The position numbers were made by a program, and so were the translations under genes. 45,401 nt of DNA from a virus: IMG/VR virus record IMGVR_UViG_3300025141_000190, positions 1 to 45,401 of that record. One strand, 5' to 3'. This document shows positions 1 to 45,401 of the stretch, in pieces (the first letter of the stretch is position 1; every line of letters starts with the position of its first letter). The notes beneath the pieces were generated by a model, which worked only from the letters and a program-made list of their open reading frames with translations, made no database searches and was not told the origin of the DNA.

Positions 1-171
1 GTGTTGATGGCTCAGGATCGTCGTGATATTATAGTTTTAATTAAGCAAGATAGCCATATATGTAATCAACTAAAGCTTAACAATAAAAGAGTGATATACA
101 TACTGAAGGACTATGCCTTAACAGCATTTAAAGATCTACTAAGTATAGATAGGTCTTTATTCTTTAATTAA
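1..171 (+). CDS. Small plus-strand protein, 3' part or whole gene
   Basis: The plus strand is open from the first base to a TAA at 169-171, giving 56 codons. Possible starts inside the window are GTG at 1 and ATG at 7, but the gene may begin further left, so it is treated as possibly partial. The peptide is mixed charged and hydrophobic and ends RSLFFN; I do not recognise it. It converges on the minus-strand late block and overlaps the 3' end of the 840-aa gene by 15 bases, which marks the left boundary of the virion block. Its orientation matches the genes at the far right end. The uninterrupted frame and convergent layout support it, but it is too short to be certain. Confidence 0.45.
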   Translation: MLMAQDRRDIIVLIKQDSHICNQLKLNNKRVIYILKDYALTAFKDLLSIDRSLFFN

Positions 172-2679
172 GTGAGTGAACATTAACTGTTGAACTTCTA
201 AAAGCTTGTTCATTATTTCTGTTGGAGAATATTCTAAGGAATCCTTAATAGATTTTCCATGAACTGGTCCTGTCATTTTCATAGAGTTCCTACCAGTCTT
301 AGACATAGCAAAATTAGCAGAGTATCCACTAATAGAAAACCCTGAATCAGTTATATTAAGACCCTCACCAGTTTTAATATATTTTTTCATAGCTTTAGTT
401 AAATATTTATTCCCATTATAACGAAATCTTTCACCTGTTAAATAGTTCTGAACCACAAAGTCTGAGTTGTCACTATCATAACAGCCCCTCATAAGATAAC
501 TAGTAGCTACGCCTCTCCAAGCCGCAGACTCTTCAGGATCACTAGACTGACTTCCAGACTGAATCTGGTTTAGTAATAATCTATTCTCTATTTTTTGTTT
601 TAAAGCAATCACTAAAGAGGATTTATCTCCAGTGTCCCCACTTTTATTTATCTCTACTAAAGATTTATTTAATACTTCTTGAGTAAGTCCTAACGATTTA
701 GCAGCCTCTGGACCAATAGAAGTTAGGAATGTTCTCGCAGTTTCCCTGGCATTCTGTGTCGTAGAGCCTGTATTTGGATCAAACATAGAATTTAAGGAAT
801 CTATACTATCTTTTATATCATTAAATTTATCCATTACAGAAGCTTGAGATTTTTTAGATAACCCTTGTGCTTTAAATAAAGTTCTAACATAGTCAGAGTC
901 CCCAGTAGCAAAATCTGATGTTACATTTAGTATAGAGGCTGTTGATCCCAGATTAGTTCTTGCTGAGTCCATGGTCCATTTCAAAGAGTCTGTAGTTACA
1001 TGTACCTCAGACGATAAATCATCTTTAGATAAACCGTATAGTTTTTGGGCTGTTTTTAATTCTTCTGGTGTAAGTATCTCACTTAATGGAGCAGTAATGA
1101 TAGGTTTCCCAGTAGTGTTATGGGCTTCCGCATTTTCTAAATCCCTGTATATTAATAACTGATCTTTCTTAGCCCCTTCTCCTCCAGCCCCACTTCGACT
1201 TCCTACACGCATAACCATATCAGGATTCATGGACTTCATATCGGACACTCTATGACGTAATACAGAAGATACCAAAGCATGGAATGTCTGCTGTATACTT
1301 TCCGCATCCTCCACACCCCCAAAATGCTCCTCCATTAATTGTAAAGATTCTCCTAAAATTTCGGTTTCTTCGGTACCTATTAACTCTCCATAATTAACTT
1401 GATCATTTAGTTTAAGAGCTTTCATTATATCAGTTCCAAAATTATCTAAAAGTCTACGATATAGTTTTGTTGCTCCCTTATAATTATTTTGCATAAGCAA
1501 AACAGCTATGGTGTCCATAGATTCAGAAACCTCAGTGATAATTTTTTGTGGAGTAGCTTTACCTTGTAAAGCGAAATCACTTCTATCGGCTTCTGGAATT
1601 TTTAAATCGTCCTCACTAAAACCTTTACCCTCTCCCCAGGTAAGCAAACTCTGTTGAAAAGTTTCTAAAGTTTCTTGTAGAGGTGATAACTCTTTCTCGT
1701 CGGGGTCATCTGGGTGAGCTTTTTTCTTCTTTCTCATCTCCCAATCAAATGTTATACCTAACTCATCTAATTCATTGGCTTTAACAAATATTTTAAAATG
1801 TTCGTGGTGTCCCGATTTATACTTAGATATAATTATATTATTTTTTACAAACTCTGCGTCCTGATATGTAAACAGAGATCTCTGATGATTAAACTTATCT
1901 ATAATATTCAAAACCTTTGATAAATTAGCAGTAGCATCTATTACATAAGGAGTAGGAGGTCTTTCATACTTGGTAACTACCCCCATAAAAACATCTTCTT
2001 CTGTAGCTAGGTCAACCCCAGCCTTACCAACAAGACTGTTATATATTTTAACTGGAATAGTTCTCCAATTAGCGGTCCCCTTAGCTTTCATTAACTCTGA
2101 AATTCCTAGTCTGGGAGCTACCCTAAATAAATCAGCTAGGGCACCTATTAAACTTGGACCTCCTAAATTTTGTAGTTCATAAGCCTGGGAAAGACCCAAC
2201 ACTTCCTGCATCTCAGGAGTGTTTTCTCCAGCCCCTTCGGAAGACAACTCCCCAGAAACATAACTTCTAACTAGTAAATTTCTATACTTACCAAATTCCT
2301 GTGCGTGGGTAGTGCAATCCTTTTTTACTACAGGAATCTTACTGCCAGTAAGATAGATAGTCCCTCCACAAGATGCTGATTCACCACCAGAAGTTTCGCC
2401 CTCCTTAGAGGAGGTGGATTCCGTTTCTCCAGCAGCCTGTAATAAATTCAACGGGTCTGCACCAACATCAACCTCTGTTACAGTCTGGGACTTTTTAGAT
2501 GCTGGATCTATCTGTGGACCAAATACCGCTAGTAAGGTAGTGTTAGTTTGGGTTATGGCTGCATCGTCTTCGGGTAACTTAAAATAACTTATATTCTCAT
2601 CCTGTTCAACCAGACGAACCTTAAGGCTTCTTTTCTTAAGAAGAGTATAACTATTTAGTAAATCGTTGAAAAAATCCAT
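157..2679 (-). CDS. 840-aa protein of unknown function, probable virion protein
   Basis: I do not recognise this protein. It is largely hydrophilic and mostly helical in appearance. A Ser/Gly/Glu-rich low-complexity stretch lies at about residues 85-105, and a Lys-rich KKKK patch followed by Asp/Pro/Glu lies near residue 315. There is no signal peptide or membrane segment. It is the last gene of the late block, directly after the tail tube gene, where T4 has the portal gene 20; however, length and sequence do not fit a portal. Its size, helical character and placement suggest an internal or injected head protein or another structural protein, but this is inference only. A terminator-like hairpin lies just upstream and no Shine-Dalgarno sequence is evident before the ATG, so it may be expressed separately or weakly. 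Confidence 0.85.
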   Translation of the reverse strand: MDFFNDLLNSYTLLKKRSLKVRLVEQDENISYFKLPEDDAAITQTNTTLLAVFGPQIDPASKKSQTVTEVDVGADPLNLLQAAGETESTSSKEGETSGGESASCGGTIYLTGSKIPVVKKDCTTHAQEFGKYRNLLVRSYVSGELSSEGAGENTPEMQEVLGLSQAYELQNLGGPSLIGALADLFRVAPRLGISELMKAKGTANWRTIPVKIYNSLVGKAGVDLATEEDVFMGVVTKYERPPTPYVIDATANLSKVLNIIDKFNHQRSLFTYQDAEFVKNNIIISKYKSGHHEHFKIFVKANELDELGITFDWEMRKKKKAHPDDPDEKELSPLQETLETFQQSLLTWGEGKGFSEDDLKIPEADRSDFALQGKATPQKIITEVSESMDTIAVLLMQNNYKGATKLYRRLLDNFGTDIMKALKLNDQVNYGELIGTEETEILGESLQLMEEHFGGVEDAESIQQTFHALVSSVLRHRVSDMKSMNPDMVMRVGSRSGAGGEGAKKDQLLIYRDLENAEAHNTTGKPIITAPLSEILTPEELKTAQKLYGLSKDDLSSEVHVTTDSLKWTMDSARTNLGSTASILNVTSDFATGDSDYVRTLFKAQGLSKKSQASVMDKFNDIKDSIDSLNSMFDPNTGSTTQNARETARTFLTSIGPEAAKSLGLTQEVLNKSLVEINKSGDTGDKSSLVIALKQKIENRLLLNQIQSGSQSSDPEESAAWRGVATSYLMRGCYDSDNSDFVVQNYLTGERFRYNGNKYLTKAMKKYIKTGEGLNITDSGFSISGYSANFAMSKTGRNSMKMTGPVHGKSIKDSLEYSPTEIMNKLLEVQQLMFTHLIKE

Positions 2680-2690
2680 TGTATTACGTT

Positions 2691-2736
2691 AAAAAAACCC
2701 AACCCAACCAAGAACACAAGGCTGAATTGGGTTTTT
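2691..2736 (-). terminator. Probable Rho-independent terminator after the tail tube gene
   Basis: Read on the minus strand, AAAAACCCAA (2736-2727) pairs perfectly with TTGGGTTTTT (2702-2693) across a 24-base loop that can fold further. A run of seven T ends the structure at 2691. It lies in the 78-base gap between the gp19-like gene and the 840-aa gene. The stem contains only three GC pairs, so termination may be partial. Confidence 0.65.
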
Positions 2737-2757
2737 ACTTATATTTATTATAGGTTA

Positions 2758-3348
2758 CTATCCTATAGTATCGCCTTTTTGTACAAGAAAATCGTAACGG
2801 AAAGTTACCGAGACAGTATCGAAATCATTAGTAGAATAATTCTTCTCTGCTTTAGAGAATTTCTTAGGGTAGACCCCTACTAATTTTACCATAGAGATAG
2901 GCTCATTCTGTCCATTCATTTCTAAAATTTCTACATTAGACTTGAAAGACCCTGGATTATTGAGGAACTTGGTAGTAAACTCACCCGTCATAGGATCCCA
3001 AACAGTTTGGAAGTACTTGTATAATTGCCAACCAGTTTTAGTTTTTAACAAGTTATCAAAAGTTACTTCTAACTCTCCATAAGATGGTCTACCTGGATAA
3101 AATACTTTATCATTAACTCTATGAACTTCTATGTCCTCTACAGAAAGCTCCAATCCACCTACCTGCTTTGCAGCTAATGTAAGGGGCTTAGAAAATCCTA
3201 GGGGGACCTCTACATCAGCGGGAGGGAAAAAAGTTATTTCCCATTGGTATGCCCTAATTGAATCCAGGTCCTGAGAGATAACAGGAAGACCTTTTGAGTT
3301 CGTTAGATCTCGATTTAAGTTATTAGCGTAATAAGATGATCTTGCCAT
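2758..3348 (-). CDS. gp19: Tail tube protein (T4 gp19-like)
   Basis: Forms the inner tube of the contractile tail, through which DNA passes and around which the sheath contracts. The 196-aa length is close to the family's usual 160-200. An early segment SIRAYQWEITFFPP is followed by AAKQVGGLELSVEDIEVHRV, then FYPGRPSYGELEVTFDNLL, and a late VKLVGVYPKKFS segment. This is the usual order of the gp19 tube fold, including the conserved statement of the tube's beta-strands and the terminal FDTVSVTFRYDF strand. The ATG is preceded by AAAGGA seven bases upstream. It follows the sheath gene with a 12-base gap, as in T4 (18-19), so the two are likely co-translated from one message. A terminator follows it. 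Confidence 0.93.
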   Translation of the reverse strand: MARSSYYANNLNRDLTNSKGLPVISQDLDSIRAYQWEITFFPPADVEVPLGFSKPLTLAAKQVGGLELSVEDIEVHRVNDKVFYPGRPSYGELEVTFDNLLKTKTGWQLYKYFQTVWDPMTGEFTTKFLNNPGSFKSNVEILEMNGQNEPISMVKLVGVYPKKFSKAEKNYSTNDFDTVSVTFRYDFLVQKGDTIG

Positions 3349-3360
3349 ATTTATATTCCT

Positions 3361-5469
3361 TTATATTTGTGCTGATTGGTTAACTAAGTTAAGCTCAAAG
3401 ACAATAACTTCAGCAGCTTTAGTTGGTTTAAGAAGTATCTTACACCATAATTCATTTCTATCAACCCGAACAGCCGTGTTAGTAGTCTCGTCACATATAA
3501 CTCTATAGTCCACTAAACCCCTTCTTCTTTGTATATCATCTAAAAGAGGAACCACTACATTTTCCACCTTCTCCCAAGTTACAGAATCGTTAGGCTCAAA
3601 AACAAATCTTCTAGTGGAAGCAAGAATAATCTTTCTAATTTGAATCATCAATCTTCTAACATTAACTCTATCCAAGGCAGTAGGATTCCTCTGTGCGGTT
3701 CTCTGTCCGAATATCATAAGCCCTTGTTGGGGGAAATTAACAATTGGGTTAACGATATTACCACCACTATACATGGAGTCTCTATCCCCTTGATTAACAC
3801 TTACCTCCACATCAGTAGGTTTAGTTAATCTACCTCTAGTTACACCAGCAGGAGCAAACCAAGGATCGGAAACCTCATCTGTATAAGCCATCTGCCTGAC
3901 AGCATAAATAGCTGGGTCATACCAACGATCTTTAGCCGCAATGGTGTCATAAGTTTGAACCCAGGGCCAATAAACAGCAGCAAAATTACTAGTGATTGCA
4001 GCAGTACGCTCATCAGATTGCCCATTAGTCCAATCAATTGCTTGTTGGACAGTAGTTAATCCCTCTGGGGGAGCTACAACAGCTACAAAGTTTTGAGAAC
4101 TCTCTGCCAATCCAATTAAAGCATTTTGTGTACTTTGATCATTAAATCCAGGCACAACACCCATTGAAATATTTAAGGTATCATCATCTAATGCATAGAT
4201 ACCAGACTTAGCAGCAGTGGTACCTATTATTTCACTTGTTGTTTGGCTACCGTTAGTACCACCAGCTAAACCATAGGTCCCTTGAACGGGCTTAACAAAT
4301 TTCGGATCAACAGCACTAATATTGCTCCCATCATCACCCAAAATATTTGGATTAGGAAGCCCGTTCGCACTAAGATTGCTTTCAAATGTAGGAAGGGCAT
4401 TTAGAGATGCATCTGCACCAGAAGCCGTAAAATATGCTTTAATATATTGTGATTTAAGATCAGTAGCACCTGTGTTAATCACATCTTCTGCAAAACTACC
4501 AGACGCGACTAAGGATATTTTAAATGATTCAGCAGTAGCTCCATCCTTATTTATTTGAAGATTTACTGCATCCCCACCAGTCCTGGTGACCTCCGAAGAG
4601 AACCCACTAGTAGTACCATCTGCTGCGGTACCTAAATTGTAGCCAGCACCAGCGTACAGACTTTGTACCGAGTAAGCTATTCCACCAGCCCCAGCAGTAT
4701 TAAAACTAATTCCAGTGACGGACACAGAGGAAGCTGCTAATTTGTTACGCCAAGTCCAGTGTTTTAGGTTTACACCACCACTACCATTAATATCTTGTAA
4801 TACTGGTTGCCCAACAGTCTTAGTAGTATCAGTCCAAGCGGAAGCTGTAAGAATTACATCTGATCCTGCGTAACCAGCAGCTACATACCCATAATCCAAT
4901 CCAGTGCCAGAAACCCAAGAACCAGCAACAGTATCATAAAATGAACCCACAGCGGCACCGTCCATTCCACCACCTATAATCTTTTTAAGTGCAATAGCTT
5001 GTCTATTTTGAGAAGTGCTACCAGTAACAGTACCAGCAGGAATATTAAATGTCTTTGGTGTATTAAATATATCTGTACCATCTACATTCACCTGAACTTC
5101 TAAATAAAGACCAGAGGTTGCATTAGATTGCCCGAAGTGACCAGATGCCACAGCAAATGCTGGGCAGCTACCTAGCTGTATAGTAGAGGAAGCATCCACA
5201 GCATCGCTACCAACAGCCCTAACATAATACAGAGAGTTTGTAGCCTCTAACATTTCTATACTGCCTTCAAGCCCTTGTCCCGTAATGCCCTCAGAAGGGT
5301 TACCGAACGTCTGTACTAGCTGCTCCTGCGAGGTTATTAGAGTAGCCTTATTGACAGGCCCACTATTACTAAAGCCAACCACGCCCACCACAGAGGGGTT
5401 GATGGAGGCTGGGTAGTCACTCAGATCCTTCTCTACAATATAAACTCCAGGACTCACAAATGATGCCAT
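3361..5469 (-). CDS. gp18: Contractile tail sheath protein (T4 gp18-like)
   Basis: Forms the sheath that contracts to drive the tube into the cell. The start FVSPGVYIVEKDLSDYP is the classic sheath N-terminus, followed by the VGVVGFSNSGPVNKATLITS segment. The last ~250 residues carry the conserved core: YWPWVQTYD, the GVTRGRL loop, the NPIVNFPQQGLMIFGQRTAQ segment, then NVRRLMIQIRKIILASTRRF and the terminal strand of the sheath 'handshake'. At 702 aa it is slightly longer than T4 gp18 (659); residues ~95-420 are a Gly/Ser/Ala/Thr-rich variable region that should be the surface-exposed insertion. AAGGAAA lies six bases before the ATG and overlaps the stop of the 58-aa gene upstream. Confidence 0.96.
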   Translation of the reverse strand: MASFVSPGVYIVEKDLSDYPASINPSVVGVVGFSNSGPVNKATLITSQEQLVQTFGNPSEGITGQGLEGSIEMLEATNSLYYVRAVGSDAVDASSTIQLGSCPAFAVASGHFGQSNATSGLYLEVQVNVDGTDIFNTPKTFNIPAGTVTGSTSQNRQAIALKKIIGGGMDGAAVGSFYDTVAGSWVSGTGLDYGYVAAGYAGSDVILTASAWTDTTKTVGQPVLQDINGSGGVNLKHWTWRNKLAASSVSVTGISFNTAGAGGIAYSVQSLYAGAGYNLGTAADGTTSGFSSEVTRTGGDAVNLQINKDGATAESFKISLVASGSFAEDVINTGATDLKSQYIKAYFTASGADASLNALPTFESNLSANGLPNPNILGDDGSNISAVDPKFVKPVQGTYGLAGGTNGSQTTSEIIGTTAAKSGIYALDDDTLNISMGVVPGFNDQSTQNALIGLAESSQNFVAVVAPPEGLTTVQQAIDWTNGQSDERTAAITSNFAAVYWPWVQTYDTIAAKDRWYDPAIYAVRQMAYTDEVSDPWFAPAGVTRGRLTKPTDVEVSVNQGDRDSMYSGGNIVNPIVNFPQQGLMIFGQRTAQRNPTALDRVNVRRLMIQIRKIILASTRRFVFEPNDSVTWEKVENVVVPLLDDIQRRRGLVDYRVICDETTNTAVRVDRNELWCKILLKPTKAAEVIVFELNLVNQSAQI

Positions 5470-5480
5470 GTCTTATTTCC

Positions 5481-5657
5481 TTATGCGTTAGTAATTTTTA
5501 AAACTCGCCTTTTAGCTAAGTTTTTTACTGTGTTAGTAAGAGCAGATTCTGGGACTGCTATACTCTCCCTAGGGGCCAGCCACTTAGAGTGAGGTCCCTG
5601 TGGGGTAGATATAATAATTTGTCTACCTGTATAAGAATCATTTTTTATTACTTTCAT
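5481..5657 (-). CDS. 58-aa protein between neck and sheath genes
   Basis: A short frame encodes 58 residues, beginning MKVIKNDSYTGRQ and ending RRVLKITNA. It has an excellent AGGAGAG Shine-Dalgarno six bases before the ATG, and its TAA runs straight into the ribosome binding site of the sheath gene. It is basic, has no membrane segment and matches no family I recognise. It sits where T4 carries the terminase genes 16 and 17 between genes 15 and 18. The strong RBS and tight packing argue that it is a real gene; a small structural or assembly role is inference only. Confidence 0.7.
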   Translation of the reverse strand: MKVIKNDSYTGRQIIISTPQGPHSKWLAPRESIAVPESALTNTVKNLAKRRVLKITNA

Positions 5658-5711
5658 ATCGCTCTCCTATTACTATTTATCTACTTCAGAACTATATCAG
5701 TATTTATTTTT

Positions 5712-6467
5712 TCAGGAAACCCATAATTCAGATACGATGCTCTCTACCCTGCCAGTAGAGGTAACCTTGTATTTTGGACTAGGGATAAAGAACTCTGTAG
5801 TTATTGTAAAAGATTTTCTAAGAAGTCTATCCTCCCTATCTCCTGCATTTATAGTGTTATTGCTGCTTTCATCTGATAAAAAGCATTTTAAACCATTAGT
5901 AAATGATGTTTTTAGGTGGAGACTAGGGTTGAATTTTAGTCTTACGGATTGAGAAATTTGATCTAAATCTTCCATATACTTAGCCCATAAATTCACCGAA
6001 TACGATATACTGACAGGCACATCAGCAGTACCTATTGTCCTTTCAGCCCGTTGAATATCCTCATTCCACACAGACGATTGTATAAGAACATTATCATACC
6101 TACGCTTTTTCTCATCATTCTTAGCAGCCGTTTGATGCACAGTAATGATAGGTAAAACCATGTTATTTTCTTGAAACTTTTTAGCCACTGCCCGTTCTGG
6201 TGCGGAGTGATGGGCAGTAACTCTAGTTAATTTGTCATTACCATTTACATAATGAACATTACCAAAAGATGTAATAAGAGAACGAAGAACTTCTTTATAT
6301 ACAAAGGGGGATAGCGTAGAGTTTTTAGTAGCCTCTACTATATAATTATTCATTAAATACCTAGCAGATCTACCAGCACTACTAGTATCCGTCCCTAAAT
6401 TCTCGTAAGTAAAATCTAATACTTCTGGTATAGTTTTACCTGTATAAACATCTTCTTTATTCGTCAA
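5712..6467 (-). CDS. gp15: Tail completion and sheath stabiliser protein (T4 gp15-like)
   Basis: gp15 caps the finished tail, stabilises the last sheath ring and joins the tail to the neck. The 251-aa length is close to T4 gp15 (272). The pattern matches: an early TSFGNVHYVNG segment, LTRVTAHHSAPERAVAKKF, then VLPIITVHQ, the SSVWNEDIQRAERT-type middle, and VSISYSVNLWAKYMEDLDQI leading to PSLHLKTSF. The start is a TTG at 6467, with a G-rich run about ten bases upstream; the next ATG is 38 codons in, so TTG is preferred. It overlaps the end of the gp14-like gene by 11 bases, which implies translational coupling. Order 13-14-15 agrees with T4. Confidence 0.85.
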   Translation of the reverse strand: MTNKEDVYTGKTIPEVLDFTYENLGTDTSSAGRSARYLMNNYIVEATKNSTLSPFVYKEVLRSLITSFGNVHYVNGNDKLTRVTAHHSAPERAVAKKFQENNMVLPIITVHQTAAKNDEKKRRYDNVLIQSSVWNEDIQRAERTIGTADVPVSISYSVNLWAKYMEDLDQISQSVRLKFNPSLHLKTSFTNGLKCFLSDESSNNTINAGDREDRLLRKSFTITTEFFIPSPKYKVTSTGRVESIVSELWVS

Positions 6468-7029
6468 GACTTATATACCCCCCAAGATTATCACTCCGAT
6501 CTGGTAAGTTCTCATTATGAGTCTCTTCATTATCTCTAAGAAGTTTAGCGGAACAAGCCATATGGTAAACTCCATATAGCTCAAAACTATCTTCTTGAAC
6601 CTGATAAATTTCATACTTTTGGTTCTGAAACGCTGGCTCTATTATGTCTCCTGCCTCTGGGGACCTAGTTATCTTCTGCTCAATATAAGATTTATTAAAT
6701 ATAAATATCTGATCGTTTTGAAGTTCGATACCAAACTCAGATAAGGACTCCTCTAAAAGAGTAGGATTATAATGTCCATATACTTTAATAGGCTCTATAT
6801 CCAGTACCTTACTCCTAGTTTCTAGATAAACATTATCATAATCTTCACCTAATCTAAACTTATAATAATTTAATTCTGAACCCCCTAGTCTTATGATCTC
6901 ATCATCAACTAAATTAAATAAATTAATATCATTATTAGTCTGATCAAATAAGCTAAGTTCGGTGCCACCCAGAAGTTCTGGGAGAGGAGGCATAGGGGTA
7001 CTGACCTTAAATTTTTTATTTATAGCCAT
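6457..7029 (-). CDS. gp14: Neck protein (T4 gp14-like)
   Basis: A head-completion or neck component that, with gp13, forms the platform to which the finished tail binds. At 190 aa it is shorter than T4 gp14 (256). Recognisable elements are an early acidic NLVDDEIIRLGGSELNYYK, a LGEDYDNVYLE segment, then EESLSEFGIELQNDQIFIFN and PEAGDIIEPAFQNQKYEIYQ, followed by FELYGVYH. These match the order and spacing of the T4 gp14 core (FGMQVQDEVTLSI, PKEGDLIYFP, LFEINWVEP). The start codon overlaps the stop of the gp13-like gene by one base (TAATG), so the two are coupled. The C-terminal third of T4 gp14 is absent. Confidence 0.85.
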   Translation of the reverse strand: MAINKKFKVSTPMPPLPELLGGTELSLFDQTNNDINLFNLVDDEIIRLGGSELNYYKFRLGEDYDNVYLETRSKVLDIEPIKVYGHYNPTLLEESLSEFGIELQNDQIFIFNKSYIEQKITRSPEAGDIIEPAFQNQKYEIYQVQEDSFELYGVYHMACSAKLLRDNEETHNENLPDRSDNLGGYISLDE

Positions 7030-7901
7030 TAGTATGTGCTGAATCTCGGAGGTTCTTCTAGCTCATTTAGTAACTCATTCATTAGAAGTTCTTTTTCTTG
7101 ATTACCTTCTTGTATAAGTGCCTGACCATTCATTTGAGCCCCTCCTGCTGGCCCAGGAATTACAGCATACTTACTTCTAATCTCTCCCAAGACAACTTTA
7201 GCACAAGCTAATGCATATTTATGTATCCAATTTATGTACGCTGGTGCCATAGTGTTGGTATCCAAGGCACGGTACTCTATAATTATTCGTTCTGGTGTGG
7301 TAGATGGTGGAGGAAGTAACTGTAGATATTTACCATTAATAATCTCCCAGGAACCGTCCTGACCTAAAATCTTTCTAGTCATCTCCATAGTGGATTGGAG
7401 AAGATAGTAATCACCTATACTAAAATTATTAAAGAGATAGTTATCATTAAAGTATTTGATAAAAAAGTCAAATTCTAGTGTTCCTGCCTGAGCCTGGATA
7501 CTTAATAAAGACTTCTTAAATACTACATTAGTTATATTATTAGCAAGCCAAGTAGGTAATGTGTAGAGATTTACTCCAGCGGAAGCATCCATTACAGCAT
7601 ACTGAGTAGACCATTTCGGGGCATGGTAAGATATTTTAGTAATAGATTCATCTATACATGTTTTTATTTGGTATGGAGTTAGCTCCACCCGAACAATAGG
7701 GTGTCCCATTCTAGCCATAACAAAACTATTAATAGTTTCCTCAAACCCATTAAACTCTATCTCACTATCTCCAGTAGTCTTATTAAGCTTATCAGGATTA
7801 ATATCACCTAAGGGTTGGTGATCTAATATATTATTAGAGATAGGAACTCTAGCTCCAGAGTCACCCCAAGTACTAATTATTGGTTTGCCTATTGATGCCA
7901 T
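7029..7901 (-). CDS. gp13: Neck protein (T4 gp13-like)
   Basis: Head-completion protein forming the neck ring under the portal. The length of 290 aa is near T4 gp13 (309). Visible features are an N-terminal disordered part; the segment MGHPIVRVELTPYQIKTCI, giving a helix that leads to an aromatic-rich KISYHAPKWSTQY; a long middle with FFIKYFNDNYLFNNFSIGDY; the strand-turn LQLLPPPSTTPERIIIEYRA; and a terminal helix KYALACAKVVLGEIRSKY. This helix / LLP-P / IEYRA / ALA.AK..LG.IR arrangement is typical of gp13. It overlaps the preceding 75-aa frame by 29 bases. The AAGG before the ATG is rather distant (about 12 bases). Confidence 0.85.
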   Translation of the reverse strand: MASIGKPIISTWGDSGARVPISNNILDHQPLGDINPDKLNKTTGDSEIEFNGFEETINSFVMARMGHPIVRVELTPYQIKTCIDESITKISYHAPKWSTQYAVMDASAGVNLYTLPTWLANNITNVVFKKSLLSIQAQAGTLEFDFFIKYFNDNYLFNNFSIGDYYLLQSTMEMTRKILGQDGSWEIINGKYLQLLPPPSTTPERIIIEYRALDTNTMAPAYINWIHKYALACAKVVLGEIRSKYAVIPGPAGGAQMNGQALIQEGNQEKELLMNELLNELEEPPRFSTY

Positions 7902-8100
7902 CGGTTGTAGTTACCTTTTTGCTTTTTTTAGGATATGTTTTCTTAGAGGTTGTAGTATTTTCTTGATCATCTAATCTACGTAGATAAGGATGCTCTATTA
8001 AAATGGTAGACTCTATTATCTGTTGTGGTAATACCTCAAGGATCTCTGGGCCAGAATAAATTAGCATTTTAAATCTACAGGTGCTTTTATACTTATACAT
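7873..8100 (-). CDS. 75-aa protein between capsid and neck genes
   Basis: A small protein of unknown function. Residues 1-35 look like a beta-strand pair, with YSGPEILEVLPQQ in a position that resembles small neck-associated phage proteins. The C-terminal third is Lys/Thr-rich and probably disordered. The ATG at 8100 lacks a strong Shine-Dalgarno; an internal ATG at codon 12 (8067) is an alternative but would cut the first strand. It lies just after the terminator following the capsid gene and overlaps the gp13-like gene by 29 bases, suggesting coupled expression with the neck genes. It is accepted mainly for its conserved-looking position and fit to the layout. Confidence 0.6.
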   Translation of the reverse strand: MYKYKSTCRFKMLIYSGPEILEVLPQQIIESTILIEHPYLRRLDDQENTTTSKKTYPKKSKKVTTTDGINRQTNN

Positions 8101-8130
8101 CTTTCTACTTTATATAGCCTTAAGATAAGA

Positions 8131-8166
8131 AATAAGGGGTAGACTTTTTCAAGTCTACCCCTTATT
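8131..8166 (-). terminator. Strong hairpin terminator after the major capsid gene
   Basis: A perfect 16-bp stem (8131-8146 with 8151-8166) closes a four-base loop that reads GAAA on the minus strand. It lies 28 bases past the capsid stop codon. The bases after it are U-rich but broken (TCTTATCTT). T4 also has a terminator after gene 23, which keeps capsid expression separate. The stem could also protect the 3' end of the capsid message. Confidence 0.85.
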
Positions 8167-8193
8167 GTTAATTATCAGTAATTACTTACTTAC

Positions 8194-9747
8194 TTACACT
8201 GTGGGTATTGCCGTATTAGCAGTGTTCTGCGTGGTCCAACCACCAAGCAGACCCGTAGGACCAGAGAATCGAATAATACGATAGAATCTAGATGACGGGG
8301 TAATAGCAGCTTTGCCATAACGAGTAATCAGACCCTTTCTGGGCTGGAAAGTGTTGGGATCAACGACTTTCGGCAGACCCTGGAGAGGAATGTACGGAGC
8401 GTACACATAACCAGCGTCCATCGGGCTAGACCCCTTGTAACCCATGAGGATCTCGTCCTCAGGATACAGCGGATCAACATAAAGATCGTAGCGACCCATG
8501 AATTTACCAACATAAGCAATAGCATTCTTATCCATGTTAGTAGGAGCATCTGCGCGATCAATGCCACCCTGAAGTTTAGCCGAAGACTCAAGCATCGAAG
8601 CGACAACAGGAGCGCAAATAATCCAGTTACCAGGACCTCGCTGAGTACTCTTGTAAATACTTTGTGAAGCAATGTTAATCAGTGCAAGCAGGTTGGCATA
8701 TACATCTCCAACATGACGAGGAGCAAAGTTTAAAGAAGAAGCACCCCAATCCATAAGGAAAACATTAAGGTCAGATCCAGCAGGGCTAGTAGGAAGACCA
8801 GCCATATCAGGACCATTAATGAAATCACCGAAATTAGAATCTTCGGGAGGGCCTGTCCCAGTAAACCCTTGGAAGTTATTACTGTTACCCCAATCAAGGT
8901 TAGTTCTACTAAACGGTCCAATATTAGTATCAACATCGTAAGCAATCATACGAAGATCTTCGATGAGTTCACGATCAATTTCCAGACGAAGTTCGTTAGA
9001 AAGAAGATCAGTAAGTTCACGCTCAAGATCAAGGTTATGATAAGCCTTAAGGTCTTGAGAAGCCTCAAGAGTCCAAAGGGCTCTCATCTTGCGGGTACGA
9101 GCGACAACAGGCTGTTGCTCGATCTGGAATGTCATATCGGGAATTCCAGTACCAGCAAGAAGTTCGCCAGCACTCATGGAGAATCCCCAAGTACTGTGCC
9201 CTTGAGCGGTAGAGGACGCTGGGAAATCAGCTATCTTACCACCGTAGGTACCAGAAGGCGAACCAGGACCAGCACCAAGGCCCATCTGGTTGACATCCAA
9301 TGCCGCAGCATAGGTCTCCATGGAGCTACCAAGACCACCAATGGCACTCGTTTCAAGACCACCCCAAGTGAGGTTGTACTTGCTGTATAAGGTATCACTT
9401 CTAGCACCTTGTCCACGACCAGAGCCGAGGTAGAAAATTTGGGACACAGGACCACTCATGGGCTGCACTCCACAAACCTTGTTAGCTAAGAGTTCGGGGA
9501 ACACTCTGCGAACAAGAGGGAATGCAAACTTTTGAAAAGTACCAAGGTTTTGGGTTCCCGTAGCACCAGCACTATCGGTGGGGAAAGCCTCATCAAGTCT
9601 TTCAGACATGATAGCCTTGGCTTGGTTTTCTAAAAGTTGAGCAGTTACTCTCTGCACATAGCTATCCTCTATCCCTTCCAGGACAGGAGCCCACTTAGAG
9701 ACGGTTTCGTTATCGGCTCCAGGCTCCATAATTTCATTATCAATCAT
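8194..9747 (-). CDS. gp23: Major capsid protein (T4 gp23-like, HK97 fold)
   Basis: Forms the hexamers of the head shell. The 517-aa length equals the family norm (T4, 521). Signature segments in order: KWAPVLEGIED at the N-terminus; VRRVFPELLANKVCGVQPM; TRKMRALWTLEASQDLKAYH; LSNELRLEIDRELIEDLR; the late GYKGSSPMDAGYVYAPYIPL; and TFQPRKGLITRYGKAA before the final FYRIIRF strand. A likely prohead-protease site of the (L/I)-x-E|(A/G) type lies at LDE53|A54, so the first 53 residues would be a cleaved delta domain, as in T4, where residue 65 is used. Base composition over this gene looks less AT-rich than its neighbours, as expected of a highly expressed gene. It follows the scaffold gene by 13 bases and is followed by a strong terminator. 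Confidence 0.98.
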   Translation of the reverse strand: MIDNEIMEPGADNETVSKWAPVLEGIEDSYVQRVTAQLLENQAKAIMSERLDEAFPTDSAGATGTQNLGTFQKFAFPLVRRVFPELLANKVCGVQPMSGPVSQIFYLGSGRGQGARSDTLYSKYNLTWGGLETSAIGGLGSSMETYAAALDVNQMGLGAGPGSPSGTYGGKIADFPASSTAQGHSTWGFSMSAGELLAGTGIPDMTFQIEQQPVVARTRKMRALWTLEASQDLKAYHNLDLERELTDLLSNELRLEIDRELIEDLRMIAYDVDTNIGPFSRTNLDWGNSNNFQGFTGTGPPEDSNFGDFINGPDMAGLPTSPAGSDLNVFLMDWGASSLNFAPRHVGDVYANLLALINIASQSIYKSTQRGPGNWIICAPVVASMLESSAKLQGGIDRADAPTNMDKNAIAYVGKFMGRYDLYVDPLYPEDEILMGYKGSSPMDAGYVYAPYIPLQGLPKVVDPNTFQPRKGLITRYGKAAITPSSRFYRIIRFSGPTGLLGGWTTQNTANTAIPTV

Positions 9748-9760
9748 AGTAAAATCCGTT

Positions 9761-10393
9761 TTAGTTATTATTGTGAGGCATGAAAGCCATAACTTCGTCG
9801 GTCAGGAACGGATTACTATTTTCAATAGTATAAGTTTCGTCCTTCGCGTTGTCGTCCACGTTTTCTCTAATAATAATAGCTTTTTCCGTGGACTCGAAAT
9901 CACTATTTAACTCTTCTCTAAGGGAATTATTGTCCCCTTGGAGTTGATTTAATCCTTCATTTAAGGAGATCATTTTATCTTCAAGATTAGCAATAACTCT
10001 CTCTAATCTTTGATTGTCTTTAATAGATTCTGATAATTCTTGTACAAGAATATCATTGTTATCATGAACTTTAGTAATATCTTCATTAACTTGAGATACT
10101 ATAGGATCAATATCTTCTCTTTCTATCTCGAAAGAGAGAATAGATTTAATATCCTTAAGAGCTTGAGCGTCACGATAAATCTCATGCGACTCAGAAAGCT
10201 CATCAAGGGCAGCCTCTTGGATAGTATCCATTTGATGACGAAGGAATGCATGAACTTTATGCGTAAGAACATCCATTTCATCATCAATCCTTTCGGAAAT
10301 AACATCCTGCATAACCTTTGCAATTTCAGTAATAAGCTCCTCGCTCATTCCTTCAGGCAGTAGGTCTGCAATATCTTTAACTTTGTCTGACAT
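9761..10393 (-). CDS. gp22: Prohead scaffold / core protein (T4 gp22-like)
   Basis: Internal scaffold that shapes the prohead and is degraded by the prohead protease. The 210-aa protein is acidic and almost entirely helical, with a heptad-like coiled coil from about residue 80 to 165. Sequence identity to T4 gp22 is not obvious; the call rests on composition, size and position between protease and capsid genes, exactly as T4 21-22-23. Two sites fit the protease rule: LPE14|G15 and IQE60|A61. I chose the ATG at 10393 because AGGAGA sits 7 bases upstream; the frame also opens 11 codons earlier at 10426 but without a ribosome binding site. Confidence 0.75.
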   Translation of the reverse strand: MSDKVKDIADLLPEGMSEELITEIAKVMQDVISERIDDEMDVLTHKVHAFLRHQMDTIQEAALDELSESHEIYRDAQALKDIKSILSFEIEREDIDPIVSQVNEDITKVHDNNDILVQELSESIKDNQRLERVIANLEDKMISLNEGLNQLQGDNNSLREELNSDFESTEKAIIIRENVDDNAKDETYTIENSNPFLTDEVMAFMPHNNN

Positions 10394-10423
10394 AAATAAG
10401 TCTCCTATCTGTTTATATGTATG

Positions 10424-10450
10424 CACCCCATATTAATAGAGGTGTTTTTT
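10424..10450 (+). terminator. Candidate antisense (plus-strand) terminator between protease and scaffold genes
   Basis: On the plus strand CACCCC (10424-10429) pairs with GAGGTG (10439-10444), with one mismatch, around a nine-base AT loop, followed by six T. On the minus strand the same bases form a six-pair hairpin with no following T run. If functional it would stop antisense transcripts entering the protease gene; alternatively it is just a structured leader for the scaffold message. Confidence 0.25.
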
Positions 10451-10462
10451 ATTATTTTTTGT

Positions 10463-11584
10463 TTACCGATCTCCAGGGGCCTGTCTGCGTATTTTATCTT
10501 GAGCCGCATCTGCTGCTGCATCTCTTCTAGTCTCCCTTCCTACGCCCCTGGAGGGATGAACTTCCCGTCTACGCTTAGTAGCTGCCTGAACTTTAGATCT
10601 AGGGGCATTAGATTGTGATCCTCTGCTAGGAACTTTCTTTCCCTTATCATGAGCTTGTTTAATTTCATCTTCAGCCCATCTAGTAGTATTAAAACCATGA
10701 CCTTGCTTTCCTCTTTTTATAGCTCTAGGTCCCCCTGCGGCAGCAGCCCTAGCATAAGCTCTACCTCTTTTTAACTGTCTAGTTCTGGGATCTCCCATAT
10801 ACTTTGCTTCCATCAACTTATCTCTCATAAAGTTAATGAATTGGGTGGAAGAATTTTGTACAGATCTTTTATGAGGATCTAAGGAAGGGGGAGGTGCCTT
10901 TCTAGTTGGTTCAACTTTAGGAGGTACATATTTTGCAGGACCTTTTTTCCTACCAGGATCTGGTAGATCCTTCCTTGAAGCTACTATTTCAGTAATTACC
11001 GCTTCCTTGAGAAGAGTAGTAAAGTTCTTAACCTTTTTAGCTTCTGGGAGGACTCTATCAATGATCTCTTGGATCTGGGTAGACTCTGTAAGTCCAGGAT
11101 AAGCACCTCTGGTTGAGGGGTCTGCCACTAAGTCCCAAGTAATTAACTTAAAGTCTTCGTTAACATACTTTTTACCATCCATCTCCTCAGTTACCGTACC
11201 CATACCACGGGAGGAGATACCTACTTTAACCCCACCTTCAATAAGAGCTTTAGCTACCTTACCAGAAGGGGTATCCAATATTTCAGCCTCACCAATAACC
11301 TCATTACCTTTCATATTAAGACCAGTAATCAAGTGGGATACATTAGAAAGCCTGACAGAATCATTTTGTGGATGATCAAGTTCACCCATCAATCTTCTTT
11401 CGGTAATAGATTCAGCTAATTTATTTATTTCTCTTTCTAGAAGAGGTTTTTTATAAATTCTTTTATTATTATTTGCTTCATCTGCTCTCTGAAAACAGCC
11501 CCTAATTTTCATAAGCCCTGCTTTACTATCTTCGTTTAATATTTGTAAATTTTCAATAATAAATGTGTCTTCTAATAATTTCAT
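10463..11584 (-). CDS. gp21: Prohead core protease (T4 gp21-like, peptidase S77) with long basic C-terminal extension
   Basis: Serine protease that cleaves scaffold and capsid delta domains during head maturation. Residues 1-200 are the protease: GCFQRADEANNNKRIYKKPL early, the catalytic His in GELDHPQ (H71), and the catalytic Ser in VGISSRGMGTV (S124 or S125), then LITWDLVADPSTRGAYPG. These are hallmarks of the herpes-protease-like S77 family. T4 gp21 is only 212 aa; here another ~165 residues follow, rich in Lys, Arg, Pro and Ala (YVPPKVEPTRKAPPP, then many RG/RR pairs) and predicted disordered. The gene starts by ATGA overlap with the upstream 150-aa gene. The tail may bind DNA or the core, and could be removed by self-cleavage; this is inference. 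Confidence 0.94.
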   Translation of the reverse strand: MKLLEDTFIIENLQILNEDSKAGLMKIRGCFQRADEANNNKRIYKKPLLEREINKLAESITERRLMGELDHPQNDSVRLSNVSHLITGLNMKGNEVIGEAEILDTPSGKVAKALIEGGVKVGISSRGMGTVTEEMDGKKYVNEDFKLITWDLVADPSTRGAYPGLTESTQIQEIIDRVLPEAKKVKNFTTLLKEAVITEIVASRKDLPDPGRKKGPAKYVPPKVEPTRKAPPPSLDPHKRSVQNSSTQFINFMRDKLMEAKYMGDPRTRQLKRGRAYARAAAAGGPRAIKRGKQGHGFNTTRWAEDEIKQAHDKGKKVPSRGSQSNAPRSKVQAATKRRREVHPSRGVGRETRRDAAADAAQDKIRRQAPGDR

Positions 11585-12033
11585 TTTTGTCCTCTAGCTT
11601 TATGTGTTTTTTTCTTATACTTTTTACCCTTACGGGCTTCCCTTCTAGATTTGGCAGAAAGCTTCTTAGCCTTCTTACCAGCATACTTGTGACTAGTTCT
11701 AGATGCATGATCTTTTACCGATCCCCAATCAGCACTAGGCGTAGCACTTCCTGGGGTAAATCCTTTTGCTATCCTTCCGCTAACCACTGATTCACTATCT
11801 GTTCCTCCGTGTGTCCTTTTAGAAATGACATACAATCGTCTAGATCCTTTAGTGGAGAACATGTGTCCTGGCCCTTGCGCCTGTAAAGCTTTTTTAATAG
11901 TTCCATAAACCTTAACTCTGGATTTAATAGCTAAATTGCCGCTCTTTCCCTTGGTCTTATAAGTACCTCTCCCCGAAGGATAACGGCTACTTTTCTTCTC
12001 ATTTAACAATTGGAGTACGCTTAGAACGTCCAC
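11581..12033 (-). CDS. Small strongly basic protein in the head-assembly cluster
   Basis: I chose a GTG start at 12033 because TTAGGAG lies five bases upstream, giving 150 residues; the same frame is open back to a GTG at 12063. The protein is very basic. Its C-terminus is a Lys/Arg-rich tail (about residues 115-150, such as KKAKKLSAKSRREARKGKK). Its central part contains a possible compact segment (SRVKVYGTIKKAL, then GSRRLYVISKRTHGG). The family is unknown. It takes the place of the small core genes 67/68 that precede gene 21 in T4, so an internal core or DNA-condensing role is plausible. Its start overlaps the end of the 148-aa gene by 35 bases in another frame. Its end overlaps the protease start (ATGA). 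Confidence 0.7.
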   Translation of the reverse strand: MDVLSVLQLLNEKKSSRYPSGRGTYKTKGKSGNLAIKSRVKVYGTIKKALQAQGPGHMFSTKGSRRLYVISKRTHGGTDSESVVSGRIAKGFTPGSATPSADWGSVKDHASRTSHKYAGKKAKKLSAKSRREARKGKKYKKKTHKARGQK

Positions 12034-12445
12034 GGGTTCTCCTAATTTTAGTTGTTGGGGCACTTATGCCATGCTGAGTAACAGTTTGACCGACAGAAGG
12101 GGCCATACCAGCCATCTCAGAAACCAAGGAAGTTAACTTATTAATAGTCTCAACTAATTCTTCTCGTAGACTAGTAATTTTTTCTTGAAGAAGTTCTTGT
12201 TCAGATAGTAAGGGCTCCCTAACGGTTTCCCGCTTAGGAGCCTCACCCATACCAAAAGATTCTTGGAGAACTTGTTCAACCATAGAGCCAGGAATAGCAA
12301 CATCAGATATATCGACATCTGTGGCAGGTAATTCTTTAGGACGAGCTACTTCAGGAGTAGAGCCCTTCTTAGAAATCTTACCAGAGTCTATTAGAGACAT
12401 AGCAAAGTCTCCAATGCTCATTCCTGACTCTTCTAACTTACCCAT
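11999..12445 (-). CDS. 148-aa head-cluster protein with coiled coil and basic C-terminus
   Basis: No family recognised. Residues 1-25 form a short helix (SIGDFAMSLIDSGK). Residues 75-110 are a clear coiled-coil heptad stretch (LLSEQELLQEKITSLREEL). The last 17 residues are basic (TKIRRTRGRSKRTPIVK). The start overlaps the stop of the 187-aa gene by one base. It stands in the position of the T4 prohead core genes upstream of the protease and is likely a minor scaffold or core component; this is inference from position and helical content. Confidence 0.75.
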   Translation of the reverse strand: MGKLEESGMSIGDFAMSLIDSGKISKKGSTPEVARPKELPATDVDISDVAIPGSMVEQVLQESFGMGEAPKRETVREPLLSEQELLQEKITSLREELVETINKLTSLVSEMAGMAPSVGQTVTQHGISAPTTKIRRTRGRSKRTPIVK

Positions 12446-13008
12446 TACTCGTCGTCTTCGTCAGCTTCTTCGTTGGTAGCTTCAACAATAAGACCAGCTT
12501 CGGAAAGAATATCAAGAATCTCATCAGCGTTCTCAATAATGAAAGACTCTTCAACCTGCTCAGAAATGAGACCAGCTTCAGAGAAGACTTCCATCATAGC
12601 GGCAGCATGCTCTTGCAGAGCTTCGTCAGTAAGCTCATACTCACCAAGATCAGACTCACATAGAGGGCAGCAGTTAGCTTCGACTTCAGTGTTCTCACCT
12701 CGCCTCGCGTATGCTCCTCTACCTTCCCTTCTCTCTCTCCCCTGCGCTCTCTCATCGTCAGTAAGCTCCCCCCTAGTTGGGGCACCACCTGTAGTAGCCT
12801 GTTTCTGACCTCGTTTCTGCTGCTCGACCCGTGAGTGTAAACCTTTCCCACCTTTAGGAGTTTTCACTCCACGCGCACCTAGATGCTTTTCACGCCTTTC
12901 CGCTGCGCTCTCTTCGTTAACCTCTTCAATAGTAATACCAGCCTTCTCCCAACCGTTGGACTCAAGTAACTGGCTCACAAACTCGTCCGTAACAATTCTT
13001 CTATTCAT
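12445..13008 (-). CDS. 187-aa head-cluster protein with Arg/Gly-rich centre and single CCxxC motif
   Basis: No family recognised. It has three parts. Residues 1-33 form a helical start (DEFVSQLLESNGWEKAG). Residues 34-106 are an Arg/Lys/Gly/Glu-rich, probably disordered segment whose DNA is visibly more GC- and purine-rich on the coding strand. Residues 107-187 form an acidic helical end with CCPLC at 113-117 and a repeated SEAGLI-[SV]-E unit (143-150 and 169-176). The end also holds two sites fitting the prohead-protease rule (LSE170|A and IVE176|A). It is the first gene of the head cluster, with GGAGA seven bases before the ATG. A prohead core component cleaved by the gp21-like protease is a reasonable guess. 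Confidence 0.75.
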   Translation of the reverse strand: MNRRIVTDEFVSQLLESNGWEKAGITIEEVNEESAAERREKHLGARGVKTPKGGKGLHSRVEQQKRGQKQATTGGAPTRGELTDDERAQGRERREGRGAYARRGENTEVEANCCPLCESDLGEYELTDEALQEHAAAMMEVFSEAGLISEQVEESFIIENADEILDILSEAGLIVEATNEEADEDDE

Positions 13009-13101
13009 TTTTAATTCTCCAATTAAAGGTATGCGGGTATTTACCCGTCTGTTAATATGTAGACCTCATTAAATTTAATGGGGTATATTTTATAAAAAAT
13101 T
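13009..13101. promoter_or_regulatory. 93-base gap before the head-assembly cluster with two palindromes and a possible promoter
   Basis: A 5-6 bp stem CGGGTA/TACCCG lies at 13034-13047, and a near-perfect palindrome centred on CATTAAATTTAATG lies at 13064-13083. Neither is followed by a clear T run on the minus strand. Upstream on the minus strand is TTTATAAAATATA, a sequence one base from a T4 late promoter box (TATAAATA). As this is one of the longer gaps and the start of the head cluster, a separate late promoter here is plausible but unproven. Confidence 0.3.
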
Positions 13102-13404
13102 CTATGTTACGAATACATTAGGGGAGCCTTTACTTATTTTACCACACTGAGGGTAGCTATCCCCTACCTTAGCTATTTGAGCCCCCTCTACAAATACTTT
13201 TGTCTCAGTACTGCTAAGGGTTGGCGAATGAGATTTACACTTTTTACCCATTTTACGGGTGTGACTTTCTGTTCTACCCCCTACAAAATGTACTTGTTCA
13301 CCATTTATAGTTATAGAAGATTTAGAGGATCTGCACTCAGTTTCGCTGTCGCAACCATGGTTTAATCCAGTTACTTTATCACCTGTTCTTGCTACTGCTT
13401 TCAT
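13102..13404 (-). CDS. PAAR-domain spike tip protein (T4 gp5.4-like)
   Basis: PAAR proteins cap the central tail spike with a sharp metal-bound cone that pierces the outer membrane. The 100 residues show the family layout: an ARTGDKVTG start, then ITINGEQVHFVGG, and finally KVFVEGAQIAKVGDSYPQCG with a GSPNVFVT end. Candidate metal ligands are H16, H48, H59 and C87. The domain stands alone with no toxin or extension. It should sit on the gp5-like spike encoded about 25 kb away at 38453. It lies four bases after the cysteine-rich gene, so the two are surely co-expressed. Confidence 0.9.
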   Translation of the reverse strand: MKAVARTGDKVTGLNHGCDSETECRSSKSSITINGEQVHFVGGRTESHTRKMGKKCKSHSPTLSSTETKVFVEGAQIAKVGDSYPQCGKISKGSPNVFVT

Positions 13405-13407
13405 AAT

Positions 13408-16400
13408 TTATGGTAGGGGGTCAGGAGGATTAGTTCTATCCTCTAAAGGCTTTTGAACTAATTTGGGGTTATCTCTAAAGAAATCAAAACTAATAGGTTT
13501 CATATCACTTCTAACCTCTTTAACTTTTGGGTACCTATTTTCTACAGCCTTATGTATTTTACCCATACTAGCTAGAGATTTAAACCCTTCTAAATCATTA
13601 CATTCTCTCTGTAAATATTTTATTTGCTCTCTGCCCATCTCATCATATACATCAGACCACTTAACTATATTGCCACTAACATCCCAGTTGGCCTTAAAGT
13701 CTTTTAAAACTTCAAACAATCGTCTGGTAGGTCCTTTTGGTCTAGGGAGTACAGGAGTTATGTTAGTATAGTTTACTAAATTAGTTAATTCCTTAGTATT
13801 TATTCCATATTCTTTGGCATTATGGGTAGGGTTAGATATGCTTATTCCTGGCTTGGGGTAAGCGAAAGATTCTTTTATGTGAGGGGCTTTCCAAACATCG
13901 CTTCTTTCTGGGTCAGGATGCACTTCAAATGTAAGTTCCCTAACCCCATAGGACACATACTTAGACAAGGAGTGGAAAGGCACATCCTTAGTCTTATCTG
14001 TAGGTATTAAAACTACAGTGGGTAAAAATCTTCTTATTGGTCTAATTAGTCTGGGGTCATCAAATATATCGAACACAAAATCTTTAGTAGTTAAGTTTAT
14101 TATTCCCCCATTAGTAATGTAATTAAAGATAGGATCATCAGCATCAACTCTAAACACCATAAAGGGGAATGGGAATTTACTAACCCAATCATCACGTACA
14201 GTGCTGTCAGTCTCATAAGTATACGTAACCTGAGTTTTAGAGATAAAAGAATTTTCTCTCTCTAAATCCGTAACACTACTTAGATTTGCTGTTAACATAT
14301 AAAAATTCTTTCTCTCATTAGTAACCCCATACCGCTCATCTAAATATAAATCAGGAGCAGAGGACACATTTAAAGTAAAGTCGTATGTGTCATCCATTAA
14401 GTACATTATCTTTTGTAAAGTTTCTAACTGAAGTATCCGTGCCCTATCGAAATCTCCCTGTACAGGTATCTCCGTATAACTTCCATTGGAAGTAGTTATT
14501 CTTTGGTAATCCCCTTCGCTCATAGTGATAGACCCACTAGAGTTAAGATTTATAGTATCATCAATCTTATAATAAAGTTGTGTTTTAGTACCATCCGATA
14601 AAGTAATAGGTAGATTTTTATCTAAATCAGTAGCTAAAGTCTTCCAATACTTCATCCTTTCGTTATCACCCTCTGAATACACATTACCTTTTAACCTAAA
14701 TGCATTATCTCCCGCAAGCTTAATAGCCCTACCTTCATTTACAGTGGGCGATAGAGATTTAAGTTCTGATAGTCTAGTGTCTGGGTACTTAGTTTGGTTT
14801 CTAATAATATTCTTTAATAAATTTATTAAATCATCGCCAGACAAAGTATGAATTCTATTAGAGATTAGTAACTCTCTAATAGTTCCTAGCATTTGAGACT
14901 TTATAGACTGTCCTGTTGCTAACTTAGCCTGATTCAATAGATTTACAAGATTAATATGCAAGCTGTTTTCAATAGCACCATCGTCTAAATCTGAGTATGG
15001 TATATCAGAAAACAAACCTCCTTTAATTCCTTTATTATTTAAATCATAGACTGCCCGAACAGAAGTATGAACTGTAGTCTTAAAAAGACTTGCTGGTAAA
15101 GTTCCCCTATTTATAGGAAGGAACTCTGTATTAGAAAGTTTATAAGTTTTATTACTATGATTTCTCTCAAATACCTCATCAACATAGGTCATTGAGTAGA
15201 CTCTATCTTTTTGAGAATTATTGTACCCAGTATCATTTGATAACTCTTCATCCCCACAGCCCCCATCCTTACACTGAGGTTCATTAATATACATGTGATT
15301 AGGGTAACAAACGGATGGTAATGTTTTTCCACACTCATCTACTATAGTTACTTCCTGACATTCTTCTCCACCTCCTGCTCCTGTTTCATAATCAAATGGC
15401 ATACGCACACAATCCCAACAAGAATATTCACAATCGTCTATATTACATAAAGCATCACAATCATCTTTAGTTTCCCCCATAGAGCAAGGCACCCCACATC
15501 TTTGTGTGCCAACTCCATCAGGAGGCCCATCACAGTCAGCCTCAAAGCTACAATCCCCCGTAGTGTCATCACAGACAGGACATTTTTTCAGACAATTCCC
15601 TCCACCTGGACCACCTTCCTTATTACATGTTATTCTATCTGGGAATGTTCCATCAGGACAACCCCCACCAACTTTATTTGTAGTTTTTGTGCAACACCCA
15701 CAATCATCAGGGTTACATTTCCAACACAGAGTATCAAGTTCATCACCACATACTTTCTCACACTCTTCAATAGTATCTCCATTTGGGCAATCTTTATCAC
15801 AATAAACTTGGCACCCAGTCTGCCAATCACAGGTACCATCATTATTACATTTAGGACATGCTTTTCCAAAACACTTCGTTTGGCACTTATACCAATCGTC
15901 ATTACAACCAGGAGGCCAAACCCAATCTCCTTTAACTCCGTCCCATGTCGCATTACAGGTGGCATTACAGCATATGCAACCTGTTCCAATATCGGCACCA
16001 CATTCATACCCATCAGGTGGGGGTGACGGAGGTGGGATCATTGGTCCAGTACCAGGCGTTAGTGGCCCTCCTCCTCCAAAACCACCTCCACCATCCCATT
16101 TGTTACAGTTCTTTTCTGAAGACTTACAGATTAATGGATCTAAATATAAATTAACCCCATTCAAAGTACAATCTATACCACAGTCTCCAGTATCAGGAAG
16201 TGCGCCACATTGACCTGTCAAATCAAATATTATAAAGTCAGTCCAAGCACAAGGCACATCCTTTGGAAATGCTTGATCACAATGGTATCTCCTACAAATT
16301 TGATCACAATACTGGTCACAGGGACCGCTATCTGCCCAGAATGTAGTCCCATCAATATCCCAAGTGGGTGGTGGCTCACAATTAACTTCATCAAACCCTG

Positions 16401-16614
16401 GTATACTATCCGCAGGGATTGAGCTTGTTGAACAACCTCCTCCTTTATCCTCGTCGCACCAGAACGCTACAACTTCATCACATCCACCACCGCAACTATC
16501 AGGGTTGCAGACGCAATCACATCCTGGAGGTCCACCATCCCCTCCACCTCCAGACCCCCCACCTCCTCCAATATCTCCAGGAGGTGCTAAGGTGCAAGAT
16601 ATCCAGATAGACAT
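13408..16614 (-). CDS. 1068-aa protein with extremely cysteine-rich N-terminal half, probable baseplate-region virion protein
   Basis: Not recognised as a whole. Residues 12-31 are almost only Gly and Pro. Residues 7-453 contain about 59 cysteines, with Asp, Gly and Pro abundant, while the remaining ~615 residues have essentially one. Within the rich half, C253-C300 and C345-C402 are diverged copies of one unit: CPxC, then G[TD]C, a long loop, [EDK]xC-[ED]xxC, then CWxC. A second Gly/Pro linker lies near 174-200. The C-terminal part looks like an ordinary folded structural protein (KFPFPFMVFRVDADDPIF, then IRPIRRFLPTVVLIPTD). The gene lies between the 850-aa protein and the PAAR gene inside the baseplate/fibre cluster. 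The Cys-rich part could be a disulfide- or metal-stabilised knob chain exposed outside the cell; this is inference. Confidence 0.85.
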   Translation of the reverse strand: MSIWISCTLAPPGDIGGGGGSGGGGDGGPPGCDCVCNPDSCGGGCDEVVAFWCDEDKGGGCSTSSIPADSIPGFDEVNCEPPPTWDIDGTTFWADSGPCDQYCDQICRRYHCDQAFPKDVPCAWTDFIIFDLTGQCGALPDTGDCGIDCTLNGVNLYLDPLICKSSEKNCNKWDGGGGFGGGGPLTPGTGPMIPPPSPPPDGYECGADIGTGCICCNATCNATWDGVKGDWVWPPGCNDDWYKCQTKCFGKACPKCNNDGTCDWQTGCQVYCDKDCPNGDTIEECEKVCGDELDTLCWKCNPDDCGCCTKTTNKVGGGCPDGTFPDRITCNKEGGPGGGNCLKKCPVCDDTTGDCSFEADCDGPPDGVGTQRCGVPCSMGETKDDCDALCNIDDCEYSCWDCVRMPFDYETGAGGGEECQEVTIVDECGKTLPSVCYPNHMYINEPQCKDGGCGDEELSNDTGYNNSQKDRVYSMTYVDEVFERNHSNKTYKLSNTEFLPINRGTLPASLFKTTVHTSVRAVYDLNNKGIKGGLFSDIPYSDLDDGAIENSLHINLVNLLNQAKLATGQSIKSQMLGTIRELLISNRIHTLSGDDLINLLKNIIRNQTKYPDTRLSELKSLSPTVNEGRAIKLAGDNAFRLKGNVYSEGDNERMKYWKTLATDLDKNLPITLSDGTKTQLYYKIDDTINLNSSGSITMSEGDYQRITTSNGSYTEIPVQGDFDRARILQLETLQKIMYLMDDTYDFTLNVSSAPDLYLDERYGVTNERKNFYMLTANLSSVTDLERENSFISKTQVTYTYETDSTVRDDWVSKFPFPFMVFRVDADDPIFNYITNGGIINLTTKDFVFDIFDDPRLIRPIRRFLPTVVLIPTDKTKDVPFHSLSKYVSYGVRELTFEVHPDPERSDVWKAPHIKESFAYPKPGISISNPTHNAKEYGINTKELTNLVNYTNITPVLPRPKGPTRRLFEVLKDFKANWDVSGNIVKWSDVYDEMGREQIKYLQRECNDLEGFKSLASMGKIHKAVENRYPKVKEVRSDMKPISFDFFRDNPKLVQKPLEDRTNPPDPLP

Positions 16615-16618
16615 TTAA

Positions 16619-19171
16619 CTAGATGGAGCTATTTAAAACAAGTACTGGGTTAGTTCCACCTAAAGCTTCTTGTTTAAATCCTTGTGGGTATCCTATCACA
16701 GAAAATTTTATAGTGGGGTATAGACAAACTCCCCATGAGTTATTAGCTAAATTACCCCAAGGGCTAGATTGTAGGCTAGTATTTTGATCCTGTACTCCTT
16801 GGTGAAGATCTGAGGTCACAGCAAAAGAGGCAAAGCCTCCCCAATCACCACCGTATACTCTTGAGTTATTTCTAATATTTTGTGGATGATATTGATTAGA
16901 GGTTACAATAGTATTTCCAGTACCTGCATCAACACCATCAGGGGTCAAATTGGGATTAGGGGCACTATAAGCACAAATAATATTAAAGAATGTAGGATAT
17001 TTTTCTACATACAACCCACAGTAATTATTCCATACTGGATCAGGAATTGAGCCCAAAGCTGCCGCAGCAGAACCACTTCTAGGCGCACAGTTTGCATAAT
17101 CTAATATAACTTCATAATCAGTCATCCAAGAAACTTGAGTCTTATCTAAATTTATTCTTTTCTTTAGATAAAATAACTGTGATCCCGTCAGGGATACACT
17201 GGGAGTAACATCTCTTTTGTTTGCTTCCGTTGGTGCCCTAGACATTGCTCCACCACCTGTATCTACAAGCCAAGTATCTGCATAGGTCAAATTATGTGCT
17301 GGTGTGGCAAATGCATTTGTAAAATTTGGTCCTCCAGGCTGACCCGCCTTAGCTTCCCCTGCCGCAACAAAAGATGTATTTATCCAATCTGTAGGACAAG
17401 TTCCTCCAGGCTGATCGCCCCCTACATTTTCAGCCCAAGATGCTATATCCCAATCAGGGTCTAAAGGAATATTTACTGGTGAAGCTGTATAACCTAAGTG
17501 ATTATAAAAATAGCTATCAATTATTCCTCGATTAGTAGCAAGATCATTATCATTACTCCATCCCCAAACCGCATCAGAAATTCTAGAAAAGGGAGATTGA
17601 TCTTGTAAATCCGTTCCTTGGGCCATAGCTATTAGGATTCCCTCTACCCCATACCTAATACCACCAAATATAGTACCAGCACCAACAGGTCTGGGATAAT
17701 CAGGGGCGTAAGAACCGTTGCCTATATCAGATTGTATTTTACTGTTTAGTTTATCTAGCTTATTTCCTATAGATTGAGAAGTTTCAACTGGGTTAGCTAG
17801 TGATGTGGGTGGGTTAGCTGCCGCAATCCCAGCCCGTTCATTGTATGCTAATTCAGCGGTTCTAAAGAAGGGTCTGATATCTAAAATATTATTATTAGAT
17901 ATAGAAGTCTCGCCCTTATGTACAAAGATATAAGCTAGTGGTAATACTGACTGTCCAACTAAAGCACCATAAGCTCCATTACTTATTTCAGAGTATATGT
18001 AAGGAGCTAAATTCATTAGGTCGTCTGGGCTTGGGAAGTTGCCATACACCCCACTTGTACCAAACAAAGATTGGTCCTGGTCAGTAATAGGAGAAGATAT
18101 TTTTAAATTTCCTTCACTATCAAAAGTATTTCCTTGTTCAAACCAATAATTCTTATCTTTAAAATTATCATTATACTCATCTGAATCTAGGAAAGTCTTA
18201 TCTATAGTTTTTCCAGTCCACCCACCAGCACCCTTGAGAGATACTAAACCAGCACCCCTCACTAACCCTAATTGAGGTTCTGTAATACTTGCAGCAGCAG
18301 ACCCCACAGGATAAGCTATAGAAGTAGAAGATGCATCTATTGGTTTGGTGTATACAAAAAGAAGATCTATTCTAACATTAGGTACATAAGTATTAGCAAC
18401 CTCTTTAACATAATCACTATCATCAAACTCTGGGACTCTAATACCAAGTGGTTTTTCTACATTAACTAAGGAGGTTCTAAACGGCGCACCCCATGCCCTC
18501 GCCCACTCTGTAGACCTCTGTTGCAGTCCAGTAAAGTCAGGTAAATAACTATGAGTTGTGGTGTCTGGTTGCCATAAAGCTAATTTAATTTTCGGTATAT
18601 CTAAAATGCCATCATTGCTTTTATCATTTTTATTATCATAGGTATAAAAATTTCCCCAATCTACTATACTATCCACAGTAGCGTTAGATGCATGGTGCTG
18701 TAAATGATCATACAAACCATTATTTCCTATAATAGCGTCTGTAGTCTCCCCGATTAATCTACGAAGAACTTGAGAATCTATAGACATACTCTCCTGAGTA
18801 TTATAAATTCCTTTAGAGTAATCGCCTTTCGCATTAACCAGGAGTCTGGATATACCAGTATGATAAGCATCATTTACCCTACCTATAAAATTACCAGGAG
18901 ATACTTTAATAAATCTATCGCTTCCTTGAGCAGTAGGCTTAAGCTCATCAAACTCCCTCCTGGACCCTGACGAAGTAGATATATCATCAGTACTAAGTTG
19001 ATCCTTCAACCATAGTATATTCTCTTGCAGTTGTTGAATTGGTATATTATCAACTGTCCAATGATAAGGATCATTAGCCTTAAATACTCTCACGGGGTCT
19101 ACAAATTTGTGACTACTCTTTTTAAAACTAGTATCTCCCTGCCCTTGTCCATTACCAAATATATCACTCAT
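16619..19171 (-). CDS. 850-aa baseplate-associated/fibre-type virion protein
   Basis: The family is not named with confidence. The N-terminus (residues 25-58) holds a motif shared with the next protein upstream: Trp, then DN-[IL]-P-[IL], a Leu, a Glu and a second Trp (WTVDNIPIQQLQENILWLKD). This probably anchors both to the baseplate. Residues ~90-300 and 350-440 look like mixed beta structure, with the conserved-looking ILDIRPFFRTAELAYNERAG near residue 430. The C-terminal ~350 residues are rich in Gly, Asn, Trp and Tyr, as in receptor-binding regions. The start codon overlaps the stop of the 1182-aa gene by one base, and the stop is four bases from the Cys-rich gene's start. A host-binding or baseplate decoration role is inferred from position. 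Confidence 0.8.
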   Translation of the reverse strand: MSDIFGNGQGQGDTSFKKSSHKFVDPVRVFKANDPYHWTVDNIPIQQLQENILWLKDQLSTDDISTSSGSRREFDELKPTAQGSDRFIKVSPGNFIGRVNDAYHTGISRLLVNAKGDYSKGIYNTQESMSIDSQVLRRLIGETTDAIIGNNGLYDHLQHHASNATVDSIVDWGNFYTYDNKNDKSNDGILDIPKIKLALWQPDTTTHSYLPDFTGLQQRSTEWARAWGAPFRTSLVNVEKPLGIRVPEFDDSDYVKEVANTYVPNVRIDLLFVYTKPIDASSTSIAYPVGSAAASITEPQLGLVRGAGLVSLKGAGGWTGKTIDKTFLDSDEYNDNFKDKNYWFEQGNTFDSEGNLKISSPITDQDQSLFGTSGVYGNFPSPDDLMNLAPYIYSEISNGAYGALVGQSVLPLAYIFVHKGETSISNNNILDIRPFFRTAELAYNERAGIAAANPPTSLANPVETSQSIGNKLDKLNSKIQSDIGNGSYAPDYPRPVGAGTIFGGIRYGVEGILIAMAQGTDLQDQSPFSRISDAVWGWSNDNDLATNRGIIDSYFYNHLGYTASPVNIPLDPDWDIASWAENVGGDQPGGTCPTDWINTSFVAAGEAKAGQPGGPNFTNAFATPAHNLTYADTWLVDTGGGAMSRAPTEANKRDVTPSVSLTGSQLFYLKKRINLDKTQVSWMTDYEVILDYANCAPRSGSAAAALGSIPDPVWNNYCGLYVEKYPTFFNIICAYSAPNPNLTPDGVDAGTGNTIVTSNQYHPQNIRNNSRVYGGDWGGFASFAVTSDLHQGVQDQNTSLQSSPWGNLANNSWGVCLYPTIKFSVIGYPQGFKQEALGGTNPVLVLNSSI

Positions 19172-22100
19172 TATGTATCTCTCTCTAAATCAAAAATGTT
19201 AGATGTTCTAAAACCTAATCCATAACCCTCGGTAAATCCTGTTGTTATTTCTCCTTGAGAATGGACATTTACATCTGAATCATAGATATTAACATACTTT
19301 ATTCTATTGCTGTAATCAGTACTACAATGTCTAGCGTTAGCAAATATACTAGCCGCAGACTCTGATAACCACACAGAAGGTTTGGTTGTAGCTGCCATAG
19401 AATCGGGGTAATAATAACCACTAGTAACCAGTACACCACCATTTTCAGCATGGCTTCTTTCATTTAGTAAATTGGGGTACATACTACTCATAGTAGTTAG
19501 CGCAGAGCAAGTACCTGACAGCAAGTATCCCTGAGATAAGTGCTGGTAAGGTCTATTATCGTCATAACTATCACTAACCCGTGGTATATGACCCACATCT
19601 ACAGCACTACAATAGAATAATTTTTTAGCAGCAGGAGAAACAGAGAAGTATAGTCTGAAAGGACCTCTATTTTGATACTCTGATTCTCCATAAGTTTGCA
19701 TGGTAGTTATGCCTGTTCTAGCTTTTTGTATATCCGACATAAAGGAACTTACACCAGAATTACCCATATCAAGGGAACTAAAGCTAACCCCACTACCAAA
19801 ATGATCTAACACGGAAATTATACCTGTGTCAGGAGTTCCTGGTGGAAGACTTGACGCAGCACTCAAACCGTATACATCCCCCTCCTTAAAATAGACTGCC
19901 TTAGGTCCAGTATACCCTGCCAGTACTGGGTGTGTCCCAGACACAGCACAATGGGAAGCGTGTAATTGAGAAGAGTCAGCTATATTCCAAATCATTAGGT
20001 TGTTACACCCAGCAGGACTAGTACTAGCATCATAGAAACTCCCATCCATATTAGCAAAACCCATTGGGAAGTGTACATTCATAACCTTAACACTACTATT
20101 ATTTGTAGCTCTAACGCACTCCCCCCCTAAAGATACTCCTCTAAAGAAAGTCTCAGTATCAGTACTATAATCGGCATTATAAAGTAATCTATAACAACTT
20201 AAACTAGCGTCAGCAGCTAACATAGCATTATATACTGTCTCCTCTTCACATCTATTCCATCTATTTCCAGTAGTAGGCCAGCCACCGTGATCTATAATCA
20301 TATTTGCAGCGTTCCTATCAGCTTTATTCGGGTAAAACTGTAGTCCTCCAGACATGATTAAATCTATGTACTGTGGGGTCATTACGCGATCATCAGTTAA
20401 AGATGCTGTGGGCCACATATTATCTACATAACCTAAATCTTTTATAATTAAATTAGAGTTATTATCAGCGACTAGCCCAGCTTTCATAGAATGAACTTCC
20501 ATTAGAGGAGTAGCTTTGTTTGCTCCTCCTCCCCACCCGCTAAGTGTCGCAAAATCATTCTCTGAACGTATATCAATTACACTATCTGTTCCATCTAACG
20601 GTGGTGCTATAGATAAAGTAGACCTATTAGTAGCAGCGGCCCCTAATCCGAAACCATAAATTCCCACTGGTCCTGTAAAATTAATAGTAGACCCACCATC
20701 AGCCACCACCGCAGCAGCCTTTCGCTTATTAGCACCAGCGAATACAGAAGCACCATTCAGGGTTGTATAAGTTAATCCTCTTACAGTAGCCTTGCCCCCG
20801 TTAATTACAGATAGTGCTACAGGGCTACTCTTGAATGGAGTAGCTTTACTATCGGAGCATAAAAACTTAGCAGCAGTAAATTCTGCTGTAGAATTATTAA
20901 CAACTACCCCTGGTTTAGAAGCATCTACAGCATTCCCTTGACCAAAGCTATCGAACATAGCATGATGTTCATTATATAATTCCATATTATACAGAGTAGT
21001 TATATCCATACCGCTACCGTAAGTAGGACCATAAGTAGATCCACCCCCCATAACTATATGCTGACCATTTCTATCAAATAAAATAGGGAAGTTATTACTA
21101 ACTATTCCATTACCTGACTGTTGTTTGGCTGTATCCAATCCTATAGCAGAGCTAGAATAATTTTTATTGTAAGTAAACTTACTATTGTTCATTAACAGCC
21201 CGTTCTTCTTAGCATAGGAGGATCTTGTTTGTTCAGTTTCTATTACAGAATCTAATGCTTTAATATTATCAACACCGTTATAAGTATTAAGAATTCCATC
21301 CATAGTATACTTAGAATTGGATAAGTACAAATTAGTATTATTAAACCCTAAGTCCGTACTAAAAACATCAAGCTGTTCTGTATTAGATATTTTATCACCA
21401 CCTCGTAATACAGAGTTCTCCATATGGATTCCATAATCATGGAAGTGGCTGGCTAATTTAGCTGCTACCCCACTATTATAAGAGTCTGTTACAAAGTTAA
21501 CATCACTATTAACCAATTTAAATCCATAAGTAGTTAAGGTTCCTCTATCAGCAACATCGTAATTTCTTGCTGCGAAAGCCTGTCTCCTAAGATTTACTGA
21601 AGAGTTTTTAATATCGAATCCAGCTTGAGTACACCTCATAGATCCGCAATTCTCTATGGTAAGGTTAGTACAATTCTGAATCCCAAACCCTGTAGTAAAA
21701 GAATTTCCACCATCTACAACAAACCCCCTAATATAAATAGGACCATCACAGTTTTGTGCCTCTACCTTAGTAAGCCAGTTAGCAGTTATAATTCCATTCA
21801 CTACCTGATTATCTTGATATTGTGCGCCAGCAAGATCATTACCAGTACCTAGATTTATAGTAGATAGATCTAGAGAGGCCATAGTAGCGTCTGTCTGAAT
21901 TGAGTATACAGGTTTGCCAGCTATTACAGATATGGGATTAGCAGCTAAACGATAAGGAATGTCCTGTACCCATTGGACATTATTATCAGATATACCTGGG
22001 TAGCAATACCCAGGAGAATTATATCCACCAGCCCCAGATACACCCCTAGCAGGAAGTACAAATTTCCTAGTATGCCCCACGCTGGTCTCCCAGTTAAATA

Positions 22101-22719
22101 AGGAAGATACACAGGTCTCTGTAGAGATGGCACTACTGCTTAATAAATGATAGATAGCTCCCGAAGCACCTAATGTTTTTGGTAGGTACATATGTCCAAA
22201 AGCTTCATCATCAGCTTGTACAACAACACTACTAAAATCATTTTGTATTAATGGAGCAAAACCTCTATTTACAATTTCTAAAACACCATCATCTTCACAT
22301 TTAATATTATTAAGATTTAATTCTCCTAAGTCACCGCTAACTGCCACTTCAATAAGAGTAGGCATCCTAATAATTTCTGGGAGGGCTTCTATTGCTGCGG
22401 ATAAAGATAGGAACTTATTGGGTGTTGCACCACGGGCAGGGTCGTAGCTGTATGCCTCTGTTGAGCAGTGCGTGTCCTCCACCCCAAGAGGACCACAGGT
22501 GTTAGAGGATACAATCAGAGCCATCCCAGGGGCACCAGACAATGGATAGCCAAACCTCTCCCATAAAAGCTGAGTTCGCTCTTCTAGATCATAAAGAGGT
22601 AAGTTGTCTTGTTCCCAATTATAGAAAGAAGAGGTATCGTGCTTAGTAACAAAAGGGTTCCAATAATTAAATACGGTGAGCCCAGATGAAACTGAATATA
22701 AATCGTTAATATCAAACAT
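19171..22719 (-). CDS. 1182-aa beta-helix tail fibre or tailspike-like protein
   Basis: A right-handed parallel beta-helix is suggested by the repeating pattern of short strands with Asn, Ser and Gly turns from about residue 120 to 800. Examples are CTNLTIENCGSMRCTQAG, then FKLVNSDVNFV, GIHMENSVLRG, NTNLYLSNSKYT, GLLMNNSKFTYN and PGVVVNNSTAEF. Such folds occur in tailspikes that bind or cut polysaccharide. No catalytic residues can be assigned from sequence. The N-terminus has the anchor motif W35-DNLPL-DLEERTQLLW53 shared with the 850-aa protein. Residues ~85-150 resemble the cap of pectin-lyase-like folds (a Ser/Ala helix followed by LIEVAVSGDLG). The last ~350 residues are mixed and may hold a separate receptor or trimerisation domain. 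Translational coupling exists on both sides. Confidence 0.82.
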   Translation of the reverse strand: MFDINDLYSVSSGLTVFNYWNPFVTKHDTSSFYNWEQDNLPLYDLEERTQLLWERFGYPLSGAPGMALIVSSNTCGPLGVEDTHCSTEAYSYDPARGATPNKFLSLSAAIEALPEIIRMPTLIEVAVSGDLGELNLNNIKCEDDGVLEIVNRGFAPLIQNDFSSVVVQADDEAFGHMYLPKTLGASGAIYHLLSSSAISTETCVSSLFNWETSVGHTRKFVLPARGVSGAGGYNSPGYCYPGISDNNVQWVQDIPYRLAANPISVIAGKPVYSIQTDATMASLDLSTINLGTGNDLAGAQYQDNQVVNGIITANWLTKVEAQNCDGPIYIRGFVVDGGNSFTTGFGIQNCTNLTIENCGSMRCTQAGFDIKNSSVNLRRQAFAARNYDVADRGTLTTYGFKLVNSDVNFVTDSYNSGVAAKLASHFHDYGIHMENSVLRGGDKISNTEQLDVFSTDLGFNNTNLYLSNSKYTMDGILNTYNGVDNIKALDSVIETEQTRSSYAKKNGLLMNNSKFTYNKNYSSSAIGLDTAKQQSGNGIVSNNFPILFDRNGQHIVMGGGSTYGPTYGSGMDITTLYNMELYNEHHAMFDSFGQGNAVDASKPGVVVNNSTAEFTAAKFLCSDSKATPFKSSPVALSVINGGKATVRGLTYTTLNGASVFAGANKRKAAAVVADGGSTINFTGPVGIYGFGLGAAATNRSTLSIAPPLDGTDSVIDIRSENDFATLSGWGGGANKATPLMEVHSMKAGLVADNNSNLIIKDLGYVDNMWPTASLTDDRVMTPQYIDLIMSGGLQFYPNKADRNAANMIIDHGGWPTTGNRWNRCEEETVYNAMLAADASLSCYRLLYNADYSTDTETFFRGVSLGGECVRATNNSSVKVMNVHFPMGFANMDGSFYDASTSPAGCNNLMIWNIADSSQLHASHCAVSGTHPVLAGYTGPKAVYFKEGDVYGLSAASSLPPGTPDTGIISVLDHFGSGVSFSSLDMGNSGVSSFMSDIQKARTGITTMQTYGESEYQNRGPFRLYFSVSPAAKKLFYCSAVDVGHIPRVSDSYDDNRPYQHLSQGYLLSGTCSALTTMSSMYPNLLNERSHAENGGVLVTSGYYYPDSMAATTKPSVWLSESAASIFANARHCSTDYSNRIKYVNIYDSDVNVHSQGEITTGFTEGYGLGFRTSNIFDLERDT

Positions 22720-23303
22720 TAGAATTGCAGAGTCCAGCGGAATATGAGACTAAAATCATCAGTCTTGGTTATGTCAGTAAAAGGTCTATAAGCTACTAGT
22801 ATTGGGGAAACAGGCGTAAGACCTCTTGGATTACGCATAAATAATCCTACCTCATTTATAGTTTTTAAATTTAAAGTTAATTTATCTAGTACCAATATGT
22901 ATCTAACAGAAGTACTAGTTACTTTTCCTATATTACTAAATCTAATACGAGCAAATGGAAGATCACTACCTCTTAACGATCCGCTTTCTACAGGCTCTAA
23001 ATCTTCTAGCAATAAAGTTGTTGTGGACCCCCAATCTCCTGACTTAAGAACAGGTTTTTGTAGTTTGTATGTAGATACTCCGTAATCATTGTAATCTCCT
23101 CCCGAACCCACTGCGAAATTTAATATTTGGTAGTCTGTAATTGTGGTTCCTCCAGAAGCCGCAAATAAATGAGACCATCCTACCCCCATACCTGATGTAA
23201 TTATATTATTCTCATCAAATACTAATTCTTCTCCACCATCATTAAATACTTTATATATTTGTAAATGTCCAGTAGGGTTTATTGTATTATTATTATTGTC
23301 CAT
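22719..23303 (-). CDS. Tail fibre/collar-like paralogue A, minimal form (194 aa)
   Basis: The shortest of three tandem related proteins. It contains only the shared terminal parts. Residues ~8-90 hold GHLQIYKVFNDGGEELVFD, then NNIITSGMG and a segment ending ILNFAVGSGG. Residues ~148-194 hold TINEVGLFMRNPRG, a VAYRPF strand and a terminal WTLQF. This two-part layout recalls phage tail-collar fibre domains (favG, then I.EVGLF, then LVAY). No receptor insert is present, so it may be an assembly or capping unit of the same ring or fibre. I chose ATG at 23303, 26 bases after the upstream stop; the frame is open back to a TTG at 23360, which has no ribosome binding site. It overlaps the beta-helix gene start by one base. 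Confidence 0.8.
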   Translation of the reverse strand: MDNNNNTINPTGHLQIYKVFNDGGEELVFDENNIITSGMGVGWSHLFAASGGTTITDYQILNFAVGSGGDYNDYGVSTYKLQKPVLKSGDWGSTTTLLLEDLEPVESGSLRGSDLPFARIRFSNIGKVTSTSVRYILVLDKLTLNLKTINEVGLFMRNPRGLTPVSPILVAYRPFTDITKTDDFSLIFRWTLQF

Positions 23304-23329
23304 TATATTTATATAGGATGTTATCCCGT

Positions 23330-25015
23330 CTAATTGATATCTATCACACTCAATTCCCAATCTATTATATACGAGAATTCATTATTTTTATTTATTGGAG
23401 GATCAACTTTTTTATAGGCAACCATCATAGGCTCATCCCTGCCAGTTGAACCCTTTGGATTTTTCATAAATAACCCTACCTCTTTTATAGTCTTATCATT
23501 AGCTAATTCCTCATCAATTAATAATCTAACTGTAAAGGTATTATCATGTAAGGATGTAGTGTATCCATTAGGAATACTTAAAACATCTTGAGCAGACGTA
23601 ATATAGTAAGGTTTTTCAGCATGTATAGTTTGATAAGGGGAGGCACTAGTACTATACTCAAACTGATAATTCGCTATATAAACCTCCTCTCTAGGAGTAA
23701 CCTGATGGTTCGTATTCCCCACTAATTCCCCTCCCACTATACCAGAAACACTACTTACCATAGGAAATATTTTAGGTACACAGTCAGTGCCAGAAAAATT
23801 TCCAGAGCTTGGATAAAAAATTGAGTTAGGAACCCCCACTAAACTAGCAGAAATTCTATAGAACTGCCCACTTGGGCCGAACCCGCTATTAGAGGTATCA
23901 TAACAGTCTGCCCCTGGCCCACTCCTTGTTGCATAGGTAGGATGATCTTCATAGGTATACATCTCTCCAGCACTGCATTCCACATTAGCTGACAATGTTC
24001 CACCAGATACACCAACACCATAAATAGATTCCCACCTATTAAAGCAAGACACATCCTTAGCTACACATTCTTCGAATCCAGTACTACCGCTTAACACTGC
24101 TGGTGGATACCAACGATCAATATTATCCATATCATATCTGTATCTAAAAGTGGCTCTATTCTCTCCAGCGATAGAATCCCCAATAACTCCACTACTTATC
24201 TTATTAAATAGTTGTAATTCAGATGTTAACGGGGTCGAAGAAGAAGTAGATAAACTAGATAAATAATATGTTGGGGAGATGTAGATAGAGTGAGTCTGAT
24301 TTTCTCTTATACTATTCCAAATAGGATGAGTTGTATTATCACTATAAACATACTTAGGATTAGTGGTTATACTAGATTTTACAATCCCAGAAACATTTCT
24401 GTTTGCAGTATAAGAAAATTTATATGTAGGAGGCACATACGAGGGACCAGAAGCAGTAATATCTACAGTACTTGAAAGAGGCCAAATACCAAAATTATTT
24501 TTATCGGATGAGAATACTGGGTCGTTAGCAATCCATATCGAAGAGGGAGTATATCGTATGCTTTCGTTCATTCCATCGTCGTAAGTTCTAAAATTATTAG
24601 AATAGTCTACTGAAATTTTAGTATCTTCAGGAGGATCTATAAAATTATCAAACACTTTAGTTCTGTGTAGAGGGACTATAGACCCCACCCCATAAACATT
24701 TTTAGTTGTAACAGCAATTACACTATCTCTACCATAGTCTAAAAGAGCCATAGGATCTTTAAGGGACCAGACATGTTTCCTTAACCTCTCTTCTGGAATA
24801 TCAGTGGATACGTCATAAGAACTTAAATTATAACTGTCTTCCCCTAACTGAAAATATCTAAGCTGAAAATCATTTATATCTGTGGATCCAACATTAGACA
24901 AAATATCTGTCATTCCTAGAGAGAATCCAGTAGTTACCATATTAGAATCTTCATAGATAACTTCGGTTTCTCCAGTCTTTTTGCTGACTTTTTTTATTCT
25001 AAAATGTCCTCTCAT
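23330..25015 (-). CDS. Tail fibre/collar-like paralogue B with ~370-aa central insert (561 aa)
   Basis: Shares the N-terminal domain (GHFRIKKVSKKTGETEVIYE, NMVTTGFSLG, LRYFQLGEDS) and the C-terminal domain (TIKEVGLFMKNPKG, MMVAYKKV, IIDWELS) with paralogue A. Between them, from about residue 95 to 470, is an unrelated insert rich in Ser, Thr, Tyr and Gly, with several Cys, typical of surface-exposed beta domains. I chose ATG at 25015. It overlaps the upstream stop (ATGA) and has GGAGG ten bases upstream; the frame extends to a TTG at 25033, less likely. The insert is likely the exposed, host-contacting part; its fold is unknown to me. Confidence 0.83.
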   Translation of the reverse strand: MRGHFRIKKVSKKTGETEVIYEDSNMVTTGFSLGMTDILSNVGSTDINDFQLRYFQLGEDSYNLSSYDVSTDIPEERLRKHVWSLKDPMALLDYGRDSVIAVTTKNVYGVGSIVPLHRTKVFDNFIDPPEDTKISVDYSNNFRTYDDGMNESIRYTPSSIWIANDPVFSSDKNNFGIWPLSSTVDITASGPSYVPPTYKFSYTANRNVSGIVKSSITTNPKYVYSDNTTHPIWNSIRENQTHSIYISPTYYLSSLSTSSSTPLTSELQLFNKISSGVIGDSIAGENRATFRYRYDMDNIDRWYPPAVLSGSTGFEECVAKDVSCFNRWESIYGVGVSGGTLSANVECSAGEMYTYEDHPTYATRSGPGADCYDTSNSGFGPSGQFYRISASLVGVPNSIFYPSSGNFSGTDCVPKIFPMVSSVSGIVGGELVGNTNHQVTPREEVYIANYQFEYSTSASPYQTIHAEKPYYITSAQDVLSIPNGYTTSLHDNTFTVRLLIDEELANDKTIKEVGLFMKNPKGSTGRDEPMMVAYKKVDPPINKNNEFSYIIDWELSVIDIN

Positions 25016-26964
25016 AGGAAAGAAATCCTCCAATGTATCTCCAAAGGAGCATAGTTACCAACTAAACCTATTTTATCTGCCCCACCAAAAATACTCTTAT
25101 CTTTTCCCTCACACTTTACAACATTATCATTTAATATTATTTTACTAAATAGTTTATATCTTCTAGTAGGCTCCTTAGCAATGTTACTAGTATCATATAT
25201 TGCACTGTAAGGGGGGTTGTCTAAAATATTAATGTCCCTAATTGCTTTTTGGTCTATACCCCACAATCCTATTATATCCACCCCTCCAAAAATATTTAAA
25301 AGTGGGGAATCTTTTTGTATTCCTGCTGCTACATTACCTATTTTTGCTATGTAAGAAATATTTCCTGTTGATGAAAAATCAGAATCAACGCTCTTAACAA
25401 ACAAACTATCGGAGGCCGCTACCTCTGGCAACAGAAAACTAGATGCTCCATTACCTGATAATGCCCAAAAGCCATACCTATCTATACTGCTGGGGGTACC
25501 TACAATTCCATTGTATAATAACTGTGATACTAATGGAGAGGAATACCCAGACATAGCTAAGGAAGATAAACTAGTTATGTATTGTGTCGCGATGGGAAGA
25601 TCTGTTCTATCTACATAAGCTCCTAGATAAGCTACATGCCTCCCTAACCCAGTATTTGAATCATCGTAATGCGTCCATCCCGTATCAAAAGAACTTAAAT
25701 ATAGATTAGAAGATAAAGATATAGCGGCAGGAATCTGTCCCTTTATAAAGTTTATACCTAAAGCTTCTTCCACAGGAGTTCTGGCAAAGGGAGTAAGCTC
25801 TCTATCTTGGTAACTAACTGGTGGACGCAATCCAGAGGTCTCTGGTAAGTATGCTGAAGCTCCCTTATCTAAAGGAGCATCACCGTATACAGAGGATAGA
25901 GATCTTCCACCAGTCCCACTCATCACATTATAAACATATTTATATACAGTACCATTATGACCATAAGGCTTAGTATCATTTAATAACGAATAAGCCAGAG
26001 TGTTATCTCTACCCACTGATTCAGAAGCAGTGTTTACATATTCTGTAGGGACCTTCCCTAATTCTAATTGTGGTCTAGAGATATATATGGATCCTGCACT
26101 AGAATCTACAGCAGAGGAACCATACGATGTTGGCAAGAATCCTCTATATGAGGGGTATATACGGGGAGTCATTGCTGAAGGATCAACCTTCCCTCCTCCT
26201 TGTAAAACTGTGGTATATACTCTATACCAATCATTACTAAGTTTTTTAATTCCTCCTACACCAGTTCCTGGCTGAGTATAATCATGAAACCTATTAGGAG
26301 CCAAGGAAGCTTCTCCGTACTCATTCCATTTCACAACCGTAGCATAGAAACCTCCCGCTGCCTGACCAACACCAGGAATAATAACACTATACCCACTATA
26401 GTCTGGACCACCAGACATCCCAACAGGTGGACTATCTCTGTTCATTTTCATATCTACAGAGAATGTAAAATTAGCCCCACTAAAGTAAGGCTCATCAAAA
26501 GCACTTGCATGACCAGCGTACCCAGCACTACCATCAATATTTATTATCTGAGTAAAATACCCAGCAGAAGTAGTAGCCTCTACTAACATCCCACTAGTCC
26601 CAGAAACAGGACCTATAGTGGCTCCTGGGGTAACTATAACTTCATTAGAATCATCCCAATACTCTGTACTAGATAATACAGAATTAAGAATTAAGTTAGT
26701 AGTACTATAAGCGTGTTGGTTTTTCTTAAATTGCTGTATATCTTTGGACATAGAAAATGCTTGAATCTCATAGTTTGAAGCATCTAATGCGTGATTATTA
26801 CTTAACTGGCTACTGCTATCTGTTGGGAATTTTATAGAAGATGGGGTAGTTAATAAGTCAGTTATCTGTTCTGAGAACCCAATAACAGTCATGTTATTTT
26901 TCTTGTATACTAATTCCTTAGTACCCTCAGATGTTAACTTGTATATTTCTACTACGCCCTTCAT
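25012..26964 (-). CDS. Tail fibre/collar-like paralogue C with carbohydrate-binding-type insert (650 aa)
   Basis: The N-terminus (GVVEIYKLTSEGTKELVYKK, NNMTVIGFS) matches paralogues A and B, and the end (LEIHWRISFL) matches their terminal strand. The EVGLF segment is replaced by IFGGADKIGLVGN, with a second copy IFGGVDIIGLWGID about 70 residues earlier. Residues ~88-315 form a jelly-roll module like those common in phage fibres: NLILNSVLSSTEYW at the start, DWYRVYTTV, and IYISRPQLELGKVPTEYVNT at the end. That pattern belongs to carbohydrate-binding-like domains. A second domain follows to ~540. The start is an ATGA overlap with the 2116-aa gene. Binding of host surface glycans is inferred from the module type. 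Confidence 0.85.
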   Translation of the reverse strand: MKGVVEIYKLTSEGTKELVYKKNNMTVIGFSEQITDLLTTPSSIKFPTDSSSQLSNNHALDASNYEIQAFSMSKDIQQFKKNQHAYSTTNLILNSVLSSTEYWDDSNEVIVTPGATIGPVSGTSGMLVEATTSAGYFTQIINIDGSAGYAGHASAFDEPYFSGANFTFSVDMKMNRDSPPVGMSGGPDYSGYSVIIPGVGQAAGGFYATVVKWNEYGEASLAPNRFHDYTQPGTGVGGIKKLSNDWYRVYTTVLQGGGKVDPSAMTPRIYPSYRGFLPTSYGSSAVDSSAGSIYISRPQLELGKVPTEYVNTASESVGRDNTLAYSLLNDTKPYGHNGTVYKYVYNVMSGTGGRSLSSVYGDAPLDKGASAYLPETSGLRPPVSYQDRELTPFARTPVEEALGINFIKGQIPAAISLSSNLYLSSFDTGWTHYDDSNTGLGRHVAYLGAYVDRTDLPIATQYITSLSSLAMSGYSSPLVSQLLYNGIVGTPSSIDRYGFWALSGNGASSFLLPEVAASDSLFVKSVDSDFSSTGNISYIAKIGNVAAGIQKDSPLLNIFGGVDIIGLWGIDQKAIRDINILDNPPYSAIYDTSNIAKEPTRRYKLFSKIILNDNVVKCEGKDKSIFGGADKIGLVGNYAPLEIHWRISFL

Positions 26965-29900
26965 GATGTTATATTTATTGTTATTTGTCCAGGGAAATTG
27001 TCTGTTCTGTTAGAAACAACTAAGTTGCCTCTTGGTTCCCAGTGATTACCTTCAAGGGGCCAGAATACTGGTACCTTGTTATTTACTAGTAAGTCCTCCT
27101 CTATTACAGGATCTCCAGCAGAGTAATTGTGATAAAATGGATAAAACATACAATTTGATTTATATAATAAACCACTTGCGGAATCCATAACTGATTTTGT
27201 GGGGTTATATACAGGACGAAGGATGGCGTTAACTCCTGCATACTTTAGTCTCGTTGGATTATTCCTATCATCTCGTACCATCCAAAGTATACTAGAGCCT
27301 CCAAGATTTATCACTCCGCTAGATACCTCAGGTGCTTCCCCAGTGTCTGGACTTATCTCATATCCAGAGGTAACCCATGTATTACTACCTGTTCTATAAA
27401 ATATAGCCCCCGCACCAGAATCCCCAGCACCGTGAACTATGGGATAATCAGGATCTCCTGGAACTCTACAGTTGGAACCTTTATCTCTAATGGCAAATCT
27501 TACGTACTCAACAGGGGTGTGATCTATAGGGTTATTTGCTGTAGGTTCAGTTATGTAAGCATAAAATAAAGTATATCCTATCACATCAATGTAATCTATT
27601 CTTCCATCTGTATGGTATTGAGGAGTTAAATCTTTTCTTATATAGGATATTTCATCTTGTCCTTCTGTATTTATACATGGATTCATGTAATCAGAAGCTT
27701 GATAATAGAATACGGGTAATGAACTTCCATTAAGAACACTAACGGTAGAGGGGGTTAGTTTAATTGGGTCAGGATAATTTTTAAGAGCATTCTTATCAAA
27801 TAATGGACTGTTACATACCCAGTGCCCCTCACCAGGTGTACCAACCCATTGATCGCCATCCTCTTCAAAACATGGCTGATAGATACCAGGACCGCCTATA
27901 TGGTCCCAGTGGAAGCTATTTGCTATCATGTTATCATTAACAGCACTAACAAAAGAAAAACTACTAGGTCCCTGACTACTAAGCTCTACCTGTTCATATA
28001 TAGCAGATAGAATTATGGTTTTACCAGCAGCAGCGGCATGGGCAGACACGTATATCCCAGGAAATCCTGACGGGGGAGTTGCAAAAGTTTGAGTTAGTTC
28101 ATGACCTTGACCTATTTCAGTTCCCCCAGATGTAGTCATTCTCCAATCTTCACCAGAAACGGCAGTTCCCCCAGCAGACCAGTACCAGTAACAGGGCTCA
28201 TTCAAGAATGGTACTCCTGGGCCAGAGGCTCCCCCTATATTAGCGGGTATTCTGGTTAGTGCCCCCTGCGGCGCATTAATTGATGTAGCACTAAACCATA
28301 ATGGTGCTGGGAATGTACCTCCTGAATACTCACCACCCCCAGGACTAGACATAACATCATTTACTAGTTTCTGTTTAACATATAACCTAAACTCATCTGT
28401 TCTTTTATCTACTTTAACCGAAGAAGAGGATTGATCATCAAGATGAAATATTAATGAGTACTCTTTCCAGGTAGCCACACTTGGCAACGCAGATAGACCC
28501 ACACGTAAAGTTGCACTAGTAGAAAATTCAGGAGTATAGATAGGAGAATTTCCACTAATGATAGACCAGGGAGATGCTATTACCCAATTATTGGTTACTC
28601 CAGTTCCGCTAACAGTATAGTATATTAAAGCACTAGATTCCAAGGGTCTATCAAAATCTATATTCACATCATAATAAACTATTCCACTTGCATTAGCTTC
28701 TCTAAAGTCTGGGTATACCGTTAATTGTCGGTATTTTGGGGTGGTGGCCCCTGGGAACTCATAACCTTCGTACCTAGTAGGTGTAGACTTCCTAAAACTT
28801 GCAACAGGAGCAGGTAACATCCCCTTCTCATCAATATATAATTCCGTGTACTGATGATTATTACTTTCATAAGTTGGGAATCCCCCAGGCTGCACCCACA
28901 TAGGAGAGAGGCTGTAAGGTATTCTACTGCCCCCATTAGGTCCGAATTTAGAAGAGCTAATAAGAGAATTTCTAGACCCTAGATCTTTTTGTAATTTATT
29001 GTATTCTCTTAAAATAATTAATGTGTCTTGTGGATCTATGGGTATAGATAGTGTAGTCTCTGTCAATATATTAGATCCTAAAGTTCTACCTTTTATTACT
29101 ATAGAAGAAGGTTCTAAAATAGAATTATCCCCTATCTGTATAAGACCTGTGTACTTACTTTCTAAGAACTTTAAAGTTGCATTGTTTTGATCAATTATCC
29201 ATTTTTGCGGTCGAATTATGTCTAGCTGGGAATACAGAAGGGTTGTTGATTTACCCGTACCATAAGAAGCTGCCTCCTGATAGGTTATTTTATCTCCTGT
29301 GTCTGGGGAGGTTAGATTTCCTGAAGAATCCGCTGAAAGTATTGCCCCAGAAGGAACTAAGGTACCATCAGAGTACAAGAACCTAAAATCACTTTGCAAT
29401 ATAGTCTTATACTCATCATAATTATTATAATTAAAGGTATGTGGCACAGATAATCTCCTGTATTGAGTTATATCTTTAACATACAAGGCATCTATCATTG
29501 CATACTTAGAAGTTCCTATATTAGGATACATAAATAATTCAATCACATACCTCTGATCTGCTCTATGCACTTGTTGATGAACTTGATAATATTCTAAAGG
29601 TACTTTTATTAAATTGTTAAAAGTCCTGAATTTAAGTTTTGTTTTCGTGAAGTCTTCCTTATTAACATTAGCTAAAGCATCCTTATCTGAATCAGGAATA
29701 TAGTAGGTGGAATCGCCAACCCCACTACACCCAGACTCTCCCCCAGATGAGGTTTCAAATCCAGCACCTCCACCCTCTCCCAGACCCACCAACTTGGTAT
29801 CATTATACTCAAGTTTATGGGATAAAGTATCCCTAACGAAGTCTGGTCCTGTGGAATCAGAGGTAACATCTGAAACATTATGCATTCGCCATGTTCCATC

Positions 29901-32900
29901 AGGCATGTAATTCCAAAAAACAGAATTGCCGTGCTTATCAGTCTCTAGGTCTGTATGTATCCATACCCCAAATGATCCCCCACCCAAGTATAAAGAATTT
30001 TTATTTCCAACCTCTGCTAATAACGAGACTTCAAACTCATGCTCAGGAACTAATAAATTAGTTAACCCTCCATAATCCTTTACACTATAACGGAGTCTGG
30101 GGAATCCCTCATCGGGATCTATTATTACTACAGAATTATCTACTAAATAATTCTCTCTCCCTGCTATAGAGGTACTAGGATCTAAATTAAATACACTAAA
30201 AGTAGAGTTACTGTTACTTGATAAGTCTGTGAATTCTAAACCAGAAAGAACATAAGGATTTCTATTTTCCCCAGACCCTATACATAAAGAGTCAGAACTC
30301 TGCGCTACATGGGTATCCAATCCCGTAAGATCCGTTACTTTAAATGGATACTCCTCACTAAGGGATTTACTTATTAATTGGGAACTTACATTCAACTCTA
30401 TAGACGATCCCAATACTTCAAAATTACCATTGTATATAAGAGGGCCGAAAGCATGTGAAAGGATGTTCAACCCACCATCAGGATAAGTTTCTAATAATCT
30501 AGTTCCTACACCATGAGCCGCATAATAAGTAATGTAATCTTTATACATTTTAGGTATGCCCCTAATAGAACCTATACTCATCTTACCTTTTCCTAGCTGA
30601 ATGTTATAAATATCATCATAATCAAAAGAATAATTATTCCAAAGATCTTCTTTATACGTTGCGGCAGCATCTAGATAGGAAGACCCGTCTAGTAAAAAGT
30701 TATTTTTACTTACGACATAAGCAGCTTCGTATTGAAATCTTTTTTGTAGTAAGTTATATAAAGTTAAGAAAAATTCAGGTGTGCGTTCTCTAGCGACATA
30801 ATTATGGCAAGTAGATGGGGCTAAAGAAGTGGTTCCTCGTATATCAAACATCGAGGACGCTGCAATACTTCCCATATAACGATCAGAAAGTAATGTCCAA
30901 CATGGGGACCACACAGTTAAATCATAGGGGTAAGAAGATACTTCATAGACATCTAAAGGGTTTACTACTTTGTGATACTTAAATAAGGAATTCAATAACC
31001 CTAAAGAATGGTATTCTAAATCCGTTCCCTCACTACTAGCATTATAGTAAGAAGGCATATTAAACCCAGTTCTAGAGTATAAGCCTCCTTTGGTTAAAGT
31101 ATTTTCGTAATTACGTCTTCGTGTATTAGTTCTATAAAGGTCTGATAAAGGTATAGAAGATACAGAAGACCCCATCAGGTTAAGTTTCTTTAAATTACCA
31201 TCCACAAAAGATCTAGAAAATACAGGTTTATTTGTATGATCAAATTCAAAATAGGAAGACCCAGCTACATCAACAAAATCTCCTCCAAAAACACGAGGAA
31301 TACCTCTAAAGTCCACACCAGATGAGGACCCAGCAGCCATAAAACCATAAGTAGGAATATCTTGATCTTCGTATCTTACAGATGGGCAAACATGATCAAA
31401 CGGGCTGAGAAAATCTGTATTGGTTAATGAAACCCTAACTCTAGGTATAGATTTCGCAGGAGTAAACTCATCCACTATAGCTAAAGCATTAAAGAAGTCT
31501 TGTTTAGTGGTAAATACCCCAGTGAAGAACGAGGAATCAAACGACCCACTGGAAACATTTATATCAAATCTAGAGGATTTACCACTCCACAAAGGAAGAT
31601 AATCATATTTATCAACTTGATAATTATTTATTATATCCTCTTGATTAGGTGGTAAATTTATAGAGCTAGTTAGGAATAGAAACCCGTTGTTATAAAATTT
31701 AATATCCCTATCACCCCCCACAGTATGAACAGTAACAAACTCTCTAAATCTTTTACTGTTCTGAAGAGTAACTCCAAACCTAACAAGCTCTTTTTCCAAG
31801 AAGGATAACAAAGCTTCTGTTACATCACATTCCATATAAAACTTTTCTTCTTCCCATGGTGGGATAGGAAAAGTTCTGTTCCTGTACAAAAATATAAAAT
31901 TAGGGTCATCTACATTAAATTGATAATTATTTATACTAAACAGATATGGAAATTTACATACGGCCCTTAATAAGATATGATCTACAACCATTCTAACATT
32001 ATTATCCATTATGGAACTATCGTAATCTGAGCCTATATGTTTTTGGGCTTCAGGTACTGTCCAAGAACTAAAACTACTTAGCAAAGTAGAATCAGTTTTT
32101 AATAAATAATAAAGTAAGTAGGGAATATAGGATTCATAAAATTCTGATATGCTGGAACTTTGGAGGTTAATATCTGGAAGAACAGTAGTTATAGCATTAT
32201 AAATTCCTTTCTTAGTTCCTTTCTGCTTATATAAATCTACCGCACCTCTTATTTGTCTTCTCCAAGACTCTTCATTAGATCCATATAGCTCCCACCCAAT
32301 TAAATCAGACAGGTAAGGGAGGAGATGCGCTGGACACTTTTCTATATCATAAAGATCCCCTATGCCAGCTACCTGATCATTAACATCGAAAAATGTGTAG
32401 GATGCTGCTTGTAAAAATTTAGAGAATGGAGCGGCAAGCTCTTGCCCAGTGAGGAAAGTTCCATACTCTATATAAGAATCAAAAGAATCTTTTACATAAG
32501 TATCCTCTATATCAGAAGGCAACTCAGAGTAGGCTACATCAACTAAAGTAGTTAAACCCTTTAGATTTTGGGTACCACTAACAAACTCTCCCGTACCAGA
32601 GTAATAATTTATAGGTAGAACGTCTGATGATATACTAGAGACTGACCCCCAATTGTGCCACAGGTATTCAGTTAATCCTTTAATACCCGTATTAGTATTA
32701 AATATCTTATTCGTATAATACGTATCTGCTATAGAACTAGCTACATAACTTGACGTTGATATATTAGACCCAGAAGTATTTAAGAAATAGGCCCACCCTA
32801 ATAAGTTTATTAGATATTCATGAGTTCCCGAAGCTGTTGGACTGAAGGCACTTACTGTTGTTTCCGCTAGAGAAGAAGAATTTAGACTTATCTTAGGTAA

Positions 32901-33311
32901 AACACTAACTTCCAAAAAGTTAATAAAATCCTTTTCTTGATTAAGCACAAAAGACGATACCCCGCTATCTCCTGTAAAGTAGGTGCAGGGTTGCCCAGTA
33001 TGCTCACCTATACAAAACCCTAAAGGATGCATGATGCCTAATTCAAAATCTCTTGAGTTAACTTCAGTTAATTTATTTTTAGGAAGAAACCATTGTGCCA
33101 TCCCAGAAACAGTATCTAGCTCCGTGTAATTGTCTGTAGCTGATATCCCTAATATAGAAGGTTGGTTTATACAAAAGTTAATATGGCTATTTATTAGGGA
33201 GTCTGTGGCTGTTCTTTGTAAGCCACTGATAGAGAAATCCTCGTTAAAGTATACTTCAGGTATTACACTTTTAAGAGACTCTAAATAAGTTCTTTTGTAT
33301 GATTTAGGCAT
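26961..33311 (-). CDS. 2116-aa baseplate wedge protein with P2 gpI / T4 gp7-like N-terminal region
   Basis: The largest gene in the window. Residues ~320-380 carry the tail protein I pattern: CPAHLLPYLSDLIGWELYGS, then WRRQIRGAVDLYKQKGTKKG, the segment typical of P2 gpI and its relatives, whose fold also occurs in T4 gp7. It follows the gp6-like gene directly (overlap of eight bases), just as 7 follows 6 in T4. T4 gp7 is about 1030 aa, so this is twice as long. The remainder is mostly beta-rich. Around residue 1700 the GTAVSGEDW segment resembles Calx-beta-type repeats, though I am unsure. It probably acts as the wedge arm and platform for the fibre proteins encoded next. Confidence 0.78.
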   Translation of the reverse strand: MPKSYKRTYLESLKSVIPEVYFNEDFSISGLQRTATDSLINSHINFCINQPSILGISATDNYTELDTVSGMAQWFLPKNKLTEVNSRDFELGIMHPLGFCIGEHTGQPCTYFTGDSGVSSFVLNQEKDFINFLEVSVLPKISLNSSSLAETTVSAFSPTASGTHEYLINLLGWAYFLNTSGSNISTSSYVASSIADTYYTNKIFNTNTGIKGLTEYLWHNWGSVSSISSDVLPINYYSGTGEFVSGTQNLKGLTTLVDVAYSELPSDIEDTYVKDSFDSYIEYGTFLTGQELAAPFSKFLQAASYTFFDVNDQVAGIGDLYDIEKCPAHLLPYLSDLIGWELYGSNEESWRRQIRGAVDLYKQKGTKKGIYNAITTVLPDINLQSSSISEFYESYIPYLLYYLLKTDSTLLSSFSSWTVPEAQKHIGSDYDSSIMDNNVRMVVDHILLRAVCKFPYLFSINNYQFNVDDPNFIFLYRNRTFPIPPWEEEKFYMECDVTEALLSFLEKELVRFGVTLQNSKRFREFVTVHTVGGDRDIKFYNNGFLFLTSSINLPPNQEDIINNYQVDKYDYLPLWSGKSSRFDINVSSGSFDSSFFTGVFTTKQDFFNALAIVDEFTPAKSIPRVRVSLTNTDFLSPFDHVCPSVRYEDQDIPTYGFMAAGSSSGVDFRGIPRVFGGDFVDVAGSSYFEFDHTNKPVFSRSFVDGNLKKLNLMGSSVSSIPLSDLYRTNTRRRNYENTLTKGGLYSRTGFNMPSYYNASSEGTDLEYHSLGLLNSLFKYHKVVNPLDVYEVSSYPYDLTVWSPCWTLLSDRYMGSIAASSMFDIRGTTSLAPSTCHNYVARERTPEFFLTLYNLLQKRFQYEAAYVVSKNNFLLDGSSYLDAAATYKEDLWNNYSFDYDDIYNIQLGKGKMSIGSIRGIPKMYKDYITYYAAHGVGTRLLETYPDGGLNILSHAFGPLIYNGNFEVLGSSIELNVSSQLISKSLSEEYPFKVTDLTGLDTHVAQSSDSLCIGSGENRNPYVLSGLEFTDLSSNSNSTFSVFNLDPSTSIAGRENYLVDNSVVIIDPDEGFPRLRYSVKDYGGLTNLLVPEHEFEVSLLAEVGNKNSLYLGGGSFGVWIHTDLETDKHGNSVFWNYMPDGTWRMHNVSDVTSDSTGPDFVRDTLSHKLEYNDTKLVGLGEGGGAGFETSSGGESGCSGVGDSTYYIPDSDKDALANVNKEDFTKTKLKFRTFNNLIKVPLEYYQVHQQVHRADQRYVIELFMYPNIGTSKYAMIDALYVKDITQYRRLSVPHTFNYNNYDEYKTILQSDFRFLYSDGTLVPSGAILSADSSGNLTSPDTGDKITYQEAASYGTGKSTTLLYSQLDIIRPQKWIIDQNNATLKFLESKYTGLIQIGDNSILEPSSIVIKGRTLGSNILTETTLSIPIDPQDTLIILREYNKLQKDLGSRNSLISSSKFGPNGGSRIPYSLSPMWVQPGGFPTYESNNHQYTELYIDEKGMLPAPVASFRKSTPTRYEGYEFPGATTPKYRQLTVYPDFREANASGIVYYDVNIDFDRPLESSALIYYTVSGTGVTNNWVIASPWSIISGNSPIYTPEFSTSATLRVGLSALPSVATWKEYSLIFHLDDQSSSSVKVDKRTDEFRLYVKQKLVNDVMSSPGGGEYSGGTFPAPLWFSATSINAPQGALTRIPANIGGASGPGVPFLNEPCYWYWSAGGTAVSGEDWRMTTSGGTEIGQGHELTQTFATPPSGFPGIYVSAHAAAAGKTIILSAIYEQVELSSQGPSSFSFVSAVNDNMIANSFHWDHIGGPGIYQPCFEEDGDQWVGTPGEGHWVCNSPLFDKNALKNYPDPIKLTPSTVSVLNGSSLPVFYYQASDYMNPCINTEGQDEISYIRKDLTPQYHTDGRIDYIDVIGYTLFYAYITEPTANNPIDHTPVEYVRFAIRDKGSNCRVPGDPDYPIVHGAGDSGAGAIFYRTGSNTWVTSGYEISPDTGEAPEVSSGVINLGGSSILWMVRDDRNNPTRLKYAGVNAILRPVYNPTKSVMDSASGLLYKSNCMFYPFYHNYSAGDPVIEEDLLVNNKVPVFWPLEGNHWEPRGNLVVSNRTDNFPGQITINITS

Positions 33312-34926
33312 AGTTAGTATTTATAATTAAATTGTTTAATTGTATAATCTCATTAAAATCTACATAAATTATCTCATCTTTAAAATTATCCACTGTTGCG
33401 TATAGAACTTCATTAATACCAAAAATAGATCTATTTAACTTTGATAATACTAAAGGGTCTCCAAAATCCATACTATCAGATAAGAAGAAATTATGTATTA
33501 CATTAGATGCCTTAGCCACTATAGTACTTTCTACACCCCTAAAACTTTTGTCTATATTAATAGTTACTACTAAATCCACAGTTCTAATTAATCCATCATT
33601 AATGATAACATCATCAGTAATCATTTTCTTATCTTGTATTTGGGTTAGTAGGGCATCTTTAAAAGACAAGGATGCTTTCTGTAACTGGTTGTCTGTAGCT
33701 TTCTCTAGTATAAATAAATCTATTATATTAGCAGAACTAAAGGCTTTTCTGGTAGACGCTATAGCCTTCCCCGTAGACCCTGCGGGAGATATAAACCTAC
33801 TAGCAAATACAGAATAATCTTCTAAAGAAACTAGCCTATCTTGTCTCTTAAAGGATAGTGGACCAAATTTCTTAGCATGTGACACGGATTCAGCATCAGC
33901 CCCACCCGTAGCTATCTGAACCTGATCAACCCTAATCGCTTTAGCTACACTGTTGTAAGTTCCATTAACTAAAGAGTTAATATAACTCTTAGGTATATTG
34001 CCTCTACTTCCACCCCCCACTCTGTAAGTAACGTAATAGCTTGAGTTAGTCGCTGGAGTCACAGAATTGTTACCGTTTCCAAATAGTATTTTAGCAGAAT
34101 AATCATCTTTGTAAACTACTTGGAATATCTTATCGTCTAATGCAGAAGATTGAAATAAATTTTCCACTTGTCTATAAGATCCTGAGGTTGTAGCGTCTGT
34201 AGAGCTTACAAACACTTGCACACTGTTCTGTACAACAGGAGCTTCTTCTAAATCTATACTTTTTGCTACTTCTAACTCCGAAAATCTTCCGTTTTCTGTA
34301 GCAAAAGCTCCTTCCAACAAAACAGAGTTCCACGAATTAGAGGTATCTAAATACCAATCCAATGCACTGGTGAAGGTTATATCTGCATTATAATCTGTTA
34401 GTGGATTTACTACTCCGTCAGTTGTGGTGTATAGTGTATAGGTTAAAGGTTCTGAGTCTTCTGGGGATGTTACTGATACCACCCTGTTTGCTGCTGCTAT
34501 CTCTACCACTTCCCCTAAAACTGTAGAAGGGTCTCCGTCTACTGTAAGTACTGCGGTGGCTTGTGCGGAAGTTGGCCCCTTCATAGCTATGCCAATTAAC
34601 TCAAAAAGTTTTCTTACACTATCCCTATCTTTAGCAGTGTGTATAAAATTTTCATGAGTAAGCATGTCTGCTTTCATAGAAAGTACTGCTCCCATATAAG
34701 AGATTAGTTCTACTAACATCAAACCTAAATCAGACTCTGCAAAATTATTATAATCTAACGGATACACAGCTTTGATATATTCTAATAAAGATTCTCTTAA
34801 TGTAGAGAAATCTGTGGCAGCGTAATCAACTAAAGCCCCTTTCTGGTTATCTGAGATAAAGGCTAGTTTAAGGAAGTCTGATGTAACTTGTGTAAAGGGT
34901 ACTGTAGAGGTTCTGTTATCTGTCAT
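33304..34926 (-). CDS. gp6: Baseplate wedge protein (T4 gp6 / baseplate J-like)
   Basis: gp6 forms the inner ring of the baseplate and locks the wedges together. The 540-aa protein has the family start: SLLEYIKAVYPLDYNNFAES, then LGLMLVELISYMGAVLSMKAD, and ENFIHTAKDRDSVRKLFELI. Next come the J-domain parts, with YSAKILFGNGNNSVTP, YYVTYRVGGGSRGNIP and a terminal half containing FKDALLTQIQDKKM. T4 gp6 is 660 aa, so this is somewhat shorter. The ATG overlaps the gp25-like stop (ATGA). Order 25-6-7 agrees with T4, except that 53 lies elsewhere in the cluster. Confidence 0.93.
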   Translation of the reverse strand: MTDNRTSTVPFTQVTSDFLKLAFISDNQKGALVDYAATDFSTLRESLLEYIKAVYPLDYNNFAESDLGLMLVELISYMGAVLSMKADMLTHENFIHTAKDRDSVRKLFELIGIAMKGPTSAQATAVLTVDGDPSTVLGEVVEIAAANRVVSVTSPEDSEPLTYTLYTTTDGVVNPLTDYNADITFTSALDWYLDTSNSWNSVLLEGAFATENGRFSELEVAKSIDLEEAPVVQNSVQVFVSSTDATTSGSYRQVENLFQSSALDDKIFQVVYKDDYSAKILFGNGNNSVTPATNSSYYVTYRVGGGSRGNIPKSYINSLVNGTYNSVAKAIRVDQVQIATGGADAESVSHAKKFGPLSFKRQDRLVSLEDYSVFASRFISPAGSTGKAIASTRKAFSSANIIDLFILEKATDNQLQKASLSFKDALLTQIQDKKMITDDVIINDGLIRTVDLVVTINIDKSFRGVESTIVAKASNVIHNFFLSDSMDFGDPLVLSKLNRSIFGINEVLYATVDNFKDEIIYVDFNEIIQLNNLIINTNYA

Positions 34927-35366
34927 ATTACTATACTAAAATCTAGTGATTGATTATCATCTTTAAAACTAACTGATAAGTTAATCTTTAATCCAGGCAT
35001 CCCAAATCCTTTTAGGTTATCGTCCTGAAATACCCTAACACCCAATAAATTTAAATTTGGAGCATATTTACTTACTGCTCTAGAAATATCTAAGTAAATT
35101 TCAGTTACTGAATCAGAGGTTAGGGGCTCAAATAAATAGTTATGAAGAGAAACCCCGAAATCAGGCAACATAACCCGCTCCCCTTTCTTAGTTTTTATTA
35201 ACTGTTCAATTTGAGATCTCACTAAACTAAAACTAGACGACTTACTAAAATAAGGATTAGCAGAATTCTTGCCTATAGGCCAACCCAGCCCAAGAATTTT
35301 TGGTACTGGCGTTCCTATTACATTTCTAGTAGCCTTTGTTGATGGGCGTTTTCCGTATAAAGCCAT
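34923..35366 (-). CDS. gp25: Baseplate wedge protein (T4 gp25-like, GPW/gp25 family)
   Basis: gp25 nucleates sheath polymerisation at the baseplate. The 147-aa length is near the T4 protein (132). The key pattern is clear: SLVRSQIEQLIKTKKGERVM, then LPDFGVSLHNYLFEPLTSDS, a helix IYLDISRAVSKYAPN and the strand LLGVRVFQDDN, ending in a short beta pair. The conserved GERVMLPDFG and FEP elements are present. It is coupled to gp6 by ATGA overlap and lies one base from the stop of the 1026-aa gene upstream. Confidence 0.95.
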   Translation of the reverse strand: MALYGKRPSTKATRNVIGTPVPKILGLGWPIGKNSANPYFSKSSSFSLVRSQIEQLIKTKKGERVMLPDFGVSLHNYLFEPLTSDSVTEIYLDISRAVSKYAPNLNLLGVRVFQDDNLKGFGMPGLKINLSVSFKDDNQSLDFSIVI

Positions 35367-35367
35367 T

Positions 35368-38300
35368 TTATAAATCTATATTTTCGAAGAATGTTTTCTG
35401 GTTAACATAGTTTTTAACTATCTCTTTATTATTTAGTGCCTTTTTGTAAATTTTCATACTTCCAACGTATCCATTATAGGCACTCATTATTCCAGTACCC
35501 GTATCTAAAAATCCTCCAGAGGACGTACTAAGGTTTACATCCCTGCCGTCTGTCCAGCCTCCTCCTATAATCCAAGGGGTAAAGAATGTGTTATTTTTTG
35601 GTCCCTCATCAAACAGAGAAACTCCCTCTTTTTGCGTTATAGTACCTGAAGTATACTCAAAACTACTGAGAGCATTATCTCTAGGGATTATAAAAGAGGG
35701 TACTCTAGGAGGATCTTTAGGCGATCTTCCAAATACTCTAGACAATGTATCTTCTTTAATTAGATGACTGTTTATATAAAACTTAAGCTTATCGTTAGGT
35801 GGGTCGAAGACCACGCTTATATTTATAAACTTACTCACACAGTCTGACAAGCTTACTCCTTCGACAGTAGCCTTATCAGATACAACAAATCTGAGGATAT
35901 CTCCTAAAGCATCATTGCACGTTATATCTCTAGCAAAACCTACAGAGCTAGTATTGTATGATCTAGTAGGAGCTATGAAAAATACTGTAGAGGGTGTTCC
36001 TATATTTAAGGTGTGATCACTTCCTGTAGAGAAATAAGGAACATCTAAAGTTCCACTTACTCCTGAGGGTGTCAGTCCTACCCCCGAAGTAAATAATACA
36101 CAACAAGCATCATTAGATGACCCAGTATACCCATCACCTACAGAGGTGACAGTAAATACAAGATTGTTTATAGCTCCACTAATATCAAATGTTCCGCTGG
36201 CTTGTTCAAAGGCTACTGGTAGGGCACTTGTGGGGGACGAGGATAGGGTCCATATACCCGAGTCGCTAGAGGCATACGAATGGACAAGCTCACCGTTAAT
36301 CGCAGACGGTATAGTGTCCACACCCTCTAATATAGCACCAAACCTTTGCCTTGGATTGAAATCAGTGTCTCCTGGGGACACCGAACTTCCCTCGTAGTAC
36401 ATCCTAGGATCTCTAGATATCCCCATAAGCATACCATTAACATGACTAGTAGACTCATCAATAATAATTGACGATGAACTTATATTATCATCAACCCCAC
36501 CAGTATTCTCACATCCCAGCAAAACTCTATAATAATGACCGTCACACCACTTTCCACCACCAGAACTTAAAGCGAACCCAAAAGAACTTGTTTCGAAGGG
36601 GTGCTGCCACCACCCATCCTCCTGTTGGTACAATCCTGGTATATGTGTCCAAAAATCAAGGGTAGCTCCTTCTACATTATACATTAAGTTTTGATAATCT
36701 TCTCCATCGGGTAACCTAACATAGTTCCCAGAGTCACTAATCTCAAATTCATAACTGTCCCACGTTTCACTCTTAAACTCATTATTAGAGTCTAACTTAT
36801 CACGTACTGGAATTCCAGTTAAATAAGGAATTGCTAATCCTTGTTGGAAAAGTAAGCTTGGATTATTAGTTACTGTTTGCGCTCTGTATTCTGTCCCTAA
36901 AGCATTACAATTTAATGTATTAAATACATTTGAACTAGGCTTCTCTAAATTTACATCTGTAAAATTATACACAGCTATTAAGTCATCAGTAGTTATTCCT
37001 GTAGTAAGAGATAGTATAGGAGGTCCTGTTTCAACTTCCTCACCATCAATAATGCTTCCTGCTCCTACGGGAGTTACATTTAGAGGTGTAACAACTATTC
37101 TTTGTGTGCTTTCCCCTGCATGTACAAACTTAGGAACTACAGGTAATACAAGTCCACTAATCTCCCCATGATCAAACACCAAACCCTTTTGCTTTACTAA
37201 TTCTACATCTAAATTAATAGAGCTAAGATAGGAAAAATCATTTATAGGAATCTCCCCAGGAGAAAATATGTTAGGTAGTCCAAATAAATCCGTAGACTTT
37301 ACTGCTACCTCTATTTGTTTTTTACGTTTATTGATTTTTTCATTAAATCTAGCGTTTTCAGTGTGTACCTGCTGCTGAAAATTTAAATACAACGCAGAAT
37401 CTGCATTATATCCTCTGCTCCTTAGATCTTGTAAGTTTTCTTGAATATCATTTACTTTTTTATTCTTCTGGGATATTATAAATTGAACCATATGGTCTGC
37501 ATCATAATAAGTTTGCATCTCTACTGACTCATCTATATTAGATACATCAAAAAAAGTATCAACATAGGTATCAAGGTCCTTTAACCCATAGCTGCTCCCC
37601 CTACCACCCAAATTAGGGGCATGATCAAGCTTCCACTTGTCCTCATTAGGGATAAATTTCAGATCTAGTTCTGTCGGTACATCTTGACCCCCTTCATATT
37701 CTCTAGTTTGTGAGTCATAATATAAACCATCTACCGACAGGATAAACCTACCTGATTTTGCCAAAGGAGGACCAAAGGTGAGACGAAAAATAGGATCCTC
37801 CACTTCCTCATCTACATCATCCCCGAAAAATGTAGGAATTAAAGACGGGTTTTCTTGACGCTCTAGGAAAATCTCATTTATAGTTGTTTGTAAGGCAAGA
37901 CCTTTTTTTATATACTCTGTGCAGGTAGTTACCTGTAACTTAAATACCTCTAATTTTCCTGGTGTGGCAGCTAGTTCCTGAGGTGATTTTATTTCAGATT
38001 TATTTTCCACCCCATCTAGCCAATCCGAGAAATTCCCCAAACAATTTTCTATTTCGGCAATTTGCTCCTGAAGCACTTGGCGATTTTGCCAAAAAGCGGC
38101 TCCCATACCACCTAAAATACCTAAGAAATTTTCAAATCCTCCAAAAAGACTACTTCCAGTTCCATCCACGCCCCACTGAGAGGTTTCTGATAGAAAAGTT
38201 AACTTGCCTGTCTCAGAATCAAACTCAATAATACCCAAATCTCTAAAAATACTTCTAGTTACGGAAGCTATAGCATTTTGTGCCCTAGCCATACCTTCCT

Positions 38301-38448
38301 CCACTCCCATACTCATACCACCTAACATATTCCCAGGTAGTAACCCTAGAATTTCTTTTGTAAGATTTAATATACAACTAGGAACACCAAACTGAGAGGA
38401 TATTCCTCCTAAAGGATCTGTTAAAATATTTGGATTAAGTCTAGACAT
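35368..38448 (-). CDS. 1026-aa baseplate-associated protein with coiled coil and LamG/concanavalin-like C-terminal domain
   Basis: The N-terminal ~130 residues are Gly/Met-rich with amphipathic helices. Residues ~320-395 form a Lys/Asn-rich coiled coil. From about residue 540 to the end is a laminin-G/concanavalin-like sandwich: GATLDFWTHIPGLYQ, ISVVFDPPNDKLKFYINSHL, and the usual closing YVGSMKIYKKALNNKEIVKN. Such a domain often binds glycans. The gene sits inside the baseplate cluster between spike and gp25 genes, a place without an exact T4 counterpart. It is probably an extra baseplate component that touches the cell surface; the glycan role is inferred from the fold type. The long segment between is not recognised. 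Confidence 0.82.
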   Translation of the reverse strand: MSRLNPNILTDPLGGISSQFGVPSCILNLTKEILGLLPGNMLGGMSMGVEEGMARAQNAIASVTRSIFRDLGIIEFDSETGKLTFLSETSQWGVDGTGSSLFGGFENFLGILGGMGAAFWQNRQVLQEQIAEIENCLGNFSDWLDGVENKSEIKSPQELAATPGKLEVFKLQVTTCTEYIKKGLALQTTINEIFLERQENPSLIPTFFGDDVDEEVEDPIFRLTFGPPLAKSGRFILSVDGLYYDSQTREYEGGQDVPTELDLKFIPNEDKWKLDHAPNLGGRGSSYGLKDLDTYVDTFFDVSNIDESVEMQTYYDADHMVQFIISQKNKKVNDIQENLQDLRSRGYNADSALYLNFQQQVHTENARFNEKINKRKKQIEVAVKSTDLFGLPNIFSPGEIPINDFSYLSSINLDVELVKQKGLVFDHGEISGLVLPVVPKFVHAGESTQRIVVTPLNVTPVGAGSIIDGEEVETGPPILSLTTGITTDDLIAVYNFTDVNLEKPSSNVFNTLNCNALGTEYRAQTVTNNPSLLFQQGLAIPYLTGIPVRDKLDSNNEFKSETWDSYEFEISDSGNYVRLPDGEDYQNLMYNVEGATLDFWTHIPGLYQQEDGWWQHPFETSSFGFALSSGGGKWCDGHYYRVLLGCENTGGVDDNISSSSIIIDESTSHVNGMLMGISRDPRMYYEGSSVSPGDTDFNPRQRFGAILEGVDTIPSAINGELVHSYASSDSGIWTLSSSPTSALPVAFEQASGTFDISGAINNLVFTVTSVGDGYTGSSNDACCVLFTSGVGLTPSGVSGTLDVPYFSTGSDHTLNIGTPSTVFFIAPTRSYNTSSVGFARDITCNDALGDILRFVVSDKATVEGVSLSDCVSKFINISVVFDPPNDKLKFYINSHLIKEDTLSRVFGRSPKDPPRVPSFIIPRDNALSSFEYTSGTITQKEGVSLFDEGPKNNTFFTPWIIGGGWTDGRDVNLSTSSGGFLDTGTGIMSAYNGYVGSMKIYKKALNNKEIVKNYVNQKTFFENIDL

Positions 38449-38452
38449 ATGA

Positions 38453-39538
38453 TTAACTATTCTGTTCTAAGTACTGCTCTTCATTATTTTTGGTTAAGGT
38501 ATCCTTACCAAAAGTATTATCAGGATTTAAATTAATAGTATCCCCCTTTATATTTACTTCCCCACCAGCATTTATATTAAAATTACCTTGGCAATTAAAG
38601 TCTATTTCCCCATCAGACCATACCTCTACACCACCAGTTCCCGCTCTAATCTGTACCACCCCCCTAAATCCAGATGCGTCTATAAATATGCCTTTAGGTT
38701 CACTATCATCCTCACCTTTACCTAAAGTGTAAATATTTACTGAATTACCATAAGATCCTATATTTAACTCCCCAGTCATAGTATCTGAATCTTCTGGCCT
38801 AGTAGATTTAGTATTTAAAGATTTATTACGTAAATTTAGTTGGGCACCACCCAGAACATCCATATCCAAATTACCCTCATTAGACTCTACAAAAACATTT
38901 CCTTTAGCTTGTAAAGCTACTGACCTAACTCCTGGATTAGGACCTTTTGGCCTACATTTTGAACTAGTAACCTTTATTCCATCCCCATGCTCATTAGACA
39001 TAGAAATATGATCATCAACATCATTAGCAATAACCTTTTTACGGGTCATACTATGCATTTTAGTATAATAATTTAGAACATCTGGTGCGGCTGAATCACT
39101 AATCTGAAAGGATCCCCCTCCTGGACTGTCTATAGTAAGTTTTGTGGGTTTTGGCGAAAGCGCATAAGTACCAGCATGCCTATTCTCTTGAGTAGGTAAA
39201 GATGCCCTAAATTCTCCTTCTGGTGAGCCTGTAGTAGGGGGATTAGAATTTGCATTCTTCGACGCATCTACGGCTGGGTTGCTTATAGTAGATATGTAAT
39301 ACCATCGGTTGTCGTCAGTAGACTTACAAACCAAAATATAGGATAATTCTCCAGGTAAAGCAGTTATACCTGTAAATTTATGCTCTTCGTGCCCTGTAGG
39401 TACACTAATAGAGGGGGACGTATACACTACAGGCTCAGAAAGCTCTTGATCTAAATCTGAATCCACAAATCTAGCCCATATAACCCCAGATCTGGTTACA
39501 TCCTCCGTACTCTCTACTTGCATTCTTCTTATAATCAT
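38453..39538 (-). CDS. gp5: Central baseplate spike protein, gp5/VgrG-like without lysozyme domain
   Basis: Forms the needle below the hub. Residues ~1-110 look like an OB-fold domain (SGVIWARFVDSDL, HKFTGITALPGELSYILVCK). Residues ~210-350 show the repeating short-strand pattern of a triple-stranded beta-helix: NVFVESNEGNLDMDVLGGAQ, GEIDFNCQGNFNINAGGE, VNIKGDTINLNP. This is the gp5/VgrG/gpV needle. T4 gp5 (575 aa) carries a lysozyme between these parts; here the 361-aa protein has only a Ser/Pro-rich linker in that place. The tip is presumably the PAAR protein at 13102. ATGA overlap with the hub gene upstream supports hub-spike co-assembly. Confidence 0.87.
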   Translation of the reverse strand: MIIRRMQVESTEDVTRSGVIWARFVDSDLDQELSEPVVYTSPSISVPTGHEEHKFTGITALPGELSYILVCKSTDDNRWYYISTISNPAVDASKNANSNPPTTGSPEGEFRASLPTQENRHAGTYALSPKPTKLTIDSPGGGSFQISDSAAPDVLNYYTKMHSMTRKKVIANDVDDHISMSNEHGDGIKVTSSKCRPKGPNPGVRSVALQAKGNVFVESNEGNLDMDVLGGAQLNLRNKSLNTKSTRPEDSDTMTGELNIGSYGNSVNIYTLGKGEDDSEPKGIFIDASGFRGVVQIRAGTGGVEVWSDGEIDFNCQGNFNINAGGEVNIKGDTINLNPDNTFGKDTLTKNNEEQYLEQNS

Positions 39539-41481
39539 ATCACATTTGCGTTATTTAAGTTATACCCTTTTACTGTAGACTTATTTTGTTTTGGTGGTAG
39601 ACCCTCTTTTACTATAGAGAACTCTGAATAGCTATCGGTAGGAGTTATAGTATGTTTAAAGCCTAATATAATGTAAGTACCAGTATATATAGAATCTATA
39701 TCTAAATCAGAGTTAGGCACAGTAAGTACAGCAGGATTTTTCAGGATATCTACCTCACATTTAGACCCCAAAATAAATCTATCTGATAAATTATACATAG
39801 GTAAAGTTTTTATAGTCCCTGTAATACCTCCTGTAACAGCAATATTCCATAAAAGTTTAATATAAGATGCTATCGCTGCTTCAACATCGTCTGGGGTATA
39901 TGCGGATATAGCGACTGCTCCACTCTTGCTAGTCTGTATTAAGTATTTGTAGATATTTTCCTTAAACTTATCAATATCATAATTAGTAATGTCATATTTA
40001 TGATTATTGGACTTAACTAATTTATCTATAATTTTCTCTACCAACTCCTCTACCTTAGCCTTATCTTTGAGAGCTATACTTCCTAGTTTTTTTCTAAATG
40101 CGGCTAAAACTACATAATTAGTATCAAAATTAAATGCTAGAATATTAGAGTTTGGTGTATTAGCGTTGAATTTTATAGTCTCTGGTTCGACTGCCGTAGT
40201 TTTTGATGGTAACGCAAAAGATTCCGTAGTATGGGCAGACTCCCAATAATTTTTTGTGCTTCTCTTGGCAATCTTATCTATGTAATACTTATTAATATTA
40301 CTTCTATATCCATTTCCTAATTTGGTAATCTCATGAACATCCAATAAAGGAGCGGTAGAGTTAAATGCATACACCTGATTCTTAATCATAGAAGAATCAC
40401 CAACGATTGTTAATGGTCTTTCTGGATTTTGTATAATTTCCTTACCATTAAGAGCATGAGTATGTATAAATTTTACTATCTCAGTATTATTCTCCTGTAG
40501 TACTCTTAAATTAGTGACAGTTTTTTTACTTTTACCTAAAAAATTAAGTAATACTCTAAAAGGTTCCAAAAAATTTATAGTTTTTTTATAGGGAGAAGCA
40601 ATATCTATATAATATTCAACTTTTATTTCTTCTGGGTTATCAGCATCCACAGTTTTACCAACTAAACTAAGTCCTAAGTTGTTTAATTTATTCCCTAACG
40701 ATACTATAGCAGAGGAGATTGTTATTGCATCAAATCTGGATATCCGATTATTCTTTCTAATAGTAACAATAGTGGAGTCTATAAAATCTTGTATCTCTTT
40801 GGGAAGAGGTATATAAAAATTCTCTATTCCAAATTGTTTTGCATAGTTACTATAAGTTTGTTTAATAGTTTCGATTATTTTACTTGAACTAAAATTTATG
40901 GTAGCGATTCTGTATGTGTCTTTTTTAACAACAACTACATCCCCTAAAAGAGTAGCAGTATCTGTTACCTCTAAGGATATATTTTGCTTGGAAAGGTAAC
41001 TCTCTACTATAGCTGTATTCTTCTCTGAAAGAGTTAGTTCTGCATATAAGTAAAGCTGGGGTACGAAGGTAAGAATTATTACCTCTAAACCATTATCCTC
41101 CACTATGTAATCTATATTATAAATATCCATACTAAATGGACCAGCCCAATGATCTACCTTATTACCACCAATACCATACATTAAAAAGTATTGTTTAGAT
41201 GATTTGCCTTGCTCACTTAGCTCTTTTTCTAAAAAATCATTAGTATCTGTATAAGATAAAGAATGTAATATAGCAGCACCAACGTCCTGAATCTTTATAG
41301 TTACTAAAAAGGAGTCATCATCTAAAACATCATGCTCCAAAGACAAGAAATTTGTGTTTTTTGGAGTAAATACGAATTTCTCATTTTCAGAACTTATTTC
41401 TCCTGTAGCTGCGAACTCTTCTAATACATCTCTACGGGTAGAGAGTATAATATCGAAAGCCCCTACATTAGATATAGGCAT
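39535..41481 (-). CDS. gp27: Baseplate hub protein (T4 gp27-like)
   Basis: The hub ring adapts the sixfold tube to the threefold spike. The 648-aa protein has an early SLEHDVLDDDSFLVTIKIQD strand region, an LMYGIGGNKVDHWAGPF loop with an adjacent strand pair, a long helical and charged middle, and a late CEVDILKNPAVLTVP then GTYIILGFKHTITPTDSYSE segment, which is typical of gp27/gpD-type hubs. It is longer than T4 gp27 (391). The position directly before the gp5-like spike with ATGA coupling strongly supports the call. I see no direct near-identity to T4, so the assignment is by pattern and context. Confidence 0.78.
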   Translation of the reverse strand: MPISNVGAFDIILSTRRDVLEEFAATGEISSENEKFVFTPKNTNFLSLEHDVLDDDSFLVTIKIQDVGAAILHSLSYTDTNDFLEKELSEQGKSSKQYFLMYGIGGNKVDHWAGPFSMDIYNIDYIVEDNGLEVIILTFVPQLYLYAELTLSEKNTAIVESYLSKQNISLEVTDTATLLGDVVVVKKDTYRIATINFSSSKIIETIKQTYSNYAKQFGIENFYIPLPKEIQDFIDSTIVTIRKNNRISRFDAITISSAIVSLGNKLNNLGLSLVGKTVDADNPEEIKVEYYIDIASPYKKTINFLEPFRVLLNFLGKSKKTVTNLRVLQENNTEIVKFIHTHALNGKEIIQNPERPLTIVGDSSMIKNQVYAFNSTAPLLDVHEITKLGNGYRSNINKYYIDKIAKRSTKNYWESAHTTESFALPSKTTAVEPETIKFNANTPNSNILAFNFDTNYVVLAAFRKKLGSIALKDKAKVEELVEKIIDKLVKSNNHKYDITNYDIDKFKENIYKYLIQTSKSGAVAISAYTPDDVEAAIASYIKLLWNIAVTGGITGTIKTLPMYNLSDRFILGSKCEVDILKNPAVLTVPNSDLDIDSIYTGTYIILGFKHTITPTDSYSEFSIVKEGLPPKQNKSTVKGYNLNNANVI

Positions 41482-41792
41482 TATATAGGTAGACCATTTT
41501 TACTAGGAATTAATAGTCTGTCTCCTTTATTAAATCCTTCAAAAGGATCTTCAATATTATTAAATAATTGAATATACCACCACAAAGCTGTGGTATTATA
41601 AAAAATATCTGATATAGAGTCTGGTCTGTGTGTAATAAAGGGCATACAAGTACCTATCCTATGAGGAATTTTATTAGGTATATTCTCCATTACCTGTTCT
41701 ATCTCTGTATGTATAGAGGTAGTGACCTGTGCCCCTTTATGCTCTATAGTTTTTACTCCATAATCATATCTTGATGGATATTTGAATGCCAT
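41481..41792 (-). CDS. gp53: Baseplate wedge protein (T4 gp53-like)
   Basis: gp53 links neighbouring wedges in the baseplate. The 103-aa protein ends with the family's LysM-like segment: RPDSISDIFYNTTALWWYIQ, then LFNNIEDPF, KGDRLLIP. The combination of D-x-I-x-x-x-[FY]Y-x-x-x-x-LWW, NNI-x-DPF and G-x-x-L-x-IP is characteristic. T4 gp53 is 196 aa, so this is a short form lacking most of the N-terminal part. The stop overlaps the hub gene start by one base (TAATG). Confidence 0.87.
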   Translation of the reverse strand: MAFKYPSRYDYGVKTIEHKGAQVTTSIHTEIEQVMENIPNKIPHRIGTCMPFITHRPDSISDIFYNTTALWWYIQLFNNIEDPFEGFNKGDRLLIPSKNGLPI

Positions 41793-42728
41793 TTAAAATC
41801 CTCCTTTTGGATCCAGGGTATCTCCTCTAAAAGATCCACCAGTATCCTGAACCAATATTTCCCACCCCATTAAGCCATCTTTAGCAGTAAAGTTAGCTCC
41901 CAATCTCTCCTCTACGAATGTATCTGTGTCGTGAGATCTTGCCTCTTTTAAACTCATTCCAAGTTCTAGTACTCTTGGTAATAAAGTTCTACCATCAAAT
42001 CCTGCCATAGGATCAAATGTTAAAGTATATGCTTCACATACAAAAGGAACATTTTCGTATAATGCACCAAAATGCAGTCTTACTACAGGAGGACCGAATT
42101 CTGGGTGATTAACATTATTCATAACAGTAGATCTAATAGCTGAAACATATTCTATAACGGTGTCGATGATAATTCTTCTCTCCTGAGCGGCATCACTATT
42201 TATAGAATGTATTGGGGAATTAAATCTTAAAGAATCATAGAGTTGTTTATCTCTACCCTCTAAAATATCTTCATAAAATAAATCATAATCTATGGCTGTG
42301 CCCATCATTCTTTGGGTTCCTTTTCCAAATTGCTCAAACTCAGGTCCCATCGTGCCCTCACTAGCATAGTGTCTCTGTAATTTACCTACAGTATGTCCGA
42401 TTATCTGCGTCTGTTTATCTTCTTTACTTAAAGTAAGGCTATTAAGTCTATGTTGTCTTTTTGAACTATATAAATGAGGTAGAGTTATTTTAAATTTTAA
42501 ATCTATTTTTCTAGAATTTGCTCCAAGGTAACCAAAACTGTTAGAAGCTCTTCCTATAGGAGAATAAGTACTTAATCTCGCTTCTTTAGATTCTTGTATC
42601 ATGGGGTTCTCGAAGAAAGGGATAGTTTTGGTATGTATTTCATCCCCTTCAAAATAGTTTAATACTATCTTCCCAACCCAATCTGATCTCCCTAATGTAG
42701 GGGTTATTTTATCTCTAAATACAGCCAT
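41793..42728 (-). CDS. Baseplate tail-tube initiator (T4 gp48/gp54-like)
   Basis: In T4, gp48 and gp54 form the rings on the hub from which the gp19 tube starts. This 311-aa protein has the common N-terminal pattern IQESKEARLSTYSPIGRASN, then SFGYLGANSRKIDLKFKITL, followed by helical and charged central residues and a C-terminal tube-like part with VVRLHFGALYENVPFVCEAY and TFDPMAGFDGRTLLPRVLEL. Only one such protein is seen here, where T4 has two, so it may serve both jobs. It is followed by the gp53-like gene with no gap. Confidence 0.82.
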   Translation of the reverse strand: MAVFRDKITPTLGRSDWVGKIVLNYFEGDEIHTKTIPFFENPMIQESKEARLSTYSPIGRASNSFGYLGANSRKIDLKFKITLPHLYSSKRQHRLNSLTLSKEDKQTQIIGHTVGKLQRHYASEGTMGPEFEQFGKGTQRMMGTAIDYDLFYEDILEGRDKQLYDSLRFNSPIHSINSDAAQERRIIIDTVIEYVSAIRSTVMNNVNHPEFGPPVVRLHFGALYENVPFVCEAYTLTFDPMAGFDGRTLLPRVLELGMSLKEARSHDTDTFVEERLGANFTAKDGLMGWEILVQDTGGSFRGDTLDPKGGF

Positions 42729-42737
42729 AGTTAATCC

Positions 42738-44249
42738 TTATGCATCTCTTATTGCGGGGACTTTCCTCCGTCTAGGAGGACTTAGAATACCATTCTCCAC
42801 AAGCCATTCTATCCCTGCTATTATACCAGACTTAGAACCTTCTTCTGTACCTGCTCTAGAACTATCTCTATACTCATTTGGAGTGAATGATACAATCTTA
42901 GCTTTTGGGGAGTCAACAGGCTCGAAACGAAGAGGCTTGTCCTCCTCAAACCCAGGCAATAATTTTCCCATAAAATCTCTAATGAAATCTGCTCCGATGA
43001 GTGCCGCAGTAATTCCTTTGAACACAACCCCTAATGATGTTTTTCCCATAAGTTTTACCGCAGCGGCCCCAGCCTCACGGAAATTAGCCATTTCTGTTGA
43101 TATACCTTCCATATCGTCTCTAAGATCCACTAAAGTACGCCTTCCACCCTCTAAAAACATATCTTTAAGCATATCATTAGCCTTTACTAAGGATTCTGTA
43201 TATGTATCTACAGCATCCTTGAAGCCAACTGTTGTAGCTATTTCCTCTTCGGCTTTCTTACGATCAGGATCATCAAAAGCAGTTCTCATAGAGATAGCTA
43301 AATTAGTTAATTCTCCACCATACATAGCTATTCCTCGTTCAAAAAGAAGTGGATCCATAAAAGGTGCAAATCTCTCAGCAAACTCCGCTGGGACACGTTT
43401 TGATACATCTTGCATAACAGATAAGAATTCTGCTGGGGTTTGACCTTTTTTAAGTATTTCTCTCCCAGCATCTATGGTTCCAAACAGAACAGCTTTTCTA
43501 ATGTCGTCAGGATGTATAAGCTCGTCAGCTAACTTACCCATAGCAATACCTTGTTGTGGGGACAACCCCGCGACCTCTATAGCCCCTAGGACATTCTGGA
43601 TTAGCTGTTGGTCCATACCCATAGCTTGCATAACGCCCTCAACATCACCTAACTGCTCTAAGGCTCTTATAGCTGCCCTTGCTTGTGTAGAGGTATTTTC
43701 GTTTATACTTGCTATACCTTTACCCATTATCTCTAAAGTTTGTTGAGTAGCTCCCTTGGCTGAAAAATCAGCCATTAATTTAATTAACTCTTGCCCTTGT
43801 TGACCTTGCTTATCCATAAGAACAATACTGTCTCTTAAATCTACATCTATATTTTTATACCCTATTCTATGGAGAGCTATTTCTGTTTCTAAATGCTCAT
43901 CCAAAGCCCCTATCTTAAATGTTTGGTCATTAATCCGTTCAGCAAGCTTATCCATATCTAATCTAAGATCAGAATTAGATACAGCTATGTTATCTAAATA
44001 TAAAACATTATCTAAAGCTATACTTACTAACTTTAGCGCGGCTCCTGCCACAGTCTCAATTACCTTAAACAAAGAAGCTTCGTTTAATTGTTTATCTGTT
44101 TGAGTGGCATTATGGGCGTTTATGGAATCTAAGCTCTCTACCATATCCCCAAACATAGCCTGTTGGGCGGTAATAGCCTCTAGAATCTGTCCTAGTTCAC
44201 TTTCCTCACCCGCAGCTTCTGGTATATTACTTTCTGTGGTTTCTGCCAT
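42738..44249 (-). CDS. Probable tape measure protein (503 aa)
   Basis: The tape measure sets tail length and fills the tube before DNA passage. The protein is almost entirely helical, with Ala, Leu, Gln, Glu and Asp abundant and few prolines or aromatics. It has a short hydrophobic helix near residues 65-80 (VAGAALKLVSIALDN) and another at about 400-425 (GKTSLGVVFKGITAALIGAD), as tape measures often do. It stands upstream of the tube initiator and hub genes, the usual place. T4 gp29 is 590 aa. At about 1.5 angstrom per residue, 503 aa would correspond to a tube of roughly 75 nm, a short tail. No diagnostic motif is seen, so the call rests on context and composition. Confidence 0.65.
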   Translation of the reverse strand: MAETTESNIPEAAGEESELGQILEAITAQQAMFGDMVESLDSINAHNATQTDKQLNEASLFKVIETVAGAALKLVSIALDNVLYLDNIAVSNSDLRLDMDKLAERINDQTFKIGALDEHLETEIALHRIGYKNIDVDLRDSIVLMDKQGQQGQELIKLMADFSAKGATQQTLEIMGKGIASINENTSTQARAAIRALEQLGDVEGVMQAMGMDQQLIQNVLGAIEVAGLSPQQGIAMGKLADELIHPDDIRKAVLFGTIDAGREILKKGQTPAEFLSVMQDVSKRVPAEFAERFAPFMDPLLFERGIAMYGGELTNLAISMRTAFDDPDRKKAEEEIATTVGFKDAVDTYTESLVKANDMLKDMFLEGGRRTLVDLRDDMEGISTEMANFREAGAAAVKLMGKTSLGVVFKGITAALIGADFIRDFMGKLLPGFEEDKPLRFEPVDSPKAKIVSFTPNEYRDSSRAGTEEGSKSGIIAGIEWLVENGILSPPRRRKVPAIRDA

Positions 44250-44251
44250 TA

Positions 44252-44752
44252 CTAGCCTCTCTTACCTACTTCAAAACTATTTGTTATTCTAGATTGATTC
44301 ATGATATAGGTTCTGTAATTATCTCGTCCTACTAATGCCATGAAGGCTTTTTTCATTACATCATCACTCTTTTTCTCCGAAGGAGCTTGGGCCTCTTTCT
44401 TACCAGTTTTCTTAGATGTGTACATTACAAATTTATCTCTATAAGCCTTTACAATTAGATTAGCTGTAAATGACCATATCTTATTTAGTTTTACAGCCGA
44501 TAAATAGCGTTTACCTCCATATATAAAAACACCATAAGGACCTCGTTTACTGCCAATAACCATAACCACATGATTACCGTCCTTAAATTTGTCTGACCTA
44601 TAGGAAAAAAATAAAACATCTCCTGGTAATACTGAGTCTGGGGATACATTAGTAGAGTGGACTCTAGAGGGGACATCTCCAGACTCACCTACAACTTTAT
44701 CCACTAGGTTTTCTACAGTAGTTAAAAAATTTTTAGAAAAAGATAATGACAT
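44252..44752 (-). CDS. 166-aa phage protein of unknown function at the head of the late block
   Basis: This is the first gene of the minus-strand block. Residues ~38-110 form a beta-rich domain beginning SVLPGDVLFFSYRSDKFKDG, then HVVMVIGSKRGPYGVFIYGG and YLSAVKLNKIW. The end carries the helix AFMALVGRDNYRTYIMNQSR. I recall this arrangement (PGD..FF.Y, RG..G.F, YRTY) from uncharacterised proteins near tail genes in other myoviruses, but I cannot assign a role. A Lys/Ser-rich linker separates the halves. It is followed by the tape-measure-like gene with two bases between, so a tail assembly role is possible. Confidence 0.75.
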   Translation of the reverse strand: MSLSFSKNFLTTVENLVDKVVGESGDVPSRVHSTNVSPDSVLPGDVLFFSYRSDKFKDGNHVVMVIGSKRGPYGVFIYGGKRYLSAVKLNKIWSFTANLIVKAYRDKFVMYTSKKTGKKEAQAPSEKKSDDVMKKAFMALVGRDNYRTYIMNQSRITNSFEVGKRG

Positions 44753-44802
44753 TGAGCGTCCTACTTGCTAGTATAGATTAAATAAAACAGGTATATATAA
44801 AT
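44753..44802. promoter_or_regulatory. 50-base divergent intergenic region, likely promoters for both directions
   Basis: This is the only divergent junction in the window, so transcription of the late block (leftward) and of the two plus-strand genes should start in or near it, unless promoters lie inside the neighbouring genes. On the minus strand TATACT (44769-44774) is a possible -10 element, about 17 bases before the ATG. On the plus strand a TATATATAAAT run abuts the ATG at 44803, and ACAGG (44787-44791) may be the ribosome binding site. No convincing -35 element is seen. Confidence 0.35.
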
Positions 44803-45105
44803 ATGAATAATGATACTGATGATATTAATCAATTACTCTATGAATTCACAGAATTAATAGATTTTACATTAAGTAATGAGTTTATTAAAAGATGGAAAGG
44901 TAAATATAGTACTAAGTTCCTTAAGTTATTTCAATTTAGGGTAATGAAAGCTATGGCTGATAGAAAACAGTTAAAGCTTACTACTTTATATACATTTCTA
45001 GTTAAGAAATGTAAATATTCTAGAGAGCAAGTATTGAATTTCTTTGATTCTATAGATATTAGTATATACTCCCCAATAATTAGTGGTCATAAAAGGGATT
45101 TATAA
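44803..45105 (+). CDS. 100-aa plus-strand protein, unknown; distant resemblance to a late-transcription co-activator
   Basis: A small helical protein rich in Lys and Leu with an acidic start (NNDTDDINQLLYEF). The last 40 residues, including TFLVKKCKYSREQVLNFFDS and SIYSPIISG, have a shape like the middle and end of T4 gp33 (a helix, then a second helix with a Phe, an acidic turn and IPSG), but similarity by eye is weak. It is opposite in orientation to the virion genes and tightly linked to the nuclease-like gene that follows (TAATG overlap), so it belongs to a replication or regulation module entering from the right. Confidence 0.8.
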   Translation: MNNDTDDINQLLYEFTELIDFTLSNEFIKRWKGKYSTKFLKLFQFRVMKAMADRKQLKLTTLYTFLVKKCKYSREQVLNFFDSIDISIYSPIISGHKRDL

Positions 45106-45401
45106 TGTTCTGTAATCAGATAAGTAATACCAAAAGAGACCTATGGAGGCAATGTAGGCTGAAGTATCGTTATCGCTATGTAGACTACCTAGAGGAGACT
45201 GATCCAGGAAACAAGGATGCTCTCCAGTTTGGGTCGTATATACACCAGATCTTTGAGGAAGGGGTGGAATGCACTACTTTGGAGCAATTACAGGAAATTG
45301 CCCAGAATTTACGGGAAACCTACAAATTCGGTAAAGCCTACGAACCTAAGATAGATACCTGCTTGAAGAATTTCCTTCGTTTGAATGCCTCTTTCCCAGA
45401 A
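45105..45401 (+). CDS. PD-(D/E)XK nuclease family protein (RecB/Cas4-like), N-terminal part, runs off the window
   Basis: Ninety-nine residues are visible and the frame is still open at the window end. The start SNTKRDLWRQCRLKYRYRYV matches the N-terminal 'S..K...W..C...Y...Y' of RecB-like exonucleases, where the Cys can be an iron-sulfur ligand in Cas4/AddB types. It is followed by ALQFGSYIHQIFEEG, the conserved FG..IH..... motif I whose His binds metal. The catalytic D-ExK residues would lie beyond the window. Such proteins serve phage recombination or host DNA degradation. The ATG overlaps the stop of the 100-aa gene by one base. Base composition is less AT-rich than the neighbouring small gene. 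Confidence 0.8.
   Translation, partial: MFCNQISNTKRDLWRQCRLKYRYRYVDYLEETDPGNKDALQFGSYIHQIFEEGVECTTLEQLQEIAQNLRETYKFGKAYEPKIDTCLKNFLRLNASFPE

Follow-up and report, generated by a model that had tools for sequence, protein, structure and literature searches.

A variable, at times cysteine-rich slot in a putative tail-region protein of probable Far-T4-like phages

A gene on the minus strand of the 45,401-nt IMG/VR virus record IMGVR_UViG_3300025141_000190, here called the window and analysed over its whole length, encodes a protein with a conserved leader, a variable slot and a conserved body, and the slot is filled with a cysteine array. This layout, the conserved position of the gene, the variability of the slot and at least two origins of cysteine arrays were observed among related IMG/VR contigs (labelled L005, L131 etc.). 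On balance, the array is probably an interchangeable, disulfide-rich display structure on a virion protein of the tail or baseplate region, with host binding as the most likely role and oxidation after lysis. The cysteine array is one of several fillings that a modular slot takes, and the finding thereby extends from a single odd protein to a virion-cluster protein family.

Gene position and layout of the slot protein

The slot-protein gene (13408..16614, minus strand, ATG at 16614) codes for 1068 amino acids, among them 60 cysteines; the first-pass annotation had given no strand. The first-pass annotation had counted about 59 cysteines in the N-terminal part, and residues 7-453 indeed hold 59 in 447 positions (13.2 %), with C1005 as the only cysteine beyond. 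The density was also rightly called unusual: the other 28 proteins of the virion cluster contain 83 cysteines per 13,558 residues (0.61 %), thus about 2.7 would be expected per 447 residues (log10 p about -57). Since homologues of the same layout are present on independent contigs, an assembly or frame artefact was ruled out. The gene lies, as had been proposed, within a virion cluster, which is T4-like and has a gene order conserved in relatives. The cluster comprises gp25-like and gp6-like baseplate genes, a Tail_P2_I gene, a gp21-type prohead protease and a neck gene; the sheath, tube, portal and scaffold genes were named from reading and position. The start codon sits 4 bases past the stop of the gene directly upstream (16619..19171, minus strand), which encodes an 850-aa virion-cluster protein and is a conserved neighbour in relatives. 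A clear Shine-Dalgarno sequence is absent ahead of the start codon (16615-16660), an observation that might bear on the host group. The stop codon ends 3 bases ahead of a gene for a 100-aa PAAR-motif protein (13102..13404, minus strand; Pfam PF05488, E 7e-8; phrog_281, E 5e-15). The conserved order runs from the gene at 16619 over the slot-protein gene and, in the subclade of the window, the PAAR-type gene to the prohead and capsid genes.

The conserved leader covers residues 1-15 (16570..16614, minus strand) and carries a sole cysteine, C7, followed by PG. All 31 collected members had such a leader, some 15 residues long and with a single cysteine, and in nearly all of them PG came next. The cysteine array that makes up the slot content extends over residues 32-453 (15256..16521, minus strand) and contains 58 cysteines by count. 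It is made up of a pair of ~60-residue modules, a Gly/Pro linker and two larger, ~100-residue units. The first module (residues 45-107; 16294..16482, minus strand) was recognized by alignment with modules at the same position in relatives, the second (residues 108-170; 16105..16293, minus strand) by its cysteine pattern, both with boundaries set by eye. The linker, read from the sequence, spans residues 171-202 (16009..16104, minus strand). The two larger units (residues 203-296 and 297-402; 15409..16008, minus strand), again delimited by eye, have about 95-105 residues each and resemble units in L005, L091 and L011; a match to L005/L006 (E 4e-6) covers residues 193-332. The body, placed by alignments and profile search, comprises residues 467-1067 (13414..15216, minus strand). 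The cysteine-poor structural part described earlier is real, for a body of about 600 residues is kept across the clade. Likewise, the notion of a cysteine-rich part fused to a cysteine-poor part was correct as far as the composition is concerned, but a simple fusion of an N-terminal domain does not describe the protein, as the variable slot lies between two conserved ends.

Relatives, slot turnover and phage lineage

The slot-protein family is absent from all libraries searched. The window protein had no match by tblastn against 50,697 phage records, nor in Pfam, PHROGs, NCBIfam, PDB sequences, plasmids or, by peptide patterns, in viral contigs. A tblastn search with the body at E values up to 10 yielded one chance match. 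Profile search of the cysteine-rich part gave no Pfam match. The statement that no phage protein of this layout had been described held for the databases and for the literature searched for cysteine-rich phage virion proteins. Relatives were reached only via the capsid protein, followed by body alignments and the leader pattern: the capsid-protein search led to 80 loci, in which the gene at the same position was homologous over the last ~600 residues, and body alignments added further members. A viral scan based on the PAAR protein recovered no relatives. The collection amounted to 31 members whose start is complete, including another, partial view of the contig of L091. The resulting set of about 30 slot-protein members had the gene at the same place between the same virion genes. 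The body was modelled from an 11-row alignment at a pLDDT of 62, and a structure search with the model found no fold match. Of six reference phages, five gave no match to the body profile; a match in the sixth, ACG-2014d, had 14 bits and a stop inside and was treated as chance.

The slot differs widely among these proteins. Arrays with 42-82 cysteines occur in the window, L005, L011, L018, L084, L086, L091, L092 and L131, with one extra cysteine module ahead of the leader in L011. The L131 slot contains about 11 copies of the pattern [WY]xC...C...YxTxxxCxxxC separated by Pro/Thr/Gly linkers, and the window array is more elaborate. L040 and L046 have a single four-cysteine module, L063, L127, L129 and L130 other cysteine-containing stretches, and L020, L064 and L119 only a Gly/Pro linker free of cysteine. 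A weak Fn3-like stretch fills the slot of L055. L026 carries GCTNP-type repeats; this GCTNPAAxNYNPxAxxDDGGC unit (L026:3-446) is another short cysteine-containing repeat in slot position. The body tree implies a minimum of two origins for the cysteine arrays, both on supported branches: the clade of the window and L131. Seven members of the subclade have body identities of 40-64 %, whereas their slots align barely better than shuffled sequence. Judged from these alignments, the slot, unlike the body, is a swap-in region that changes fast.

The phages with the slot protein are uncultured T4-like phages, probably of the Far-T4 type. The window gp23 (major capsid protein) was about 32 % identical to T4-like phages among the best matches listed. 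The gp23 tree strongly split the clade from the cyano- and pelagiphage T4-likes and placed RM378 on the side of the clade. With Far-T4 phages (RM378 and uncultured relatives; PMC4360716) the clade shares the T4-like core genes, an uncultured aquatic lineage and a gp23 apart from cyano- and pelagiphage T4-likes. RM378 differs, however, by a very long gp23 branch and a slot-protein body that was undetectable by profile search; membership is thus likely, but not proven. Bacteroidetes/Flavobacteriales are the predicted hosts of marine Far-T4 phages (PMC7198788; PMC13037479). Two scans of bacterial genome contigs revealed no relative of the slot-protein body or of gp23. The phage presumably comes from the deep sea, judging by IMG sample numbers of nearly identical contigs.

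Cysteine pairing and putative function of the array

Cysteine numbers in the slot, counted without the leader cysteine, were even in 24 of the 27 members with two or more such cysteines and odd in three. As relatives are not independent, members were clustered by body identity. Even counts were then found for 22 of 25 clusters at 90 % (p 8e-5), 19 of 22 at 70 % (p 4e-4), 14 of 17 at 60 % (p 0.006), 10 of 12 at 50 % (p 0.019) and eight of nine at 45 % (p 0.020). The spacings CC (z -4.8) and CxC (z -5.4) were depleted in the slots, CxxC was at chance, and CxxxC, Cx6C and Cx10C were enriched (z 4.2, 5.8 and 4.6). The even counts together with the depletion of CC and CxC favour disulfides over metallothionein-like clusters. 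Of the two possibilities left by the first-pass annotation, disulfides or dense metal binding, the former is consequently preferred, and the prediction that the slot cysteines pair as disulfides is well supported by these patterns. If all 58 cysteines of the window slot pair, 29 disulfides would result.

The leader and the ~600-residue body would probably hold the slot protein in the particle, in the tail or baseplate region. Conservation and gene order speak for this anchoring role, the body having no fold or family match; the protein is presumably present in the virion. The Gly/Pro-rich slot between both ends may carry plug-in modules displayed outward. Their cysteines would stay reduced during assembly in the cytoplasm and form intramolecular disulfides once the particle has left this reducing compartment, so that oxidation is expected after lysis. 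The oxidised modules could then constitute a compact, stable, multivalent array outside the tail, which most likely binds material of the host surface; adhesion is the best-supported role that we infer. No member of the thioredoxin or glutaredoxin families turned up on the contig fragments at hand, which are parts of genomes only. A tentative extension, to which we attach clearly less confidence, is a display timed by redox state: the array would be reduced and loosely folded in assembly and become an adhesin only post-lysis, while gain, loss or swap of modules alters the host contact. If the display array as such is correctly interpreted, it implies that the tail matures after lysis, and a little-known marine phage lineage gains a well-defined and rapidly evolving candidate for contact with the host.

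Slot turnover beside a conserved body resembles the tandem BACON arrays of crAss-like phages, which are located in tail-associated proteins, arose at least twice and were suggested to bind the host (PMC6949934). Both systems share tandem small domains, a protein of the tail region and repeated origin, a likeness of working rather than of membership. BACON membership was rejected, as no array scanned had a Pfam match. In contrast to BACON arrays, the domains studied here are rich in cysteine, the array is flanked by a conserved leader and a conserved body, in a protein of a T4-like virion cluster, and the same slot is filled in relatives by other domain types or by none. Ig-like and Fn3 domains are further optional display domains added to phage structural proteins. 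The Fn3-like stretch of L055 recalls them, but they are beta-sandwiches without dense cysteines, unlike the arrays. Swap-in arrays on phage tails are thus a known kind, while the disulfide-rich form is new: our searches found none with tens of disulfide-type cysteines in a particle assembled in the cytoplasm.

A structural staple or stalk, in which intra- or intersubunit disulfides would harden the released tail without direct host contact, is a rather unlikely alternative. It would agree with the disulfide-like spacing, with the Gly/Pro linkers between the L131 modules and with the conservation of the leader cysteine even in members lacking other slot cysteines. Some relatives, however, have a slot without cysteine or with a single module, and the content of the slot is replaced far more rapidly than the body, a trait more typical of contact surfaces than of a shared mechanical part.

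We consider it still less probable that the cysteines bind zinc, copper or iron in the manner of metallothioneins or zinc clusters and thereby stabilise the particle or carry metal. The very high cysteine density with much Asp is compatible with this function, and the neighbouring gene belongs to the PAAR family, known for metal bound at the tip. The depleted CC and CxC spacings and the lack of CxxC enrichment led us to reject a metallothionein-like cysteine cluster; in addition, His is rare in the slot (0.4 %) and the even counts are far above chance.

A 38-residue, four-cysteine module of L131, with 13 copies in its alignment, was modelled at a pLDDT of 82, with short strands and a C-terminal helix bearing the CxxxC. 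The only PDB match of its profile was anntoxin (E 0.24, not significant), which we take to be Kunitz-like. A Foldseek search with the model had no match, a weak test for 38 residues. Kunitz domains end in [FY]x[TS]xxxCxxxC. A small Kunitz-like protease inhibitor that protects the particle or acts on the host surface is nevertheless highly improbable, since the similar module ending stands against a basic module of four cysteines, a first-to-second cysteine spacing of often 5-10 residues that is too short for a Kunitz domain, and the missing Pfam match, for which reason, together with the insignificant PDB profile match, membership was rejected.

PAAR-type neighbours and further genes

The PAAR gene is a separate neighbour, and the slot protein itself contains no PAAR motif. 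The gene directly downstream recalls PAAR proteins such as the T4 gp5.4 spike tip; this applies to the window and, though the matches are weaker, to most of the subclade. Matches above the Pfam cut-off were obtained for the window, L011 and L084, and matches below it for L018, L086, L091 and L005. The gene at the PAAR position had no Pfam match in L092 and L046, and a PAAR-like gene was absent at the position downstream of the slot-protein gene in L040, L063 and L131. In three of the contigs with a weak match, a C-terminal extension enlarges the PAAR-type protein to about 330 aa (L005:5925-6917, L086:7847-8845 and L091:7880-8854).

On a related T4-like contig, three ORFs in a row (L067:10120-12013), each some 210 aa long, contain 14-18 cysteines apiece and are mutually similar by eye; they had no confident Pfam match and are, as far as seen, unrelated to the slot protein. 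Three adjacent genes of the window (22719-26964; 213, 567 and 650 aa) resemble one another at their starts, and an EVGLFM-NP-G motif occurs near the end of two, which suggests paralogous tail-appendage proteins. A further window gene (26961-33311) encodes a 2116-aa protein with a Tail_P2_I stretch at residues 312-383; the protein greatly exceeds the 139 positions of the Pfam model, so that this family accounts for only a small part of it.
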